DNA of 64,000 nt from Mesorhizobium sp. B2-1-1 (GTDB taxonomy: Bacteria > Pseudomonadota > Alphaproteobacteria > Rhizobiales > Rhizobiaceae): positions 4,595,501-4,659,500 of the forward strand of contig NZ_CP083954.1 of the NCBI RefSeq assembly GCF_006442975.2. Reading direction: 5' to 3'. Positions 1 to 64,000 of this stretch are shown here, one piece after another. A program made the position numbers and the translations under genes. The notes beneath the pieces were generated by a model. It was not told where the DNA came from. It was given only the letters and a program-made list of their open reading frames with translations, and did no database searches. How positions within the stretch are numbered: the first letter of the stretch is position 1; each line of letters starts with the position of its first letter.

Positions 1-182
1 AGGAACTGATGGAGCGGCTGTCGGCGCTGACGGTCGATCGTTTGACCGACCTGTCGTCACGGCTGTTCTCGACCAAACCGACGCTTACCGCTGTAGGGCC
101 CGTGGGTACGCTGGCGCCATACGAAGCGATCCTCGATTCGCTTCCGGGCACGCCCACCACGGCCCGCAAGCTCGCCGTCTAA
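1..182 (+). CDS. M16 family metallopeptidase, C-terminal fragment
   Basis: The reading frame is open from the window edge to a TAA at 180-182 and gives the last 59 residues of a protein whose start lies outside. The segment contains LSSRLFSTKPTLTAVGPVG, which matches the end of processing-peptidase-like M16 zinc proteases, where a strand ending in AVGP is typical. The catalytic HxxEH motif would lie upstream and cannot be seen. A GNAT gene follows 15 bases downstream on the same strand, so the two may be co-transcribed. The family call rests on a short segment only. Confidence 0.6.
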   Translation, partial: ELMERLSALTVDRLTDLSSRLFSTKPTLTAVGPVGTLAPYEAILDSLPGTPTTARKLAV

Positions 183-197
183 GCCCGCACAAGCGCC

Positions 198-794
198 GTG
201 TTCGCGCTCCCTTTCTTTCGCCGCGACCTGCCGGCACTGAAGGGCGACCGCGTGACGCTGCGCGTGCCGTTCACCAATGACTACCGGGAGTGGTCGGCGG
301 TGCGCGGCGAGAGCCGGGCCTTTCTAGAACCATGGGAGCCGCGCTGGGCGCCGGACGAGCTTGACCGGGCGGCATGGCGGCTGCGCATCAGCCGTTACCG
401 CGAGGACTATGCGCAAGGGACGGCGATCGCCTTCTTCATATTCGAGAAATCGAGCGGCAGGTTGGCTGGCGGAATTACGCTCGGCAACATACGCCACGGG
501 GTCTCGCAAAGCGGGCATGTCGGCTACTGGATCGGCGAGCGCTTCGGCGGCCGTGGCCTGATGACCGACGCCGTCAAGGTCGTGACCCGCTTCGCCTTCG
601 ATACGCTGAGGTTGCACCGGATCGAAGCGGCCTGTATTCCCGACAATATCAGGTCGATCCGTGTGCTTGAAAAAGCCGGATTCCGGCGCGAAGGACTTCT
701 GCGATCCTACCTCAGGATCAATGGCATCTGGCAGGACCACTACCTCTACGCCCGGATCGCGGACGATCCGCCAGGCGCTGGAACGAAGGACTGA
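198..794 (+). CDS. GNAT family N-acetyltransferase, RimJ/RimL type
   Basis: This 198-residue protein starts at GTG. It has the fold signature of RimJ/RimL acetyltransferases: an N-terminal segment with RVTLRVP, a central GHVGYWIGERFGGRGLMTDAV stretch in which the RGLMTDA part corresponds to the acetyl-CoA pyrophosphate loop, and a C-terminal HRIEAACIPDNIRSIRVLEK motif typical of the group. Such enzymes acetylate protein N-termini such as ribosomal protein L7/L12 or S5, or small molecules. The substrate here cannot be inferred. It lies directly after the M16 peptidase and its stop is only 3 bases before the start of the next gene, suggesting a shared transcript. Confidence 0.85.
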   Translation: MFALPFFRRDLPALKGDRVTLRVPFTNDYREWSAVRGESRAFLEPWEPRWAPDELDRAAWRLRISRYREDYAQGTAIAFFIFEKSSGRLAGGITLGNIRHGVSQSGHVGYWIGERFGGRGLMTDAVKVVTRFAFDTLRLHRIEAACIPDNIRSIRVLEKAGFRREGLLRSYLRINGIWQDHYLYARIADDPPGAGTKD

Positions 795-797
795 TTT

Positions 798-3686
798 TTG
801 ACGAAATTCCTGCGCAACGGGCCGCTGTTCGCCTTTGTCCTCGCGACGATCCTGACGCTGTGCGCGGCGTCCTCGGCCTTTGCCGTCGAACCGATCAAGA
901 TCGCTCGCGACGATGTCGCGCTCGATCTGTCCGGCGCCGTGGAAATCTACCGCAACCAGGGCGAAAACTTCCAGGTTTCGACCGCGCCCGGGCCCGACGG
1001 CATCGTACGACGCATCGAGGTCGAGGCCAATGACGCCCGTTCCACCGGCGACTGGGCCGTGTTCGCGCTTGCCAACACCACCGACCAGCAGCTCGATCGG
1101 CTGATCGTGGCGCCGCATTTCCGACTGGTCAATTCCGGCATCTTCTGGCCGGATCTCGGCTCGACCCGTATCGCCGCCATCACGCCCAGCGAAGGCTTTG
1201 CGCTCGACCGCCAGAGCAGCCCGGACGCCGACGTCTTCCGGGTGACGCTGAACCCGGGAACGGTGATCACCTTCATCGCCGAACTCGCCTCGCCCAAGCT
1301 GCCGCAGGTCTATCTCTGGGACCCGGAATCCTACAAGGACTCAGTCAATTCCTACACGCTGTTCCGCGGCATCGTCATCGGCATCGCCGGGCTTCTCGCG
1401 CTGTTCCTGACCATCCTGTTCGTGGTCAAGGGAACCTCCATGTTCCCTGCGACCGCAGCACTCGCCTGGGCCGTGCTTGCCTATATCTGCGTCGATTTCG
1501 GCTTCCTCAACAAGATCATCGAGATATCGCCCGGCAACGAGCAGATGTGGCGGGCGGGAACGGAGGTGGCCCTGGCGGCGACCTTCGTGGTGTTCCTGTT
1601 CGCCTATCTCAATCTCAATCGATGGCACGGCCATTTCAGCTATGGGGCGCTGGTCTGGATCCTTGGCCTGCTCTTGATCGCCGGCGTCGCCATCGTCGAC
1701 CCGGCGGTTGCCGCGGGCATCGCCAGGCTGTCCTTCGCCGCCACCGCGCTGACCGGGCTCGGCCTGATCATCTTCCTCGGCATACGCGGTTATGATCGCG
1801 CGATCATGCTTGTGCCCAGTTGGGTGATGGTGCTGTTGTGGCTATGCGGATCGTGGATGGCGATAACCGGCATGCTCGACAACGACATCGCCCAGCCGGC
1901 GCTTGGCGGCGGTCTGATCCTCATCATCCTGCTGATCGGCTTCACCGTCATGCAGCATGCCTTCGCCGGAGGCGCGCTGCACCAGGGCCTGTTCTCCGAC
2001 CTCGAGCGGCAGGCGCTGGCGGTGGCCGGCTCGGGCGACACGGTGTGGGACTGGGACGTGCTGCGCGACCGCGTCGTCACCAAGCCCGACGTCAGCATCC
2101 AGCTCGGCCTCGCCCCCAACAGCCTGGGGGGTGCCGCCCGCAACTGGCTGCCGGTGCTGCATGTCGATGACCGCGACACGTTCCGCACCACGCTCGACGT
2201 GGTGCTCGAGCACCGTCGCGGCAAGGTGGCGCAGAACTTCCGGTTGCGCGGCGCCGACGGCCACTATCACTGGTTTGCGCTGCGCGCGCGCCCGGTTATC
2301 GGATCGGACGGTGAGGTCATCCGCTGTGTCGGCACCATGGTTGACGTCACCGAGCAGAAAAAATCCGAGGAGAGGCTGCTGCACGACGCGGTGCACGACA
2401 ACCTCACCGGCCTGCCCAATCGCGAATTGTTCATGAACCGGCTCGAGGCGATCATCTCGATCGCACGGACCGAAGAGAAGGTGCGCCCGACCGTCTTCGT
2501 CATCGACATCGACCGCTTCAAGCAGGTCAATGACGGGCTCGGCATCTCGGCCGGCGACACCATCCTGCTCACCATCGCGCGACGCCTGCACCGGCTCTTG
2601 AAGCCGAAGGACTCGCTGTCACGCTTCGCCGGCGACCAGTTCGCCTTGATGCTGCTTTCCGAGCAGGACCCGGCCCGCATCGCGGCGGTGGCGGACGCCA
2701 TCAAGCATGCCATCAACGCCCCGATCACCTTTGCCAAGCGCGAGATCGTGCTGACCGCCTCGATCGGGCTGATCACCTGGACCTCGGCGCAGACCTCGGC
2801 CGAGGACATGGTCAAGGACGCCGAGCTTGCCATGCATCAGGCCAAGCGCTTCGGCGGCGACAGGATCGAACCGTTCCGCCCGGCCTTCCGCACCGTCGGC
2901 ACCGATCGGCTGCAGTTCGAATCCGACCTGCGCCGTGCCATCGAACGGCGCGAATTCACGCTTGCCTACCAGCCGATCGTTCGGCTGGAAGACGGCAGCG
3001 TCGCCGGCTTCGAGGCATTGCTGCGCTGGGACCATCCGCGCCGCGGCATGATCCCGCCGGCGGATTTCATTCCTGTCGCCGAAAGCTGCGGGCTGATCGT
3101 ACAGCTTGGGCTGTTCGCCATGCAGCAGGCCGCCGAGGATCTGGCGGCATGGCAAAAGCAGATCGGCGACGCGCCGCTGTCGGTTTCGGTCAACCTTTCC
3201 AGCCGCCAGCTCATCCGCCGCGACCTGGTCAGCGACGTCCGCTCCGTGATTGCGCGGGCCAATCTGAAGCCGCGCTGCTTCCGGCTCGAGCTCACGGAAT
3301 CGCTGGTTATGGACAATCCCGAGCAGACTGCCCATGTGCTGACCAAGCTGAAGCAGCTCGGCATCGGCCTGTCGCTGGACGATTTCGGTACCGGCTATTC
3401 TTCGCTCGCCTATCTGACGCGCTTTCCCTTCGACACGATCAAGATCGACAAGAGTTTCGTGGACGACAGCACGCCCAAACGCGCCGTGCTGCTCAAATCC
3501 ATGGTCAGCATGGCGCATGAGCTCGGCCTGTCGGTGGTCGCCGAAGGCATTTCGGACGAGCGCGACGCGCTGGAGCTGCGCCAGATGGGCTGCGAATATG
3601 TGCAGAGCTTCATGTTCGGCGCCCCGATGCCCGGGGATCAGGTGCTGAAGACGCTGAAGGAACAGTATCCGCTGACGCAGGCGTAG
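798..3686 (+). CDS. Membrane GGDEF-EAL protein with 7TM and PAS regions, probable c-di-GMP phosphodiesterase
   Basis: This is a 962-residue cyclic-di-GMP signalling protein with a TTG start chosen because it is followed by a clean signal peptide ending at SSAFA. An extracytoplasmic region (about 30-185) precedes a seven-helix membrane block (about 190-395), resembling 7TMR-DISM receptors. A PAS-like domain follows (about 405-520, ending in GTMVDVTEQKK), then GGDEF (530-685) and EAL (700-945). The GGDEF signature is degenerate, reading AGDQF near residue 611, so cyclase activity is doubtful. The EAL domain looks intact: EALLRW, NLSSRQL, ELTES, DDFGTGYSS, IKIDKSF and VVAEGI are all present. Hydrolysis of c-di-GMP is therefore the likelier output, with GGDEF perhaps binding GTP as a regulator. 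Confidence 0.9.
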   Translation: MTKFLRNGPLFAFVLATILTLCAASSAFAVEPIKIARDDVALDLSGAVEIYRNQGENFQVSTAPGPDGIVRRIEVEANDARSTGDWAVFALANTTDQQLDRLIVAPHFRLVNSGIFWPDLGSTRIAAITPSEGFALDRQSSPDADVFRVTLNPGTVITFIAELASPKLPQVYLWDPESYKDSVNSYTLFRGIVIGIAGLLALFLTILFVVKGTSMFPATAALAWAVLAYICVDFGFLNKIIEISPGNEQMWRAGTEVALAATFVVFLFAYLNLNRWHGHFSYGALVWILGLLLIAGVAIVDPAVAAGIARLSFAATALTGLGLIIFLGIRGYDRAIMLVPSWVMVLLWLCGSWMAITGMLDNDIAQPALGGGLILIILLIGFTVMQHAFAGGALHQGLFSDLERQALAVAGSGDTVWDWDVLRDRVVTKPDVSIQLGLAPNSLGGAARNWLPVLHVDDRDTFRTTLDVVLEHRRGKVAQNFRLRGADGHYHWFALRARPVIGSDGEVIRCVGTMVDVTEQKKSEERLLHDAVHDNLTGLPNRELFMNRLEAIISIARTEEKVRPTVFVIDIDRFKQVNDGLGISAGDTILLTIARRLHRLLKPKDSLSRFAGDQFALMLLSEQDPARIAAVADAIKHAINAPITFAKREIVLTASIGLITWTSAQTSAEDMVKDAELAMHQAKRFGGDRIEPFRPAFRTVGTDRLQFESDLRRAIERREFTLAYQPIVRLEDGSVAGFEALLRWDHPRRGMIPPADFIPVAESCGLIVQLGLFAMQQAAEDLAAWQKQIGDAPLSVSVNLSSRQLIRRDLVSDVRSVIARANLKPRCFRLELTESLVMDNPEQTAHVLTKLKQLGIGLSLDDFGTGYSSLAYLTRFPFDTIKIDKSFVDDSTPKRAVLLKSMVSMAHELGLSVVAEGISDERDALELRQMGCEYVQSFMFGAPMPGDQVLKTLKEQYPLTQA

Positions 3687-3708
3687 TTGGCTTTCACGCC
3701 GCTGGAGC

Positions 3709-4317
3709 TCAGGCGTGGCCGGCCGCTACACTCAAATGCGCGAGGTCGATGCCGATCGAGGCGAGAATCCGGTCGTATTTGCGCTCGATGTCGGTATCGA
3801 ACAGAAGCTCCGGAGTGGCCGGACAGGTCAGCCAGCCGTTTTCGGCTATCTCGGTTTCCAACTGGCCGGCGCCCCAACCCGAATAGCCCAGCGCCATCAG
3901 CGCGTGACGGGGTCCCCGGCCCGACGATATGGCGCGCAATATGTCGACGGTCGCGGTCAGGCAGACATCGTCGGAAACGGTCAGCGAAGACTCCACCCGG
4001 TAATCGCCCGTATGCAGCACGAAGCCGCGGCTGCGGTCGACGGGCCCACCATTGCGAACGACGAAATCACGGGTACGGGCGGGCAACCGGATCGCCTCGT
4101 GCTCGTTCATGATGCCAAGTTGCACCAAAAGGTCCGGAAACAGCATCTGCTGCGTCTGGTTGATGATCAGGCCCATCGCGCCCTCATCGCTGTGGGCGCA
4201 AATGTAGATGACCGAGCGCGTGAAACGGTCGTCCTTCATGCCAGGCATGGCGATGAGGAACTGATCGTCGAGAAAGCCACTGCCGGCGGCCGTCTTCTTG
4301 TGGCGCAACAAGTCCAT
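3709..4317 (-). CDS. YqgE/AlgH family protein (UPF0301)
   Basis: The protein is 202 residues when started at [20 protein letters not shown]. An in-frame extension upstream to 4452 is not family-like and was left out. The family core is clear: [14 protein letters not shown], a [26 protein letters not shown] block and [20 protein letters not shown]. The family is widespread and named after AlgH of Pseudomonas, where it affects alginate expression, but its biochemical role is not established. It converges with the GGDEF-EAL gene (22-base gap) and is divergent from the DsbD-like gene. Confidence 0.92.
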
Positions 4318-4486
4318 GATCAGAGGGTAACGCGTTTCCCGGGCGCCGAAAAGATGTACCGCGCCGGTTTTCGACCAAGCCCGTGCCGCAGGCCGATCAT
4401 TACCTGCGGCAAAGGTCACGCAAATATGATACCGGCAAGACCATGAAATCATTGCACGGCCATGAACGGACGATCAAATCATCCCC

Positions 4487-5293
4487 ATGCAAAGCTTGAA
4501 AATCCTGTTGCTCGGCGCCGTTATCGGATCGGCAATCACACTGCCAGCCGCCGCCTCTTCGTCCGCCTGGTACAACAGCGAAGGCGGCAAGGTACGGCTG
4601 GTGACGAGCGGCAAGCCCGACGATGCCGGCCGCATTCGGGGCGTTCTCGACATAGCGCTCAAGCCTGGCTGGAAGACTTATTGGCGCGACCCGGGCGACG
4701 CGGGCGTGCCGCCGCAACTCGATATCTCGGCCAGCACCAACATTTCCGATGCCAGCCTTTCCTTCCCGGCGCCGAAGCGTCATGACGACGGCTACGGCAA
4801 ATGGGCGGGCTACGACTATCCGGTCTCGCTGCCGGTGACGTTCACGCTGTCGGCCGCGAAGGATCCGTCCGTCATCGACGCCGACATTTTCCTTGGCATT
4901 TGCGAGACGATATGCATCCCTGTGCAGACGCGGCTGACCGTCGACCCCGGCTCCGACCCGGACAATGCCGAGGACGCGGAGCTGGTCAAGGCGAGCTTCG
5001 CCGCCTTGCCCGCGCCGGCAAGATCCGACTTCGGCATCAACGTGCTGCCGGGCGACCATGAAACGCTGGTTGTGGAGGCGAGCTTTCCCGGCGATCCGGA
5101 AGCGGCGGACTTCTTCGTCGCAGGAGACCGCGACTACATGTTCGGTTCGCCGGCCCGTAGCCAGAAGGACGGCAAGCTGGTCTTCACTGTGCCGATCCTC
5201 GACCGGCCATCGACGACACCCACGGATGGCGGACTTCACTATACGCTGACGAGTTCGGCAGGCGCGGTCGAAGGGCTCTTGCCTTTCCCTTGA
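4487..5293 (+). CDS. Stand-alone DsbD-alpha (thiol:disulfide interchange) domain protein
   Basis: This 268-residue secreted protein has a signal peptide (cleavage near PAAASS) followed by a region matching the N-terminal periplasmic domain of DsbD/ScsB: LKPGWKTYWRDPGDAGVPPQ and KWAGYDYPVSLPVTF. The redox cysteine pair appears in DADIFLGICETICIPVQT, as CxxxC. The membrane and thioredoxin domains of a full DsbD are absent, so it must receive electrons from a separate transporter or act alone. It is followed on the same strand by a peroxiredoxin and may belong to a thiol-redox group. The precise partner is unknown. Confidence 0.85.
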   Translation: MQSLKILLLGAVIGSAITLPAAASSSAWYNSEGGKVRLVTSGKPDDAGRIRGVLDIALKPGWKTYWRDPGDAGVPPQLDISASTNISDASLSFPAPKRHDDGYGKWAGYDYPVSLPVTFTLSAAKDPSVIDADIFLGICETICIPVQTRLTVDPGSDPDNAEDAELVKASFAALPAPARSDFGINVLPGDHETLVVEASFPGDPEAADFFVAGDRDYMFGSPARSQKDGKLVFTVPILDRPSTTPTDGGLHYTLTSSAGAVEGLLPFP

Positions 5294-5379
5294 TCCAGCC
5301 CCTCTGCGATGGTTGCGGGAAACCGCATAGTTCGCTACCCAAGGCTACGTCCTTCCCCATTCTCCCAAGCGAGGAACTC

Positions 5380-5862
5380 ATGACCATTTCCGCTGGCGAC
5401 AGACTGCCCGATACGACGTTCAAGACGATGACTGCCGACGGTCCCAAGCCGATCACGACGGCCGAGATTTTTGCGGGAAAGAAGGTCGTGCTGTTTGCTG
5501 TGCCTGGCGCCTTCACGCCGACCTGCAGCAACAATCATTTGCCGGGCTACCTGGAGAACCGCGACGCCATCCTGGCGCGCGGTGTCGATACGGTCGCCGT
5601 GGTTTCGGTCAACGACGTCCATGTCATGGGCGCCTGGGCACGCTTCACCGGCGGTGAAGGCAAGATCCTGTTCCTCGCCGACGGCAATGGCGACTTCGCC
5701 AAGGCGATCGGCCTCGACGCCGACTTCTCCGGCGGAGGCATGGGTCTTCGGTCGAGGCGGTTTTCAATGATCGTCGATGACGGCAAGGTCACCGCCCTCA
5801 ATGTCGAGACCAAGCCCGGCGTCGATGAATCCGGCGCCGCCAAGATCCTCGAACTGCTCTGA
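5380..5862 (+). CDS. Peroxiredoxin, Prx5 (redoxin) type
   Basis: This is a 160-residue thiol peroxidase that reduces hydrogen peroxide and alkyl hydroperoxides. The start at 5380 is preceded by GAGGAA and begins MTISAGDRLPDTTF, the usual beginning of Prx5 enzymes. An in-frame extension to 5290 is not supported. The peroxidatic cysteine is Cys49 in PGAFTPTCSNNHLPGY, with the conserved Pro and Thr. It is the only cysteine in the protein, so this is a 1-Cys enzyme that needs an external thiol for recycling. The upstream DsbD-alpha protein is probably periplasmic whereas this enzyme has no signal peptide, so direct coupling is unlikely. Confidence 0.93.
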   Translation: MTISAGDRLPDTTFKTMTADGPKPITTAEIFAGKKVVLFAVPGAFTPTCSNNHLPGYLENRDAILARGVDTVAVVSVNDVHVMGAWARFTGGEGKILFLADGNGDFAKAIGLDADFSGGGMGLRSRRFSMIVDDGKVTALNVETKPGVDESGAAKILELL

Positions 5863-5864
5863 CC

Positions 5865-6344
5865 ATGACGTTCGACATCGTCTGGCGTAGCGTGGCGATC
5901 GGCGTCGGCGCCACGCTGCTGATGGATATCTGGGCCTTTCTTCTCTACAAGATGTTCGGTCAAGCACGGCCGAACTGGGCCCCCGTTGGCCGCTGGGTCT
6001 GGCATTTACGGGAAAAAGTCTTTCACGACGATATTGGCGATGCGACGCCCTATGTACACGAATCGGCTTTGGGCTGGGCCTTTCACTATTTTGTCGGCAT
6101 CGTCTACGGCATCATCCTTGTCGTGGTGGCCGGAGCGGGCTGGCTTGTCGCGCCGACTTTCCTGCCGGCTTTCATCCTCGGCATGGTCACGGTCGGCGCC
6201 GGCTGGTTCCTGCTGGCGCCCGGCATGGGCGCGGGCTGGGCAGCGTCGAAGCGGCCCAACCCGATGAAGGTACGGGCGCTGAATCTGGTGTCACACACAG
6301 TGTTCGCTTTCGGACTCTACGGTACGGCGCTGCTGATCCGCTGA
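5865..6344 (+). CDS. DUF2938 family membrane protein
   Basis: This 159-residue protein of unknown function begins two bases after the peroxiredoxin stop, so co-translation is likely. It has four hydrophobic segments (about residues 5-30, 70-90, 98-120 and 135-158). The family signature includes GATLLMDIW near the N-terminus, a WAPVGRW segment, HESALGWAFHYFVGIVYG in the middle and an APGMGAGWAASKRPNP loop before the last helix. DUF2938 proteins are predicted integral membrane proteins with no assigned activity. Confidence 0.85.
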   Translation: MTFDIVWRSVAIGVGATLLMDIWAFLLYKMFGQARPNWAPVGRWVWHLREKVFHDDIGDATPYVHESALGWAFHYFVGIVYGIILVVVAGAGWLVAPTFLPAFILGMVTVGAGWFLLAPGMGAGWAASKRPNPMKVRALNLVSHTVFAFGLYGTALLIR

Positions 6345-6516
6345 GGATCTGCGGCTGTGCCGGCCTGCCGATCGGCCGCCACCCGTGGACAATTCGGCGC
6401 GCGTCGTCCCATTCCGGCACCGGAATCTTGGCGTCCACCTGAACCTGGGGATGCGTCACATAGTGCAGGCCCGGCATGACAGAGATCCCAGCCTGGGGAT
6501 GGTGCCGCCCCGGAAT

Positions 6517-7050
6517 TCAATAGCTTTGGGTCGAACGCCGCGCCTTTGCCACCGCCGGCTGCTTGGACTGCGAGACCGGCTTGGGTGGGGTAGAAACAAG
6601 CCTGACCGGGCCCTTCTTGAACGGCGCCATGCCCTCACGAGCGAGTTCGTCGGCGCGTTCGTTCTCGGTATGGCCGGCATGGCCCTTGACCCAGATCCAG
6701 GTGACCTTGTGACGCCGATTGGCTTCATCCAGCGCCTGCCAGAGTTCGCCGTTCTTGACGGGCTTCTTGTCGGCGGTCTTCCAGCCGTTCTTCTTCCAGC
6801 CATGGATCCACTTTGAAATGCCGTCCATGACATATTTGCTGTCGGTGTGAAGATCGACGGTGCAAGGCTCCTTGAGCGCATTCAGCGCCGAGATGGCGGC
6901 AAGCAATTCCATGCGGTTGTTGGTCGTCTCGGCCTCGCCACCCGATAGTTCCTTGGTGGCGCCGTTGAAGCGCAGGATCGCGCCCCAGCCGCCCGGGCCG
7001 GGATTGCCCGAACAGGCGCCATCGGTGAAGATCTCAACGTGTTTGCTCAT
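6517..7050 (-). CDS. rnhA: Ribonuclease HI
   Basis: This 177-residue enzyme cleaves the RNA strand of RNA-DNA hybrids, removing R-loops and replication primers. The four catalytic acids fall at the same numbers as in E. coli RNase HI: Asp10 ([16 protein letters not shown]), Glu48 (NNRMELLAA), Asp70 ([11 protein letters not shown]) and Asp134 (NERADELA). [15 protein letters not shown] carries the flexible histidine. About 30 extra basic residues at the C-terminus follow the catalytic domain, as is common in rhizobia. Its start overlaps the end of thrB by four bases (ATGA), indicating translational coupling. Confidence 0.97.
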
Positions 7051-8009
7051 GCCAGCCCATATTCCGAAGCAGATTTGATCGTCCGATGAAACCGCATTCT
7101 CCTGATGTATTCGGTCGGATCGCGTTTCATCACCAGCCCGCCATCGGGAACGGTCAGCCAGTCATACAGCCGGGTCAGCATGAAACGCAGCGCCGAGCCC
7201 CGTGCCAGCATCGGAAGTGCTGCCTTTTCCTGATTACTCAGAGGCCGCACATCCTGGTAGCCGGCAAGCAACGCCTTGCCCTTGGTGAGATTGAAGGAAA
7301 AATCCTTCTCGAAACACCAGGCGTTCAGGCATGTGGCGACGTCATAGGCGTAGAGGTCGTTGCAAGCGAAATAAAAATCAATCAAGCCGGAGAGCTTCTC
7401 GCCGAGAAAGAACACATTGTCCGGGAAAAGATCGGCATGGATGATGCCTTCCGGGAGACCCTTCGGCCAATTCCGCTCGAAGTCGGCGAAGTCGACGTCG
7501 ACTTCGGCCGCAAGGCCCGGCTCGACCTCATCGGCACGGTCGCGAGCTGCCGACCAGAGCTTGCGCCAGCCGTCGATGGCGAGCGCATTGGGGCGGGTCA
7601 TCGGAAAGTCGGCACCGGCCAGATGCAGGGAGGCCAGCGCCTTGCCGACCTCGGCGCAATGGACCGATGTCGGCCGCCGGAGCGAGAGACCCTCGAGGAA
7701 AGTGATGATGACGGCCGGCCGGCCCGCCAGCGTGCCGATGACGCTGCCGTCATGCGCGGTTACCGGCAGCGGGCAGGACACGCCCTTTTTGGCGAGATGG
7801 CCCATCAACCCGAGGAAAAACGGCAGATCCGCCTTTTCGACCCGTCTTTCATAGAGCGTCAGGATGTAGGAGCCGCTGGAGGTGTGCAGCAAAAAATTCG
7901 AGTTCTCGGTGCCCTCCGCGATCCCCTTGTAGGAGAGGAGATCGCCGACTGGGTAGTGCTTCAGGAATGCGCCGAGTTCGCCTTCCGCAACGTCGGTGTA
8001 GACCGCCAT
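7047..8009 (-). CDS. thrB: Homoserine kinase (ThrB, aminoglycoside-phosphotransferase fold)
   Basis: This 320-residue enzyme phosphorylates homoserine in threonine synthesis. It belongs to the alphaproteobacterial APH-fold type and not the GHMP type. It begins [24 protein letters not shown], has the GTENSNFLL nucleotide-loop segment, the catalytic-loop motif [13 protein letters not shown] near residue 190, and [18 protein letters not shown] with the metal-binding Asp. It sits between ispH and rnhA with five bases to ispH and a four-base overlap to rnhA, forming a tight three-gene unit. Confidence 0.95.
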
Positions 8010-8014
8010 GTGCC

Positions 8015-9025
8015 TTACGGCGCCCCGTTGACGAAAGCCATGTCGGCCGCCGTCAGTTCGACATCGCGCAGTACCCGCATGACGGGAAAATCCTCCGTTT
8101 CGGTGGCCGTGATGGCCAGGTCGATCGTGACATCGAAGCGCTGGCGGAATGCATCGATGATCTCGTCGACGATGATCTCCGGGGCGGATGCCCCCGCCGA
8201 CAGACCGAGCGTCGAGATGTCGCCGATGTCATCCCACGGAATCTCGGCGGCGCGCTGCACGAGAAGCGACATCGCAGCCCCCGCACGCTCAGCCACTTCG
8301 ACAAGACGCCGCGAATTGGAGGAATTGGGCGCGCCGACGATCAGGTAGAGATCGGCGCCCGCGGCTGTATCCTTGACCGCTTCCTGACGGTTCGTGGTGG
8401 CATAGCAGATCGATTCCGCCGCCGGCGCCTTCAGGTCGGGAAAGCGGTCCTGCAGCGCGCGGATGATGCCGGCCGTGTCCTCGACCGATAGCGTGGTCTG
8501 GGTGACGAAGCCGAGCGCCTTCGGGTCCGCCGGCGCAAGCCTCGCGGCATCGGCTTCGGTCTCGATCAGCGTTACCGCACCCTCCGGCAATTGTCCCATC
8601 GTGCCGATCACCTCGGGATGTCCGGCATGGCCGATCAGGAGCACGTGGCGGCCGAGCCGCTGGTGGCGCATCGCTTGCTTGTGGACCTTGGAGACCAGCG
8701 GACAGGTGGCGTCGAGATAGAACAAATTGCGCGCTTGGGCATCCGCCGGTACCGACTTCGGCACGCCATGCGCGGAAAAGACGACCGGCGACTGCCGATG
8801 TTCGGCCGGAATTTCCGAAAGTTCCTCGATAAAGACGGCGCCAAGGCTTTGCAGACCCTCGACGACATAGCGGTTGTGCACGATCTCATGGCGGACATAG
8901 ACCGGCGCGCCATATTTCTTCAGCGCCAGCACGACGATCTGGATAGCACGGTCGACGCCGGCGCAAAAACCGCGCGGCTGGCAGAGGCGGATCGTCAGAG
9001 AAGGCTTTGTCGTGGTCTGAAGCAT
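8015..9025 (-). CDS. ispH: 4-hydroxy-3-methylbut-2-enyl diphosphate reductase
   Basis: This 336-residue iron-sulfur enzyme catalyses the last step of the MEP isoprenoid pathway, giving IPP and DMAPP. The three cluster-ligating cysteines are visible at Cys21 ([13 protein letters not shown]), Cys108 ([14 protein letters not shown]) and Cys207 ([11 protein letters not shown]). The substrate-binding [17 protein letters not shown] and TQTTLS segments are also present. Further MEP genes, dxs and ispE, lie elsewhere in this window. It is the first gene of the ispH-thrB-rnhA run, 87 bases downstream of the SURF1 gene, and could also receive read-through from the oxidase operon. Confidence 0.97.
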
Positions 9026-9112
9026 GAATCCGGGCCGTTTGATCAGAGCCGAAATGAGGTGCCTACCCCCGTCCTGTCAAGGGCGATGGCCCTTCAAGCG
9101 GGTCGGTCGCGC

Positions 9113-9865
9113 TCATTCCTCTTTCGCTGGCCTGCGAAGCCGCAGGATGAGAACGGCGGCAAGTGCCGCGGCAAGCCCATACCAGGTCATAGCATATTGC
9201 AGATGGCTGTTCGGCAGGTCGATGATGGTGACACCGCCGATGGGCAAACCGCCCGGATTCGGCGTCTTGTCGGCGTCGATGAAGATTGGCACCAGCTTGG
9301 CGCTCGCCGGCAAGCCAGCGCTCGCCGCCATCACGTCACGGTCCTTCCAGTAAAAGATGTTCTTCGCCACGTCGTTGTCGGGAAGCATCATCGACGGCTT
9401 TGCCGGCAGCGGATTGCGAGCGAGGCCGGTGACCGTGACCTTGCCCGCGACCTGTCCCTTGGCGCGCTTGGCGGCATCCTTCAGATCGTATGGCACGAAA
9501 CCGCGATTGATCAGGACGAAGCGGCCATTGTCGAGGGCCAGCGGCGTGTAGACGTTGAAGCCGGCTTCGCCTTCCCATGTCGCGTAGAAATGCCGCTCGC
9601 CGGAATGCAGGAACGTGCCGGTCACCGTCACCGGCGTGTAGTCGGCGTCCCCAGTCGAGGCGAATTGTTTCTCGACCTCGGCCAGCGGGAGCGGCCGCGA
9701 GTGGGTGCGCTGGTCGATGGTCTGGATAAGACCTTCCTTCCAGTGCAGGCGCTGGACCTGCCAGGTGCCGAGCGCCAGCAGGATCAGGAGCAGGACGAGG
9801 CCAATGCCAAGCAGCAATACCGATCCTGGCCGCGAACGACCGCCCTTGGCGGACATGTCGGTCAT
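9113..9865 (-). CDS. SURF1 family cytochrome oxidase biogenesis protein
   Basis: This 250-residue inner-membrane protein helps assemble cytochrome c oxidase, probably through heme a delivery to subunit I. The start at 9865 overlaps the DUF983 stop as ATGA. A longer frame to 9955 would intrude on that gene. One membrane helix lies at residues 15-37 (VLLLGIGLVLLLILLALGTW) followed by QVQRLHWKEGLI, and a second near the end (YAMTWYGLAAALAAVLILRL). Between them are SURF1 motifs including GEAGFNVYTPL and FVLINRGFVPYDLKD. Its location behind the oxidase genes agrees with the role. Confidence 0.94.
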   Translation of the reverse strand: MTDMSAKGGRSRPGSVLLLGIGLVLLLILLALGTWQVQRLHWKEGLIQTIDQRTHSRPLPLAEVEKQFASTGDADYTPVTVTGTFLHSGERHFYATWEGEAGFNVYTPLALDNGRFVLINRGFVPYDLKDAAKRAKGQVAGKVTVTGLARNPLPAKPSMMLPDNDVAKNIFYWKDRDVMAASAGLPASAKLVPIFIDADKTPNPGGLPIGGVTIIDLPNSHLQYAMTWYGLAAALAAVLILRLRRPAKEE

Positions 9866-10248
9866 TCGCCGCGATCCAGCCGGCCCTCGGCCGCCTTGTT
9901 GCGGTACTGCAGCGTAAGCAGCACTCCCTTGATCAGCCGGAGCGCCGTCAGGCACAGCACCAGCGCCAGCGGGATCCAGACCAGCAGATGCAGCCAGAGC
10001 GGCGGGCTCAGCGTCACTTCGACCCAGAGCGCCAGGCCGACGATGATGAAGCCGATGATCAGGATGACGAAAACCGCGGGCCCGTCGCCGGCATCGGCAT
10101 AGGAATAATCAAGACCGCAATTGGTGCAGCGTTTGCCTACGGTGAGAAAGCCGGAAAACAGCCGCCCCTCGCCGCAGCGCGGGCAGCGTCCATGCAAGCC
10201 CGCCGAAATCGGGTCGATCGGAGGCCAGATCGCCTTGTCGTCGCTCAT
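9862..10248 (-). CDS. DUF983 family membrane protein
   Basis: This is a 128-residue protein with an N-terminal zinc-ribbon-like motif, Cys22-Cys25 (RCPRCGEGRLF) and Cys41-Cys44 (RCTNCGLDYSYAD), followed by two membrane helices (about residues 55-78 and 82-105). DUF983 genes are regularly found beside cytochrome oxidase genes in alphaproteobacteria, so a part in oxidase assembly is plausible but unproven. It overlaps SURF1 by four bases. A decayed L,D-transpeptidase remnant separates it from ctaE. Confidence 0.9.
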   Translation of the reverse strand: MSDDKAIWPPIDPISAGLHGRCPRCGEGRLFSGFLTVGKRCTNCGLDYSYADAGDGPAVFVILIIGFIIVGLALWVEVTLSPPLWLHLLVWIPLALVLCLTALRLIKGVLLTLQYRNKAAEGRLDRGE

Positions 10249-10251
10249 TGC

Positions 10252-10440
10252 TTACCGCTCAATCCTGATGGGTATTCCATCGACCACCACTGCCCCAGAC
10301 TTCGTCCATGCCGGAGTCCGTAACGGCAATGCCGCCGTCGGTCCAGCCGACCAATTGAAGCAGCCGCCGAATCCGTTCGGCTGGCCGTGGATCATGATCA
10401 TGCCGCCGGCATCGACACTGCGCGCCCTCGCAACCGCCCG
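10252..10440 (-). pseudogene. Decayed L,D-transpeptidase (YkuD) remnant
   Basis: The minus strand between ctaE and DUF983 encodes the last part of a YkuD domain broken over two frames. One frame reads GGMIMIHGQPNGFGGCFN, the neighbouring frame continues VGWTDGGIAVTDSGMDEVW, and the first frame resumes with VDGIPIRIER and a TAA at 10252-10254. Intact family members read as one HGxPN...DWTxGCIAVTxxEMDEIW...DGTPIxI run. At least two frameshifts are needed, and the catalytic cysteine of the xGC motif reads as glycine (TDGG). The upstream part of the gene is missing, cut near the ctaE terminator. The homology is recognised by motif, without a database search. Confidence 0.8.
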
Positions 10441-10452
10441 GATCGCATTGCA

Positions 10453-10494
10453 CCGAAAAGAAGAAGGGCGGCCACGTTGCCGCAGCCGCCCCTT
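10453..10494 (-). terminator. Rho-independent terminator of the cytochrome oxidase operon
   Basis: Downstream of ctaE on the minus strand, a stem pairs AAGGGGCGGC with GCCGCCCTT (plus-strand positions 10464-10472 and 10485-10494, one bulged base, 12-base loop). It is followed by a pyrimidine tract CTTCTTCTTTT. This fits a factor-independent terminator for the oxidase operon. Some read-through to DUF983 and SURF1 is possible. Confidence 0.65.
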
Positions 10495-10513
10495 CAAAGT
10501 CATCAGACCGGTA

Positions 10514-11392
10514 TCAATGGGCTTCGATTACCGCGCCGACCGATCCCCAGACATAGATCGAGGCGAACAGGAACAGCCAGACCACGTCGACGAAATGCCA
10601 GTACCATGCGGCAGCCTCGAAACCGAAATGCTGCTTGGGCGTGAAATCGCCCTTCATGGCCCGGATCAGGCAGACGGCCAAGAAGATGGTGCCGATGATG
10701 ACATGGAAGCCGTGGAAGCCGGTCGCCATGAAGAAGGTGGCGCCGTAGATGGAATCCTTGAAGGCGAACGGAGCATGCATGTACTCGTAGGCCTGCACCA
10801 TGGTGAACAGCATGCCGAGGCCGACGGTCAGCACCAGCCCGTTGATCAGCCCCTTGCGATCGCCGTGGATAAGGGAGTGGTGCGCCCAGGTGACCGTGGT
10901 GCCCGACAACAGCAGGATCACCGTGTTATAGAGCGGCAGATGGAAAGGATCGAGAACCTCCATGCCCTTCGGCGGCCAGACACCGCCGGTGAACGCGGTG
11001 CGGGCATATTGGTGGGCTTCGCTCGGAAACAGGCTGGCATCGAAATAGGCCCAAAACCAAGCGACGAAGAACATCACCTCGGAGGCGATGAACATGATCA
11101 TGCCATAGCGCAGATGCAACGACACGACCCGCGTGTGATGGCCCTCATGCGCTTCCTTGATCGTGTCCGACCACCAGGCGAACATGGTGTAGAGGACGAT
11201 AGCAAGGCCGATGAAGAACAGCCACGGATTGGCGATGTTGAAGCCGAAGATCGGGAACGAGCCGCCCTTCAGGTATTCCATGAGGCAAACGCCGCCAAAG
11301 GCGGTGACGAGCGCCCCTATCGATCCCAGGAAAGGCCACGGGCTCGGGTCGACGAGATGATAGTCGTGATGTTTTGCGTGCGCGTCTGCCAT
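10514..11392 (-). CDS. ctaE: Cytochrome c oxidase subunit III
   Basis: This 292-residue membrane subunit of the aa3-type oxidase stabilises the catalytic core. It starts [27 protein letters not shown], the usual alphaproteobacterial beginning. It has the lengthened seven-helix form, with [21 protein letters not shown] ([19 protein letters not shown]) and [14 protein letters not shown] signatures and the final [21 protein letters not shown] segment. It is the last of the structural oxidase genes, separated by one base from ctaG upstream and followed by a terminator. Confidence 0.97.
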
Positions 11393-11393
11393 A

Positions 11394-12038
11394 TCAACCC
11401 CCGAGATTTCCTTCGGTATTTGAAATTGTCTTGCTGTTGCCCTGGACCGGCTCCGACGATGCGACCGGCTTGTTCTTCTCGACCGGAAACATCGTGTAGG
11501 ACAGGGTGATCGTCTTCACGTCCTTCAGTTCCGGCACGTTGACGATATCGGGGTCCACGTAGAACAGGACCGGCATGTCAAGCGTTTCGCCGGGCTTCAG
11601 CGTGGTGTCGGTGAAGCAGAAGCATTCGACCTTGTTGAAATAGGGACCCGCCAGTTCAGGCTGGACATTGAAGGTGGCGCGGCCGGTGATGGGGCGATCG
11701 AACTTGTTGGTCGCCTGATAGTGCGCCTGCACCGTCTCGCCGATCTTCATGGTCATCGAGCGCTGGACCGGCTGGAAATCCCACGGCACGCCGGCGATAT
11801 TGGCATCGAAGCGGACGGTGATCTCGCGATCGAGCACGCGGCCGGCATACTGCTTCTCGACGCGTTGCGTCGTGCCGCCATAGCCTGTCGCCTGGCAGAA
11901 CATCTTGTACAGCGGCACCGCGGCATAGGCCATGCCGATCATGCCGGTGAAGAAGGCAAGGCAGACGGCCGCAACAAGGCGGTTGCTGTTGTGCCCGGCC
12001 GGTTTGGCGCTCGTGTCGACACCCATCTCCCGCCTCAC
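11394..12038 (-). CDS. ctaG: Cytochrome c oxidase assembly protein CtaG/Cox11
   Basis: This 214-residue copper chaperone inserts CuB into subunit I. A single N-terminal helix (about residues 20-43) anchors a periplasmic domain. The copper-binding motif is CFCF in [15 protein letters not shown], and LFYVDPDI follows as in Cox11 proteins. The start taken is GTG at 12038, which overlaps the coxF stop as GTGA. An ATG four codons later is the alternative. It lies between coxF and ctaE, the standard order. Confidence 0.96.
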
Positions 12039-12202
12039 ATCGTGCCAGAGAGGTTATGACCGAACTTCACGATCGTCGCGATATAGAAGATAACGACCAG
12101 CACGGCCAAGGCTACGCCGATGGCGACCGAGCGGTTGCGCCGGGCCTTCCGCTGGCGTTCGGTCAAGGTGACCGTTTCGAGCTTGTCTTCGATCATGCTC
12201 AT
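12035..12202 (-). CDS. Small oxidase-cluster membrane protein, CoxF type
   Basis: This is a 55-residue protein with a charged N-terminus ([17 protein letters not shown]) and one membrane helix (about residues 26-45). The start chosen, MSMIEDK at 12202, overlaps the ctaB stop as ATGA, and its own stop overlaps the ctaG start. The position between ctaB and ctaG and the single-helix form match the small CoxF proteins of alphaproteobacterial oxidase operons, whose function is not settled. Much longer in-frame extensions run back through ctaB and are artefacts. Confidence 0.85.
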
Positions 12203-13143
12203 GCTCCACCCACCGCAAGTGCACGTTCGACGACGCTGTCGGCGAGATAGACGGCGAAGATGGCGAAGAGATAGAGCAGCGAATAGCCGAACAACGCCTT
12301 GGCTGGCTTCATCGCGCGATCGTCGTCGGACATGCCAAGCACTTTCCACGCATACCAGACAAAGCCGAGCCCGAGCAGCAGGGCAGCCACGCCATAGAAC
12401 GGCGTGGTGTAGCCAAGCAGCCACGGCAGCACACCGACCGGGGCCAGCACCAGAGCATAGGCGAAGATCTGACGGCGGGTCGACGCCGGGCCGGCGACAT
12501 TGGGCATCATCGGGATGCCGGCGCGTTCATAATCCTGCGACTTGAACAGCGCCAGCGCCCAGAAATGCGGCGGCGTCCACAGGAAGATGATGAGGAACAG
12601 GACGACGCTCTCCAGGCTGACCGTGCCGGTCACCGCGGCCCAGCCGATCACGGGCGGAATGGCGCCGGCAGCACCGCCGATGACGATGTTCTGCGGCGTC
12701 CAGCGCTTCAGCCACATTGTGTAGACGACGGCATAGAAGAAGATGGTGAAGGCCAGCAGCGCCGCCGACAGCCAGTTGACCAGCACGCCGAGCGTCATCA
12801 CCGACAAAACCGAAAGCACCAACCCAAAGCTCAACGCCTCGTGGGGCTGGATGCGGCCGGCCGGCACCGGGCGGGTGGCGGTGCGTGTCATCACCGCGTC
12901 GATATCGGCATCGTACCACATATTGAGCGCGCCGGAGGCACCAGCCCCGATGGCAATAGCCAGGATCGCGATCACCGCCAGCAGCGGATTGATGGTCACG
13001 GGTGCCGCGACCAGTCCGACAAAGGCGGTGAACACCACCAGCGACATGACGCGCGGCTTCAGGAGGGCGAAGAAATCACCCGCCGTCGCTTCCGACATGC
13101 GGAAGCCCGCTTCGTCAATGCTGGTTTCGTCGACAAGGGCCAT
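12199..13143 (-). CDS. ctaB: Protoheme IX farnesyltransferase (heme O synthase)
   Basis: This 314-residue polytopic membrane prenyltransferase of the UbiA superfamily adds farnesyl diphosphate to heme b, making heme o for the oxidase. The first Asp-rich motif is [19 protein letters not shown] near residues 95-115, and a second conserved region is [21 protein letters not shown]. Around nine helices are visible. It begins 73 bases after the ctaD stop, with a strong hairpin in the gap, and its stop overlaps coxF. Confidence 0.96.
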
Positions 13144-13171
13144 GCGTACTCAAATCCATATTCCGTTTGGC

Positions 13172-13199
13172 CGAAACCGCCGGCAGGCCGGCGGTTTCG
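13172..13199 (-). promoter_or_regulatory. Intercistronic hairpin between ctaD and ctaB
   Basis: A perfect 13-bp inverted repeat (CGAAACCGCCGGC, two-base centre, then its complement) lies in the 72-base gap after ctaD. No T-tract follows on either strand, so a classical terminator is unlikely. A stable hairpin at this place could protect the 3' end of ctaD mRNA or lower expression of the downstream assembly genes relative to the structural subunits. That role is inference. Confidence 0.6.
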
Positions 13200-13215
13200 A
13201 TTCCGGGCTGCCGCC

Positions 13216-14883
<1,668 letters not shown>

Positions 14884-14906
14884 CTAAATCTTGCTAACCC
14901 GCGGCA

Positions 14907-15806
14907 TCAGTTGCCGGCGGCCGCTACCTTGTTCTGGCCATCGACCTCGGCCATCAGCGTCTTGTTGGCGCCGGGCAGATCGGTCTTGGCCGCAGCCAGC
15001 CAGGTCTTGAACTGCGCGTCGGAGACGACGCGGATGGCGATCGGCATGAAGGCATGGTCCTTGCCGCAGAGCTGCGAGCACTGGCCGTAGTAGAGGCCTT
15101 CCTTCTCCGCCTTGAACCAGGTCTCGTTGGTGCGGCCGGGAATGGCATCGATCTTGATGCCGAAGGACGGCATGGCGAAGGAATGGATCACGTCGGTCGC
15201 GGTGACGAGCACCCGGGTCATCGTGTGGACGGGCACCACCATCTCGTTGTCGACGGCAAGCAGGCGCGGATAGACCTTGCGATCTTCCTTGCCGGCGGCG
15301 GCACGGTCGCCATCCTGGAGGATCGCCGAGTTGAACGAGAGCGTGTTGTCGGTCTGGTATTCGTAATCCCAGTTCCACTGGTTGCCCGTCGCCTTGACGG
15401 TGAGCTTGGCTTCTTCCGGCGGCGTGTACTGCGCGGTCAAGAGCTGGAACGAGGGGATGGCGAGGCAGAGCAGGACGACGACGGGGCCGACAGTCCAGAT
15501 CACCTCGATCAGCGTGTTGTGGCTGGTCTTGGACGGAACCGGGTTGGCGCTCGCGCGGAATTTCACGATGCAGTAGATCAGAAGGACCAATACCAGGGCG
15601 GTGATCGGGATGATGAACCACATCGTGTAGTTTCCGAACCACTCGATCTGGCGCATCATGTCGGTTGCCGGCGCCTGGAAGGTCGTCTCCCACTCGACGG
15701 GCTGATCGGCATGGGCGGCCGTGCCGGCGAAAAACGTGGTAACGGCACAAGCGCTTAGAAACTTGGCACTTGCTGGAAGCTTGGCGTTTGCCAGGAAATT
15801 TCTCAT
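14907..15806 (-). CDS. ctaC: Cytochrome c oxidase subunit II
   Basis: This 299-residue subunit accepts electrons from cytochrome c through a dinuclear CuA centre. The start at 15806 gives a signal peptide (MRNFLANAKLPASAKFLSA to AAHA). A longer frame to 15923 has no such support. Two helices (about residues 55-80 and 95-115) precede the periplasmic cupredoxin domain. The CuA ligands are in YGQCSQLCGKDHAFMPI plus the upstream HSFAMPSFGIK histidine. It is the first gene of the oxidase operon, and the promoter must lie in the 375 bases upstream. Confidence 0.97.
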   Translation of the reverse strand: MRNFLANAKLPASAKFLSACAVTTFFAGTAAHADQPVEWETTFQAPATDMMRQIEWFGNYTMWFIIPITALVLVLLIYCIVKFRASANPVPSKTSHNTLIEVIWTVGPVVVLLCLAIPSFQLLTAQYTPPEEAKLTVKATGNQWNWDYEYQTDNTLSFNSAILQDGDRAAAGKEDRKVYPRLLAVDNEMVVPVHTMTRVLVTATDVIHSFAMPSFGIKIDAIPGRTNETWFKAEKEGLYYGQCSQLCGKDHAFMPIAIRVVSDAQFKTWLAAAKTDLPGANKTLMAEVDGQNKVAAAGN

Positions 15807-16181
15807 CGCCCTCTTCGTCTCCCAGTTCCTCGCGGCTGTGTCCACGAGAATAACGAACAATGCCGGGACGGGAATCCCGACTGTCTCAAGCTGGTTCAAA
15901 CCATACTCTTTTTCCCTCCGCAAGAAAGGAGCGGAGGAAACCGTGCGGCATTTTTGCGCGCAAGCCGGAATGCATCTTTGAAGGCGGCGGCCGCCATGGC
16001 GAATCGGCTATGTTCGACGGATCGGCTGCTTGCTGCCGGCCGGCGCGCCTAGCGTCGTAATTCGGGCGAAATTGGCTAGGAAAAGCGCCGCATGGGCATT
16101 TTCGTGGCGGCTCGGCCGCTGTCTCGTCCTTTACTTGGCTTTGGCGCGGCTTAAAGTGCCGTGATTCGCAATGGAGCCGTC
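15807..16181. promoter_or_regulatory. Divergent intergenic region upstream of ctaC and the IalB gene
   Basis: This 375-base region holds no convincing gene. It must carry the promoter of the minus-strand oxidase operon and that of the plus-strand IalB gene. A 7-bp hairpin (CCTCCGC at 15915-15921 with GCGGAGG at 15931-15937) lies about 110 bases upstream of ctaC in its probable leader. I could not assign -35/-10 elements or a known regulator site with confidence. Confidence 0.5.
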
Positions 16182-16727
16182 ATGAACTCTTGGCTGTCGG
16201 GATTTGGGCTTTCGAGCCCCTTGGCGAAGGTCATCTTTCTCGCCGCCTTGTCCGTCGCCGGCTTGTCGGCCGCCGGCCAGGCCAACGCGGCCCAGCCGAG
16301 CGGCACGGTGCGCTCGACCCATGGCGCGTGGTCGATCATCTGCGACACGCCGGCCGGCGCCACGTCCGAACAATGCGTGATGATGCAGAACGTCGTCGCC
16401 GAGGACCGCCCAGAGATGGGGCTGTCGGTCGTGGTGCTGCGCACCGCCGACAACAAGGCGGAGATCCTGCGCGTGCTGGCGCCGCTCGGCGTGCTCTTGC
16501 CCAACGGGCTCGGCCTCAATGTCGACGGCAAGGATATCGGCCGCGCTTATTTCGTGCGCTGCTTCCAGGACGGCTGCTACGCCGAGGTCATTCTCGAGAA
16601 GCCGCTGCTCGATACGCTGAAGACCGGCACGTCGGCCACGTTCATCGTCTTCCAGACGCCAGAAGAAGGCATCGGCATCCCGGTGGACCTCAAGGGTTTT
16701 GCCGACGGATTTGCGGCCCTGCCGTAG
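16182..16727 (+). CDS. Invasion-associated locus B (IalB) family protein
   Basis: This 181-residue exported protein has a signal peptide ending at GQANA. The ATG at 16182 is used, with GGAG upstream, in preference to a GTG seven codons earlier. The mature part shows IalB features: HGAWSIICDTP, a first cysteine pair around CDTPAGATSEQC, and a second pair in YFVRCFQDGCYAEV, followed by a GTSATFIVFQTPEEGIGIPVDL-like end. The family is named from Bartonella, where IalB affects erythrocyte invasion. In soil and plant-associated rhizobia the role is unknown, so no virulence function should be assumed. Confidence 0.88.
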   Translation: MNSWLSGFGLSSPLAKVIFLAALSVAGLSAAGQANAAQPSGTVRSTHGAWSIICDTPAGATSEQCVMMQNVVAEDRPEMGLSVVVLRTADNKAEILRVLAPLGVLLPNGLGLNVDGKDIGRAYFVRCFQDGCYAEVILEKPLLDTLKTGTSATFIVFQTPEEGIGIPVDLKGFADGFAALP

Positions 16728-16891
16728 ACTCCCGCGCCTCGATCCGGGAGCTGCCGATCAACGATAGGTTTTCCGGACCTGGGATAGATCCGGGACGCCG
16801 CCGCCCTGCATTTGAATGACGATTGGCGATTGTCTGGGCGCGGCTTCGCGCCTACATCCCGGATATAACCATTCATCCACGGACTTACGCC

Positions 16892-18304
16892 ATGAACAGC
16901 CTTATCGGCCAATTCGATATTTCCGACGATCGCGTCAAGGAGATCGTCGCAGAGACCATCAACGGCGCCGACGATGGCGAGTTGTTCGTCGAATACAGCG
17001 AGAGCGAAGCGCTAATGTTCGACAACGGTCGGCTGAAGACGGCCAATTTCAACACCGACCAGGGTTTCGGCCTACGCGCGGTTGCCGGCGAAGCCAGCGG
17101 CTATGCCCACTCCAGCGACCTGTCCGAGGCTTCGCTGCGACGCGCGGCTGACGCCGTCTCGACCGTCAAGGGCGGTTATTCCGGAACGCTTGCCGCCGCG
17201 CCCGCCCGCACCAACCGCCATCTCTATGGCGATGAGAACCCGATCCCCTCCCCTTCCTTCGAGGCCAAGGCGAAGCTGTTGCAGGAAGTCGACGCATGGC
17301 TGCGCGCCGAGGATCCGCGCGTGCGCCAGGTCTCGGCATCGCTGACCTCGTCCTGGCAGCATGTCGAGATCGTGCGCGCCGACGGCCAGGTGGTGCGCGA
17401 CATCCGGCCGCTGGTCAGGGTGAACGTGTCGGTGGTGGTCGGCGACGGCGACCGCCAGGAAAGCGGCTCCTACGGCATGGGCGGACGCAAGGCGTTCGGC
17501 GACTTCCTCGTCGAGGACAGCTGGAAGCACGCCGCCAAGGAGGCGCTGCGTCAGGCGCTGGTCAATCTCGAAGCCGTACCGGCGCCGGCCGGCACTTTCG
17601 ACATCGTGCTCTCCAGCGGCTGGCCCGGCGTCATGCTGCACGAGGCCGTCGGCCACGGGCTGGAAGGCGACTTCAACCGCAAGAAGACATCCGCTTTCGC
17701 CGGCCTGATGGGCCAGCAGGTGGCGGCAAAGGGCGTCACCGTCGTCGATGACGGCACGATCGCGGAACGACGCGGGTCGCTCACCGTCGACGATGAAGGC
17801 ACGCCTTCGGCGCGCAACGTGCTGATCGAGGACGGCAAGCTGGTCGGTTACATGCAGGACCGCCAGAACGCCCGGCTGATGGGCATGCGGGCCACCGGCA
17901 ACGGAAGGCGCGAGGGCTACGCGCACCAGCCGATGCCGCGCATGACCAACACCTACATGACATCGGGCGACATGGAGCCGGACGAGATCATCGCCTCGGT
18001 CAGGAACGGCATCTATGCCGTCTCCTTCGGCGGCGGCCAGGTCGACATCACCTCCGGAAAGTTCGTGTTCGGCTGCACCGAAGCCTACATGATCGAGAAC
18101 GGCAAGGTGACGCAGCCGATCAAGGGCGCAATGCTGATCGGTAACGGGCCCGACGCCATGCACCGCGTTTCGATGATCGGCAATGACATGAAGCTCGACA
18201 ACGGCATCGGCATGTGCGGCAAGGCTGGACAGGGCGTGCCGGTCGGCGTCGGCCAGCCGCACCTCAGGATGGACCAGATGACGGTCGGCGGCACAAGGGT
18301 TTGA
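16892..18304 (+). CDS. tldD: Metalloprotease TldD
   Basis: This 470-residue subunit of the TldD/TldE zinc protease processes small peptides such as microcin B17 and the antitoxin CcdA in E. coli. The metal site is visible in LHEAVGHGLEGDFNRK (HExxxH), with the third ligand expected in the GKFVFGCTEAYMIENGKVT region. The N-terminal segment FVEYSESEALMFDNGRLKTAN and the terminal VPVGVGQPHLRMDQMTVGGT are typical. The start at 16892 (MNSLIGQFDIS) is preferred to an upstream in-frame ATG. The TldE partner is not in this window. Confidence 0.96.
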   Translation: MNSLIGQFDISDDRVKEIVAETINGADDGELFVEYSESEALMFDNGRLKTANFNTDQGFGLRAVAGEASGYAHSSDLSEASLRRAADAVSTVKGGYSGTLAAAPARTNRHLYGDENPIPSPSFEAKAKLLQEVDAWLRAEDPRVRQVSASLTSSWQHVEIVRADGQVVRDIRPLVRVNVSVVVGDGDRQESGSYGMGGRKAFGDFLVEDSWKHAAKEALRQALVNLEAVPAPAGTFDIVLSSGWPGVMLHEAVGHGLEGDFNRKKTSAFAGLMGQQVAAKGVTVVDDGTIAERRGSLTVDDEGTPSARNVLIEDGKLVGYMQDRQNARLMGMRATGNGRREGYAHQPMPRMTNTYMTSGDMEPDEIIASVRNGIYAVSFGGGQVDITSGKFVFGCTEAYMIENGKVTQPIKGAMLIGNGPDAMHRVSMIGNDMKLDNGIGMCGKAGQGVPVGVGQPHLRMDQMTVGGTRV

Positions 18305-18325
18305 AGCCGCCTCGTGGCCAGTCTG

Positions 18326-18610
18326 CTAGGTCTTGCTCACAGACCGGCGCGACGTGGCATACAGGATCAGGAAGCCGATAACGCCGCCGATCGCGTACTG
18401 GGTCCATGCACTCAGGTAGTCGACGATCCCATCATGGCCCGAGACATAGAGCGCAGCGCCGACAAACGTCATGACCGCGACGCCAAGCGCATAGGATGGC
18501 ACCAGCCCCACACGCGTGAATTTTCTCAAGATCCAAGCGAGCACCGCACCGGTGAGCGCCATGATGAGAGCCGAACCAAAAATCTCGGCAACAAAACCTG
18601 GTGAAATCAT
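18326..18610 (-). CDS. Small membrane protein of unknown function
   Basis: This 94-residue hypothetical protein has three hydrophobic segments (about residues 5-27, 34-56 and 68-85) separated by short basic loops, ending in RRSVSKT. It is an integral membrane protein by composition. No family was recognised. It converges with tldD, 21 bases apart, and stands alone on the minus strand. A purine-rich GGGGGAGAAG stretch in front of the ATG can serve as ribosome binding site, which supports translation. Confidence 0.65.
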   Translation of the reverse strand: MISPGFVAEIFGSALIMALTGAVLAWILRKFTRVGLVPSYALGVAVMTFVGAALYVSGHDGIVDYLSAWTQYAIGGVIGFLILYATSRRSVSKT

Positions 18611-18759
18611 CTTCTCCCCCTATCCCAATTTGGATTATGCCTTTTTGAGGGGCAGATTCAACCGCAGTGGCGATGATCCACAACTTTAGCGATAAACCTG
18701 GCTGGGATTTCGGGGCAGACTGCATGACGCTGCCGGTCTCGCTGAGCAGGGTTAAGCGC

Positions 18760-19995
18760 CTAGCGTCTTTTCCGCGGCTTCTCCAGCAAGGCAACAGCCT
18801 CGACATGGGGCGACCACAGAAACTGATCGATCGGCGTCACGCTTTTCACCGCGTAGCCGCCGTCGATGAGGATGCGCAAATCCCGCGCGAGCGTCACCGG
18901 GTTGCAGGAGACCGCGGCAACGAATGGAACATCCGAGCGGGCGATCTGCTTCGACTGATCCTCCGCGCCCGCGCGGGGCGGATCGAAGACAACGCCATCA
19001 AAGGCGTTTAACTCCTTGAACGTCAGCGGACGGCGGAACAGGTCTCGGCGCTCGCCGGTCACGCGTTTCAGGCCGGTGGCGAAGCGTGAACCCCGATCGA
19101 GCGCCGAAAGCGCGGCCGCATCGCCCTCCACCGCATGCACTTCCGATCTCGCGGCCAACCGCAGGGCGAAGCTGCCGCAGCCGGCGAAGAGATCGGCAAT
19201 TTTTTTGGCACGTTTCAGATGTCCGCCGACGATATCGGCCATGGTCCGTTCGGCTGCCTCCGTCGCCTGCAGGAAGGCGCCCGGCGGCACCGCGACGGCA
19301 ACGCTGCCGAACATGACGACAGGCTTCTTCGGCTCGATGATGATCTCGTCATCGATGGACAGTCTGGCAAAGCCCTGCGCAATGACAAAATTGGCGGCGA
19401 TGCGGCGCTGGTTTTCGCCGAGCTTGCCCGATTCATGCACCGCCACGTCGAGGCCGGAATCCGTCACTGTGACCGCCATGCGAAACGATTTCGGGGTGGC
19501 GCAGATCAATTCGGCGAGTGCCCTCAAGCCGTCGAGCGCGCTGACGATCCCAGGCAGCGAGATCGGGCATTCGGAGATGGAAATGATTTCCGGCGACAGA
19601 TGGCGATTGAAGCCGAGCAGCATGCCTGTTTCGGTGCGCCTGGCGGCGAGCACGACGCGGCGGCGCGTGTGCGGCGCGCAGGCGACCAGACCGCCTATTT
19701 CGCAATCGATGCCTCTCAGCGCATGCACGACCTTCTCGCGCTTCCACTGCTGATAGGCTTGCGCCTCCAAATGCTGGAGGGCGCAGCCGCCGCACTCGCC
19801 GAAATGTCGGCAGGCGGGTTCGATGCGCAGGGGCGAGGCCTCGATCAGCGCCATCAGCGTGGCGCGATCCCTTTCACGCGCCGCGGTGACGACCTCGCCT
19901 GGCAGCGTGAAAGGAATGAACAGATCGCCGCTTTCGGTGTCGGCGATGCCATCCCCCTGGGCGCCAAGCTTTTTGATGGTGAAGCGTGCACTCAT
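18760..19995 (-). CDS. TrmA/RlmCD-type RNA m5U methyltransferase
   Basis: This 411-residue SAM-dependent enzyme makes 5-methyluridine in RNA, probably 23S rRNA. An N-terminal TRAM domain (1-55) is followed by iron-sulfur ligands Cys62, Cys68, Cys71 (ACRHFGECGGCALQH) and Cys143 (ISECPIS). The methylase core has FLQATEAAE, DLFAGCGSFALRLA for SAM, FDPPRAG, and the catalytic cysteine in VAAVSCNPVTLARDL. The exact target uridine cannot be decided from sequence. It overlaps tlyA by four bases (ATGA), so two RNA methylases are translationally coupled. Confidence 0.92.
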   Translation of the reverse strand: MSARFTIKKLGAQGDGIADTESGDLFIPFTLPGEVVTAARERDRATLMALIEASPLRIEPACRHFGECGGCALQHLEAQAYQQWKREKVVHALRGIDCEIGGLVACAPHTRRRVVLAARRTETGMLLGFNRHLSPEIISISECPISLPGIVSALDGLRALAELICATPKSFRMAVTVTDSGLDVAVHESGKLGENQRRIAANFVIAQGFARLSIDDEIIIEPKKPVVMFGSVAVAVPPGAFLQATEAAERTMADIVGGHLKRAKKIADLFAGCGSFALRLAARSEVHAVEGDAAALSALDRGSRFATGLKRVTGERRDLFRRPLTFKELNAFDGVVFDPPRAGAEDQSKQIARSDVPFVAAVSCNPVTLARDLRILIDGGYAVKSVTPIDQFLWSPHVEAVALLEKPRKRR

Positions 19996-20756
19996 CGGTC
20001 CTTGACCCCACCAAGCAGGAATTCGCGATTGCCGTCACCGCCCTCGATCGGCGACAGATGCAAGCCGAGCGAGCGCCAGCCGGGCACGGCATCCAGCCAA
20101 TCCTGCAGCAAGCCGGCGACACGGGCGGCATGATAGGGGTCTTTCAGCAGGCCGCCCTTGCCGATCGCCTCGCGACCCGCCTCGAACTGCGGCTTGACCA
20201 GAAACATCGCTGCGGCACCGGGCTTGGCGATGGCAAGCGCAGGCGGCAGGGCCAGTTTCAGTGAAATGAAACTGACGTCGGAGACTATGAAGTCCGGACT
20301 GCGGCCGCCAAGATCGGCGGTTGAGAGATCGCGGGCGTTCAGCCCCTCGATGACCGTCACGCGCGCGTCCTTGCCGATATCAGCATGCATCTGTCCGTGA
20401 CCGACATCGATCGCCGTGACATGGGTCGCGCCGCGTTCGAGCAGGACCTGGGTGAATCCGCCGGTCGAGGCGCCGATGTCGAGCGCCTCACAGCCGGCCG
20501 GATCGAGGCCGAAATGGTCGAGCCCGGCGATCAGCTTCAGCGCCGCGCGTGAGACATAGCCTTGGGCCGGGTCATCAACGGCGATGACGCATTCCGGTTG
20601 CACGGCCTGACCCGGCTTGCGGCCAATGACGCCATCAACCGTTACCGTACCACGTTCGATCGCGTCACGTGCACGCGAGCGGCTGGAAAACAGCCCACGC
20701 GCTACGAGCAGATCGTCGAGCCGCTGGCGCGTGCTGGCTGGCCGGGGAAAATTCAT
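19992..20756 (-). CDS. TlyA family RNA methyltransferase (S4 plus FtsJ domains)
   Basis: This is a 254-residue 2'-O-methyltransferase of the TlyA/hemolysin A family. An S4 RNA-binding domain (about 10-70, RLDDLLVARGLFSSRSRARDAIERG) precedes an RrmJ-like domain with the SAM motif ALDIGASTGGFTQVLLERGA. DFIVSDVSFISL and FLVKPQFEAGRE follow as in the family. Mycobacterial TlyA methylates 16S and 23S rRNA. The target here is assumed from that. The start at 20756 (MNFPRPASTRQRLDDLL) was chosen. In relatives tlyA usually follows dxs directly, but here a kilobase with two other genes intervenes. Confidence 0.92.
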   Translation of the reverse strand: MNFPRPASTRQRLDDLLVARGLFSSRSRARDAIERGTVTVDGVIGRKPGQAVQPECVIAVDDPAQGYVSRAALKLIAGLDHFGLDPAGCEALDIGASTGGFTQVLLERGATHVTAIDVGHGQMHADIGKDARVTVIEGLNARDLSTADLGGRSPDFIVSDVSFISLKLALPPALAIAKPGAAAMFLVKPQFEAGREAIGKGGLLKDPYHAARVAGLLQDWLDAVPGWRSLGLHLSPIEGGDGNREFLLGGVKDR

Positions 20757-20931
20757 CGGTCTTCCTTGGCGAAAGCCGGCGGCGAAGGCAAGGAGATTGG
20801 AGCAGGAGAAGCAACATCGCCGCAGGGCAGCGACCGCAGAGAGCCGCTCGCGGCCAGTCGCATATCGCATCAGGTCGGCCACGATGATAAGGAAGAAACG
20901 CCGTTTTGCTGCCGAAGGCGAAGGAGGACGG

Positions 20932-21333
20932 ATGCTTACGGGAACCTGCCATTGCGGTGCCGCCCACTGGACCTTGAAGGGCGATCCCGGGCCGATCACC
21001 GCTTGCAACTGCACGCTGTGCCGACGTTACGGCACGCTCTGGGCCTACGACTTTGTCGATGAACGTATCCGCGTCGTGGGGCCGATAAAAAGCTATAAAC
21101 GTGCCGGCAAGGCCGAACCCACGCTCGAGATCCTGTTCTGCCCGACATGTGCGTGCGTGCTTGCCTGGCGCGGTTTGCGCCCAGCCGAGTCCGGCCGCAC
21201 GCGGATCGCCGTCAATGTAAGGCTTGCGCCGCCGGAAGCCGTGGCCGACCTGCCGATCGACCATTTCGACGGTCTCGAGACCTACGACGATCTGCCGCGC
21301 GATGGCCGCTGCGTGCGCGACATGTGGTTTTGA
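20932..21333 (+). CDS. GFA family (glutathione-dependent formaldehyde-activating type) protein
   Basis: This 133-residue zinc protein of the GFA/CENP-V fold starts at 20932 with AAGGAGG upstream. Zinc-ligand motifs are TCHCGAAHW at the N-terminus, ACNCTLCRRYG and FCPTCACVL. The founding member, Gfa of Paracoccus, was reported to speed glutathione-formaldehyde adduct formation, but most homologues are uncharacterised. It lies on the plus strand between tlyA and dxs, which run the other way, and so looks like an insertion into that group. A second GFA gene is at the right end of the window. Confidence 0.88.
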   Translation: MLTGTCHCGAAHWTLKGDPGPITACNCTLCRRYGTLWAYDFVDERIRVVGPIKSYKRAGKAEPTLEILFCPTCACVLAWRGLRPAESGRTRIAVNVRLAPPEAVADLPIDHFDGLETYDDLPRDGRCVRDMWF

Positions 21334-21358
21334 TTTGGGTGGTTTGATTTGGGCGAGA

Positions 21359-21652
21359 TCAGAAGATGGTGCGGGGAGCCTGCCGTTCGACGGCGGGAGA
21401 CAGGCCGTCATCCCGATCGCGGGCAACTTCCCTGCGCGGGCGCTCGACTGGCGCGGCGGATGCCGATGCGGCGTCCGGCGGGACAACAAGCTGCGGCAGC
21501 TGCTTGTAGGAGAAGCCGCCCCTGATATGCCCCATCCTGCTGGCGACTATATCCACGGCCGCCTTCTCGAGATTGCGGTCGTAGCGCGTTCCGGCGATGG
21601 CCGGCGCTGCGATGGCGGTCAGGATCGCCATACCGCATAGAAGCGTCTTCAC
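21359..21652 (-). CDS. Small exported hypothetical protein
   Basis: A GTG at 21652 preceded by AGGGAGA at a good distance gives 97 residues, beginning with a signal peptide (KTLLCGMAILTAIAAPAIAGT). The mature part has AAVDIVASRMGHIRGGFSYKQLPQLV and a proline and arginine-rich tail. No family was recognised. An in-frame extension to 21733 lacks a ribosome binding site and disrupts the signal peptide. It converges with the GFA gene and lies about 150 bases downstream of dxs. Confidence 0.7.
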   Translation of the reverse strand: MKTLLCGMAILTAIAAPAIAGTRYDRNLEKAAVDIVASRMGHIRGGFSYKQLPQLVVPPDAASASAAPVERPRREVARDRDDGLSPAVERQAPRTIF

Positions 21653-21800
21653 TTTTGTTGTCTCCCTGCCTGGCCAGAACCTAGCAGCGTGCCGTTGAAA
21701 AACGGGCAAGAGACACGGTAAGCAAAACGCCAAACCGCAATGTCAACAATGCGTTACGACATCGAGCCGGCAAACCGATTCAAGCGCTTGATGTGTCGAG

Positions 21801-23738
21801 TCAGGCGCGCTGGGCGCGGACCGCCTGCCCGAGGGCGGTGAAAACCGTATGGACGATGCCGGCGGCATCGAGACCGGCATCGGCATACATCTTTTCCGGC
21901 TTGGCGTGGTCCGCAAACACGTCCGGTAGCACAAGCGGGCGCACTTTCAGGCCGCTTTCCAGCAGGCCCTCATGGGCGAGGAACTGCAAAACGTGACTGG
22001 CGAAGCCGCCGACGGCGCCCTCCTCCACCGTGACCAGAACCTCGTGCGAGCGGGCCAGCCGTCGGATCAGGTCCTCGTCGAGCGGCTTCGCGAAGCGCGC
22101 ATCGGCGACGGTGGTCGAAAGCCCGGCCGCGCCCAGCTCCTCGGCCGCGATCAGGCAATCCTGCAAGCGCGTGCCGAAGGAGAGGAGTGCCACCTTGCCG
22201 CCTTCCCTGATGATGCGGCCCTTGCCGATTTCGAGCACCGAGCCGCGATCGGGCATGTCAACGCCGACGCCATTGCCGCGCGGATAGCGGAAGGCGATCG
22301 GGCCGTCATCGTAGGTTGCCGCGGTGCGCACCATGTGGCGCAGTTCCGCCTCGTCGGCCGCCGCCATGACGACGAAGCCCGGCAGGGAGGCCAGGAAGGT
22401 GGTGTCGAAGGCGCCGCAATGGGTGGCGCCGTCGGCTCCGACGAAGCCGGCGCGATCGATGGGGAAGCGCACCGGCAATTTCTGGATCGCCACGTCGTGC
22501 ACGACCTGATCGTAGGCACGTTGCAAGAAGGTCGAATAGATCGCCGCGAACGGCTTGTAGCCTTCGGTCGCGAGGCCGGCCGCGAACGTCACCGCATGCT
22601 GTTCGGCGATGCCGACGTCGAAGGTCCTGGCCGGAAACACTTCGCCGAACAGGTCAAGCCCGGTGCCGCCCGGCATGGCGGCGGTGACGGCGACGATGCG
22701 CTCGTCCTCCTGGGCCTCCCGGATCAGGCTTTCGGCGAACACCTTGGTATAGGCCGGCGCGTTGGCCGGGGCCTTGGCCTGAGCGCCGGTGATGACGTCG
22801 AACTTGTTGACGCCGTGATATTTGTCGGCCGCGGCCTCGGCCGGCGCGTAGCCCTTGCCCTTCTGGGTGACGACATGGATCAGCACGGGGCCCTTGCCAT
22901 TGTCACGGACATTTTTCAGCACCGGGATCAGATGGTCCAGATTGTGACCGTCGATCGGACCGATGTGGTAGAAGCCGAGCTCCTCGAACAGCGTGCCGCC
23001 GGTGACGTAGCCGCGCGCATGCTCGACCGCCCTGGTGATGGCACGGTCGGCACGCTTGCCAAGATACGAGGTCAGTTTCTTGCCGAAGTCGCGCAGGCCG
23101 ACATAGGCCTTGCCAGAGGCCAGGCGCGCCAGATAGGCGCTCATGGCGCCGGTCGGCGGGGCGATCGACATGTCGTTGTCGTTGAGGATGACGATCAGGC
23201 GGGCATCGAGCGCACCGGCATTGTTCATCGCCTCGTAGGCCATGCCGGCCGACATGGCGCCGTCGCCGATGACAGCGACGACATTGTTGCGGCCGCCGGC
23301 AAGATCGCGGGCCGCCGCCATGCCGAGGCCGGCCGATATCGACGTCGAGGAGTGGGCGGCGCCAAACGGATCGTATTCGCTTTCGGTGCGGCGGGTGAAG
23401 CCGGAGAGGCCGCCCTCCTGCCGCAGGGTGCGGATGCGATCGCGGCGCCCGGTCAGGATCTTGTGCGGATAGGCCTGGTGGCCGACATCCCAGATCAACC
23501 GGTCATCGGGCGTGTTGAAGACATAGTGCAGCGCCACGGTCAGTTCGACCACGCCAAGCCCGGCGCCGAGATGACCGCCGGTGCGCGACACCGCGTCGAT
23601 CAGTTCGAGGCGAAGCTCCGATGCCAGTTGCGGCAATTCGCTTTCGGAAAGCGTGCGCAGCTCGGCCGGGATGCGGACCTTGTCGAGAAGCGGCGTATGC
23701 GGCGTTGCGTTCACGGGTAGGCCCAAGCTTCTGTTCAT
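21801..23738 (-). CDS. dxs: 1-deoxy-D-xylulose-5-phosphate synthase
   Basis: This 645-residue thiamine-diphosphate enzyme condenses pyruvate with glyceraldehyde 3-phosphate, the entry step of the MEP pathway. The TPP motif is [18 protein letters not shown] (near residue 155), with [14 protein letters not shown] after it. [23 protein letters not shown] carries the conserved Glu of the transketolase pyrimidine domain, and [21 protein letters not shown] is typical. The start at 23738 is the furthest ATG, and a GTG at 23714 is an alternative. The product feeds IspE and IspH, both encoded in this window. Confidence 0.97.
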
Positions 23739-23815
23739 GCGCGGGATAGGCCGCCGGCAGGCGAAAGTAAATGCCTGCCAAATGACGCGAAAGGCACGCC
23801 CCGTCGTCGACTTCC

Positions 23816-24736
23816 TCAGCCTTCCGGCAGTGGAATGAACTCTTCCTCATCGCCGGGAACGATGTCGAAGCGGCCGGTCTTCCATTCTTGCTTGGCCTGT
23901 TCGATGCGCTCCTTGGAGGACGAGACAAAATTCCACCAGATGTAGCGCTTCGAGCCCAGCGAGGCACCGCCGAAAAGCATGAAATGGGCACCAGCCTGTG
24001 AGGATACGACGATCTCGTCGCCGGGCCGGAACACCAGAAGCCGTTCCGCCGGAAACACGTCGCCGGAAATCGAGACCTCGCCTTCCAGCGTATAGATGGC
24101 GCGTTCTTCCGCGTCGGCAGGGATTTTCACGCTGGCGCCGGGCGCCAGCCTGAGGTCGGCGTAGAGCGTCTCGGAATCGGCTCGCACCGGGGAACGCAGC
24201 CCCTGGAAATCGCCTATGACGATGCGGCCGCTGACGCCTTCCGCGTCGATGTCGGGAAGCCGCGCGACAGCGGTGTTTTCGAAAACCGGCGCCACTTCCT
24301 CCTTGCCGTCCGGCAGCGCCAACCATGTCTGCAGCCCCGAGACCGACATCGGCGCGCCGCGCAGTTCTTCCGGCGTGCGCTCCGAATGGACGATGCCGCG
24401 GCCGGCGGTCATCAGGTTCACGTCACCCGGCTCGATCACCATCTCGGTGCCGAGCGAATCGCGATGCCTGATCCTGCCGTCGAACAGGTAGGTGACCGTC
24501 GACAGGCCGATATGAGGATGCGGCCGGACGTCGAGCGCCTGACCGGCACGCAGGATGGCCGGGCCCATGCGGTCGAAGAAGATGAAGGGACCGACCAGCC
24601 GCCTTTTGGCGGTCGGCAAGGCGCGGCGAACCTGAAAACCGCCAATGTCCTTGGCGTTCGGAATGACCATCAATTCGATCTGGTCGCTGGCAAAGGCATC
24701 GCCGGCTTCAGGATCCTTCCCGGGAAAGAAGCTCAT
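23816..24736 (-). CDS. Pirin family protein
   Basis: This 306-residue bicupin protein has the pirin signature: [31 protein letters not shown] with metal-binding histidines, and a second site around [11 protein letters not shown]-terminal cupin follows with [11 protein letters not shown]. Some pirins show quercetinase activity and others modulate transcription or metabolic enzymes. The role here is not determined. It is encoded between dxs and a DUF2277 gene, all on the minus strand. Confidence 0.93.
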
Positions 24737-24776
24737 GAACTCTCCTTGTCAGCGGCCGATGGCTGCTTTGGCCAGA

Positions 24777-25043
24777 TCAGGCAAAGCGGATCGCCGCCTT
24801 CGCCCGCAGCTTGGCCGCAACCTCCTCGCGATTGCGCGGATGCTGGTTGGTTTCAAGCGAATCGAGAAGCTCGCGCGCCGACGCCGCGATGGCCTCGACG
24901 GCATGGTCGAATGCGTGCTGGTTCTGCTTCGAAGGCCGCGTCGTTCCGCTCAGCTTGCGAACGAATTGAAGGGCTGCATCGCGCACCTCGTCGTTGGTCG
25001 CCGGCGGATCAAAATTGAACAGGGTCTTGATGTTTCTGCACAT
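24777..25043 (-). CDS. DUF2277 family protein
   Basis: This 88-residue protein begins MCRNIKTLFNFDPPATNDEVRDAALQFVRKLSG, the diagnostic start of DUF2277, with conserved Cys2 and the NFDPPAT segment. It is all-helical in appearance and soluble. Function is unknown. Members occur widely and are often unlinked to a pathway. It lies between xseB and the pirin gene on the same strand. Confidence 0.9.
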   Translation of the reverse strand: MCRNIKTLFNFDPPATNDEVRDAALQFVRKLSGTTRPSKQNQHAFDHAVEAIAASARELLDSLETNQHPRNREEVAAKLRAKAAIRFA

Positions 25044-25141
25044 CGCTTCCGTATCTCCTCTTGTCCTGGAGCCGTTTCAATCGGGACGCGTTCTATCCTC
25101 AATCATGATCGTGTCAAAAACCAGAGAGACGGCTGCGTGCC

Positions 25142-25396
25142 TCAATCCGCGTCCAGCGGCTCCGTCCCGACCGGCTTGCCGTCGCGGGACAGCCTGATCT
25201 TCTCCACCTTGTCCTCGGCCGCCTTGAGCAGCCGGTCGCAATGCACCTTCAGCGCCTCGCCGCGCTCGTAGATCCTGATCGACTGGTCGAGCGGCACATC
25301 GCCACGCTCCAGATCATCGACGATCTTCTCCAGCGCGTCGAGAGCCTGTTCGAAGCTCATCGCCTTGACGTCTTCGTTGGTTTCACCAGCCATCAT
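25142..25396 (-). CDS. xseB: Exodeoxyribonuclease VII small subunit
   Basis: This 84-residue XseB subunit of the single-strand exonuclease complex has the helical signature [33 protein letters not shown] and a C-terminal [15 protein letters not shown], matching the family over its whole length. The large subunit XseA is not in the window. Its ATG lies immediately after the stop of the histone-deacetylase-like gene, suggesting one transcript. In related genomes xseB is close to dxs, as here. Confidence 0.95.
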
Positions 25397-26323
<927 letters not shown>

Positions 26324-26456
26324 GCCCCCTATCTAGTGCCCCGGCGCGGCGATGGCCATGCGTTGCGGCCTGATGGCTGGGGAAAATCGCGCCTGCGTCC
26401 ATTCGCGTCGCCGCGGGGATTGGCGGCGCAGGGGCTTCGTCGTAAAGTCCCGGCCA
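26324..26456. other. Spacer between the HDAC-like gene and the riboswitch
   Basis: No gene is seen in this divergent spacer. It should contain the promoter for the riboswitch-bluB transcript on the plus strand and one for the minus-strand HDAC-xseB unit. No clear -35/-10 pair could be fixed. Confidence 0.4.
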
Positions 26457-26613
26457 CTGCCTGGTGCCCGCCGCGAGCGGGAGAATCGGGAACACGGTTT
26501 GATACCGTGGCGTGCCCAACGCTGTAAGGGGGACCGCGCCGGTAAATGCCACTGTCGAGGACGGGAAGGCGCCGGATGAGGGTTGATCCCGAGCCAGAAG
26601 ACCGGCCTGGCAG
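26457..26613 (+). promoter_or_regulatory. Cobalamin (adenosylcobalamin) riboswitch
   Basis: The leader of bluB carries the conserved parts of a B12 riboswitch in order: GGTGCCCGCC with its complement, GGGAACACGGT, GCTGTAAGGGGGA, the GCCACTG loop, GGGAAGGCGCCGGA, and the B12 box AGCCAGAAGACCGGCCT. The closing P1 stem can form between CTGCC at 26457-26461 and GGCAG at 26609-26613. About 60 bases of expression platform separate it from the bluB start. In this class ligand binding lowers expression of the downstream gene. Confidence 0.93.
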
Positions 26614-26673
26614 GCATCGTCATCCGCATGGTCAGGCGGACGGCAGTTGATTGCAATCGCAAGGGGACAAGCG

Positions 26674-27426
26674 ATGCCGGACAATATGACCATCCCCGTG
26701 GGTGACGGATTCGACCAGATGGCGCGCGATGCGGTCTACCGCGCCATGTTCACGCGGCGCGATGTCCGCAGCCATTTTACATCAGAGGCCGTCGACGACG
26801 AGGTCTTGGCGCGGCTGCTGCTTGCCGCCCATCACGCGCCATCGGTCGGCTTCATGCAGCCATGGAATTTCATCGTCATTCGTGGCACCGAACGACGGGA
26901 ACAGGTGCGCGACCTGTTCCTCGCGGCGCGCGAGCAGGAATTGCCGGCGATCGAGGAAGAGCGGCGGGCGCTCTACCGCAAGCTCAAGCTGGAAGGCATC
27001 TGCGAAAGCGCGCTCAATATCTGTATCACCTGCGACCGCCGACGCTCACAGGGTTCGCCGCTGGGACGCTGGCACAATCCCGAGATGGATCTCTACAGCA
27101 CGGTCTGCGCGGTGCAGAATTTCTGGCTGGCGGCGCGCGCCGAAGGCGTCGGCGTTGGCTGGGTCAGCATTATCGAGGCGCAGGCGTTGAAAGGCCTTCT
27201 GTCGATTCCCGAGCATGTGACGCCGGTGGCCTATCTCTGTGTCGGCCGTGTCTCGGAGTTCGCGCCGAAACCGGACCTCGAAACACATGGCTGGGGGCGG
27301 CGGCTGCCGCTGCCCGAGCTGATCATGAGCGAGACGTTTTGCGGACAGGGCGAAGTTCCGCTCAAATCAACGATCGCACGCCTCAAGGCGGCAACATGCG
27401 AAAAGTCTGACAAACCCTTGATTTGA
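26674..27426 (+). CDS. bluB: 5,6-dimethylbenzimidazole synthase
   Basis: This 250-residue flavin-destroying enzyme converts FMNH2 and oxygen into dimethylbenzimidazole, the lower ligand of B12. BluB family features are YRAMFTRRDVRSHF at the FMN phosphate site, LLAAHHAPSVGFMQPWNFIVI, and GRWHNPEMDLYSTVCAVQNFWLAARAEGVGVGWVS. The start at 26674 follows AAGGGGA, and an in-frame ATG at 26647 lies before this site. The cobalamin riboswitch upstream independently supports the assignment. Confidence 0.96.
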   Translation: MPDNMTIPVGDGFDQMARDAVYRAMFTRRDVRSHFTSEAVDDEVLARLLLAAHHAPSVGFMQPWNFIVIRGTERREQVRDLFLAAREQELPAIEEERRALYRKLKLEGICESALNICITCDRRRSQGSPLGRWHNPEMDLYSTVCAVQNFWLAARAEGVGVGWVSIIEAQALKGLLSIPEHVTPVAYLCVGRVSEFAPKPDLETHGWGRRLPLPELIMSETFCGQGEVPLKSTIARLKAATCEKSDKPLI

Positions 27427-27469
27427 TTGCGGATACGGCATGCCCAGAGCTGCCGGCGGCCTGCCGTCG

Positions 27470-28075
27470 TCAGGCGGCTCCGGCATCATTCCTCAACAAT
27501 CCTTCGAGCAGTTGCTTGAATGCCGCCACCACGGTCTTTGATGTCGCTTCCGGGTCGTTCGAATTGGCGATCCGCTGCGCCGCCTGGCTGCTCGCCCCGT
27601 TGATCAGCCGTGCCGCGGTCTCGGGGTCTACGCCCGGGACAACTACCCCGTCGCCCTGCAGCGTCGTCAGGTGATCGGTCATCGACGCGACGCAGGCATT
27701 GGCGTTCGGCCATTGCGCGGGATCCCCCAGCACGGCCGGACCGTCCCGAAACATGATGCGCTGGATTTCCGGCTCCAGCGCCATTTCGATGTAGCTCGTG
27801 CATTCGTCGACGAAGCTTTGCCAGCGGGTCGGTGCTTTCGCTGCAACCTCATTCACCCGTGCCGCCATCTCGGCGTCTATCTCGGCGATAACCGCCTGCA
27901 AAAGCCCCTTCTTGTCCCCGAAATGATGATAGAGCGCACCGCGCGTCAGCCCGGCCGATGCGGTGAAATCATCCATCGATGCCTCGGCATAACCGATCGT
28001 TCCGAACGCATGCCGGGCCGCGGCAATCAATTTGGCGCGCGTTTCGGCGATCATTTCCCTGCGGGGCTTGTGCAT
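27470..28075 (-). CDS. TetR family transcriptional repressor
   Basis: This 201-residue regulator has an N-terminal helix-turn-helix (about residues 15-60) reading ASMDDFTASAGLTRGALYHHFGDKKG, a strong TetR signature. The C-terminal ligand domain is not diagnostic. The start at 28075 follows AGAAGAG. It is divergent from an MFS transporter, and the shared intergenic region holds three palindromes CATACGnnnCGTATG, which are almost surely its operators. The expected logic is repression of itself and the pump, relieved by a transported compound that remains unknown. Confidence 0.92.
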   Translation of the reverse strand: MHKPRREMIAETRAKLIAAARHAFGTIGYAEASMDDFTASAGLTRGALYHHFGDKKGLLQAVIAEIDAEMAARVNEVAAKAPTRWQSFVDECTSYIEMALEPEIQRIMFRDGPAVLGDPAQWPNANACVASMTDHLTTLQGDGVVVPGVDPETAARLINGASSQAAQRIANSNDPEATSKTVVAAFKQLLEGLLRNDAGAA

Positions 28076-28093
28076 CTCTTCTGGCCTTATCCA

Positions 28094-28158
28094 CATACGT
28101 CACGTATGCCAATTGACATACGCGACGTATGATCTATTTAGTTCATACGCATCGTATG
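28094..28158. promoter_or_regulatory. Three TetR-type operators CATACGnnnCGTATG
   Basis: Three perfect 6-bp inverted repeats with 3-base centres lie at 28094-28108 (centre TCA), 28117-28131 (centre CGA) and 28144-28158 (centre CAT). Start-to-start spacing is 23 and 27 bases, about two to two and a half helical turns. They fill the gap between the divergent TetR gene and the MFS gene, where both promoters must lie. Binding by the adjacent TetR protein is inferred from position and symmetry. Confidence 0.88.
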
Positions 28159-28193
28159 TAATTTCCGAATCGCCTTTTGTCGAGGAACGGACC

Positions 28194-29417
28194 ATGCAGA
28201 ACCCCTATTCCGAGATCTTTCGAGCCCCTGGCGCCAAGGGCTTTGCCGCTGCAGGCTTCATGGCGCGCCTGCCGATCGCCATGGCGCCGATCGGCATCGT
28301 GGCGATGCTGTCGCAGACGCGTGGCGAATACTGGCTGGCGGGTGCCGTCTCGGCGACATTCGCGCTGGCCAACGCTTTCCTGGCGCCGCAGATCTCCAGG
28401 CTGGTCGACCGCCTCGGCCAGACATGGATCGTCGTGCCCACCACCATCATCTCCGTGCTGGCATTCCTGCTGCTGATTGCGTCGGCCAACCAGGATTGGC
28501 CGGTATGGACAATGTTCGTGTCGGCGCTGCTGGCAGCGGCCATGCCCAGCATGCCGGCAATGGTGCGCGCGCGCTGGACCGAGCTTTTTCGCGGCCGGCC
28601 GGAGATGAACACCGCCTTCGCCTTCGAATCGGCGGCCGACGAACTGGTCTATATCGCCGGCGCGTCGCTGTCGGTGGGCCTCAGTGCGGCGCTGTTTCCG
28701 GAAGCAGGCATGCTGGCGAGCACGTTGTTTCTCGCTTTGGGCTCGATAGCATTCATCCTGCAGCGATCGACCGAGCCGAAAGTGCGGCCGGTGGACCATG
28801 GTTCGACTGGCTCGGCAATCCGCCTGCGGCCGGTACAGATCATCACCTTCACCCTGATCTTCATCGGCGCGACCTTCGCGACGACGGAAGTGAGCACCGT
28901 GGCGATCACCAAGGAGTTCGGCCAAGCCGGTGCCGCAAGCCTGGTGATCGGCGTCTATGCGCTGGGATCGTTCGTGTTGGGCATCGTGGTCGGCGCGCTC
29001 AACCTCAAGACGCCGCTACAGCGCCAGCTGACCGTCGCGGTCGCCATCATCGCAGTCAGCACGATTTTGCCGCTCACCGCCGACAGCGTGCCGATTTTGG
29101 CGCTGACCGTCTTCATCAGCGGCGTGGCGATCTCGCCGACTTTCATCACGGCATTCGGCCTGATCGAACGGCATGTGCCGGAAGCGATGCTGACCGAGGG
29201 CATTACCTGGGTGACAACGGGAATCGGCATCGGCATGGCGCTGGGCTCTTTCGCCGCCGGCGCGGTGGTGGATGCGTTCGGCGCCCAGAACGGGTTCTGG
29301 GTCTCGGTGGTCGCGGGCGGCATCGCGCTGGTCACGGTGCTGCTCGGCCAGCGCAGTCTTGCCACTCACAAATGCGAGTTGGATGGGTGTGAAGCGGCCG
29401 TCGCTGCCGCGGAATGA
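28194..29417 (+). CDS. MFS transporter, probable efflux pump
   Basis: This 407-residue major facilitator protein has about twelve hydrophobic segments. The start at 28194 (MQNPYSEIFRAPGAKGF) follows GAGGAACGG. Upstream in-frame codons would run through the operators and were excluded. The helix 2-3 loop reads LVDRLGQTWIVVP in place of a canonical GxLaDrxGrr motif. It resembles drug-efflux or sugar-exporter-like MFS proteins that commonly pair with TetR repressors. Substrate is not inferable. Confidence 0.9.
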   Translation: MQNPYSEIFRAPGAKGFAAAGFMARLPIAMAPIGIVAMLSQTRGEYWLAGAVSATFALANAFLAPQISRLVDRLGQTWIVVPTTIISVLAFLLLIASANQDWPVWTMFVSALLAAAMPSMPAMVRARWTELFRGRPEMNTAFAFESAADELVYIAGASLSVGLSAALFPEAGMLASTLFLALGSIAFILQRSTEPKVRPVDHGSTGSAIRLRPVQIITFTLIFIGATFATTEVSTVAITKEFGQAGAASLVIGVYALGSFVLGIVVGALNLKTPLQRQLTVAVAIIAVSTILPLTADSVPILALTVFISGVAISPTFITAFGLIERHVPEAMLTEGITWVTTGIGIGMALGSFAAGAVVDAFGAQNGFWVSVVAGGIALVTVLLGQRSLATHKCELDGCEAAVAAAE

Positions 29418-29467
29418 ACCATGACGCGTCCGGTTCAGCGGATCGGACGCTATTGCCGCCGTCGAAC

Positions 29468-30568
29468 CTAGAGAATCTCGGTCTTGGCGATGTGGATGCC
29501 AAAACCTTCGAGGCCGACATAGTGGCGCTCGCGCGAGGCGATCAGCTTGATCGAGGAAATGCCGAGATCCTTCAGGATCTGCGCGCCGAGCCCGATCTCG
29601 CGCCATTCATTCTCGCGGCGGCGCGCCTCTTCGTGATCCTCGCGGTCGCCGCTCGCCGGCCGGTTGCGCTCCTGGTGGGCGACGCCGACCGAGCCCTCGC
29701 GCAGATAGACGATGACGCCGCGCTTGCGCTCGCCCATCGCCTTCATGATGCCGTCCAGCCGGTGGCTGGTGCCGAAGACGTCCGTCACCACGTCCTCGGA
29801 GTGCAGACGCACAGGCACCTCTTCTCCGTCGCGGATGTCGCCGAAGACGACGGCGACATGGTGCATGGAATCCCAGGGCAGCGTGTAAGTGAAGACCTGC
29901 GCCTTGCCGCCGAGCGTGTCGATCTCGGAGCATGCCACGCGTTCGACCAGCGTTTCCTTGCGTTGCCGGTAAGCAATGAGGTCGGCGACAGAAACCTGCT
30001 TGAGGCCGTGCTCCTCGGCAAAAGCCGCGACCTGCGGGCCGCGCTTGACGGTGCCGTCGTCATTGACCAGTTCCGAGATCACGCCGATCGGCGGCAGGCC
30101 GGCGAGCTTGCACAGATCGACGGCCGCCTCGGTATGGCCCGAACGCATCAGCACGCCGCCTTCGCGCGCGATGAGCGGGAAGATGTGGCCGGGGCGGACG
30201 AAATCGGAGGCGCCGACATTGCCGTTGGCGAGATTGCGCACGGTCAGCGTGCGGTCGTCGGCCGAAATGCCTGTCGTGGTACCATGCTTGAAATCGACGC
30301 TGACGGTGAAGGCGGTGGTGTGCGCCGAATCATTGTCGGCGACCATCGGCGCAAGGTTGAGGCGCTTGGCCTCCTCGCGCGGCATCGGCGTGCAGACGAT
30401 GCCCGAAGTGTTGCGCACGATGAAGGCCATCTTTTCCGGCGTGCAATGGACGGCGGCGACGATCAGGTCGCCCTCGTTCTCGCGCCCGTCATCATCCATG
30501 ACGACGACGATCTCGCCGCGCTCGAAAGCCCGGATTGCTTCGACGATCTTCTTCTGGTCGTAAGACAT
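29468..30568 (-). CDS. ribB: 3,4-dihydroxy-2-butanone 4-phosphate synthase with degenerate GTP cyclohydrolase II domain (RibBX type)
   Basis: In this 366-residue protein, residues 1-205 form RibB, which converts ribulose 5-phosphate to the four-carbon precursor of riboflavin. Visible sites are VVMDDDGRENEGDLIVAA, CTPMPREEA and FPLIAREGGVLMRSGHTEAAVDLCKLAG. Residues 206-366 resemble RibA, but the zinc cysteines are missing: the family's HSECLTGDVFGSLRCDCG region reads HSEDVVTDVFGTSHRLDG. The cyclohydrolase half is therefore unlikely to be active. RibB proteins with such altered partners (RibBX) are known in Proteobacteria. A separate RibA should exist elsewhere. Confidence 0.93.
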   Translation of the reverse strand: MSYDQKKIVEAIRAFERGEIVVVMDDDGRENEGDLIVAAVHCTPEKMAFIVRNTSGIVCTPMPREEAKRLNLAPMVADNDSAHTTAFTVSVDFKHGTTTGISADDRTLTVRNLANGNVGASDFVRPGHIFPLIAREGGVLMRSGHTEAAVDLCKLAGLPPIGVISELVNDDGTVKRGPQVAAFAEEHGLKQVSVADLIAYRQRKETLVERVACSEIDTLGGKAQVFTYTLPWDSMHHVAVVFGDIRDGEEVPVRLHSEDVVTDVFGTSHRLDGIMKAMGERKRGVIVYLREGSVGVAHQERNRPASGDREDHEEARRRENEWREIGLGAQILKDLGISSIKLIASRERHYVGLEGFGIHIAKTEIL

Positions 30569-30600
30569 GGAATGCTCGCTTCGCTCGCAAGGGAGTAGGG

Positions 30601-30694
30601 GAATAGGGCAGTAAGGCAGTAGGGGAAAGGAAAAATTGCTCGTCTCGCGGGCAGCTTAACAGACTGCCCTACTGCCCTACTGCCCTACTGCCTT
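30601..30694. repeat. GGCAGTA short-unit repeats forming an inverted pair at the end of aroC
   Basis: On the plus strand 30664-30692 repeats CCTACTG/CTGCCCTA units four times. The opposite arm at 30606-30625 reads AGGGCAGTAAGGCAGTAGGG, complementary to the first with one mismatch in twenty. The loop is about 40 bases. The aroC stop codon (30669-30671) lies inside the repeat, so the last few AroC residues are encoded by repeat units. The structure may act as a hairpin terminator-like element between aroC and ribB, without a clear T-tract. Confidence 0.7.
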
Positions 30695-31790
30695 CCTTAC
30701 CTGTCTGTCCTCGGTGCCGCAGATAATGGTCGGCGATTGCGCAGGCAACCATCGCCTCGCCGATCGGTACGGCGCGAATGCCCACACACGGATCATGGCG
30801 ACCCTTGGTCATCACTTCGACGTCGTTGCCGTCCTTGTCGATCGACTTCCGGGGCGTCAGGATCGAAGACGTCGGCTTGACGGCGAAGCGGGCGATGATC
30901 GCCTGGCCGGTCGAGATGCCGCCAAGGATGCCGCCGGCATTGTTGGACAGGAACACCGGCTGGCCGTCATTGCCGATGCGCATCTCGTCGGCATTCTGTT
31001 CGCCGGTGATGCGGGCGGCCTCGAAGCCGTTGCCGATCTCGACGCCCTTGACGGCGTTGATCGACATCAGGCCTGACGCGATATCCTGGTCGAGCTTTGC
31101 GTAGATCGGCGCGCCGAGGCCGGCCGGAACGCCGTCGGCGACGATCTCGATCACGGCGCCGACGGAGGAACCCGCCTTGCGGATGCCGTCGAGATAGCTC
31201 GTGAAAACGGGAACGGACGCCGGATCCGGCGTGAAGAACGGATTGTCCGCGTCGCCAATGAAATTCCAGTTCCAGTTGGCGCGGTCGATCGACTTCTCGC
31301 CCATCGATACCAGTGCACCGCGCACCACCATGCCCGGCACGACCTTGCGGGCGAGGGCTCCGGCGGCGACCCGAGCCGCGGTCTCGCGCGCCGAGGATCG
31401 GCCGCCGCCGCGATAGTCGCGCACGCCGTATTTGACGTCATAGGTGTAGTCCGCATGGCCCGGCCTGTACTGGCGGGCGATCTCTCCATAGTCCTTCGAG
31501 CGCTGGTCGACATTCTCGATCAGCATGGAGATCGGCGTACCTGTCGTGATCATCGTCTCGCCGTCATCGTCAAGGATGAAGCCCGACAGCACCTTCACTT
31601 CGTCAGGCTCACGGCGCTGCGTGACGAAGCGCGACTGTCCGGGCCGGCGCTTGTCGAGTTCGGCCTGGATTTCGTCACGCGTGAAGCGGATGCCGGGTGG
31701 GCAGCCGTCGACCACGCAGCCCAATGCGGCCCCATGGCTTTCGCCCCAGGTGGTGACGCGGAAAAGATGGCCGAACGTGTTGTGAGACAT
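30669..31790 (-). CDS. aroC: Chorismate synthase
   Basis: This 373-residue FMN-dependent lyase makes chorismate from EPSP, the last common step of aromatic synthesis. It begins [29 protein letters not shown] with the family's GESHG signature. [28 protein letters not shown] and the second signature near [17 protein letters not shown] are intact. The final residues after LRHRGQTG are encoded by a short tandem repeat and are probably dispensable. The start is well fixed by the conserved N-terminus. Confidence 0.97.
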
Positions 31791-31972
31791 CGCAAAGTGC
31801 CCTGCCCGGCATCGGAGCCGACTGAAGCCTGCCTTCTATTGGCGTTTTCCACAGGGGTCAAACCGTGATCTTCGGATTTAGTTTTGACACATTCGATTGG
31901 TTTCTGCTCTGCTCCATTCGCCGTTGAGGATCCGCCGCTACCCATGCCGGCGCAATACCAAAGAGGACGATG

Positions 31973-32233
31973 ATGCGTACCCTGATTGGCGCTGTTGCCG
32001 CCACATTCCTGCTTTGCACCGCCGCTTTCGCCGGGCAGACCGAAGGCCTGATCAAGAAGATCGACAAGGACGCGCTGACCCTGACGCTGGACGACGGCAA
32101 ATCCTACAAGCTGAACGCGGAAACCGATCTCGACGCGCTGAAGCCGGGCATGGACATCGTCATCGCCTATGACGTGACCAACGGCGAAAACGTCGTCACC
32201 GATATGCAGTTGCCTGACAGCGACTCCGACTAG
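31973..32233 (+). CDS. DUF1344 domain small exported protein
   Basis: This 86-residue protein has a signal peptide (MRTLIGAVAATFLLCTAAFAG) and a short mature part, QTEGLIKKIDKDALTLTLDDGKSYKLNAETDLDALKPGMDIVIAYD, matching DUF1344. This is a beta-rich fold common in rhizobia, of unknown function. Two consecutive ATGs exist. The second, at 31973, has the better spacing from AGAGGA. It is divergent from aroC. Confidence 0.88.
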   Translation: MRTLIGAVAATFLLCTAAFAGQTEGLIKKIDKDALTLTLDDGKSYKLNAETDLDALKPGMDIVIAYDVTNGENVVTDMQLPDSDSD

Positions 32234-32337
32234 GCTTCCAATGCAAATCGGCTGTTCGGCGTTTGTTGAGCCGTTACAGCCGTTTTATGCACCTGCGCCG
32301 GCAGCCTGCATGAGCCTTCCTGGATCGTGCCGGGTGC

Positions 32338-32925
32338 CTAAAGCCATCCCAAGGTGTCGCCTTCCAGCTTGAGCACGCGGTCCTGCGGTATCGCCAGCTT
32401 CGCCGCATCGTCCTCGGCCATGTCAAGCACGAAGCGAAACAAGGTGCGCATAACGCCGCCATGCGTCACGCAGACTGTCTGGCGCTCGAGCGCGTCGAAC
32501 CACGGCTTTACCCGTTCGAGTAGCATCTGGTAGCTCTCGGCATCTTTGCCCGGCGGCTGAAAATTCCATTTGTCCAGCGCACGGGTCCTGCTCGCACCCG
32601 GAAATTGCGTCTCCAACTCGGCAAAGGTGAAACCCTGCCAGTCGCCGAAATTCACTTCAACAAGGCGGGGGTCGGTCCCATAGGCAGCCGGGTCGAGCTT
32701 CATGGCGGCGCGAATGCGCTCCATGGTCTCGCGCGTGCGCCGCATCGGGCTGGCGACGAAATCGAACTCTGCTGGATTGGAGATCAGGTCAGCCAGCCGA
32801 TGCCCGTTTGCGCTCGCCTGCTCGCGGCCGAGCGCGTTGATGTCGGTATCGGCCTGCCCCTGAAGCCGGAATTCGGCATTCCACGCGGTCTGGCCGTGGC
32901 GCACGATATAAACCAGCGGGTACAT
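32338..32925 (-). CDS. Histidine phosphatase (phosphoglycerate mutase-like) family protein
   Basis: This is a 195-residue phosphatase of the branch with the RHG motif. YIVRHGQTAWNAEFRLQGQ gives the catalytic His and arginines near the N-terminus, and VTHGGVMRTLFR supplies the second histidine. LVEVNFGDWQGFTFAEL fits the family. The start at 32925 places the RHG motif at the expected distance from the N-terminus. A longer frame to 33012 would run into fabI. The substrate is unknown, with sugar phosphates being common. It follows fabI on the same strand. Confidence 0.92.
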   Translation of the reverse strand: MYPLVYIVRHGQTAWNAEFRLQGQADTDINALGREQASANGHRLADLISNPAEFDFVASPMRRTRETMERIRAAMKLDPAAYGTDPRLVEVNFGDWQGFTFAELETQFPGASRTRALDKWNFQPPGKDAESYQMLLERVKPWFDALERQTVCVTHGGVMRTLFRFVLDMAEDDAAKLAIPQDRVLKLEGDTLGWL

Positions 32926-32977
32926 CAGGTCTTCCGGAGGTCGGGCCAGGGCCTGGGCGGAGGATAGGCGGAGGGAG

Positions 32978-33796
32978 TTAATCCTTGACCGTCGAAATAT
33001 CGGGTGCGTCAACCGCCTTCATGCCGACGACGTGATAGCCGGAATCGACATGATGCACTTCGCCGGTGACGCCGCGCGACAGGTCGGACAGGAAATAGAC
33101 GCCGGAATCGCCGACCTCTTCCTGGGTGACCGTCTGCTTCAGCGGCGAATTGTATTCGTTCCACTTCAGGATGTAGCGGAAGTCACCGATGCCGGAAGCG
33201 GCCAGCGTCTTGATCGGGCCTGCCGAGATCGCGTTGACGCGGATCTTCTTGGCCCCGAGATCGACGGCGAGGTAGCGCACGCTGGCCTCGAGTGCGGCCT
33301 TGGCGACGCCCATGACGTTGTAATGCGGCATCACCTTTTCGGCGCCGTAATAGGTCAGCGTCAAAAGCGAACCGCCATCGGTCATCAGCGCCTCGGCGCG
33401 CTTGGCGATGGTGGTGAAGGAATAGACCGAAATGTCCATCGTGCGCAGGAAATTATCGCGCGTCGTCTCGACATAGCGGCCGGTCAGTTCGTCCTTGTCG
33501 GAAAAAGCGATGGCATGGACGAGGAAGTCGAGCTTGCCCCAATGATTGGCGACATTGGCGAAAACCTCGTCGAGGCTCGCCGGATCAGTTACATCGCAAT
33601 GGCCGGCGACAAAGGCGCCGAGTTCCGCGGCCAGTGGCTCGACCCGCTTCTTGAACGCTTCACCCTGATAGGTCAGCGCGATCTCGGCGCCGTGGTCGAC
33701 GCATGCCTTGGCGATGCCGTAGGCGATCGACCTGTTGTTGGCGACGCCGAGGATCAGGCCGCGTTTGCCGGCCATCAGGCCCTGTCCACCCGCCAT
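32978..33796 (-). CDS. fabI: Enoyl-[acyl-carrier-protein] reductase (NADH)
   Basis: This 272-residue short-chain dehydrogenase-fold enzyme completes each cycle of fatty acid elongation. MAGKRGLILGVANNRSIAYGIAKAC contains the NAD site typical of FabI, and the catalytic Tyr-Lys pair lies in YYGAEKVMPHYNVMGVAKAALEASVRYLA. NAISAGPIKTLAASGIGDF and the acyl-pocket loop are conserved. It is the target of triclosan and related inhibitors in other bacteria. It is divergent from nothing but preceded by the DnaJ-like gene about 100 bases away on the same strand. Confidence 0.96.
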   Translation of the reverse strand: MAGGQGLMAGKRGLILGVANNRSIAYGIAKACVDHGAEIALTYQGEAFKKRVEPLAAELGAFVAGHCDVTDPASLDEVFANVANHWGKLDFLVHAIAFSDKDELTGRYVETTRDNFLRTMDISVYSFTTIAKRAEALMTDGGSLLTLTYYGAEKVMPHYNVMGVAKAALEASVRYLAVDLGAKKIRVNAISAGPIKTLAASGIGDFRYILKWNEYNSPLKQTVTQEEVGDSGVYFLSDLSRGVTGEVHHVDSGYHVVGMKAVDAPDISTVKD

Positions 33797-33901
33797 ATGC
33801 GTGCTCTCCGCAAGATTTCTTATTTGTGGAGAGCCCTATCGCACAGGCACAGAGCCCCTTCAAGCGCTCAAACGGGACAGTTCGGGGACAAGAGCCGCCA
33901 A

Positions 33902-34849
33902 TCAGCCTTTTTGGCTGCGCAACAGCCCTTCGAGCGCGCTGTCGCCGCCTTCTGGCAGCATGATGCGCACATGGGCGTAGAGATCACCGTGGCCGCCGGC
34001 CTTTTCCGGCAGGCCCCTGCCCTTCAGGCGCAGGACCTTGTCCGAACTCGACCAGGCGGGAACGTTGACCGCGAGCTTGCCGGTCGGCGTTTCGACGGCC
34101 ACCTTGGCGCCAAGCACGGCATCGGCCAGCCCCACCGGCAAATCGGCATGCAGGTCGCGGCCCTCCAGGCGGTAGCGCGGATGCCGGCGGAAGCGGATCT
34201 TGACCAACGCGTCGCCGGGCTGGCCCGGCCCTTGCTCGCCCTGCCCCTTCAGCCGGATGGTCTGCCCGTCCTCGACATAGGCCGGCAGCTTGACCGCCAC
34301 CTTGCGACCGTCAGGGAACATCGCCGTGACCTTTTCAGCGTTCGCCGCTTCCTCGATGGTAATGTCGAGCGTGACATTGAGGTCGGCGGCGGTTGCCGGC
34401 TGGCGGCGGTCACCCATTCCTGCCCCGCTTTGGCCGGGGCCGCGCGAGCCGGAGAAGACGTCGCCAAAAATCTGGCTGAAGATATCGCTGTTGCCATCGA
34501 ACGGATCGCCGCCAGGGCGTCCGGAGCGGAACTCGAATCGCGAACCGCCGGCTCCCTGCTGCTGGCGGCGAAAACCGCCGAAGGGGTCACCGCCACCGGG
34601 GGCGCCCTCGAAGCCCTGGAAACGCGGCTTGCCGTCGGCGTCGATCTCGCCGCGATCGAAAGCGGCACGGGTCTTCTCGTCGCCGACGATCTCATAGGCC
34701 TGATTGGCCGCGGCAAAACGGTCCTTCGCCTTGGGATCATTCGGATTCTGGTCCGGATGATGCTTCTTGGCGAGTTTGCGGTACGCCGATTTTATGTCCT
34801 TGGCCGATGCGTTCTTTGCAACGCCCAGCACCTCATAGGGGTCGCGCAT
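33902..34849 (-). CDS. DnaJ-class co-chaperone without zinc finger (CbpA-like)
   Basis: In this 315-residue protein, an N-terminal J domain (residues 1-70) begins [24 protein letters not shown] and contains the essential HPD in [11 protein letters not shown] Gly/Phe-rich linker follows, with [15 protein letters not shown] and [11 protein letters not shown]. The C-terminal substrate-binding domain lacks the four CxxCxGxG zinc repeats of DnaJ proper, placing it with CbpA-type proteins. It would stimulate DnaK ATPase. It shares the strand with fabI. Confidence 0.92.
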
Positions 34850-34948
34850 GCTTCCTGCCCTGGAGAAAGAGTGAGTCCATAGTCGCCTCTTATATGCGCT
34901 CGCATAGGAAGAAATTCCAGTGCTGGACGTTATTTCAGAGGTGGAAGA

Positions 34949-35410
34949 TCAAAGCGCCCTGAAGTCCTGCATACGCCAGCCGCCGGCGCTGGCCAGGCAA
35001 AGTTCGCCCGCGAACATGGCAACGCCGTCAAAGCTTTCGCGCGAAGCCTTGAAGCGGCGGCAGGTCTGACCCCCGTCCTTCAATTCCGCCAGTTCGGTGA
35101 TGGAGCCGCGCGAACCCGTACCGGCATTGGCCCACGGCACGGCTTGACCGCCGAGCTGCTCGATGTCGGCGGAGGACACCGCGTTGCCGATCGTCGTCTG
35201 GTCGGAATCGCGGTCCGAATCGGCCGACGCGGCTGGAGCCGAAATGCTGCCGGTCAGGATCGAGCGATCGACCTCGGCTTTTTGCAGGCTGAAGCCGCCC
35301 GCGCCACATGCGGCAAGCGGCAAGGCAATCATCACGATCGCGGCTTTGGCGCTGGCTGAAGCAAATAGGCTGCCTTGCCTGCTGTCAAAAGCTTGCGCGA
35401 TACGCGACAA
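34949..35410 (-). CDS. Predicted lipoprotein, RT0821/Lpp0805 surface-protein-like
   Basis: A TTG at 35410 preceded by AGGGGAGGT gives 153 residues with a basic N-terminus, a hydrophobic stretch [14 protein letters not shown] carrying a lipobox (LAAC), and a mature part [31 protein letters not shown] with a late [22 protein letters not shown] segment. The latter resembles the rickettsial-type RT0821/Lpp0805 surface-protein family. The role is unknown. Longer frames to 35623 run into the divergent pdxH gene and are not supported. Confidence 0.72.
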
Positions 35411-35450
35411 TCGGCAACCTCCCCTGTTTGATGAAAATTTGAGAAAAACT

Positions 35451-36068
35451 ATGAGTGAGACTGAGTTAACAAGCGGTGACTTTACCGAGGCCGCCGAGCC
35501 GTTTCGCCTTTTTGCCGCATGGCTGGACGACGCCACCAAAAGCGAAATGAACGACCCCAACGGCGTGGCGTTGGCAACCGTCGATGCCGAGGGCATGCCG
35601 GATGTGCGGATGGTGCTGCTCAAGGGCTTCGATGAGAGCGGCTTTGTGTTCTACACGAATTTCGAAAGCGCCAAGGGCCGGGAGATCCTGGGCAGCATGA
35701 AGGCGGCGATGTGCTTCCACTGGAAATCGCTGCGCCGCCAGGTGCGCGTGCGCGGGCCGGTGGAGATCGTCAGCGATGCCGAGGCCGACGCCTATTACGC
35801 GACACGGCCGCGCGGCAGCCGCATCGGCGCCTGGGCCTCGAAACAGTCGCGGCCGCTGGAAAGCCGGTTCGCGCTGGAAAAGGCGGTGGCCGAATACACG
35901 GCCCGCTACGCCATCGGCGAGATTCCGCGCCCAAAACACTGGTCGGGTTTCCGCATCGTGCCGAAGACGATCGAGTTCTGGCACGACAGGCCGTTTCGGC
36001 TGCATGACCGCGTGGTGTTTTCGCGCAATGCCGGGGGCGGTTGGGAGAAGACGCGGCTTTATCCCTGA
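35451..36068 (+). CDS. pdxH: Pyridoxamine 5'-phosphate oxidase
   Basis: This 205-residue FMN enzyme oxidises pyridoxamine or pyridoxine phosphate to pyridoxal phosphate. Conserved stretches are [57 protein letters not shown], and the terminal [17 protein letters not shown]...W-RLYP. Start at 35451 ([18 protein letters not shown]) is the conserved one. The longer frame to 35163 overlaps the lipoprotein gene. Only about 40 bases separate it from that divergent gene, so promoters overlap. Confidence 0.96.
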
Positions 36069-36150
36069 GTTTGTAAACTAGCGCCGACATCCTCACTGCG
36101 CCTAGCCCGGGCTGGCCAGTGGCGACCGAGGCACGCGGGATAGGTCGGCG

Positions 36151-36200
36151 CTCCACCCCACCCGACCCTGCGGGCCGACCTCCCCATCTAGGGGAGGCGG
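36151..36200 (-). repeat. Palindromic interspersed repeat copy A
   Basis: On the minus strand this reads CCTCCCC-TAGAT-GGGGAGG followed by TCGGCCCGCAGGGTCGGGTGGGG. It is the same two-hairpin pattern as the copies around 51.9 and 52.4 kb. It lies alone between pdxH and the enoyl-CoA hydratase gene, which converge. A role in transcription termination or mRNA stability is possible. Confidence 0.75.
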
Positions 36201-36209
36201 GGGGCCGAA

Positions 36210-36959
36210 CTATTTTTTTCTGGTCATGAATGCCGTCAGTGCAGCGCGGGCTTCGTCCGATTTCAGCCGCTCGCGAAAATGCTCGCTTTCCACGTTGATG
36301 CGGGCGACGAGGTCCTCGCGAGAGCCGCGCATCAGGTCGCGCGCGATCCTGAGCGCCTGCGGCGGCTTGGCGGCGATCTGGCCGGCGGCCGCCAGAACCG
36401 ACGCCTCCAGCGCTCCTTCCTCGACAACTTCGTAGATCAGACCAGCGGCCTTGGCGCGTTCGGCCGAGAAGCCTTCGCCAAGGCCGAGCAGCGCGAACGC
36501 GCCCTGCTGGCCCAGGATGCGCGGCGCCAGCAGGCTCGATCCCGCTTCGGGCACAAGGCCGAGGTCGACGAAGGGTGTCCTGAACACGGTGCGCGGCGTG
36601 GCGAAGGTCAGGTCGCAGTGCAAATTGAGCGTGGTGCCGATGCCGACCGCGATGCCGTCGACACCGGAGACGATGGGTTTTGCGACCCTGGCCAGCGCCA
36701 TCAGGAAATCCCAGACTTCCGTGCCGCCTTCGCCGCCAGTGGCGACGACCATGAAATCGGCGAGGTCGTTGCCGGAGGAGAAGGCACCGGGCACGCCGAG
36801 AAAGACATGGACGCGAATTGCCGGATCCGCATCCCCTTCGGCCAAGGTTTGCGACATCTTGGCGTACATGGCGCGCGTCAGCGCGTTCTTCTTGTCCGGG
36901 CGGTTTATGCGGATGATCTGGATGGCGCCCTGGCGCTCGACGAGGATATGGTCTGTCAC
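36210..36959 (-). CDS. Enoyl-CoA hydratase/isomerase family protein
   Basis: This 249-residue crotonase-fold protein begins MTDHILVERQGAIQIIRINRPDKKNALTRAMY. The oxyanion-hole region is GVPGAFSSGNDLADF and GVDGIAVGIGTTLNLHCDLTFA. FRTPFVDLGLVPEAGSSLLAPRILG has Glu at the position used for hydration. Family members hydrate trans-2-enoyl-CoA or isomerise related esters. It is 19 bases downstream of a large acyl-CoA dehydrogenase gene, giving two consecutive beta-oxidation steps in one unit. Confidence 0.92.
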   Translation of the reverse strand: MTDHILVERQGAIQIIRINRPDKKNALTRAMYAKMSQTLAEGDADPAIRVHVFLGVPGAFSSGNDLADFMVVATGGEGGTEVWDFLMALARVAKPIVSGVDGIAVGIGTTLNLHCDLTFATPRTVFRTPFVDLGLVPEAGSSLLAPRILGQQGAFALLGLGEGFSAERAKAAGLIYEVVEEGALEASVLAAAGQIAAKPPQALRIARDLMRGSREDLVARINVESEHFRERLKSDEARAALTAFMTRKK

Positions 36960-36978
36960 GGTTCTTTCCTTGTGAACG

Positions 36979-38748
36979 TCAGGCGGAAATCAATGTCTTG
37001 CCGGCAGCGGCGAGGCTTGCGGCGCCGTCGACAACGCGCTCCTTCAAGGCACCTGTCTCGCCGAGCAGGTTTTCGGCGAAGAAGCGGCAAAGGGCGATGC
37101 GGCCCTGATCGGCAACGGCGCCCCGCGCCAGGTAGGCGCCGCCGGCTGCAAGCGAGACCAGCCGGAGATAGGGTGTCGCGCCGGCAAGCGCCTCGCCAGT
37201 CCGGCCATCGGCCGACAGTTTTTGCAGGAAACGTGTCGCTTGCGTCAGATCGTCGAGCCCGCGGTCGAGAGCATCGGCCGTATGGCCAAACCCTTCGAGA
37301 TTCGATGTCCGCACGGCGCTGGCGACAGCGGCAAGCTCGGCGATGAAGCCGTGCACATGCTCGCCGCCGCCCAGCGGCAGTTTTCGGGTCACCAGATCGA
37401 TCGCCTGGATGCCGTTGGTGCCCTCGTAGATCGGCGCGATGCGGGCGTCGCGATAGAGTGCCGCAGCCCCCGTCTCCTCGATGAAACCCATGCCGCCATG
37501 GACCTGGACGCCAAGCGAGGCGACCTCGACGCCGATATCGGTGGAAAAAGCCTTGGCAAGCGGCGTCAACAGGTTGGCCCGGTCGCGCCAATGCGCCGCC
37601 TGGTCACCAGACGATACGCGCGCCAGGTCGATGGCATGGGCACAGGAATAGCTGATCGCCCGCGCGATCTGCGTCAGCGCCTTCATGGTCAGGAGATTGC
37701 GCTGCACGTCGGGGTGATGGACGATCGGCGCCATGCCGGCGCCGGCGTAATCCGCCGCCTTGCCCTGGCGGCGCTCATTGGCATAGGCGATCGCCTTCTG
37801 GGTCGCGGCTTCCGCGACCGCCACGCCCTGCATCCCGACGGCGAGGCGGGCATTGTTCATCATGGTGAACATGCAGGCCAGCCCCTTGTTCTCCTCGCCG
37901 ATCAGCCATCCGATGGCGCCGGGCTTGGCGCCCTGAAAACCGTCGCCATAGATCATGGTGCAGGTCGGAGAGGCATGGATGCCGAGCTTGTGCTCGAGGC
38001 CCGAACAGAAGACGTCGTTGCGTGCGCCAGGCGAGCCGTCCGCGCCGACCAGGAATTTCGGCACCAGGAAGAGCGAGATGCCGCGCGTGCCCGCAGGCGC
38101 GTCAGGCAGCCGCGCCAGTACCAGATGGACGATATTGTCGGTGAGATCATGCTCGCCATAGGTGATGAATATCTTCTGGCCGAAGATGCGGTAGGTGCCG
38201 TCGCGGGCGGGTTCGGCGCGCGTGCGCAAGGCAGCGAGGTCCGAGCCGGCCTGCGGCTCAGTCAGGTTCATCGTGCCCATCCACTCGCCGGAGACGAGCT
38301 TTGCGAGATACTTGGCCTTGAGCTCTTCCGAAGCGTGCTTGTCGAGCGCCTCGACCGCACCCATGGTCAGCGTCGGGCCAATGCCGAAGGCCATGGCGGC
38401 GGAATTCCACATTTCGAGCGCGGCGACGCCGAGCATGGTCGGAAGCGCCTGCCCGCCATATCCTTCCGGGCCGGAGAGCGCGTTCCAGCCGCCGTCGATC
38501 CAGCGGCGATAAAGTTCCTTCCAGCCCGGCGGCATGGTCACTGCCGCGTCCTTCAGCACCGCGCCGTGCTCGTCGCCGATCTTGTAGAGCGGCGCGACCT
38601 CTTCGGTGGCGAAGCGGCCGGCCTCGCTAAGAACGGCGTCGACGAGATCCTCGCCGAGATCGCCGAACGTGCCGTCATCGAGGGCAGGCTTCAGGCCGGC
38701 CACATGCTTGAGGGTGAACGCGATGTCCTCGACCGGTGCCAGATACAT
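36979..38748 (-). CDS. Acyl-CoA dehydrogenase, long form with extra C-terminal domain
   Basis: This is a 589-residue flavoprotein. The start at 38748 (MYLAPVEDIAFTLKHVAG) is the usual start of this subclass. The longer frame to 38943 is not. The core has MNLTEPQAGSDLAALRTRAE, ITYGEHDLTDNIVHLVLAR, and LYRDARIAPIYEGTNGIQAIDLVTRK, in which the Glu of YEGTNGIQ is the usual catalytic base. About 130 residues beyond the core form the acetyl-CoA dehydrogenase-like C-terminal domain. Such enzymes oxidise fatty or branched acyl-CoA. Chain length is unknown. It heads the unit with the hydratase. Confidence 0.93.
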   Translation of the reverse strand: MYLAPVEDIAFTLKHVAGLKPALDDGTFGDLGEDLVDAVLSEAGRFATEEVAPLYKIGDEHGAVLKDAAVTMPPGWKELYRRWIDGGWNALSGPEGYGGQALPTMLGVAALEMWNSAAMAFGIGPTLTMGAVEALDKHASEELKAKYLAKLVSGEWMGTMNLTEPQAGSDLAALRTRAEPARDGTYRIFGQKIFITYGEHDLTDNIVHLVLARLPDAPAGTRGISLFLVPKFLVGADGSPGARNDVFCSGLEHKLGIHASPTCTMIYGDGFQGAKPGAIGWLIGEENKGLACMFTMMNNARLAVGMQGVAVAEAATQKAIAYANERRQGKAADYAGAGMAPIVHHPDVQRNLLTMKALTQIARAISYSCAHAIDLARVSSGDQAAHWRDRANLLTPLAKAFSTDIGVEVASLGVQVHGGMGFIEETGAAALYRDARIAPIYEGTNGIQAIDLVTRKLPLGGGEHVHGFIAELAAVASAVRTSNLEGFGHTADALDRGLDDLTQATRFLQKLSADGRTGEALAGATPYLRLVSLAAGGAYLARGAVADQGRIALCRFFAENLLGETGALKERVVDGAASLAAAGKTLISA

Positions 38749-38975
38749 GCCGCTCGCTCCTCCTGATGCATCGGCCAGGCTGATCCTAGGACCTGAGTGG
38801 GACCTGCTTGCCACACACCGTATTCGCCTTTGGGCGATCGCCCATCTTCTTTTTACGTAAACGTCAAATTTTGTCACGCTGATTTTGCAATCGCGCCGGC
38901 TCGTATTAAATGCGATGGACGCCGGGTCAAAATCGACCGGCAACAGACCAGAACCAGCCGACTGGAAACCAACTC

Positions 38976-39224
38976 ATGCTTGCCAGACCTGACGCCTACC
39001 GTTGTATCGAGTGCGGCCTGCCCTACCGGGCGGCGGGGTTCTCATACTATCACGGTGAATTGGAAAACGGCGCCGCCTATTGGTCGGATCGCGGTATATT
39101 GTGCTCGCCGAAATGCTCGCTCGCCCATCATCGCAAACGCGCGGCCGAAGGCACGCTGCCGCAACAGCCCGCGCCGGATCCGTTTGAAGTTCAGCCATTC
39201 GGCCGCGCTGACCGTCGCACTTGA
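38976..39224 (+). CDS. Small zinc-ribbon-like hypothetical protein
   Basis: This 82-residue protein has a CxxC near the start (YRCIECGLPYRAAG) and a CxxxC later (GILCSPKCSLAHH), a spacing suggesting one zinc site. The tail is proline-rich and basic. No family was recognised. The ATG at 38976 is chosen because the cysteine motif follows it closely. It is divergent from the acyl-CoA dehydrogenase and 38 bases upstream of the toxin-antitoxin module, but not clearly part of it. Confidence 0.65.
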   Translation: MLARPDAYRCIECGLPYRAAGFSYYHGELENGAAYWSDRGILCSPKCSLAHHRKRAAEGTLPQQPAPDPFEVQPFGRADRRT

Positions 39225-39250
39225 TATGTATTCCCGTACATACCGTGCTA
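39221..39250 (+). promoter_or_regulatory. Candidate promoter/operator of the toxin-antitoxin module
   Basis: Just upstream of the antitoxin ATG, TATGTA at 39225-39230 and TACATA at 39237-39242 form an inverted repeat around a six-base centre. It overlaps a possible -35 TTGATA at 39221. The position fits an autoregulatory operator bound by the DUF1778 antitoxin's ribbon-helix-helix domain. The promoter assignment is weak. Confidence 0.5.
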
Positions 39251-39262
39251 GAGGTGATCGAA

Positions 39263-39550
39263 ATGACAAACCAACTGACCCGTACCTCCCGTCTCGAAGC
39301 TCGGATATCCCCGGATATGCTGAGTGTGGTGAAACGTGCCGCCGAAATCCAGGGCCGCAGCGTCAGCGACTTCGTGGTCTCCGCAGCGCAGGAAGCTGCA
39401 CAACGCACCATTGAGGAGGTCGCTATCATCCGCCTGTCCATCGAGGATCAGCTCGCTCTGGTAGAGGCCATTCTCAATCCGCCCGAACCTAATGAAGCGC
39501 TGCGCAAAGCCGCCGACGCCTACAAGCGAGTTGTCGTCGAATCCCGGTGA
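39263..39550 (+). CDS. DUF1778 (TacA-type) antitoxin
   Basis: This 95-residue protein begins MTNQLTRTSRLEARISPDMLSVVKRAAEIQGRSVSDFVVSAAQEAA, a ribbon-helix-helix DNA-binding segment typical of DUF1778 antitoxins. The C-terminal part, LSIEDQLALVEAILNPPEPNEALRKAA, is the toxin-neutralising tail with the usual NPPxPNxAL motif. It overlaps the GNAT toxin gene by four bases. TacA represses its operon and blocks TacT in Salmonella. The same is expected here. Confidence 0.93.
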   Translation: MTNQLTRTSRLEARISPDMLSVVKRAAEIQGRSVSDFVVSAAQEAAQRTIEEVAIIRLSIEDQLALVEAILNPPEPNEALRKAADAYKRVVVESR

Positions 39551-40050
39551 GTCTAGGCTTGATCATCGAGCCGCTGGGCGGATCGTATGATCGTAAGGCA
39601 TTCAGCTGTGGCGTGCTGGCACTCGACCAATATCTACACGAGTTGGCAAGCCAGGACGTCAAACGCCGAGTTAGAAACTGCTTTGTCGCCGCGGACCGTG
39701 ATGTCGATCTCATTGCCGGATACTACACTCTTGCAGCGTCAAGTGTGCCCATCACTTCTCTGCCGGAAGACCTGACAAGACGCCTACCGCGTTACCCGGT
39801 CCTGCCCGCCATATTGATCGGAAGGTTGGCAGTCGATACCCGATATCAGGGACAAAGAGTAGGATCGATACTGATCGTGGATGCACTTCGGCGCTGCGCC
39901 CAAGCTGCTCCTGCTTCCTTCGCACTGATCGTCGACGCAAAGGACGACAAGGCCGCCGCCTTCTATTGCAAATATGGTTTCAGGCCATTTCAAGACCGGC
40001 GGTTGTCGCTGTTCCTATCGGTAGCGACGGCATTGAAGCTGTTCGGCTGA
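39547..40050 (+). CDS. GNAT-type toxin (TacT family)
   Basis: In this 167-residue acetyltransferase, the GTG start overlaps the antitoxin stop (GTGA). FSCGVLALDQYLHELASQDVKRRVRNCFVA and AGYYTLAASSVPITSLPE match TacT-like toxins, and LIGRLAVDTRYQGQRVGSILIVDALRR provides the acetyl-CoA loop (QGQRVG). The terminal AAFYCKYGFRPFQD contains the conserved Tyr. Known members acetylate the amino group of charged tRNAs and stop translation. Whether this module is active is untested. Confidence 0.93.
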   Translation: MSLGLIIEPLGGSYDRKAFSCGVLALDQYLHELASQDVKRRVRNCFVAADRDVDLIAGYYTLAASSVPITSLPEDLTRRLPRYPVLPAILIGRLAVDTRYQGQRVGSILIVDALRRCAQAAPASFALIVDAKDDKAAAFYCKYGFRPFQDRRLSLFLSVATALKLFG

Positions 40051-40126
40051 CGGACCGCATTGCCTTGAAAGCGAATCCTTAACCATAGCGGTCCAGGATT
40101 TGCCTTTGATCAACGGGGATTCCTGT

Positions 40127-41293
40127 TTGAAGAGAACGGCGCATCTTCTTCGCCGCCCAGCGATCGCTCTCGCGGCGATGATGGCGCTGACACCGGCGGC
40201 AAGGGCCTCGGATTTCTCCGAGCCGTGGAAAAGTGCCGACCGGGCGCTTGTCGTCGATGCCTACGAATACAATTCCATCGACTGGGCGCAGCTTGCCACG
40301 GACAGGCGCGTCGTCGGCTTCATCAACAAAGCCTCCGACGGCATGTCGCCGCCCTATTCCTGCTCCGGAGACGATACCGAGGTCAAACTCTGCAAGGCAC
40401 TGTGGAAACGCCATGCGGTGACGCGCGAACTGTTCCAGACGCGCAAGGTGGTCGCCAAGGCGCTCGGCCTGAAATGGGGCGCCTATCACCTCGCCCGCCC
40501 CGGCAATCCGGTCGAGCAGGCCAATAATTTCCTTGATTTCGCTGATCCCGCGCCGGACGACCTCATGGCCCTCGACATCGAAGGCATCGATCCCGCGCAA
40601 TGGATGTCGCTCGACGACGCCGAGGCGTTCGTGCGCCAGGTGCATCGGCGCATCGGCCGCTTCCCGGTACTCTACACCAATGGCAAGACCGCCCAGTATA
40701 TCGCCGACAACAGCTACAAATACCGGCTGCTGTCGCGGCTGCCGCTCTGGTACGCGCGCTACAAGCCTGACATCGACGTGCATTTTCCCATCGGCAACTG
40801 GCAAGGCTATGCGCTCTGGCAGTTTTCGGCGCAGGCCAATTGCGGCCGCTTCCGTTGCCCCTACAGGGTAGCCGGGACGCCGGACGACATCGACGTCAAC
40901 GTCGCGCCGACAGATGCCGCCATGCTGCGCCAGCAATGGCCGTTCGGCGGGCTGATCGACGTGCCCGCGGATTATCTCGCCAGCGTACCGGTGCCGCTCT
41001 CGCGCGAAGCCGCTTTGGCCGGCAAGACCACCCTCATCTACGCCGATGTGGCGACGCCGCCGAGTTTCGGGGAAATGGTCGCGGTGCTTGGTTCGCGCTG
41101 GTCGAAATTCCGCGACGGGTTCCGCATGCCTGTCGTGAAGACGGTGCCGCGGCGGCCGATCTTCGGCATCGTCCAATATGTCTCCTGGAAGCGCACCGGG
41201 CAGCGTACCCCAGCGCAACTCGACGCCGCCTTCGCTGCGGCGGCGGACCCGGTGAGCACCGCTTCTACCGAACCCGACCGCGGCAAACGCTGA
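40127..41293 (+). CDS. Exported glycoside hydrolase family 25 (lysozyme-like) protein
   Basis: This is a 388-residue protein. TTG at 40127 preceded by GGGGA gives a proper signal peptide (KRTAHLLRRPAIALAAMMALTPAARA). TTG at 40100 would lengthen it without reason. The GH25 barrel shows VVDAYEYNSIDWAQLATD at the start, KWGAYHLARPGNPVEQANNFLDF, and the catalytic acid region LMALDIEGID, followed by FPVLYTNGKTAQYI and WQGYALWQFSAQ. It would cleave peptidoglycan in the periplasm or outside. The C-terminal 100 residues are not part of the catalytic domain and were not recognised. Confidence 0.85.
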   Translation: MKRTAHLLRRPAIALAAMMALTPAARASDFSEPWKSADRALVVDAYEYNSIDWAQLATDRRVVGFINKASDGMSPPYSCSGDDTEVKLCKALWKRHAVTRELFQTRKVVAKALGLKWGAYHLARPGNPVEQANNFLDFADPAPDDLMALDIEGIDPAQWMSLDDAEAFVRQVHRRIGRFPVLYTNGKTAQYIADNSYKYRLLSRLPLWYARYKPDIDVHFPIGNWQGYALWQFSAQANCGRFRCPYRVAGTPDDIDVNVAPTDAAMLRQQWPFGGLIDVPADYLASVPVPLSREAALAGKTTLIYADVATPPSFGEMVAVLGSRWSKFRDGFRMPVVKTVPRRPIFGIVQYVSWKRTGQRTPAQLDAAFAAAADPVSTASTEPDRGKR

Positions 41294-41317
41294 ATTTGTG
41301 CGACCGGATGCTTGCGG

Positions 41318-42601
41318 TCAGCTTGCTCCTGCCGCTTCGCGCGCCACGGCCTGCCAGCCAATGTCGCGGCGGCAGAAGCCCTGCGGCCAGTCGATACGGT
41401 CGAGCGCGGCATAGGCCTTCTCCTGCGCCTCGCCGACAGTCGCGCCGACCGCGGTGACGTTCAAGACGCGACCGCCATTGGCGACCAGCGCACCGCCATT
41501 GATGGCGGTGCCGGCATGGAAAATCTGGGCGCCTTCGCTGGCAGCCTCATCGAGCCCGCGAATGACCGAGCCTTTTTCGGGCGTCCCGGGATAGCCCCTC
41601 GCGGCCATGACGACGGTCAGTGCCGCCTCGTCGCTCCAGCGCGCCGATATGTGCGCGAGCTGGCCATCGACGGCGGCATTGAGCAGCACCAGCAGGTCGT
41701 CCTTCAGCCGCATCATCAGCACCTGGCATTCGGGGTCGCCGAAGCGGGTGTTGTATTCGATCAGCTTCGGCCCTTCGTCCGTTATCATCAGCCCGGCGAA
41801 GAGAATGCCGGCGAAGGATGCACCCGTTAAAGCCATGCCGCGCATGGTCGGTTCGATGATCTCGCGCATGGTGCGCTCTACCATCTGCGGCGTCATTACC
41901 GGGGCCGGCGAATAGGCGCCCATGCCGCCGGTGTTGGGGCCGACATCACCGTCGCCGACGCGTTTGTGATCCTGCGCGGTGCCGAAGGGCAGTGCTGTAG
42001 TGCCGTCGCACAGGCAGAAGAAGCTGGCCTCCTCGCCGGTCAGAAACTCCTCGATCACCACTTCCGCGCCGGCCGTGCCGAAAGAGCCGTCGAAACAGGC
42101 GTCGAGCGCGGCCAGCGCCTCATCCATCGTCATTGCGACCGTGACGCCCTTGCCCGCGGCAAGGCCATCGGCCTTGATGACAATCGGCGTGCCCATCTTC
42201 TCGACATAGGCCTTGGCCGATGCCAGGTCTGAGAAACGGCCATAGGTGGCGGTGGGGATGTCATATCTGGCGCAGAGATCCTTGGTGAAGCCCTTCGATC
42301 CTTCGAGCCGCGCCGCCGCACGCGACGGGCCAAAGACGCGGATGCCCCAGCCGCGCAGATCGTCTGATATGCCGGCCACCAGCGGCCCTTCCGGCCCAAC
42401 CACTACGAGGTCGATCTGCTTGTCCTTGCAGAAGGCGGCGACAGCGGAATGATCGGCGATGTCGAGCTTGACCAGCTCCGCCTCGCGGCCGATGCCAGGA
42501 TTGCCGGGCGCAGCATAGAGCTTGGTCAGCAACGGCGACGCGGCGATCTTCCAGGCGAGCGCATGTTCGCGGCCGCCGGAGCCGAGAAGAAGAACGTTCA
42601 T
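41318..42601 (-). CDS. purD: Phosphoribosylamine-glycine ligase
   Basis: This 427-residue ATP-grasp enzyme catalyses the second step of purine synthesis. It begins [25 protein letters not shown], the standard N-terminus, so the ATG at 42601 is preferred to 42631. [33 protein letters not shown], and [17 protein letters not shown] with metal-binding residues are intact. Length matches the single-function bacterial form. It converges with the GH25 gene. Confidence 0.97.
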
Positions 42602-42714
42602 GGCCACCTCTTGATGCCTGTAATCTTCCAAAGAACCCGCTATTGCTCTCTGGACGACGGGTCAAGGCATCCGGGCGATTTGGTCGAAATTGCGCACGGG
42701 AACGTTACCCCTGC

Positions 42715-42750
42715 CAGAAAATCGGCGGCGTCCTCCGCCGCCGATTTCGG
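42715..42750 (-). terminator. Rho-independent terminator of the phytanoyl-CoA dioxygenase gene
   Basis: A perfect 12-bp stem (AAATCGGCGGCG at 42719-42730 with its complement at 42736-42747, five-base loop) lies about 12 bases downstream of the dioxygenase stop. On the minus strand it runs into TTTTC. It separates this gene from purD further downstream. Confidence 0.8.
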
Positions 42751-42759
42751 GCAAGCGCC

Positions 42760-43581
42760 TCAGCTCTGGAAGACGATCGGGAACCAGTCCTCGCGCAGCT
42801 TCTGCCCCGGCTGCATGCCATGGCCATGATAGGGCGGCGAGGTGCGCCCCGGCCGTTCGACATAGTGGGCGTCGTCGCCGACCCAGCGCAGCGAAAGCGC
42901 CCGCCGCCGCGCCGCAGTGAGGTTGCCGCGCGCGCCATGCGCTGTCCTGAAATCGAACAGGATGGCATCGCCCGGCTCCATTTCCCATTCAAGCACCTCC
43001 AGCGAGGGGTCCGTGTCTGGATCCGGCACCGGCAGGTAGTCGCCCTCGTCGGCATAGAAATTGCTGTCGTCGAGCCAACGCACCGGCAGGATCATCTTGT
43101 CCCATTTGTGCGAGCCGGCAATCAGCCGCAGCGTTGCCTCCTTTACAGGGTCGATAGGGATCCAGAAGCTCACCGTCTGCCGGCCGTCGACGAAGTAGTA
43201 AGGGATATCCTGATGCCAGGGCGTCGGCTTCTGGGTGCCCGGTTCCTTGACAAGGACATGATCGTGGAAGAACTGCGCCGTGCGCGACCGCATCACCGCG
43301 GCCGCCAGTTCGGCCGCCGGCGATTCGCGCACCAGCTTGACGAATTCGGGAATGCGTTCCCAGTTGCAGTAGTCGTCGAAGAAGCTGCCGCGGCCGTTGG
43401 CGATGTCCGAGGCGGTGGCGCTGCGGTTTTGCATGTTGCGCTCGATGCCGGCGGCGATCGTTTCGACCCAGTCCTTGAAAGCGCCGCGGATGCAGACAGC
43501 GCCGTCGCGCTGGTAATCCGCTATTGTCCGCGCATCGATCAAGCCTGTGTCGATCGCGCGAGGTGCGGTCCGGGAAGCCAT
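42760..43581 (-). CDS. Phytanoyl-CoA dioxygenase (PhyH) family protein
   Basis: This 273-residue Fe(II)/2-oxoglutarate oxygenase has the iron triad in TPWHQDIPYYF (His and Asp) and DFRTAHGARGN (late His). An Arg for 2-oxoglutarate is expected shortly after, in the RRRALSLRW segment. PhyH-family enzymes hydroxylate varied substrates, including phosphonates, quorum signals and ectoine. The substrate is unknown. The gene is divergent from a LysR regulator that probably controls it and is followed by its own terminator. Confidence 0.9.
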   Translation of the reverse strand: MASRTAPRAIDTGLIDARTIADYQRDGAVCIRGAFKDWVETIAAGIERNMQNRSATASDIANGRGSFFDDYCNWERIPEFVKLVRESPAAELAAAVMRSRTAQFFHDHVLVKEPGTQKPTPWHQDIPYYFVDGRQTVSFWIPIDPVKEATLRLIAGSHKWDKMILPVRWLDDSNFYADEGDYLPVPDPDTDPSLEVLEWEMEPGDAILFDFRTAHGARGNLTAARRRALSLRWVGDDAHYVERPGRTSPPYHGHGMQPGQKLREDWFPIVFQS

Positions 43582-43640
43582 GGCATTCTCCTTTCAGGGA
43601 TCGATGCCACTATCGCAACCCTCTTTCATTCAGTAAAATA

Positions 43641-43667
43641 ATAACTTCTGATCCGTCATATAGTTAT
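43641..43667. promoter_or_regulatory. Candidate LysR-type binding site between the dioxygenase and regulator genes
   Basis: In an AT-rich intergenic stretch, ATAACT (43641-43646) and AGTTAT (43662-43667) form an inverted repeat with 15 bases between them, just before the LysR start codon. LysR regulators typically bind imperfect dyads with a T-N11-A core in divergent promoters of this type. The site is inferred from symmetry and place only. Confidence 0.5.
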
Positions 43668-43672
43668 ATTCT

Positions 43673-44584
43673 ATGAGCCCTACCCTCACGCAATTGCGCT
43701 ATCTGGTTGCCGTCGCTCGCCATGGCAGCGTTACCCGCGCGGCCAGGGCGTTGAACGTTTCACAGCCGTCCATTTCGGTGGCCATCGACGCGGTCGAACA
43801 GGATTTCGGCCAGAAACTCTTCGTGCGCCAGCGCGGAAGCGGCGTTTCGCTGACATCCTTCGGCCGCGCCGTGGTGGCCAAGGCGAAACAGGTCCTTGCC
43901 GAGACGGACGAGCTCATCGGTCTCGGCTCGCGCAAGTCGGCGCTCGGGGGCGAACTGGTGCTCGGATGCTTCGAAGATCTGGCGCCTTATTTCGCGCCGG
44001 CCCTGATCCGCGCCTTCTCGGAACGCCATCCTGAGGTTGCAGTGATCGTGCGCGACGAGACCTTCGAGACGCTCGGGCGGCGCCTCGGCGATGCCGCCGT
44101 CGACCTCGGGCTCACCTACGATCTCGGCCTGCCTTCGCATTTCGCCCGTATCCTGCTGCATGAACTCAGGCCGCATGCGCTTTTGCCGGCCGGACACGTG
44201 CTGGCGGATCGTCCCGATGTCAGCCTGGCCGATCTGGCCGCCTATCCGCTGATCACGACGGACCAGCCGCATAGCTGGCAGCACATGCTGGACCTGTTCC
44301 GCAGCCGTGGCCTGTCGCCGATCGCCGACAGGCAGACAAGCTCGTTCGAACTCCAGCGCAGCATGGTGGCCAACGGCTTCGGCGTCGCCGTCAGCTACAC
44401 GAGGCCGCATGGCGACCGCAGCTATGACGGCTTGCCTCTCGTCTGCAAACCGCTTTCCGATCCGCTGCCCATGCAGCGCATCATCCTCACCCATGACACG
44501 CATCAGCGCCTGCCCAATGCCGTGCTGGCCTTCATCGACGTGGCAAAGGGCTGGTTCTCCACCCGCGACATCTTCGCCTCCTGA
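43673..44584 (+). CDS. LysR family transcriptional regulator
   Basis: This 303-residue protein has an N-terminal winged helix-turn-helix (LTQLRYLVAVARHGSVTRAARALNVSQPSISVAIDAVEQDFG) and a C-terminal periplasmic-binding-like effector domain (residues 90-295). It is divergently transcribed from the PhyH dioxygenase gene with a 91-base shared gap, the usual layout of a LysR and its target. The effector is probably the dioxygenase substrate or a derivative (inference). Confidence 0.94.
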   Translation: MSPTLTQLRYLVAVARHGSVTRAARALNVSQPSISVAIDAVEQDFGQKLFVRQRGSGVSLTSFGRAVVAKAKQVLAETDELIGLGSRKSALGGELVLGCFEDLAPYFAPALIRAFSERHPEVAVIVRDETFETLGRRLGDAAVDLGLTYDLGLPSHFARILLHELRPHALLPAGHVLADRPDVSLADLAAYPLITTDQPHSWQHMLDLFRSRGLSPIADRQTSSFELQRSMVANGFGVAVSYTRPHGDRSYDGLPLVCKPLSDPLPMQRIILTHDTHQRLPNAVLAFIDVAKGWFSTRDIFAS

Positions 44585-44652
44585 AGCGCTGACGAATGCC
44601 ACTGCCCTGCTCGCCGCTTGACGGTTTGCGCGGCTGCTGCCACTCCATCGTC

Positions 44653-45636
44653 ATGGAAACGGTTCAGTCGAAAGCAGCCCAGGGCCGCGTCGCCGACGCG
44701 CCGAACGGCCATTGGGTCTACCGCGTGCTGCCGCGGCCGATATGGCCCTACGCACAGCTTGCCCGATGGGACCGGCCGATCGGCTGGCAGTTGCTTTTGT
44801 GGCCGTGCTGGTGGTCCGCGGCTCTCGCGGCCAGCGCCTATCCGCGCCCGGGCGATCCGCTGCTTTCACTGCTGCCGGCGCCCTTGTATCTCGTGCTGTT
44901 CCTGGCCGGCGCCATCGCCATGCGCGGCGCCGGCTGCACCTACAACGACTTGGCTGACGAAGACATCGACAATCAGGTCGAGCGCACGCGCTCGCGGCCG
45001 CTTCCGTCGGGCAAGGTCACGCGGCGTGGGGCGTGGCTGTTTGTCATCCTGCAGGCACTGGTCGGACTTGCCGTGCTCTTGCAGTTCAACAGCTTCGCCG
45101 TCCTGCTCGGCGTCTGCTCGCTGGCCATCGTCGCCATCTATCCATTCATGAAGCGGATCACCAACTGGCCGCAACTGGTTCTCGGCCTTGCCTTTTCCTG
45201 GGGCGCGCTGATGGGATGGGCGGTTGAGTTCGGCGACCTCGACGGGCCGGCCATCATGCTCTATCTCGGCTCGATCCTGTGGGTGATCGGCTACGACACG
45301 ATCTATGCGCACCAGGACAAGGAAGACGACGCCATCGTCGGCGTACGCTCGACCGCGCGCCTGTTCGGCGACAACACCAAGTCGTGGCTGGCCGGGCTTT
45401 ACGGCGGCGCGCTTGTCTGCTTCGCCATCGCCTTCGCGTCAGCGCAGGCCCCTGTCGTGGCTCTGGCCGGACTTATCGCCGCCGGCGCCCACATGGCGCG
45501 GCAGATCCTGGTGCTGGATATCGACAATCCGGATCAATGCCTGCGGCTGTTCAGGTCGAACAACCAGGTCGGCTGGCTGATCTTCCTCGGCCTCATCGGC
45601 GGCGCGCTGTGGGTGGCGCTGAAGCCGCTGGTGTAG
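44653..45636 (+). CDS. ubiA: 4-hydroxybenzoate polyprenyltransferase
   Basis: This 327-residue membrane prenyltransferase of ubiquinone synthesis carries both Asp-rich motifs: GAGCTYNDLADEDIDNQVERTRSRPLPSG and GYDTIYAHQDKEDDAIVGVRSTARLFG. The second, DKEDDA, is typical of UbiA as distinct from heme O synthase. The start at 44653 (METVQSKAAQGRV) is preferred to 44596. The polyprenyl chain would come from the IspB-like synthase encoded at 58.3-59.3 kb. It follows the LysR gene but need not be co-regulated. Confidence 0.95.
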   Translation: METVQSKAAQGRVADAPNGHWVYRVLPRPIWPYAQLARWDRPIGWQLLLWPCWWSAALAASAYPRPGDPLLSLLPAPLYLVLFLAGAIAMRGAGCTYNDLADEDIDNQVERTRSRPLPSGKVTRRGAWLFVILQALVGLAVLLQFNSFAVLLGVCSLAIVAIYPFMKRITNWPQLVLGLAFSWGALMGWAVEFGDLDGPAIMLYLGSILWVIGYDTIYAHQDKEDDAIVGVRSTARLFGDNTKSWLAGLYGGALVCFAIAFASAQAPVVALAGLIAAGAHMARQILVLDIDNPDQCLRLFRSNNQVGWLIFLGLIGGALWVALKPLV

Positions 45637-45644
45637 TTTTCTTT

Positions 45645-45690
45645 CCCTTCTCCCCGTTTACGGAGAGAAGGTGGCGGCAGCCGGCGCCAG
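45645..45690 (+). repeat. Palindromic interspersed repeat, truncated copy
   Basis: Directly after ubiA, CCTTCTCCCCGTTTACGGAGAGAAGG is a hairpin (stem CCTTCTC/GAGAAGG) followed by TGGCGGCAGCCGGCGCC. It resembles the two-hairpin repeats elsewhere in the window but lacks the GGTGGGG end. It may terminate ubiA transcription and that of the convergent DUF6101 gene. Confidence 0.6.
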
Positions 45691-45711
45691 CCTTCCAGAC
45701 AGAATTTCAGC

Positions 45712-46278
45712 CTATTCGCGCGCGATGATCTCCTCGCCGCCGATCACCAGCCTGAGACCGAGGTCACCCGCCCTGCGGCGGGCGAGGAAGCGCGGGCGGC
45801 GCATGGTCGAAACGCGGCCCTTGCGGCGGTCCTGCGGCGGCAGCGTCTTGATGGCGGCGCCGAGCGATTCCTCCAGCGTGCGGGCGATGCCGTCCGATTC
45901 GATCAACAGCATCGGCAGGCGATAGGCGTCGGCCCAGGCGCGCCAGTCGGCGGCGACGTCGTCGAGATCGTCGGCCACCAGCAGCGGCACCGACAGCATC
46001 GGATCATTGTGCAGGAGTTCCAAAGTCACCGTGACGTTACCTTCCGGGTCCTCCATCGCGCGGGCGGCAACGCCGCGGAACGCATTGGCGGGCAGAGCGA
46101 TGATTGCCGGTACGCCGCTCATCTCGAGCAGGCGGCGGATCACGGCGCCACGGTGGTCGATGGTGAAGGTCACGTCGCCATAGTCGTCGCGCGTGGCGTA
46201 GCTTACCACCTGCGGCAGGCGGAATGGGTCGAGGCGCATGTTGCGTCCCGCCCAGACTGGCTTCAGTCCAGTGTTCAT
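45712..46278 (-). CDS. DUF6101 family protein
   Basis: This 188-residue soluble protein begins MNTGLKPVWAGRNMRLDPFRLPQVVSYATRD and ends with a basic RRPRFLARRRAGDLGLRLVIGGEEIIARE. It resembles a rhizobial conserved protein family (DUF6101) with no assigned function. No membrane segments, signal peptide or catalytic motif are evident. It is transcribed alone on the minus strand, downstream of the GlcD-type oxidase. Confidence 0.75.
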   Translation of the reverse strand: MNTGLKPVWAGRNMRLDPFRLPQVVSYATRDDYGDVTFTIDHRGAVIRRLLEMSGVPAIIALPANAFRGVAARAMEDPEGNVTVTLELLHNDPMLSVPLLVADDLDDVAADWRAWADAYRLPMLLIESDGIARTLEESLGAAIKTLPPQDRRKGRVSTMRRPRFLARRRAGDLGLRLVIGGEEIIARE

Positions 46279-46361
46279 TGAATGCCTTCCTGTTTCTCCT
46301 GAGAGCCGGTGTCCGGTTCTCTCCGGGCCAGTTTTCCCGGCCTCGTTATGGGGAAACAGTA

Positions 46362-46384
46362 GCGCGGCCTCCTTACCGCCGCGC
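46362..46384. terminator. Possible hairpin terminator downstream of the GlcD-type oxidase
   Basis: GCGCGGC at 46362-46368 and GCCGCGC at 46378-46384 form a 7-bp stem with a nine-base loop about 75 bases beyond the oxidase stop on the minus strand. The following T-tract is poor (TACTGTTT). Plausible only. Confidence 0.35.
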
Positions 46385-46460
46385 TTAAGAAAGTCGGTTA
46401 AATTTTGCTGATCACGGGGATGGTTATCGGAATGCGACCGAGCGCTTGAATCCGAAAGGA

Positions 46461-47891
46461 TCAGATAACCTTACCAGGATTCATGATGCCGGCGGGGTCG
46501 AAGGCCACCTTGACCCTGCGCATCAGGTCGATCGCCATCGGCGGGGCGGTGGCGATCAGTTCGTCCCGCTTCAACTGGCCGATGCCGTGCTCGGCCGAGA
46601 TCGAGCCGTGGAAGGAGCGCACGACGTCGTGCACGGCCTTGTTCATGGGGTGGTAGAGATCGAGGAACGCCTGGTCGTCGCCGTCGACTGGCCGCGAGAT
46701 GTTATAGTGGAGATTGCCGTCGCCCATATGGCCGAAGCAGACCACGCGCGCTCCGGGGCTGACCGAAGCCACCGCGCCGGCGGCCTCTTCGATGAAACGT
46801 GGGATCGATGCCACCGGCACCGAAATGTCATGCTTGATCGAGGCGCCCTCGGGCTTCTGTGCGTCGGGCAACACCTCGCGGAAATTCCAGAAGGCATCGC
46901 CCTGGGCGAGGCTGGCCGCGATCACCGCATCGCCGACGATTTCCTGTTCCAGCCCGGCCCCGAGCACGTCCTCGATCAGGGCCCTGGCATCCTCCGGTGA
47001 ACGGCCGGACGAGATCTGCATCAGCACATACCACGGCCAATCCTGCGCCAGCGGCCGCACCACGCCCTGGGCATGCGCCAGCGTAAAATCGTAGGGCCGC
47101 TTGCCGATCAGCTCGAAGGCGGTGAGCGCGGCGCCGGCGCGGTCCGTCGCCAGGCTGAACAGCGACAGCGCCGCCTCGGCCGACGGCAGGCCGACGAACG
47201 CAACCTCGCGACCTTTCGGCTTCGGGAACAGTTTCAGCACGGCGGCGGTGATGATGCCGAGCGTGCCTTCGGCGCCGACGAACAGGTTCTTGAGGTCGTA
47301 GCCGGTATTGTCCTTCTTCAGCTTGCGCAGATCGTCGAACACTTCGCCCGTCGGCAGCACCACCTCGACGCCCAGGCAAAGCTCGCGCGCATTGCCATAG
47401 GCCAGCACGCCGGTGCCGCCTGCATTGGAGGAAAGGTTACCGCCGATCTGGCAGGAGCCCTGCGCGGCCAGCGACAGCGGAAACAGCCGGTCGGCGGCAT
47501 CGGCCGCTTCCTGCAACGTCTGCAAGATGACGCCGGCCTCCGCCGTCACGGTGTTGGACAAGGCATCGATCTCGCGGATGCGGTTCAGCCGCGACAGGGA
47601 CAGCACGATTTCGCGGCCGGACCTGTCCGGCACCTGGGCGCCGACCAACCCGGTATTGCCGCTTTGCGGCACGATTGGCGTTGCCGTCTCGGTCGCCAGC
47701 CGCAGGATCCGGCTGACCTCCTCGACGCTGCCTGGCCGCAGCACGAGCGATGTCGCGCCATGCCATAGCCCGCGCCGTTCGGTGATGTAGGGTGCTATAT
47801 CGCGCTGGTCGCGCAACGCGTATTTTTCGCCTACGATCGCCGCGAAGCGGTCGATGAGAGCGGTGTCGGGAATCTCGGCGATGTCGGTCAT
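46461..47891 (-). CDS. FAD-binding oxidase, GlcD/D-2-hydroxyacid dehydrogenase type
   Basis: In this 476-residue flavoprotein of the VAO fold, the FAD-binding part has IVPQSGNTGLVGAQVPD and NLSSNAGGTGVLAYGNAREL. The C-terminal oxidase domain ends with GHMGDGNLHYNISRP and AEHGIGQLKRDEL, typical of D-lactate or D-2-hydroxyglutarate dehydrogenases. It oxidises a D-2-hydroxyacid, passing electrons to a quinone, cytochrome or ETF. Sequence alone does not choose among substrates. The start at 47891 is used. The longer frame runs through the next gene. It follows the threonylcarbamoyl-AMP synthase by ten bases. Confidence 0.92.
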   Translation of the reverse strand: MTDIAEIPDTALIDRFAAIVGEKYALRDQRDIAPYITERRGLWHGATSLVLRPGSVEEVSRILRLATETATPIVPQSGNTGLVGAQVPDRSGREIVLSLSRLNRIREIDALSNTVTAEAGVILQTLQEAADAADRLFPLSLAAQGSCQIGGNLSSNAGGTGVLAYGNARELCLGVEVVLPTGEVFDDLRKLKKDNTGYDLKNLFVGAEGTLGIITAAVLKLFPKPKGREVAFVGLPSAEAALSLFSLATDRAGAALTAFELIGKRPYDFTLAHAQGVVRPLAQDWPWYVLMQISSGRSPEDARALIEDVLGAGLEQEIVGDAVIAASLAQGDAFWNFREVLPDAQKPEGASIKHDISVPVASIPRFIEEAAGAVASVSPGARVVCFGHMGDGNLHYNISRPVDGDDQAFLDLYHPMNKAVHDVVRSFHGSISAEHGIGQLKRDELIATAPPMAIDLMRRVKVAFDPAGIMNPGKVI

Positions 47892-47901
47892 GTGCGCGAA
47901 A

Positions 47902-48885
47902 CTATGTTGGCGGCAAGCTATTGTCACGCGGCGCGGCGGCCCGCGAAAGCCGATCGTTGATCGCTTCGCCGAGCCCGTCGAAGGGAACGGGTTCCACGGC
48001 GATGGTCCGCGCGCCGCTGCGATCGAGTTGCTGCATGTAGGCGAAAAGATTGCTCGCCGCTTCGCGCAGGTCACCGGCCTCGGACAGATTGAGGCAGGCG
48101 GCCGCCTTTTGCCAGCCTTCGGCGCGACGTTTGCCGAAGGCCAGCAGCGCCTCGCCTTCGCCGACGGTCCCGGCGTTGAGCCGCACCGCGGCGTCAGGCG
48201 CATAGTGCGAGGCAAGCATGCCCGGCGCCTCGACACCGGCGTTGGCGCCGCGCAACAGGTCCATGCCGACGACCGCCTCGATTTCCTGGGCGGCAATGCC
48301 GCCGGGCCTCAGCAGACGCAATTTTCCCTCTTCGGCTTTGACGATGGTCGATTCCAGCCCGACCGGCGTCGCGCCGCCATCGACGACCAGCTTTATGCGT
48401 GCGCCGAGATCAGCCGCCACGGCCTGCGCCGTCGTCGCGCTGATCCTGCCGGAGGAATTGGCGCTGGGAGCCGCAAGCGGCCGGCCAAGCCTTGCAATCA
48501 GGTCGCCGCCAAAGCCCCTCGGCATGCGCAAGGCGATCGTGTCGAGCCCGGCGCTGACCAGCGGATGAATGCCGTTGCCGGGCCGCTGCGGCAGCACCAG
48601 CGTCAAAGGACCCGGCCAGAACGCAAGCGCCAATTTCCTCGACAGCGGATCGAACAAAGCAATGCGCTCGGCCATCGCCATGTCTGCGACATGGGCGATC
48701 AGAGGGTTGAAGCGCGGCCGACCCTTGGCCTCGAAGATACGCGCCACGCCAACGCCGTTGGTGGCGTCGCCGGCGAGCCCATAGACGGTCTCGGTCGGAA
48801 TGGCGACCACATCGCCGCTTTCAAGCAGCGCCAATGCCCGTTCCATCGCCTCGCCGACGGCAAGAATTTCAGCCACTCTGGTCAC
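47902..48885 (-). CDS. L-threonylcarbamoyladenylate synthase (Sua5/TsaC long form)
   Basis: This 327-residue enzyme makes threonylcarbamoyl-AMP for the t6A37 modification of ANN-decoding tRNAs. The YrdC domain has ALLESGDVVAIPTETVYGLAGDA, KGRPRFNPLIAHV and PSANSSGRISAT. A C-terminal Sua5 domain is present, with the linker PGMLASHYAPDA, distinguishing it from short TsaC. It is closely followed by the D-2-hydroxyacid oxidase gene, a pairing that is probably just operonic. Confidence 0.95.
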   Translation of the reverse strand: MTRVAEILAVGEAMERALALLESGDVVAIPTETVYGLAGDATNGVGVARIFEAKGRPRFNPLIAHVADMAMAERIALFDPLSRKLALAFWPGPLTLVLPQRPGNGIHPLVSAGLDTIALRMPRGFGGDLIARLGRPLAAPSANSSGRISATTAQAVAADLGARIKLVVDGGATPVGLESTIVKAEEGKLRLLRPGGIAAQEIEAVVGMDLLRGANAGVEAPGMLASHYAPDAAVRLNAGTVGEGEALLAFGKRRAEGWQKAAACLNLSEAGDLREAASNLFAYMQQLDRSGARTIAVEPVPFDGLGEAINDRLSRAAAPRDNSLPPT

Positions 48886-49037
48886 CTCACGAATGCCGGC
48901 TGCGTAGTACGATGGCGTCCAAGGGGCAAGCCCGGCCCTTGGCGATTTAACAATCCCTAAAATGCTACGGTTCCGCGAAAGCCGGCATCAATTCCGACCC
49001 GCTATCGTGCGGCTTCGGGTAATGGGGAGCTTTCATC

Positions 49038-49487
49038 GTGTCTGTGCGTATTTGGGGAACGCTTGCTATCACGCTGGCGGCGATGGCCGGCGGGGCCCAG
49101 GCCTCGTCACTGGTCTTTCCCGGCGCGCCGTCCGCAACGCCGTCCATTGTCACGCTGGAGGCAGCCGATGCTGCCAAGGCAGGCGATATGCGGTCGGTCA
49201 CCGCGCTCGGTGAACCTGACGTCACCTATGAAAAAGTGGCAGCGATCCCGAACGCGCCTGAGGCGCGGCACGGCTTCCTGCAAAACCCGATGATCATTCG
49301 CGGCGGTATTGTCGGCAGCGCCTTCTCGACGCCCACGCAGGCCAAGGCGCCGGCCACTGCCCCTGCAACCGCCACCGCTTCAGCGGCACCAGCGGCGAAT
49401 GGGCAGGAGACCCCGGCGACATCACCGGCAGCCGCGCCGGCGGCGGCAGCGCAGCAGCCCGTCCCTGGGGTCGGCAAGCTCAAGTAG
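49038..49487 (+). CDS. Exported hypothetical protein with Ala/Pro-rich tail
   Basis: In this 149-residue protein, the GTG start is preceded by GGGGAG. A signal peptide ends near GGAQAS. The mature part contains VTLEAADAAKAGDMRSVTALGEPDVTYEKVAAIP, with GFLQNPMIIRGGIVG, and then an alanine and proline-rich low-complexity end. No family was recognised, although short rhizobial outer-envelope proteins of this layout exist. It is divergent from the Sua5 gene and converges with glyS. Confidence 0.75.
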   Translation: MSVRIWGTLAITLAAMAGGAQASSLVFPGAPSATPSIVTLEAADAAKAGDMRSVTALGEPDVTYEKVAAIPNAPEARHGFLQNPMIIRGGIVGSAFSTPTQAKAPATAPATATASAAPAANGQETPATSPAAAPAAAAQQPVPGVGKLK

Positions 49488-49576
49488 CGGCTGTCTTGAC
49501 GTCGGTCCGGCGTCCGGCACCATTGCCGGACAGGCCGCTTTTGCGCCGTGGACGAGTGTCGCCGCCTGAAGTCTCT

Positions 49577-51877
49577 TTAGCCCGCGATCTTGGAGAAATC
49601 CGCAACCTGGTCGGTGGCCGCGCGGATGCGGGCGAGCAGCGCCAATCGATTGGCGCGCACGGCCTGATACTCATCATTCACGAGAACGCGTTCAAAGAAT
49701 GAATCAACCGGTTCGCGCAAAACGCTAAGCGCCAGCATGGCGGCGGAAAAGTCTTCGTTTTGAATCGCTTCGCCGGCTTGCCTCTCGGCCTGATTCACCG
49801 CCGCGAACAGCGATTTCTCGGCATCCTCGCGGAACAGCGCCGGCTCAACGGTTTCGGCGATCGCCGTTTTCTTCTTCTCCTCGGCAGCCAAAATGTTGGC
49901 GGCGCGCTTGGTGCCGGCAAGCAGGTTCTTGCCGTTCTCGGTGTCGAGGAAAGTGCCGAGCGCCTCGACGCGGCGTACGATCTGCAGCAGGTCATCCGAC
50001 TGCGGCGTGATGACAGCGTCGATCAGGTCGTGGCGAGCGCCCTGATCACGCAGGTAGACTTTCAGGCGGTCGTGGAAGAAGGCGAGGAGGTCTCGGACCT
50101 GATCCGTACTGCCAACCGTGTAATGCATGGAGGCGCTGCCGAAGATCGTCGTCAGCCCCAGTCGAATGCGGTTCTCGACCAAAATCCTCACCACGCCGAG
50201 CGCAGCGCGACGCAGCGCGTAAGGATCCTTCGAGCCGGTCGGTTTTTCATCGATGGCCCAGAAGCCGACAAGCGTATCCAGCTTGTCGGCGAGCGCGACG
50301 GCGATCGACACCGGATCGCTCGGCACGTAATCGGACGGCCCCTGCGGTTTGTAGTGCTCTTCGATGGCTGCCGCCACGGACGGATGCTCGCCCTGGAGCA
50401 ACGCGTATTTGCGGCCCATGGCGCCCTGCAATTCGGGAAACTCGCCGACCACTTCGGTGGTCAGATCGGCCTTGGCGAGAACCGCGGCGCGAGCGGCGAG
50501 CGCGGGATCGGCGCCGACGGTCGGCGCCAGTTCCTGCGCCGATCGCTTGATCCGCTCCACCCGTTCGCCCTGCGTGCCGAGCTTGGCGTGGAAGGTCACA
50601 TTGAGATGGTCGAGCCGGGCCATGCGTTGGTCGAGCGGCTTCTTCAGGTCGAGCCCGAACTTTTTCGCCGACGCTTCGAGCTCGGCGAGATCAGGCAAAT
50701 CGCCTTGGTCGGTCGTCCAGAAATAGAGCGCGTCGGAGAGGCGCGCGCGCACCACCTTGCCGTTGCCCTGGGCGATCTCCTTGCCGCCGTCGCTCGCCTC
50801 GATGTTGGCGGTGAGGATGAAACGGTTGGAAAGTTCGCTGATCTCCCCCCTTGAGGGGGAGATGCCCGGCAGGGCAGAGGGGGTCGTCTCACGTGGAGCG
50901 CCGGCGTCCTCTGTGTGCGAAAGGGAGTCGCGTCCCGTCGTGCCGACCCCCTCTGTCGGCTTCGCCGACATCTCCCCCTCGAGGGGGGAGATTGGGCGCG
51001 ATGTCACAAAGCACTTCTGGTTGGCGCGGATGGTCAGGCGGATCACCTCGGCCGGAATGGCCAGGAAAGCGTCTTCGAACGCGCCCATCAGCACGACAGG
51101 CCATTCGACCAGCCCGGACACCTCTTCCAAAAGCCCCTCGTCCTCGACCAGATCCAGCCCGTTGGCGAAAGCGAGATTGCGGGCATCGGCAAGGATGATC
51201 TCCTTGCGCCGGTCTGCGTCGAGCACGACCTTGGCCGCTTCCAGCTTGCTTACATAGTCGTCGAAGCGGCGCACGGTGATTTCGCCGGGCGCGTGAAAGC
51301 GGTGGCCGTAAGTGACATTGCCCGAACGGATGCCGTCGATCTCGAAATCGACCACGACCGGCTCCTCGGTTTCCGGACCGAAGGTGCACAGGATCGATTG
51401 CAGCGGCCGCACCCAGCGCAGCGAGCCGGGCTTGGCCGAGGCCGGCCCCCAACGCATCGATTTCGGCCACGGGAAATTGCGGATGATGCCAGGCACCAGT
51501 CCGGCGATGATCTCTTCCGCCGCCCTGCCCGGCTTCGAGACATGGGCGACGTAGAAATCGCCTTTCTTCGGGTCGGAATGGACGTGTGCCTCGGCGACCG
51601 AGGAAAGCCCGGCCTTGCGCAGGAAGCCCTGGACCGCCTGTTCCGGCGCCGTCGTCGACGGCCCCTTGATCTCCTCGCGGATATCCTTCGAGCGCGCGGT
51701 CAGGCCCCTGATGTCGAGCGCCAGTCGCCGCGGTGTCCAGTACTCGCGCGCCGCCTCGTAGGTCAGCCCTGCCTCGACCAGGCCGTCGGTCAGCATCTTC
51801 CTCAGATCGCCCGCCGCCTTGCGCTGCATGCGGGCCGGGATTTCCTCGGAGCGAAGTTCTAGAAGCAGGTCAGGCAT
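49577..51877 (-). CDS. glyS: Glycyl-tRNA synthetase beta subunit, with in-frame repeat insertion
   Basis: This is a 766-residue beta chain of the alpha2-beta2 glycyl-tRNA synthetase. It begins [25 protein letters not shown], and shows [34 protein letters not shown], a family signature, near residue 530. Between KCFVTSRP and [15 protein letters not shown] about 50 residues (296-346) are encoded by an inverted pair of palindromic repeats. Without it the length would be the usual one for rhizobia. The frame stays open through it, so the protein is probably functional with a surface loop. Unlike the usual order, a nuclease gene separates it from glyQ. Confidence 0.96.
50841..50992. repeat. Inverted pair of palindromic repeats inside glyS
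   Basis: Two copies of a two-hairpin element face each other: 50841-50888 starts ATCTCCCCCCTTGAGGGGG and continues with a second hairpin and AGAGGGGGTCG. 50943-50992 is its reverse complement in type, with CGACCCCCTCTGTCGGC and ending ATCTCCCCC/GAGGGGGGAGAT. The outermost 23 bases match in 22 positions. About 55 bases lie between. The whole is read as glyS sequence without stop, coding for [16 protein letters not shown] and related peptides. Confidence 0.88.
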
Positions 51878-51887
51878 GGATAGCTCC

Positions 51888-51943
51888 TCACCCTCCCCTC
51901 GATGGGGAGGGTCGGCGCGTCAGCGCCGGGGTGGGGTGGCGGC
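51888..51943 (+). repeat. Palindromic interspersed repeat, left flank of the DUF559 gene
   Basis: On the plus strand it reads CCTCACCCTCCCC, TCGAT, GGGGAGGG, then GTCGGCGCGTCAGCGCCGG and GGTGGGG. It lies 10 bases upstream of the glyS start, so on the glyS transcript it may fold in the leader. It is oriented towards the DUF559 gene and mirrored by the copy at 52360-52412. Confidence 0.82.
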
Positions 51944-51952
51944 GTCTCAATC

Positions 51953-52345
51953 TCAAGCGCCTTCGGCGTCTGACGGGCGAAGGTCTGATTTTCGTTCTTC
52001 CACCGCCGCATAGATCGTATCGAGCACGGAATCCAGTTCGTTTTTGATTTCGTGGTTCCAGAAACGGATGACATGATAGCCCTGACTTTCGAACCATTTT
52101 GTCCGAATTTCGTCGTGTCGTTGCTGACGATCGAAACTGTGGTGAGCGCCGTCCACCTCGACGATCAGCTTCAGGCGGTGCGAGATGAAATCAGGGAAGT
52201 AAATACCGACCGACGCCTGCTTGCGAAATGAGTGCCTTTCCACCGGGATGCGCCATAGGTGCCGCCACAAGATGCGTTCTTCGTCGGTCATCGCCGCACG
52301 AAGCCGTTGCACCGACCGCAGTTTGAACCGATCGAGTTTCGGCAT
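51953..52345 (-). CDS. DUF559 (Vsr-like) endonuclease-fold protein
   Basis: In this 130-residue protein with the PD-(D/E)XK-like DUF559 domain, RLRAAMTDEERILWRHLWR, HSFRKQASVGIYFPDFISHRLKLIVEVDGAHH and WFESQGYHVIRFWNHEI match the family in order, including the conserved Asp and Glu of the metal site (FPDF, VEVDG). DUF559 proteins resemble Vsr mismatch endonucleases and usually are uncharacterised. The start at 52345 is taken. An open frame continues upstream through a palindromic repeat. The gene is bracketed by two inverted repeats of one family and splits glyQ from glyS. Confidence 0.88.
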   Translation of the reverse strand: MPKLDRFKLRSVQRLRAAMTDEERILWRHLWRIPVERHSFRKQASVGIYFPDFISHRLKLIVEVDGAHHSFDRQQRHDEIRTKWFESQGYHVIRFWNHEIKNELDSVLDTIYAAVEERKSDLRPSDAEGA

Positions 52346-52359
52346 GAGAAGTCGCGCTG

Positions 52360-52412
52360 TCACCCCCACCCGCCGCTTCGCGGCGACCTCCCCCATCCAG
52401 GGGGAGGTAAAG
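52360..52412 (-). repeat. Palindromic interspersed repeat, right flank of the DUF559 gene
   Basis: On the minus strand it reads ACCTCCCCC, TGGAT, GGGGGAGGT, then CGCCGCGAAGCGGCG and GGTGGGGG. It is the same element as at 51888-51943 in inverted orientation, so the DUF559 gene lies between inverted ends about 525 bases apart. It sits immediately upstream of the DUF559 start. Confidence 0.82.
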
Positions 52413-52413
52413 A

Positions 52414-52574
52414 GGCCATAGCAACTCGGCTGGCCGCTGTCACCCTTTCCAGAAATTTTGGGCGTCCTGTCGGGACGGGATGATCCCACCCGTCCTTGGA
52501 TCAAAGATTTCCATGAACCGAACGCAGCGCTGAAGCGACCCACGCTCAGGCAGAGAGCTATTGGCTGAACGACC
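52414..52574. other. Spacer upstream of the DUF559 element, nothing recognised
   Basis: Together with the adjoining small reading frame, this fills a 343-base gap between the repeat and glyQ. Short frames exist on both strands (for example minus-strand 52440-52670), but none shows a recognisable domain, ribosome site or conserved motif. It may be the promoter region for the DUF559 gene and for glyS. Confidence 0.4.
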
Positions 52575-52754
52575 ATGAAAACGGTATCCAGACTTTTGCA
52601 AATCCTGGCGCTCAGCGCCTGCTTCACCGCTCAGGCCCATGGCGCCTTCTCGATGCCGGGCGTGCGCCAAGCATTGCGCATAATAGCCGGCCCGAGCGGC
52701 CAGATTCTATCGCCGATCAACGCTTCCCTCGATTTGATGAGGGAGGGTGCCTGA
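52575..52754 (+). CDS. Possible 59-residue exported peptide
   Basis: An ATG frame of 59 residues begins MKTVSRLLQILALSACFTAQ and has the layout of a signal peptide: basic start, hydrophobic core, cleavage near AQAHG. The remainder (MPGVRQALRIIAGPSGQ) is not recognised. It ends two bases before the glyQ stop on the opposite strand. No good ribosome binding site is seen. It could be a real small protein, the truncated start of a lost gene, or chance. Confidence 0.25.
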   Translation: MKTVSRLLQILALSACFTAQAHGAFSMPGVRQALRIIAGPSGQILSPINASLDLMREGA

Positions 52755-52756
52755 GA

Positions 52757-53701
52757 TCAGGCCGCCAATCCGCCGGCCTGCGTCTTCAAGAACGCCTCGC
52801 CACAGGCTTTCGCCAGATTGCGCACGCGCAGGATATAACTCTGCCGCTCGGTGACGGAGATCACGCCGCGCGCGTCGAGCAGGTTGAAGACGTGACTGGC
52901 CTTGATGCACTGGTCGTAGGCGGGAAACACCATGCGGTGCACAGGCAGATTGTCGTTCGATGCGGGCGCACCGGCATCGAGCAGTGCCTTGCATTCGGCC
53001 TCGGCATCGTCGAAGTGGCGCAGCAGCATCGTCGTGTCGGCGTATTCGAAATTGTGACGCGAATATTCCTGCTCGGCCTGCAGGAAGACATCGCCGTAGG
53101 TGACCTTGTCGGCGCCGTCGCGGCCGTTGAAATTGAGGTCGTAGACATTGTCGACGCCCTGCACATACATGGCCAGCCGTTCCAGACCATAAGTGAGCTC
53201 GCCCGCAACCGGCGCGCATTCGATGCCGCAGACCTGCTGGAAGTAGGTGAACTGCGACACCTCCATGCCGTCGCACCAGCATTCCCAGCCAAGGCCCCAG
53301 GCGCCCAGCGTCGGGCTTTCCCAATCGTCTTCGACAAAGCGGATGTCATGCAGCAGCGGGTCGATGCCGATCGCCGCCAAAGAGCCGAGATAGAGCTCCT
53401 GCAAGTTGGGCGGATTGGGCTTCAGGATCACCTGATACTGGTAGTAGTGCTGCAGCCGGTTCGGATTCTCTCCGTAGCGGCCGTCCTTGGGGCGGCGCGA
53501 AGGCTGGACGTAGGCGGCGTTCCAGCGCCTCGGTCCAAGCGCCCGCAGCGTCGTGGCCGGATGGAAGGTGCCGGCACCGACCTCCATGTCGTAGGGCTGG
53601 AGGATCACGCAGCCATAGTCCGCCCAGTAATTGTGCAGAGTCAGGATCAGCCCCTGAAAGGAGCGGCTGGGATGCATATGGGCGGGGATTTCAATCGTCA
53701 C
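52757..53701 (-). CDS. glyQ: Glycyl-tRNA synthetase alpha subunit
   Basis: This catalytic alpha chain is about 314 residues. [47 protein letters not shown] is the diagnostic N-terminal segment, with [32 protein letters not shown] following. The GTG at 53701 is chosen because it gives [17 protein letters not shown] at 53677 is equally possible, and the ORF is open to 53749. It attaches glycine to tRNA with the GlyS beta chain, encoded a kilobase downstream after an intervening DUF559 element. Confidence 0.95.
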
Positions 53702-53887
53702 GGTGGCCTCGGCTGCAAGGGCTGACTTGCGGCCCCGTCCTAGAGACACGGCGGCGAAGCGTCAAGCAAGGCGCGGGCGTCGCGAGGCATGTCGAAAGCT
53801 TTGCGAGCGGCTGGCCCATTGCCGGCGATGAGCACGTGCCTTCTGGTGAACGCTCACAACTCCGTCTCGCCAGACAACAGGTCAGCC

Positions 53888-54349
53888 ATGCCCAACTCCA
53901 TCACCGTCCGCCCGGTCACGCGCCAGGATTTCGCGCAATGGCTGCCGCTGTGGGACGGCTACAACGCGTTTTACGGGCGCTCGGGCGAGACGGCGCTGGC
54001 AAGCGAGATCACCGCCATGACATGGTCGCGCTTCTTCGACGCCTATGAGCCGGTGCATGCGCTGGTTGCCGAAAGTGAAGGACGGCTCGTCGGCCTCGTG
54101 CACTACCTCTTCCACCGCAGCACCACGGCGGTCGCGCCGAACTGCTATCTGCAGGATCTTTTCACCGACGAGACCTTGCGCGGCAAGGGCATCGGCCGGG
54201 CTCTCATCGAGGGCGTCTACGAGCGGGCGCAGGCGGCCGGTTCGGGCCGGGTCTACTGGCTGACGCACGAGACCAATCACACCGCCATGAAGCTCTACGA
54301 CAGGATCGGCGAACGCTCGGGCTTCGTCGTCTACCGCAAGCTGTTCTGA
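53888..54349 (+). CDS. GNAT family N-acetyltransferase
   Basis: In this 153-residue acetyltransferase, the start at 53888 gives MPNSITVRPVTRQDFAQWLPLWDGYNAFYG, a common N-terminus for this subgroup. The acetyl-CoA loop is LRGKGIGRALIEGVYERAQ, and YWLTHETNHTAMKLYDRIGERSGFVVYRK closes the fold. Substrate unknown. It stands alone, converging with the TPR gene, with a hairpin between the two. Confidence 0.87.
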   Translation: MPNSITVRPVTRQDFAQWLPLWDGYNAFYGRSGETALASEITAMTWSRFFDAYEPVHALVAESEGRLVGLVHYLFHRSTTAVAPNCYLQDLFTDETLRGKGIGRALIEGVYERAQAAGSGRVYWLTHETNHTAMKLYDRIGERSGFVVYRKLF

Positions 54350-54361
54350 CACGGCTGCCAA

Positions 54362-54390
54362 CGAAAACGGAGCCCGACAAGGGCCCCGTT
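54362..54390 (-). terminator. Terminator of the TPR-protein gene
   Basis: An inverted repeat AACGG-A-GCCC / GGGC-C-CCGTT (54366-54390, five-base loop, one mismatch) lies 22 bases beyond the TPR stop. On the minus strand it is followed by TTTCG. It sits between convergent genes and may act in both directions, though only the minus side has a T-run. Confidence 0.6.
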
Positions 54391-54411
54391 CGCGAGCAAC
54401 ATCATTTCATC

Positions 54412-56184
54412 TTAGCCCTTCGGCGCAGCCGGTGCCGGCTTGACCTTGGGGGTTTCCTGCGCCGTGTTGGACTCGATCGGCGGCAGTCCCTTCATCAGCT
54501 TCTGCTGCAAGGCGGCAAGCACGTCGGGATCCGGCTTCAGGTCGCGCGCCTGGTTCCACTGGAAGGTGGCTTCCAGCTTGCGGCCGACGCGCCAATAGGC
54601 GTCGCCGAGATGGTCGTTCAGCACCGGATCTTCCGGCTTCAGCGACACCGCGCGTTCCATTTCGCGCACCGCGTCATCGTACCTGCCGAGGCGGAAATAG
54701 GCCCAGCCCAGCGAGTCGACGATGTAACCGTCGCTCGGCCTGAGATCGACGGCCTTCTGTATCATCGCCAGGCCTTCCTTCAGGTTCATATTCATGTCGA
54801 CCCAGGAATAGCCGAGATAGTTCAGCACCTGCGGCTGGTCGGGCTGCAATTCCAGCGCCTTGCGGAAATTCGGCTCGGCCTTCGGCCATTCCTTCAGCCG
54901 CTCATAGGCGATGCCCCGCTGGTAGAAGATATTCCAGTTGGCGGCGGTCGGCGTCTTCAGCGCCTCGACGGCCTTGTCGTAGAGATTGGCGGCGGAACGG
55001 AAATCCTCCTTCGACGAATAGACCCCACCAAGCGCCAGATAGGCGCGCATGTCGTTGGGATGCTTATCGACGAAGGCCTTCAGATGCGTGATCGCCTCGT
55101 CATGGCGATCGAGATCGGCCAGATTGAGGCCAAGCTGTAAGTCCGAAAGCTCCTTCAGCGGCGAGGTATCCGGTATCCGTCGGTAGAGCGCGATGGCCCC
55201 CTCGCCGTCCTTCAGCTGTTCGGAAACGGCGGCAAGCTGCACCAGGGCGGCATCGCTGTGGGGTTTCAGCGCCAGCGCATATTGCAGATAGAGCCTGACG
55301 AAAGGCTCACCGCCGCCGCGATTGAGCGCGGTTGCCAGATCGAGCAATATCTCGGAGGCGCCGTCGGATGGGCCGGCTATGAAGGGCGGGATCTTGTCGC
55401 CCTTGCTGATCCTGTCGCGCAAGGCGACAATTTCCAGCTTGCCCGGCGAAAACGCCTCGGCCTGATCGAGCACCGATACCGCCTTGGCCGTGTCGCCCTT
55501 GCGGGCCAGGAACGAGGCATAGGCCTGCGCATTGCGCATCCATGTTTCGGGAGCCGCGCTGCCGGCGGCGGTGTCCTGCATGGTCGCGGCATAGATCGCG
55601 TCGGCCTTCTCAGGCATGTTGGACGCGTCGGCGATCAGCGCGCGGTGGAAGGATTTGAACAGGCCGAACCAGTCCGGCCCCTGCAGCTTGTCGATGGATG
55701 CCATCGCCTCGCTGGGGTCGCCGGCGCCCTCTTGGGCCCAGCCGGACATGACGCCGGAGATCAGCCGGTCGAGATCGGATTCCAGCGACAGCTTCAACCA
55801 ATACTGCGCCTTGGAAAAATCCTTCTTGTGGAAGGAATCGACCGCCAGCGCCAGGCGCGAGAACCGTTCGACGTCGGGAACTTCCTTGAGCTTGTCGGCA
55901 TAGACAAGGGATTCGTCGAAGCGGCCTTGCGCGATCAGCGACAGCATCAGGCTCTGCTGCAGGCCCGTATCGCTTGGATCGAAGGCCAGGGCCTGCTTGT
56001 AGTAGGCAATGGCATTATCCAGGTCGTTGTCACCCTCGGCGATCCGGGCAGCCAGATAGGCTCCCGAGAAAGATGTGATCTTTACCGGTTCGGTGGTCTG
56101 CTTGGCATAGGCCGGCAGCGCCGAAATCGCCATGCCCGTCACAAGTGCCAGCCTTGTCAGCCAGCGCACACGTCCCTGCTGCAT
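54412..56184 (-). CDS. Exported tetratricopeptide repeat protein
   Basis: This is a 590-residue protein. A signal peptide (RWLTRLALVTGMAISALPAYA) starts it. TPR units are seen from about residue 45 (LDNAIAYYKQALAFDPSDTGLQQ) and again in the C-terminal half (EAITHLKAFVDKHPNDMRAYLALGGVY, NLYDKAVEAL, PNFRKALELQPDQPQVLNYLGYSW, GRYDDAVREMERAVSLKPEDPVLNDHLGDAYWRVGR). It ends in a Pro/Ala/Lys-rich tail. Such proteins scaffold complexes in the periplasm or on the membrane. No specific partner can be named. Confidence 0.9.
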   Translation of the reverse strand: MQQGRVRWLTRLALVTGMAISALPAYAKQTTEPVKITSFSGAYLAARIAEGDNDLDNAIAYYKQALAFDPSDTGLQQSLMLSLIAQGRFDESLVYADKLKEVPDVERFSRLALAVDSFHKKDFSKAQYWLKLSLESDLDRLISGVMSGWAQEGAGDPSEAMASIDKLQGPDWFGLFKSFHRALIADASNMPEKADAIYAATMQDTAAGSAAPETWMRNAQAYASFLARKGDTAKAVSVLDQAEAFSPGKLEIVALRDRISKGDKIPPFIAGPSDGASEILLDLATALNRGGGEPFVRLYLQYALALKPHSDAALVQLAAVSEQLKDGEGAIALYRRIPDTSPLKELSDLQLGLNLADLDRHDEAITHLKAFVDKHPNDMRAYLALGGVYSSKEDFRSAANLYDKAVEALKTPTAANWNIFYQRGIAYERLKEWPKAEPNFRKALELQPDQPQVLNYLGYSWVDMNMNLKEGLAMIQKAVDLRPSDGYIVDSLGWAYFRLGRYDDAVREMERAVSLKPEDPVLNDHLGDAYWRVGRKLEATFQWNQARDLKPDPDVLAALQQKLMKGLPPIESNTAQETPKVKPAPAAPKG

Positions 56185-56298
56185 CGTATCCCTTTCAGCC
56201 AGGCGCCATCTCCGCGTCAGCGGGATCGACGTAGATTCGATCTTTCGGAGAAAAGCATGGCCTTTTTGGGGTCACGCTTCAATCCGCCTCGAATTCAC

Positions 56299-56315
56299 AA
56301 TCGGGTCACCCGATT
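56299..56315. promoter_or_regulatory. 17-base perfect palindrome AATCGGGT-C-ACCCGATT
   Basis: It lies in the 159-base gap between the DUF1284 gene (ending at 56344) and the TPR gene (starting at 56184), both on the minus strand. It could be an operator for the TPR gene or a small hairpin after DUF1284. No T-run follows directly. The symmetry is perfect, with eight bases on each side. Confidence 0.45.
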
Positions 56316-56343
56316 AACAAACCATGCCGGCAAAGAACGGCTT

Positions 56344-56811
56344 TCAGCCCGAAACCGGCGCATCGGCGTCAGGAGTGCCCGGAAGACCGGAGGGCCGCAG
56401 GCGCGCGCCCTGATATCCGCCTGACGCCACCGCGCTGCACAGGCCGCTCCATTCACAGCCTCGGCAGGCCTCGCGCGTGAGGCCGGCCGAGAAGGCCTGC
56501 CGCATCCGCGCCAGCATGTCCGCACCGGGATCGAGGCGCGCACCGGCCCGGATTGGTCGCCCGAGCAAGGCGCCGGCATCGTGGGCGGCAAGCCGGTCCC
56601 GCTCGGCGGCGCTGTCCCGCAGGCAATGTGGCTCCTGTTCATCCAGCAACGGTGCGCAGATGTCGTCCGGGCCGGACACGACCAGTATGTCCTCGCCCCG
56701 GCCAAGGCGCTGCGCGATACCGTCGTAGTTGGCCGTGAATGCGGGGCTGTATCCCTTGCCCACATAGGTGAGCAGGCAAAGGAGGTGATGAGCGCGCAGC
56801 CTTATCGTCAC
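56344..56811 (-). CDS. DUF1284 family protein
   Basis: In this 155-residue protein, GTG at 56811 gives VTIRLRAHHLLCLLTYVGKGYSPAFTANYDGI, the family's conserved beginning. Cysteines recur later (DDICAPLL, EPHC) and a CRGCEWSGLCSAVA cluster lies near the end, suggesting metal or iron-sulfur binding. Function is unknown. It starts eight bases after bioY in the same direction, so it belongs to the BioR-controlled unit, and a link with biotin is plausible. Confidence 0.85.
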   Translation of the reverse strand: MTIRLRAHHLLCLLTYVGKGYSPAFTANYDGIAQRLGRGEDILVVSGPDDICAPLLDEQEPHCLRDSAAERDRLAAHDAGALLGRPIRAGARLDPGADMLARMRQAFSAGLTREACRGCEWSGLCSAVASGGYQGARLRPSGLPGTPDADAPVSG

Positions 56812-56819
56812 GGCTGGCG

Positions 56820-57401
56820 CTATTTCGCCTTGCCGCGCGGGAGCGCCATCAGCGTGGCGGCGCCAAGCGCCGACTTGAGCAGGCCACCGAGGACAAACGG
56901 CAGGAAGCCGAAGGCAACAGCCTTCTCGGCGCCGATGATGACGGCGAGCCACGCCGTGCCAAGGGCTAGGCACAGCAGGTTGCCGAGCAGCATGGCGGCA
57001 AAGGCAAGCACGACCCTGCCGCCGTTCCAACCGCGCTCCGCCAGCCAGCCGACCAGTGCGCCGACAACCGGGAAGGCGAAGAGATAGCCGCCCGTCGGGC
57101 CAATAAAATGTTGTACGCCGGCAGCCCCGCCGGCCAGAACCGGGAAGCCGACCGCACCCTCGGCCAGCCAGGCGGCGATGGTGATCGCGCCCAGCCGCCA
57201 GCCGTAGAGCGCGCCGACCAGCGTCACGGCAAAGGTCTGCATCGTCACCGGAACCGGCACCATCGGCACCTCGATGTAGGAGGACAGCGCCAGGAACAGG
57301 GTGCCGAGCACGACGGCGCCCGCCTGCCAGCCGAGCGATCGCTCCTGAAGCCGGAGCGGGCTGAAGGACGGTTTTGCGGACGAGAACGCGATGTCGGTCA
57401 T
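56820..57401 (-). CDS. bioY: Biotin transporter BioY
   Basis: This 193-residue S-component of a biotin ECF-type transporter has about six helices. Family features are LFLALSSYIEVPMVPVPVTMQTFAVTLVGALYGWRLG and GPTGGYLFAFPVVGALVGWLAERG. The start at 57401 is MTDIAFSSAKPSFS. A BioR box lies 26 bases upstream of it. BioM/BioN genes are not adjacent, so it may work as a solitary transporter or with a shared energising module elsewhere. Confidence 0.95.
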   Translation of the reverse strand: MTDIAFSSAKPSFSPLRLQERSLGWQAGAVVLGTLFLALSSYIEVPMVPVPVTMQTFAVTLVGALYGWRLGAITIAAWLAEGAVGFPVLAGGAAGVQHFIGPTGGYLFAFPVVGALVGWLAERGWNGGRVVLAFAAMLLGNLLCLALGTAWLAVIIGAEKAVAFGFLPFVLGGLLKSALGAATLMALPRGKAK

Positions 57402-57426
57402 AGGGGCTCCCTTGGTCGATCCAAAA

Positions 57427-57436
57427 TTATAGATAA
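57427..57436. promoter_or_regulatory. BioR operator upstream of bioY
   Basis: TTATAGATAA matches the BioR box described for alphaproteobacteria (TTATMKATAA). It lies in the 105-base gap between bioR and bioY, 26 bases before the bioY start, in a place to overlap the promoter. A second identical box lies at 58179-58188. Together they show that the neighbouring GntR gene is bioR. Confidence 0.9.
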
Positions 57437-57506
57437 TTTTTGCCTTCGATCTATTATCGAAGCCACAATTTTCGGACGATGGCAAGGCACGCCTTGCGCA
57501 AGGCGG

Positions 57507-58175
57507 TTAGCCCACGATCGCGAAGGCCTCTCGCGTGGTGCCGGAGGCTGTCCTGACCGGCTTGCGGCCAATCCATTGCACGTGCCGCCCCAATGTCGCC
57601 GCGGCCGATTCGGTGTTGCCCTGCCGCAAGGCGGCCAATATCGCCCGGTGGTCCTGGTCGGTACGGGTCTCCCATTCCGAGCGCCATGCGGCGAACAGGA
57701 AACGGGCGCTTGCGGCGTGCAGGTCATCGATGGTGGCGAGAAGACGCGACATGCCGCATGGCGTCAGGATCAACCGGTGAAAGGCGCGGTTGGCTTCTTC
57801 CCACGACCTGACGTCCCGGGATTTGTCGCCGGCCATGCTGGCCTCCTCGGCCCGATCGAGAATAGCGGAGGTCAGATGCGGCGCCGCGTGGCGCAGCGCC
57901 AGCACTTCGAGCGCCGCCCGCATTTCGGCGACCTCCTTGACCTCGCCGAGGTCGAAAGCCGCCACGCGCACGCCGCGGCGCGGTTCGCTGACGGCGAGGC
58001 CTTGCGCCTCGAGGCGGCGAAAGGCCTCGCGCACGGGCACATGGCTGGTATTAAACTCCTCGGCGACATGGTCCTGCCGCAACCGGGCGCCCGGCTCGAT
58101 CGCGCCCGAGATGATGCGATCCGCCAGAACCTTGCCGATGCGCACCGCGATGGTGTCGTCCGTGCCCTTTGCCAT
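57507..58175 (-). CDS. bioR: GntR-family biotin regulator BioR
   Basis: This is a 222-residue regulator of the FadR/FCD class. The winged helix (residues 10-75) includes IEPGARLRQDHVAEEFNTSHVPVREAFRRLEAQGLAV, and an all-helical FCD ligand domain follows (about 85-215), with MRAALEVLALRHAAPHL. The identity with BioR rests on the two flanking TTATAGATAA boxes and the adjacent bioY. It represses bioY and itself. The start codon lies only three bases from the upstream box, leaving no room for a ribosome binding site. Confidence 0.92.
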   Translation of the reverse strand: MAKGTDDTIAVRIGKVLADRIISGAIEPGARLRQDHVAEEFNTSHVPVREAFRRLEAQGLAVSEPRRGVRVAAFDLGEVKEVAEMRAALEVLALRHAAPHLTSAILDRAEEASMAGDKSRDVRSWEEANRAFHRLILTPCGMSRLLATIDDLHAASARFLFAAWRSEWETRTDQDHRAILAALRQGNTESAAATLGRHVQWIGRKPVRTASGTTREAFAIVG

Positions 58176-58178
58176 GTT

Positions 58179-58188
58179 TTATAGATAA
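58179..58188. promoter_or_regulatory. BioR operator at the bioR start
   Basis: TTATAGATAA, identical to the box upstream of bioY, ends three bases before the bioR ATG. Binding here would autoregulate bioR. The closeness suggests a leaderless or nearly leaderless transcript. Confidence 0.88.
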
Positions 58189-58281
58189 TTTGCAGCCGGG
58201 CAGCTTGTCGAGGCGGCGGAGAAGGATTCACGGATTTCTCCCCAGCACGAGCCAGAGGAGAGCTGCGTGAAAGGCAGCGGC

Positions 58282-59298
58282 TCAGTTCACCCGGCTGATG
58301 CAGAAGTCGATGACGTCGATCAGCGCCGATTTCTGCGGCGTCGCCTCCAGCGGCGCCAGCGCGTCGCGGGCGATCTCGCCGAAATGACGGGCGCGCCCGA
58401 TCGTGTCGGCGATCGCGCCGTGGTGGGTCATCAGCCCGATCGCCTTTTCGAGGCCGGCGTCATCGGTGACATTGTCCTCGATGGCCCGCTTCCAGAAGGT
58501 GCGCTCGGCCTTGCTGCCGCGCCGGTAGGCGAGAATGACCGGCAGCGTCACCTTGCCCTCGCGAAAATCGTCGCCGACATTCTTGCCCAGATCCTTGCTG
58601 GTGCCGCCATAGTCCAGCGCATCGTCGATCAGCTGGAAGGCGAGCCCGAGATTCATGCCGTAGGAGCGCAAGGCGGCGCGGTCGTTGCGCGTCGCCTGGG
58701 CGATGACGGGGCCGACCTCGGCGGCAGCCGAGAAAAGGGCCGCGGTCTTGGCCTTGATGACGGCGAAATGCTCGTCCTCGGTGGTCTCCAGGTTCTTGGC
58801 GGCGGCAAGCTGCATGACCTCGCCCTCGGCGATGATCGAGGCCGCGCTCGACAGGATGTCGAGCGCCTCCAGCGAACCGACATCGACCATCATGCGGAAT
58901 GCCTGGCCAAGCAGGAAGTCGCCGACCAGCACGCTCGCCTGGTTGCCCCAGATCATGCGGGCCGTCTTCTTGCCGCGTCGCATGCCGCTCTCGTCGACGA
59001 CGTCGTCGTGGAGCAGCGTCGCCGTGTGCATGAACTCGACCGATGTAGCGAGCTTGACGTGGCCCTCGCCGGCATAGCCGAACATCTGTGCGGCGGCGAG
59101 CGTCAGCATTGGCCTGAGCCGCTTGCCGCCCGACGAGATCAAGTGGTTGGCGACCTCCGGGATCATCTCGACATCGGATCCGGCCTTCGACAGGATCAAT
59201 TCGTTGACGCGCCCCATGTCGGCCGCCGTCAGGTCGATCAGATCCTTGATGGAGGCGGGTTCCCGCTTTCCGTTTTCGATGTTGAGAACGACACCCAC
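58282..59298 (-). CDS. ispB: Polyprenyl (octa- or decaprenyl) diphosphate synthase
   Basis: This 338-residue trans-prenyltransferase builds the ubiquinone side chain. GTG at 59298 is used, with GGGAGA upstream. A longer frame to 59889 overlaps the divergent DUF2007 and trmN6 genes and is an artefact. The first Asp-rich motif is ATLLHDDVVDESGMRRGKKTA, the second LAFQLIDDALDYGG. Chain length cannot be read with certainty, though Hyphomicrobiales make Q-10. Its product is used by UbiA, encoded at 44.7 kb. Confidence 0.93.
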   Translation of the reverse strand: MGVVLNIENGKREPASIKDLIDLTAADMGRVNELILSKAGSDVEMIPEVANHLISSGGKRLRPMLTLAAAQMFGYAGEGHVKLATSVEFMHTATLLHDDVVDESGMRRGKKTARMIWGNQASVLVGDFLLGQAFRMMVDVGSLEALDILSSAASIIAEGEVMQLAAAKNLETTEDEHFAVIKAKTAALFSAAAEVGPVIAQATRNDRAALRSYGMNLGLAFQLIDDALDYGGTSKDLGKNVGDDFREGKVTLPVILAYRRGSKAERTFWKRAIEDNVTDDAGLEKAIGLMTHHGAIADTIGRARHFGEIARDALAPLEATPQKSALIDVIDFCISRVN

Positions 59299-59463
59299 GA
59301 CAAACTCTCCCGTCTGATGTAACGCGTGCGACGGCACCCTTAGTTCCGTTACGGACTCTAGGGCGGCGAACGCGGCCACGGCAAGTGGCGAATTGGCGCG
59401 GCTTCTCTGGTTTCGGGCCTCGCATGCGTTTACATGAACGCGGCAAACTGAGAGTTTCGTCCG

Positions 59464-59688
59464 ATGATAGAGCTCATTCGCACCAACGACGCCGTCATCA
59501 TCTCCTTCGTCGAATCGCTGATGCGCGATGCCGGCATCGGCTGCTTCGTGGCCGACCAGAATATGAGCGTGCTCGACGGCTCGCTCGGCATCCTGCCGCG
59601 GCGCGTCATGGTCGACGCCGACAAGGCCGACGCGGCGCGGCGCATCCTGACGGATGCCGGCATCGCCAACGAGATCCGCCAAAAATAA
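59464..59688 (+). CDS. DUF2007 domain protein
   Basis: This 74-residue soluble protein, MIELIRTNDAVIISFVESLMRDAGIGCFVADQNMSVLDG, continues to ILPRRVMVDADKADAARRIL. It is a full DUF2007 domain (ferredoxin-like fold, sometimes labelled putative signal transducer). Function unknown. Its TAA shares bases with the ATG of the methyltransferase gene (TAATG), so the two are translationally coupled. Confidence 0.9.
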   Translation: MIELIRTNDAVIISFVESLMRDAGIGCFVADQNMSVLDGSLGILPRRVMVDADKADAARRILTDAGIANEIRQK

Positions 59689-60488
59689 TGTCCGCCGCGC
59701 CAGCCGCCCTCGCCCCGGACACGCCAGCCCACACGGTCGATGCCTTCCATCGCGGCCGGTTCTGGCTGGTGCAGCCCAAGCATGGCGGCCATCGCGCCGG
59801 CATGGACGCCATGATGCTGGCGGCTGCCGTGCCGTCCTCCTTCGGCGGGCGTCTCGCCGATTTCGGCGCCGGCGCCGGTGCCGCGGCACTTGCCGTTCTG
59901 GCGCGCTGCCCGACGGCCCGGGCCGTGCTGGTCGAACGCGCGCCGGAAATGGCGGCTTTCGCCGCGGCCACGCTCGCGCATCCCGGCAACGCTCACCTCG
60001 TCGACCGCGCTTCGGTGCTCGTCGCCAATGTCGCGCTTTCGGGCCGCGCCAGGACGGCGGCCGGCCTCGGCGACAATGATTTCGATTTCGTCATCATGAA
60101 TCCGCCCTTCAACGCCGCGCAGGACCGCGCCACGCCCGAGCGCTTGAGAAAGGAAGCGCATGTCATGGAGGACGGGCTGTTAGAGGGCTGGATCCGCAGT
60201 GCCGCAGCGGTGGTCAGGCCGCGCGGCGGGCTTGCCATCATCGCGCGGCCCGAGCAACTCGGTTCGCTTCTCGATGCGATCGCGGGCCGTTTCGGCGACG
60301 CCAAGATGCTGGCCGTGCATCCCCGCCCCGATGCCGCGGCGATCCGCATCATCGTCAGGGCAACGCTCGGGGCGCGCGGCAAACTCGCTATCCGGCCGCC
60401 TTTGATGCTTCACGCGCAGACGGGCGACGGCCCGTCGGAACGGACGGAGATGATCAACAACGGCCTCGCCTCCTTGTTCGGAGATTGA
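59688..60488 (+). CDS. tRNA1(Val) adenine-N6-methyltransferase-like enzyme (TrmN6 family)
   Basis: This is a 266-residue SAM methyltransferase. DAFHRGRFWLVQPKHGGHRAGMDAMML is the N-terminal signature, RLADFGAGAGAAALAVLARCP the SAM loop, and DFVIMNPPFNAAQD the NPPF motif of N6-adenine methylases. The E. coli homologue TrmN6 modifies A37 of tRNA1(Val). The same target is assumed. The start shares bases with the DUF2007 stop. Confidence 0.9.
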   Translation: MSAAPAALAPDTPAHTVDAFHRGRFWLVQPKHGGHRAGMDAMMLAAAVPSSFGGRLADFGAGAGAAALAVLARCPTARAVLVERAPEMAAFAAATLAHPGNAHLVDRASVLVANVALSGRARTAAGLGDNDFDFVIMNPPFNAAQDRATPERLRKEAHVMEDGLLEGWIRSAAAVVRPRGGLAIIARPEQLGSLLDAIAGRFGDAKMLAVHPRPDAAAIRIIVRATLGARGKLAIRPPLMLHAQTGDGPSERTEMINNGLASLFGD

Positions 60489-60575
60489 ACACAACCGGGC
60501 CGCGATGGCCGCGGCATTGCCGTTGGCCTTGAAATTCCTACATGCTGGCAACCCATCGAGCGGAGATCGACCTCA

Positions 60576-61439
60576 GTGAAACGCCTTTTCAACCGCCTGC
60601 TGCCGAAATCCTGGCGTTCCACGGTCGTCACCATTCCGGTTATCCGGTTGCACGGCACCATCCTGGCGGGCGGCGGCCCGTTCCGTCCCAGCCTGTCGCT
60701 TGCCTCCACCGCCGGGCTGATCGAAAAGGCGTTTTCCTTCGACGCGCCTGCCATCGCCATCTCCATCAATTCGCCCGGCGGCTCGCCGGTGCAGTCGCGG
60801 CTGATCTTCAAGCGTATCCGCGACCTGGCGATCGAGAAGAACAGAAAGGTGCTGGTCTTCGTCGAGGACGTCGCTGCCTCGGGCGGCTACATGATCGCGG
60901 TCGCCGGCGACGAGATTTTCGCCGATCCATCATCCATCGTCGGCTCGATCGGCGTGGTCTCGGCTTCGTTCGGCTTCCCGGAGCTGATGAAGAAGATCGG
61001 CGTCGAGCGCCGCGTCCACACCGCTGGCCAGAACAAGTCGGTGCTCGATCCATTCAAGCCCGAGAAGAAGGAAGACATCGAACGGCTGAAGGCGCTGCAG
61101 CTCGAAGTGCATGAAACCTTCATCGATCTGGTCAAGGAGCGGCGCGGCACCAAGCTCAAGGACGATCCCGACCTGTTCACCGGCCTGTTCTGGACCGGAA
61201 AGCGCGGCCTGGAGCTTGGGCTTGTCGATGCGCTCGGCGACATGCGATCCGTGCTCAAGACGCGGTTCGGGGCGAAAACCCAACTCAAGCTGATCTCGGC
61301 GCCGCGCGGTTTGTTCGGCCGCTTCGGGCTGTTCGGCTCGAGCAAGGGATTTTCGGCGCCCGATATTGCCGCCGCTGCCACCGGCGGCGTGATCGATGCG
61401 GCGCAAGAGCGCGCTCTGTGGGCGCGCTTCGGGCTTTGA
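60576..61439 (+). CDS. S49 family serine peptidase (SppA/SohB-like)
   Basis: This 287-residue Ser-Lys protease has VIRLHGTILAGGG at the start, AIAISINSPGGSPVQSRLI in the oxyanion region, the nucleophilic Ser in VEDVAASGGYMIAVAGDEIFADPSSIVGSIGV, and the Lys in HTAGQNKSVLDPFKP. It is of the short, single-domain type, with no clear N-terminal membrane anchor, and would digest signal-peptide remnants or membrane-associated peptides. Confidence 0.93.
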   Translation: MKRLFNRLLPKSWRSTVVTIPVIRLHGTILAGGGPFRPSLSLASTAGLIEKAFSFDAPAIAISINSPGGSPVQSRLIFKRIRDLAIEKNRKVLVFVEDVAASGGYMIAVAGDEIFADPSSIVGSIGVVSASFGFPELMKKIGVERRVHTAGQNKSVLDPFKPEKKEDIERLKALQLEVHETFIDLVKERRGTKLKDDPDLFTGLFWTGKRGLELGLVDALGDMRSVLKTRFGAKTQLKLISAPRGLFGRFGLFGSSKGFSAPDIAAAATGGVIDAAQERALWARFGL

Positions 61440-61576
61440 AAATCTGGCAAAACCGTCTAGCATGAACCTCGAAGTTCCATGCATGTCGTTTTTCTCCAGA
61501 AACCGCCTTTGGACGACATGCGCCAACCGACCCGACCGGCCGCCCTTCGCCGGCCCAGCGTGGGAGGAGTTTTGAT

Positions 61577-61762
61577 ATGCCGCAGATCATTTTCTTCGCC
61601 GTCGTCGGGATCGCCGCTTATTTTGGCTACCGCACCTTCATCCGCGAGGCCGAGCGCGTAACCGCCAAGGTGCGGCGCACCGAAAAGCAGACGGCAAACG
61701 GCGCGATGGGGACGCTGGTGAAGGATCCGAAGACCGGCGAGTACCGGCTGGCCAAGGACTGA
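61577..61762 (+). CDS. Small membrane-anchored protein
   Basis: In this 61-residue protein, an N-terminal helix (MPQIIFFAVVGIAAYFGYRTFI) precedes a charged tail with EAERVTAKVRRTEKQTANGAMG, and it ends TLVKDPKTGEYRLAKD. GGGAGGAG lies upstream of the ATG. Rhizobial genomes have similar unnamed small proteins near ispE. Function unknown. It lies between the S49 peptidase and ispE in the same direction. Confidence 0.75.
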   Translation: MPQIIFFAVVGIAAYFGYRTFIREAERVTAKVRRTEKQTANGAMGTLVKDPKTGEYRLAKD

Positions 61763-61812
61763 TCCTCATTTCACTCGCAATCGAGAGCCTGGAATCCGGC
61801 CAGCGCGTCCGG

Positions 61813-62691
61813 ATGTGGCCGGCGCCCGCCAAGATAAACCTCGCTCTGCATGTCACCGGCAGGCGCGATGACGGGTATCATCTGATCGAAAGCCTGGCGG
61901 TGTTCACGCGCTTTGGCGACAGGATCGATATCGCGCTTGCCGAGCGAGACGATTTCAGCGTGTCCGGCCGCTACGCTCCGGATGTTCCCGTCGACGGCAG
62001 CAATCTGGTGCTCAGGGCGCGTGACGCGCTGCGGCAGGCAGCCGGTCCTCGCGGCACGCCGCCGGTCGCCATCAAGCTCGAAAAGAACCTGCCCGTCGCT
62101 TCCGGCGTCGGCGGCGGGTCGAGCGATGCGGCAGCAGTTCTGCGCGGGCTTGCGGCAAGCTGGCAACTCGACATCGACGATGTCGCGCTGGCGCGGATCG
62201 GGCTTTCGCTTGGCGCCGATATTCCCATGTGTCTGGCAGCCAGGCCGCTGATTGCACGCGGCATCGGCGAGGAGCTGTCGATCGTGCCTGATTTCTCGGC
62301 GCTCGGACTGGTGCTGGTCAATCCCGGCAAGGCGGTCTCGACAGCCGACGTGTTCAACGCGCTGTCGCGGCGCGACAATGAAGCGCTGCCGCCGCTGCCG
62401 CGCGTGGTCGACTTCCACGGGCTGCGCAACTGGCTGGAGATTACGCGCAACGACCTCGAGCCGGCGGCCCGCGCCATCGAGCCCGCCATCGGCAAGGCAC
62501 TTTCTGTGCTGAACAAGGCCGGAGCCGGTTTTGCCCGCATGTCGGGTTCCGGCGGCACCTGCTTCGGCCTGTTCGAGACCGGCAACGTCGCCAAGCGCGC
62601 GGCCGCGGACATCCGCGCCCGGCAACCCGACTGGTTCGTCGCCGCGACGCGCAGCATGACGGCGGAGGCAGATGCCCATGGCCAGGACTGA
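61813..62691 (+). CDS. ispE: 4-diphosphocytidyl-2-C-methyl-D-erythritol kinase
   Basis: This is a 292-residue GHMP kinase of the MEP pathway. WPAPAKINLALHVTGRRDDGYHLIESL is the substrate-binding start, and LPVASGVGGGSSDAAAVLRGL the ATP loop. FARMSGSGGTCFGLFET is the third motif. The ATG at 61813 fits the conserved N-terminus. The stop lies inside the start of the next gene (moaB), an overlap of 14 bases. Together with dxs and ispH, three MEP genes are spread over this window. Confidence 0.96.
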   Translation: MWPAPAKINLALHVTGRRDDGYHLIESLAVFTRFGDRIDIALAERDDFSVSGRYAPDVPVDGSNLVLRARDALRQAAGPRGTPPVAIKLEKNLPVASGVGGGSSDAAAVLRGLAASWQLDIDDVALARIGLSLGADIPMCLAARPLIARGIGEELSIVPDFSALGLVLVNPGKAVSTADVFNALSRRDNEALPPLPRVVDFHGLRNWLEITRNDLEPAARAIEPAIGKALSVLNKAGAGFARMSGSGGTCFGLFETGNVAKRAAADIRARQPDWFVAATRSMTAEADAHGQD

Positions 62692-63232
62692 CGAGAACCG
62701 TTCTTTCATCCCCGTGCGCATCGCGGTGCTGACCGTTTCCGACACACGCAGCCTTGCCGACGACAAATCCGGCCAGACGCTGGCCGACCGCATCGCGGAA
62801 GCCGGCCACATCCTTGCCGCGCGCGATATCGTCACCGACGATGGAGACAAGATCCGCAACAAGGTGCTCGGCTGGTCGAAGGATGATGGGATCGATGTGG
62901 TCATCACCACCGGCGGCACCGGCTTCACCGGGCGCGACGTGACGCCGGACGCGTTGGAGCCGATCTTCGAAAAGCGCATGGATGGTTTTTCCGAGGTGTT
63001 CCACCGCATTTCCTACGACAAGATCGGCACCTCCACGATCCAGAGCCGGGCGACCGGCGGCGTCGTCAACGCCACCTTCGTCTTCGTGCTGCCGGGCTCG
63101 CCCGGCGCCTGCAAGGATGCCTGGGACGGCATCTTGAAGGCGCAGCTCGACTACCGGCACATGCCCTGCAACTTCGTCGAGATCATGCCGCGCCTGGACG
63201 AGCACCTGCGGCGCGGCATGTCGGCTCCGTGA
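62678..63232 (+). CDS. moaB: Molybdenum cofactor biosynthesis protein MoaB
   Basis: This 184-residue MogA/MoaB-type protein activates molybdopterin by adenylylation. VRIAVLTVSDTRSLADDKSGQTLADRI and DVVITTGGTGFTGRDVTPDAL are the MPT-binding signatures, and ALEPIFEKRMDGFSEVFHRISY and LPGSPGACKDAWD follow. ATG at 62678 is preferred over 62672, because GGAGG is nine bases away. The gene overlaps ispE by 14 bases. Confidence 0.94.
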   Translation: MARTDENRSFIPVRIAVLTVSDTRSLADDKSGQTLADRIAEAGHILAARDIVTDDGDKIRNKVLGWSKDDGIDVVITTGGTGFTGRDVTPDALEPIFEKRMDGFSEVFHRISYDKIGTSTIQSRATGGVVNATFVFVLPGSPGACKDAWDGILKAQLDYRHMPCNFVEIMPRLDEHLRRGMSAP

Positions 63233-63374
63233 AAGCCGAGGCAAGGCGCTGGTTTCACGCCGCGTTTGCCAGGCAGAACACCGCCTTCGCCTTCGAAAGA
63301 CCATTCCAAACCGGATGCGGCAGGACGTATCGTCTCGCGGCGGCGGCCATCGCCGTTGAAGACGGGCGGATGCG

Positions 63375-63800
63375 ATGACAGTGCATAATGGCGGGTGCCA
63401 TTGCGGCAACATACGCCTTCGATTTTCAACCGAGCTCGATCCATCGACAATCGAGGTTCGCGCCTGCCAATGCTCGTTCTGTACCAAGCATGGCTCGCGC
63501 GCCGTCGCCGATCCGGACGGCAGGCTGGTCATCTCAGTCAAGGACATCCAGCGATTGAAGAAATACCGTTTTGGATTGGGGACGGCCGACTACCTGATCT
63601 GCGGTGAATGCGGTGTCTATACCGCCGCAATCGCCGGAGAGGACGATGCCAGGGCAATCGTCATCATCAACGCCCTGGACGATCAAAGGTCGTTCAGTCA
63701 GGAACCGATCCCGGTCGACTACGACGCGGAAAGCAAGGCAGAGCGTCAAGCCAGACGTCGTCTTCGCTGGATGCCTGTGGAGATGCGTTTTAGCGAATGA
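63375..63800 (+). CDS. GFA family protein (second copy)
   Basis: This 141-residue zinc-binding GFA-fold protein begins MTVHNGGCHCGNIRLRFSTELD. Zinc motifs are GGCHCG, ACQCSFCTKHGSRA and LICGECGVYTA, all complete. It is not a close copy of the GFA protein at 20.9 kb, and differs in the linker and length. The substrate is unknown. It follows moaB after 142 bases in which no gene was recognised. Confidence 0.88.
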   Translation: MTVHNGGCHCGNIRLRFSTELDPSTIEVRACQCSFCTKHGSRAVADPDGRLVISVKDIQRLKKYRFGLGTADYLICGECGVYTAAIAGEDDARAIVIINALDDQRSFSQEPIPVDYDAESKAERQARRRLRWMPVEMRFSE

Positions 63801-64000
63801 CCGGCTCGCCGTGGAAGCGCCGGCGCGAGGACCGCGAGACACCGAAACCACTTCCATCATCAGCCGCGGCCTGCGCGCCGGCACCCGCGTGATCGGAAGC
63901 TAGCTGCGCGTCGCATGTGCAACGCACGTAGACAGAGCTGCTGCAAAATCATTTGGACGGGCGGTGCTCTTGTTTTGCCGGAGCGGCCCAGATTTCGGCA

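Follow-up and report, generated by a model that had tools for sequence, protein, structure and literature searches.

Introduction

The closest described counterpart of the locus analysed here is the REP/RAYT system (REPtrons and REPINs, and the TIRtrons of Di Nocera 2013, PMC3733652), in which one nuclease gene is likewise enclosed by palindromic repeats in inverted orientation, numerous inverted pairs have no gene between them, and each enzyme clade has its own repeat families. A second is the BoxC/PIT/TM class of triplex repeats, which are found across Bacteria and for which no engine has been known since the 1990s. Triplex formation in solution has been reported by others for an E. coli motif, and Table 1 of a 2015 survey (PMC4666352) includes the CCCTCTCCC, GGGAGAGGG and GGGTGAGGG types from E. 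coli, some of them in close inverted pairs; in the sections of the survey consulted, the E. coli motifs are always intergenic and no mobility gene is reported around the E. coli BoxC/PIT sites. The Vsr and EDxHD homing endonucleases share their fold with the DUF559 domain (PF04480), and the Caulobacter DUF559 protein VsrA is described in a 2026 paper as a proposed mismatch endonuclease induced along with the DNA damage response (PMC12907096). Among open-licence PMC papers, we found none linking DUF559 or PF04480 to palindromes, BoxC, PIT or REP, and we know of no Vsr or homing enzyme that is tied to a genome-wide repeat family.

Here we describe a DUF559 gene enclosed by two inverted repeat units between glyQ and glyS of Mesorhizobium sp. 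B2-1-1. We consider it likely that BoxC-type repeats have DUF559 as their partner nuclease, much as REPs have RAYT, and that the unit at this locus is a full copy of such a REP-like system.

The DUF559 gene and its flanking units

The window, by which we mean the whole 64-kb stretch of DNA that was analysed, carries on its minus strand the order glyQ, unit, DUF559, unit, glyS (Table 1). The sequence-only reading had placed two facing repeats at 51888-51943 and 52360-52412, around a 130-residue DUF559 gene; both repeats are there, a few bases wider, and the protein matches PF04480 at 105.7 bits (cut-off 20.6). In each ~60-bp unit a pyrimidine/purine hairpin is outermost, followed by a second hairpin and, on the side of the gene, a G-rich tail, and the two units are inverted to each other with an alignment score of 45. 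When the test for inverted flanks, with 300-base arms, was slid along the window, the threshold was reached in three of 1262 placements, all on the DUF559 gene; this control, with the distal and shuffled controls given below, rules out a chance origin of the inverted flanks. Rfam searches of the 5 kb around the gene and of 20 related loci gave sub-threshold matches only, nearly all to microRNA models, with one weak match to whalefall-1 at 52362-52410 (18 of 37 bits), and a named RNA family for the units was rejected on these searches.

Table 1. Features of the glyQ-glyS region, in window coordinates
Feature	Position	Strand	Remark
glyS, flanking gene	49577..51877	-	
Gene-less inverted pair of a related unit inside glyS	50842..50990	.	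net +48 codons, in frame
Complete unit-DUF559-unit element	51884..52414	-	in many relatives missing, or a solo unit left
Two-hairpin unit, glyS side: C-arm hairpin, second hairpin, gene-pointing G-rich tail	51884..51944	+	outer end 6 bases ahead of the glyS start codon
DUF559 (PF04480) gene, 130 aa	51953..52345	-	ATG at 52345, stop codon 51955-51953
Inverted copy of the unit, glyQ side, gene-pointing tail	52355..52414	-	
glyQ, flanking gene	52757..53749	-	

With the glyQ stop codon included, glyQ and glyS lie 882 bases apart in B2-1-1, against 368-555 bases in the 18 measurable relatives without a DUF559 match, so that the gene widens the gap; glyQ and glyS do not abut even where no DUF559 gene lies between them. 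The earlier view that the unit looks inserted is supported, as empty and solo-unit sites occur among the 30 genomes compared below.

Nineteen aligned DUF559 sequences share invariant E23, D52 and E63-x-D65-G, and the domain matches in structure the Vsr/EDxHD homing-endonuclease fold (1cw0, 3r3p), the closest solved folds being those of NGO0050 and the homing endonuclease I-Bth0305I. The gene is under purifying selection. The protein is a putative nuclease of the PD-(D/E)XK Vsr type, its action being predicted from the fold, whereas RAYT is an HUH tyrosine (Y1) transposase.

Design of the units

To judge from their letters, the flanking units are of the BoxC/PIT/TM intrastrand-triplex class, because both units in the window have a pyrimidine arm, a complementary purine arm and a third strand that mirrors the latter. 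A first triplex test failed to separate true from shuffled tails (125 vs 113 and 122 of 134 in Mesorhizobium, 60 vs 56 and 57 of 61 in other alphaproteobacteria, and 69 vs 67 and 59 of 74 at named loci of several phyla) because it allowed one mismatch and many offsets, and it was replaced by a comparison of mirrored, direct and shuffled alignments. Over 334 flank hairpins, many of them at orthologous loci, the tail matched the mirrored purine arm at 0.897, the direct arm at 0.805 and, with a shuffled tail, at 0.719; the mirrored match was better than the direct one in 193, worse in 21 and tied in 120. Opposite A, the tails had A 384 times, T 239 times, C 39 times and G 12 times.

Compared with the parts of the BoxC/PIT/TM survey consulted, the design of the units is identical, but many DUF559-associated units have an extra hairpin ahead of the tail, one pair in the window is intragenic (in glyS) where the survey's E. 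coli motifs are all intergenic, and most of the DUF559 genes that we tested are flanked by inverted units where the survey reports no mobility gene around its E. coli sites. Compared with REP/RAYT, an enzyme gene inside inverted palindromes and gene-less pairs elsewhere are both present, but the HUH tyrosine transposase is not, and the repeats bear a G-rich mirrored third strand. REPs bear a GTAG or CGTC tag at the palindrome end; the DUF559-associated units that were viewed end in a G-rich tail. The terminal inverted repeats of MITEs and insertion sequences are also present in the DUF559 elements, and no target-site duplication was seen by eye at the glyQ-glyS and glyS sites, where some 20-30 bases are replaced instead.

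Inverted flanks across Bacteria

Flanks were scored by local alignment of the 300 bases upstream of a gene with the reverse complement of the 300 bases downstream. The genome of Mesorhizobium sp. B2-1-1 has seven DUF559 genes, five of them with inverted repeats on both sides, which belong to several families and are alike on the left and right of each gene; at the remaining two, units were present only upstream. Inverted flanks were found at 93 of 140 Mesorhizobium DUF559 loci (distal control, 600-900 bases away, 1 of 139; shuffles 0), at 47 of 69 other alphaproteobacterial loci (distal control 0 of 67; shuffles 0) and at 49 of 75 named loci from several phyla (distal control 0 of 68), where five of 2083 background placements reached the threshold, one being the gene of L303 itself. 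About one third of DUF559 loci therefore have no inverted pair. The 70 loci of the alphaproteobacterial class sample were drawn from the listed matches (30 automatically and 40 from further down the list) independently of their flanks, and the named loci are the best 80 of 513 by alignment search, of which 76 were testable and 75 were kept once L297, with a run of N, had been dropped. The samples made up of top-scoring matches, namely 30 loci of the genus, 30 glyS loci and these 80, lean towards strong matches.

Among the named loci, Bradyrhizobium, Rhodopseudomonas, Sphingomonas, Variovorax, Lysobacter, Xanthomonas and Luteimonas (one of three) passed, as did metagenome assemblies, in which binning errors are possible, named Thiobacillus, Planctomycetota, Desulfobacteraceae, Gastranaerophilales (two of three) and Chloroflexi or Dehalococcoidia. 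Among the loci that failed are several further Chloroflexi metagenome assemblies, together with loci from Fulvimarina, Jiella, Microvirga, Haemophilus and Legionella. At least one side of the gene has a pure pyrimidine/purine hairpin no more than 300 bases away at 134 of 141 Mesorhizobium, 61 of 70 other alphaproteobacterial and 74 of 80 named loci (distal controls 11, 0 and 3, respectively). By a simple rule, which left 34 cases undecided, the tail lies towards the gene in 99 of the 106 decided. In E. coli K-12, ycjD, a DUF559 gene, has a BoxC-type unit ~165 bases downstream, on one side only; it shows no both-sided inverted repeat (score 20), and the exact-match triplex finder missed the downstream unit. 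The sole strain without ycjD that was inspected has a different gene neighbourhood and no clean empty site.

Site histories in relatives

By eye and by pattern, 30 glyQ-glyS intervals comprise 10 with the gene, two with a remnant, eight with a solo unit (one cut by a contig end) and 10 with none, so that, rather than DUF559 standing here in all relatives without repeats, many of the 30 genomes have empty or solo-repeat sites. Six of the 10 empty sites are nearly one sequence over the junction and the other four have diverged; by comparison, the filled site lacks ~22-33 bases of the empty sequence and has no target duplication. On the glyS tree the state of the site switches many times, with at least four changes of DUF559 on well-supported branches, so that loss is frequent, though any single change may have gone either way; the history of this site may be mostly one of loss.

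At the site of L003, relatives read by eye have no repeat (six), a single hairpin (four) or gene-less three-unit clusters with an inverted pair (eight, L370-L377); L378 is a gene-deleted copy that retains both ends, and L379 (1827 bases) is an inverted pair around what by eye is an IS110-type transposase gene. At the site of L006, measured in 36 of 37 genomes, 20 have 51-85 bases and two have 145 and 171, seven have DUF559 (547-562 bases), a further one has 575 bases but no DUF559 match, and six (L392-L397) have ~850 bases with a TetR-type gene in place of DUF559 (by eye in two, all six being alike). In L397 the TetR-type gene adjoins a degraded unit.

Such alleles bear on a repair or defence reading, according to which DUF559 would be a Vsr-like nuclease that clears triplex-repeat damage or breaks, or T:G mismatches, is kept by repeat-rich genomes, and has the flanking units as regulators or insulators. 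Its Vsr fold, the role and damage-linked induction proposed for VsrA, and the position of G-rich tails close to start codons would all suit it, but for a regulator there would be no need of units that face each other across the gene and match in family, and neither single-site polymorphism nor a gene-deleted copy that keeps both ends would be expected of a repair enzyme; we regard this reading as rather unlikely. Partnership of the nuclease with the repeats provides another way to read DUF559 than as an enzyme of mismatch repair alone, and experiments can distinguish the two.

Between sites, the DNA identity of DUF559 copies does not exceed 88.4%, so that a recently jumping DUF559 gene is not supported, and no more than 27 flanking contexts account for all 141 loci; the gene is thus mostly inherited in place, as RAYT genes mostly are. 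The sequence-only reading of a mobile or repeat-spreading role is, to that extent, not fully supported as regards a mobile gene, and repeat spreading is an inference.

Repeat abundance and repeat families

The pattern CTCCCCN{2,10}GGGGAG occurs 190 times on one strand of the B2-1-1 genome, and the reversed pattern once; among the matches listed, many form inverted pairs ~89-97 bases apart. Ten gene-less pairs taken from 30 loci measure ~160-180 bp and fold as long hairpins, with 85% identity between the most similar two. The numerous component is the gene-less repeats and not the DUF559 gene.

Repeat number follows the gene across genomes. Among 385 alphaproteobacterial genomes, with 33 left out for weak DUF559 matches (E above 1e-20), CCCTCYCCCN{2,10}GGGRGAGGG has at least five copies in 63 of the 92 with a clear DUF559 gene and in 13 of the 260 without, so that the repeats are far from equally abundant in genomes lacking DUF559; 29 of the 92 have fewer than five copies of the one repeat subfamily counted. 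Within the 33 families that hold both states, DUF559 genomes are higher in 25, lower in five and tied in three (P = 3e-4), and it is only through this family comparison that genome size and GC are controlled. Over 146 Mesorhizobium genomes the number of DUF559 genes correlates with that of repeats (Spearman 0.615). The seven without DUF559 have 5, 85, 5, 2, 69, 54 and 76 copies (median 54 vs 191), of which the 85, 76, 69 and 54 show that repeats can outlast the gene; two with DUF559 (G031 and G130) have at most five copies. In E. coli, blastn (E up to 10) detected a BoxC-like sequence resembling the ycjD-linked unit in 5377 of the 5426 genomes, and ycjD was present in only 3365.

The persistence of units in genomes without DUF559, and the IS110-type gene (by eye) inside the pair of L379, are what would be expected if the units were moved by another transposase or by replication slippage and DUF559 were cargo trapped between two of them. 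Chance trapping would hardly place the same cargo within matching repeats across phyla, however, and the Y1 family, which was the one searched for, is missing from this genome and from 120 others of the 146 in the genus, so that we consider this very improbable. RAYT itself is ruled out as the driver here, as the Y1 transposase (PF01797) has no match in the B2-1-1 genome; it is present in 25 of the 146 genomes. A REP/RAYT-like partnership that lacks a RAYT, as first suggested from the letters alone, is supported as a partnership. The RAYT loci of the genus showed an inverted flank in none of eight cases by our flank test and so could not serve as its positive control.

DUF559 clade and repeat family co-segregate, each clade having its own repeat families. 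Protein distance and repeat distance are correlated (Mantel r 0.672, n = 87, none of 2000 permutations as high), also with one locus per flanking context (r 0.649, n = 22, none of 5000 permutations); for pairs of loci with a protein distance above 0.35 the correlation is absent (r -0.17, 3184 pairs), so that the signal is one of likeness within clades. In 35 complete genomes, the median copy number of the clade-3 repeat core is 59 in the 25 with a clade-3 gene and 12 in the 10 without an intact one (P = 8e-5), after exclusion of those DUF559 fragments of the 34 complete genomes that were weaker than E 2.1e-25; the non-cognate core showed no difference (P = 0.53). For clade 6/5b the same comparison showed nothing, only two of the 35 genomes being without the genes.

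These results can be set against site-bound homing, in which DUF559 would cut element-less alleles and be copied in by gene conversion at one site, with the repeats marking the ends or stopping resection. The closest folds, the few contexts, the limited identity between sites and the several changes that presence at glyQ-glyS requires on the glyS tree would agree with homing, but it leaves unexplained why genome-wide repeat number tracks DUF559, why each clade varies jointly with its own repeat family, and why gene-less pairs stand at new sites such as glyS. We judge it unlikely, though the least so of the alternatives considered.

Proposed mechanism

Partnership with the repeats marks DUF559 out as a strong candidate for the long-missing enzyme by which BoxC-type repeats are kept or spread. 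The nuclease would recognise the unit once folded, for which a single-stranded state at a replication fork or DNA supercoiling provides the most likely occasion, and would make its cut at the unit or in a target. The break would then be repaired by copying a single unit or, more commonly, an inverted pair to a new location, in exchange for some 20-30 bases and with no target duplication. Gene-less pairs would be the non-autonomous progeny and solo units the products of decay. That DUF559 itself moves the repeats in this way, as a stand-alone nuclease of Vsr fold, directed by a folded triplex or hairpin rather than by a linear site and copying by means of repair, is a tentative proposal, to which we give somewhat less than even weight.

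The association links a large protein family that has lacked an explanation, with E. coli YcjD among its members, to a bacterial repeat family that is among the oldest still unexplained, the two being matched across phyla, and makes two questions testable, namely what spreads BoxC-type repeats and what DUF559 does. If the proposal is correct, it would define a class of DNA mobility that depends on no HUH, DDE or recombinase enzyme, ranging from E. coli to rhizobia, and to Planctomycetota and Chloroflexota if the metagenome assemblies hold; it might also give a reason for the link of such repeats to genome instability.

Gene-less pair inside glyS and other insertions

The gene-less pair inside glyS (Table 1) is, judged against the glyS genes compared, a fresh insertion in the window: all 29 others have the short version, some 20 bases are replaced with no duplication, and the insert belongs to the repeat family of three DUF559 genes of the same genome (L001, L002 and L007). 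It resembles the palindromic elements that occur inside proteins in Rickettsia. Hairpins of like pattern are present elsewhere inside or near glyS in L069, L079, L080, L082, L090 and L096, where there is perhaps a second insertion site. In addition, L069, L071, L087, L088 and L095 have an extra stretch of ~115 bases, with a different GC-rich hairpin, following a duplicated glyS start, which looks like another type of insertion that duplicates the 5' end of the gene. Two DUF559 genes lie ~1.1 kb apart on one contig in several genomes (G004 C24, G071 C2, G124 C174, G127 C21 and G128 C15; L045 and L060 are among these genes), and a single unit of like design is found at ~36150-36205 of the window.
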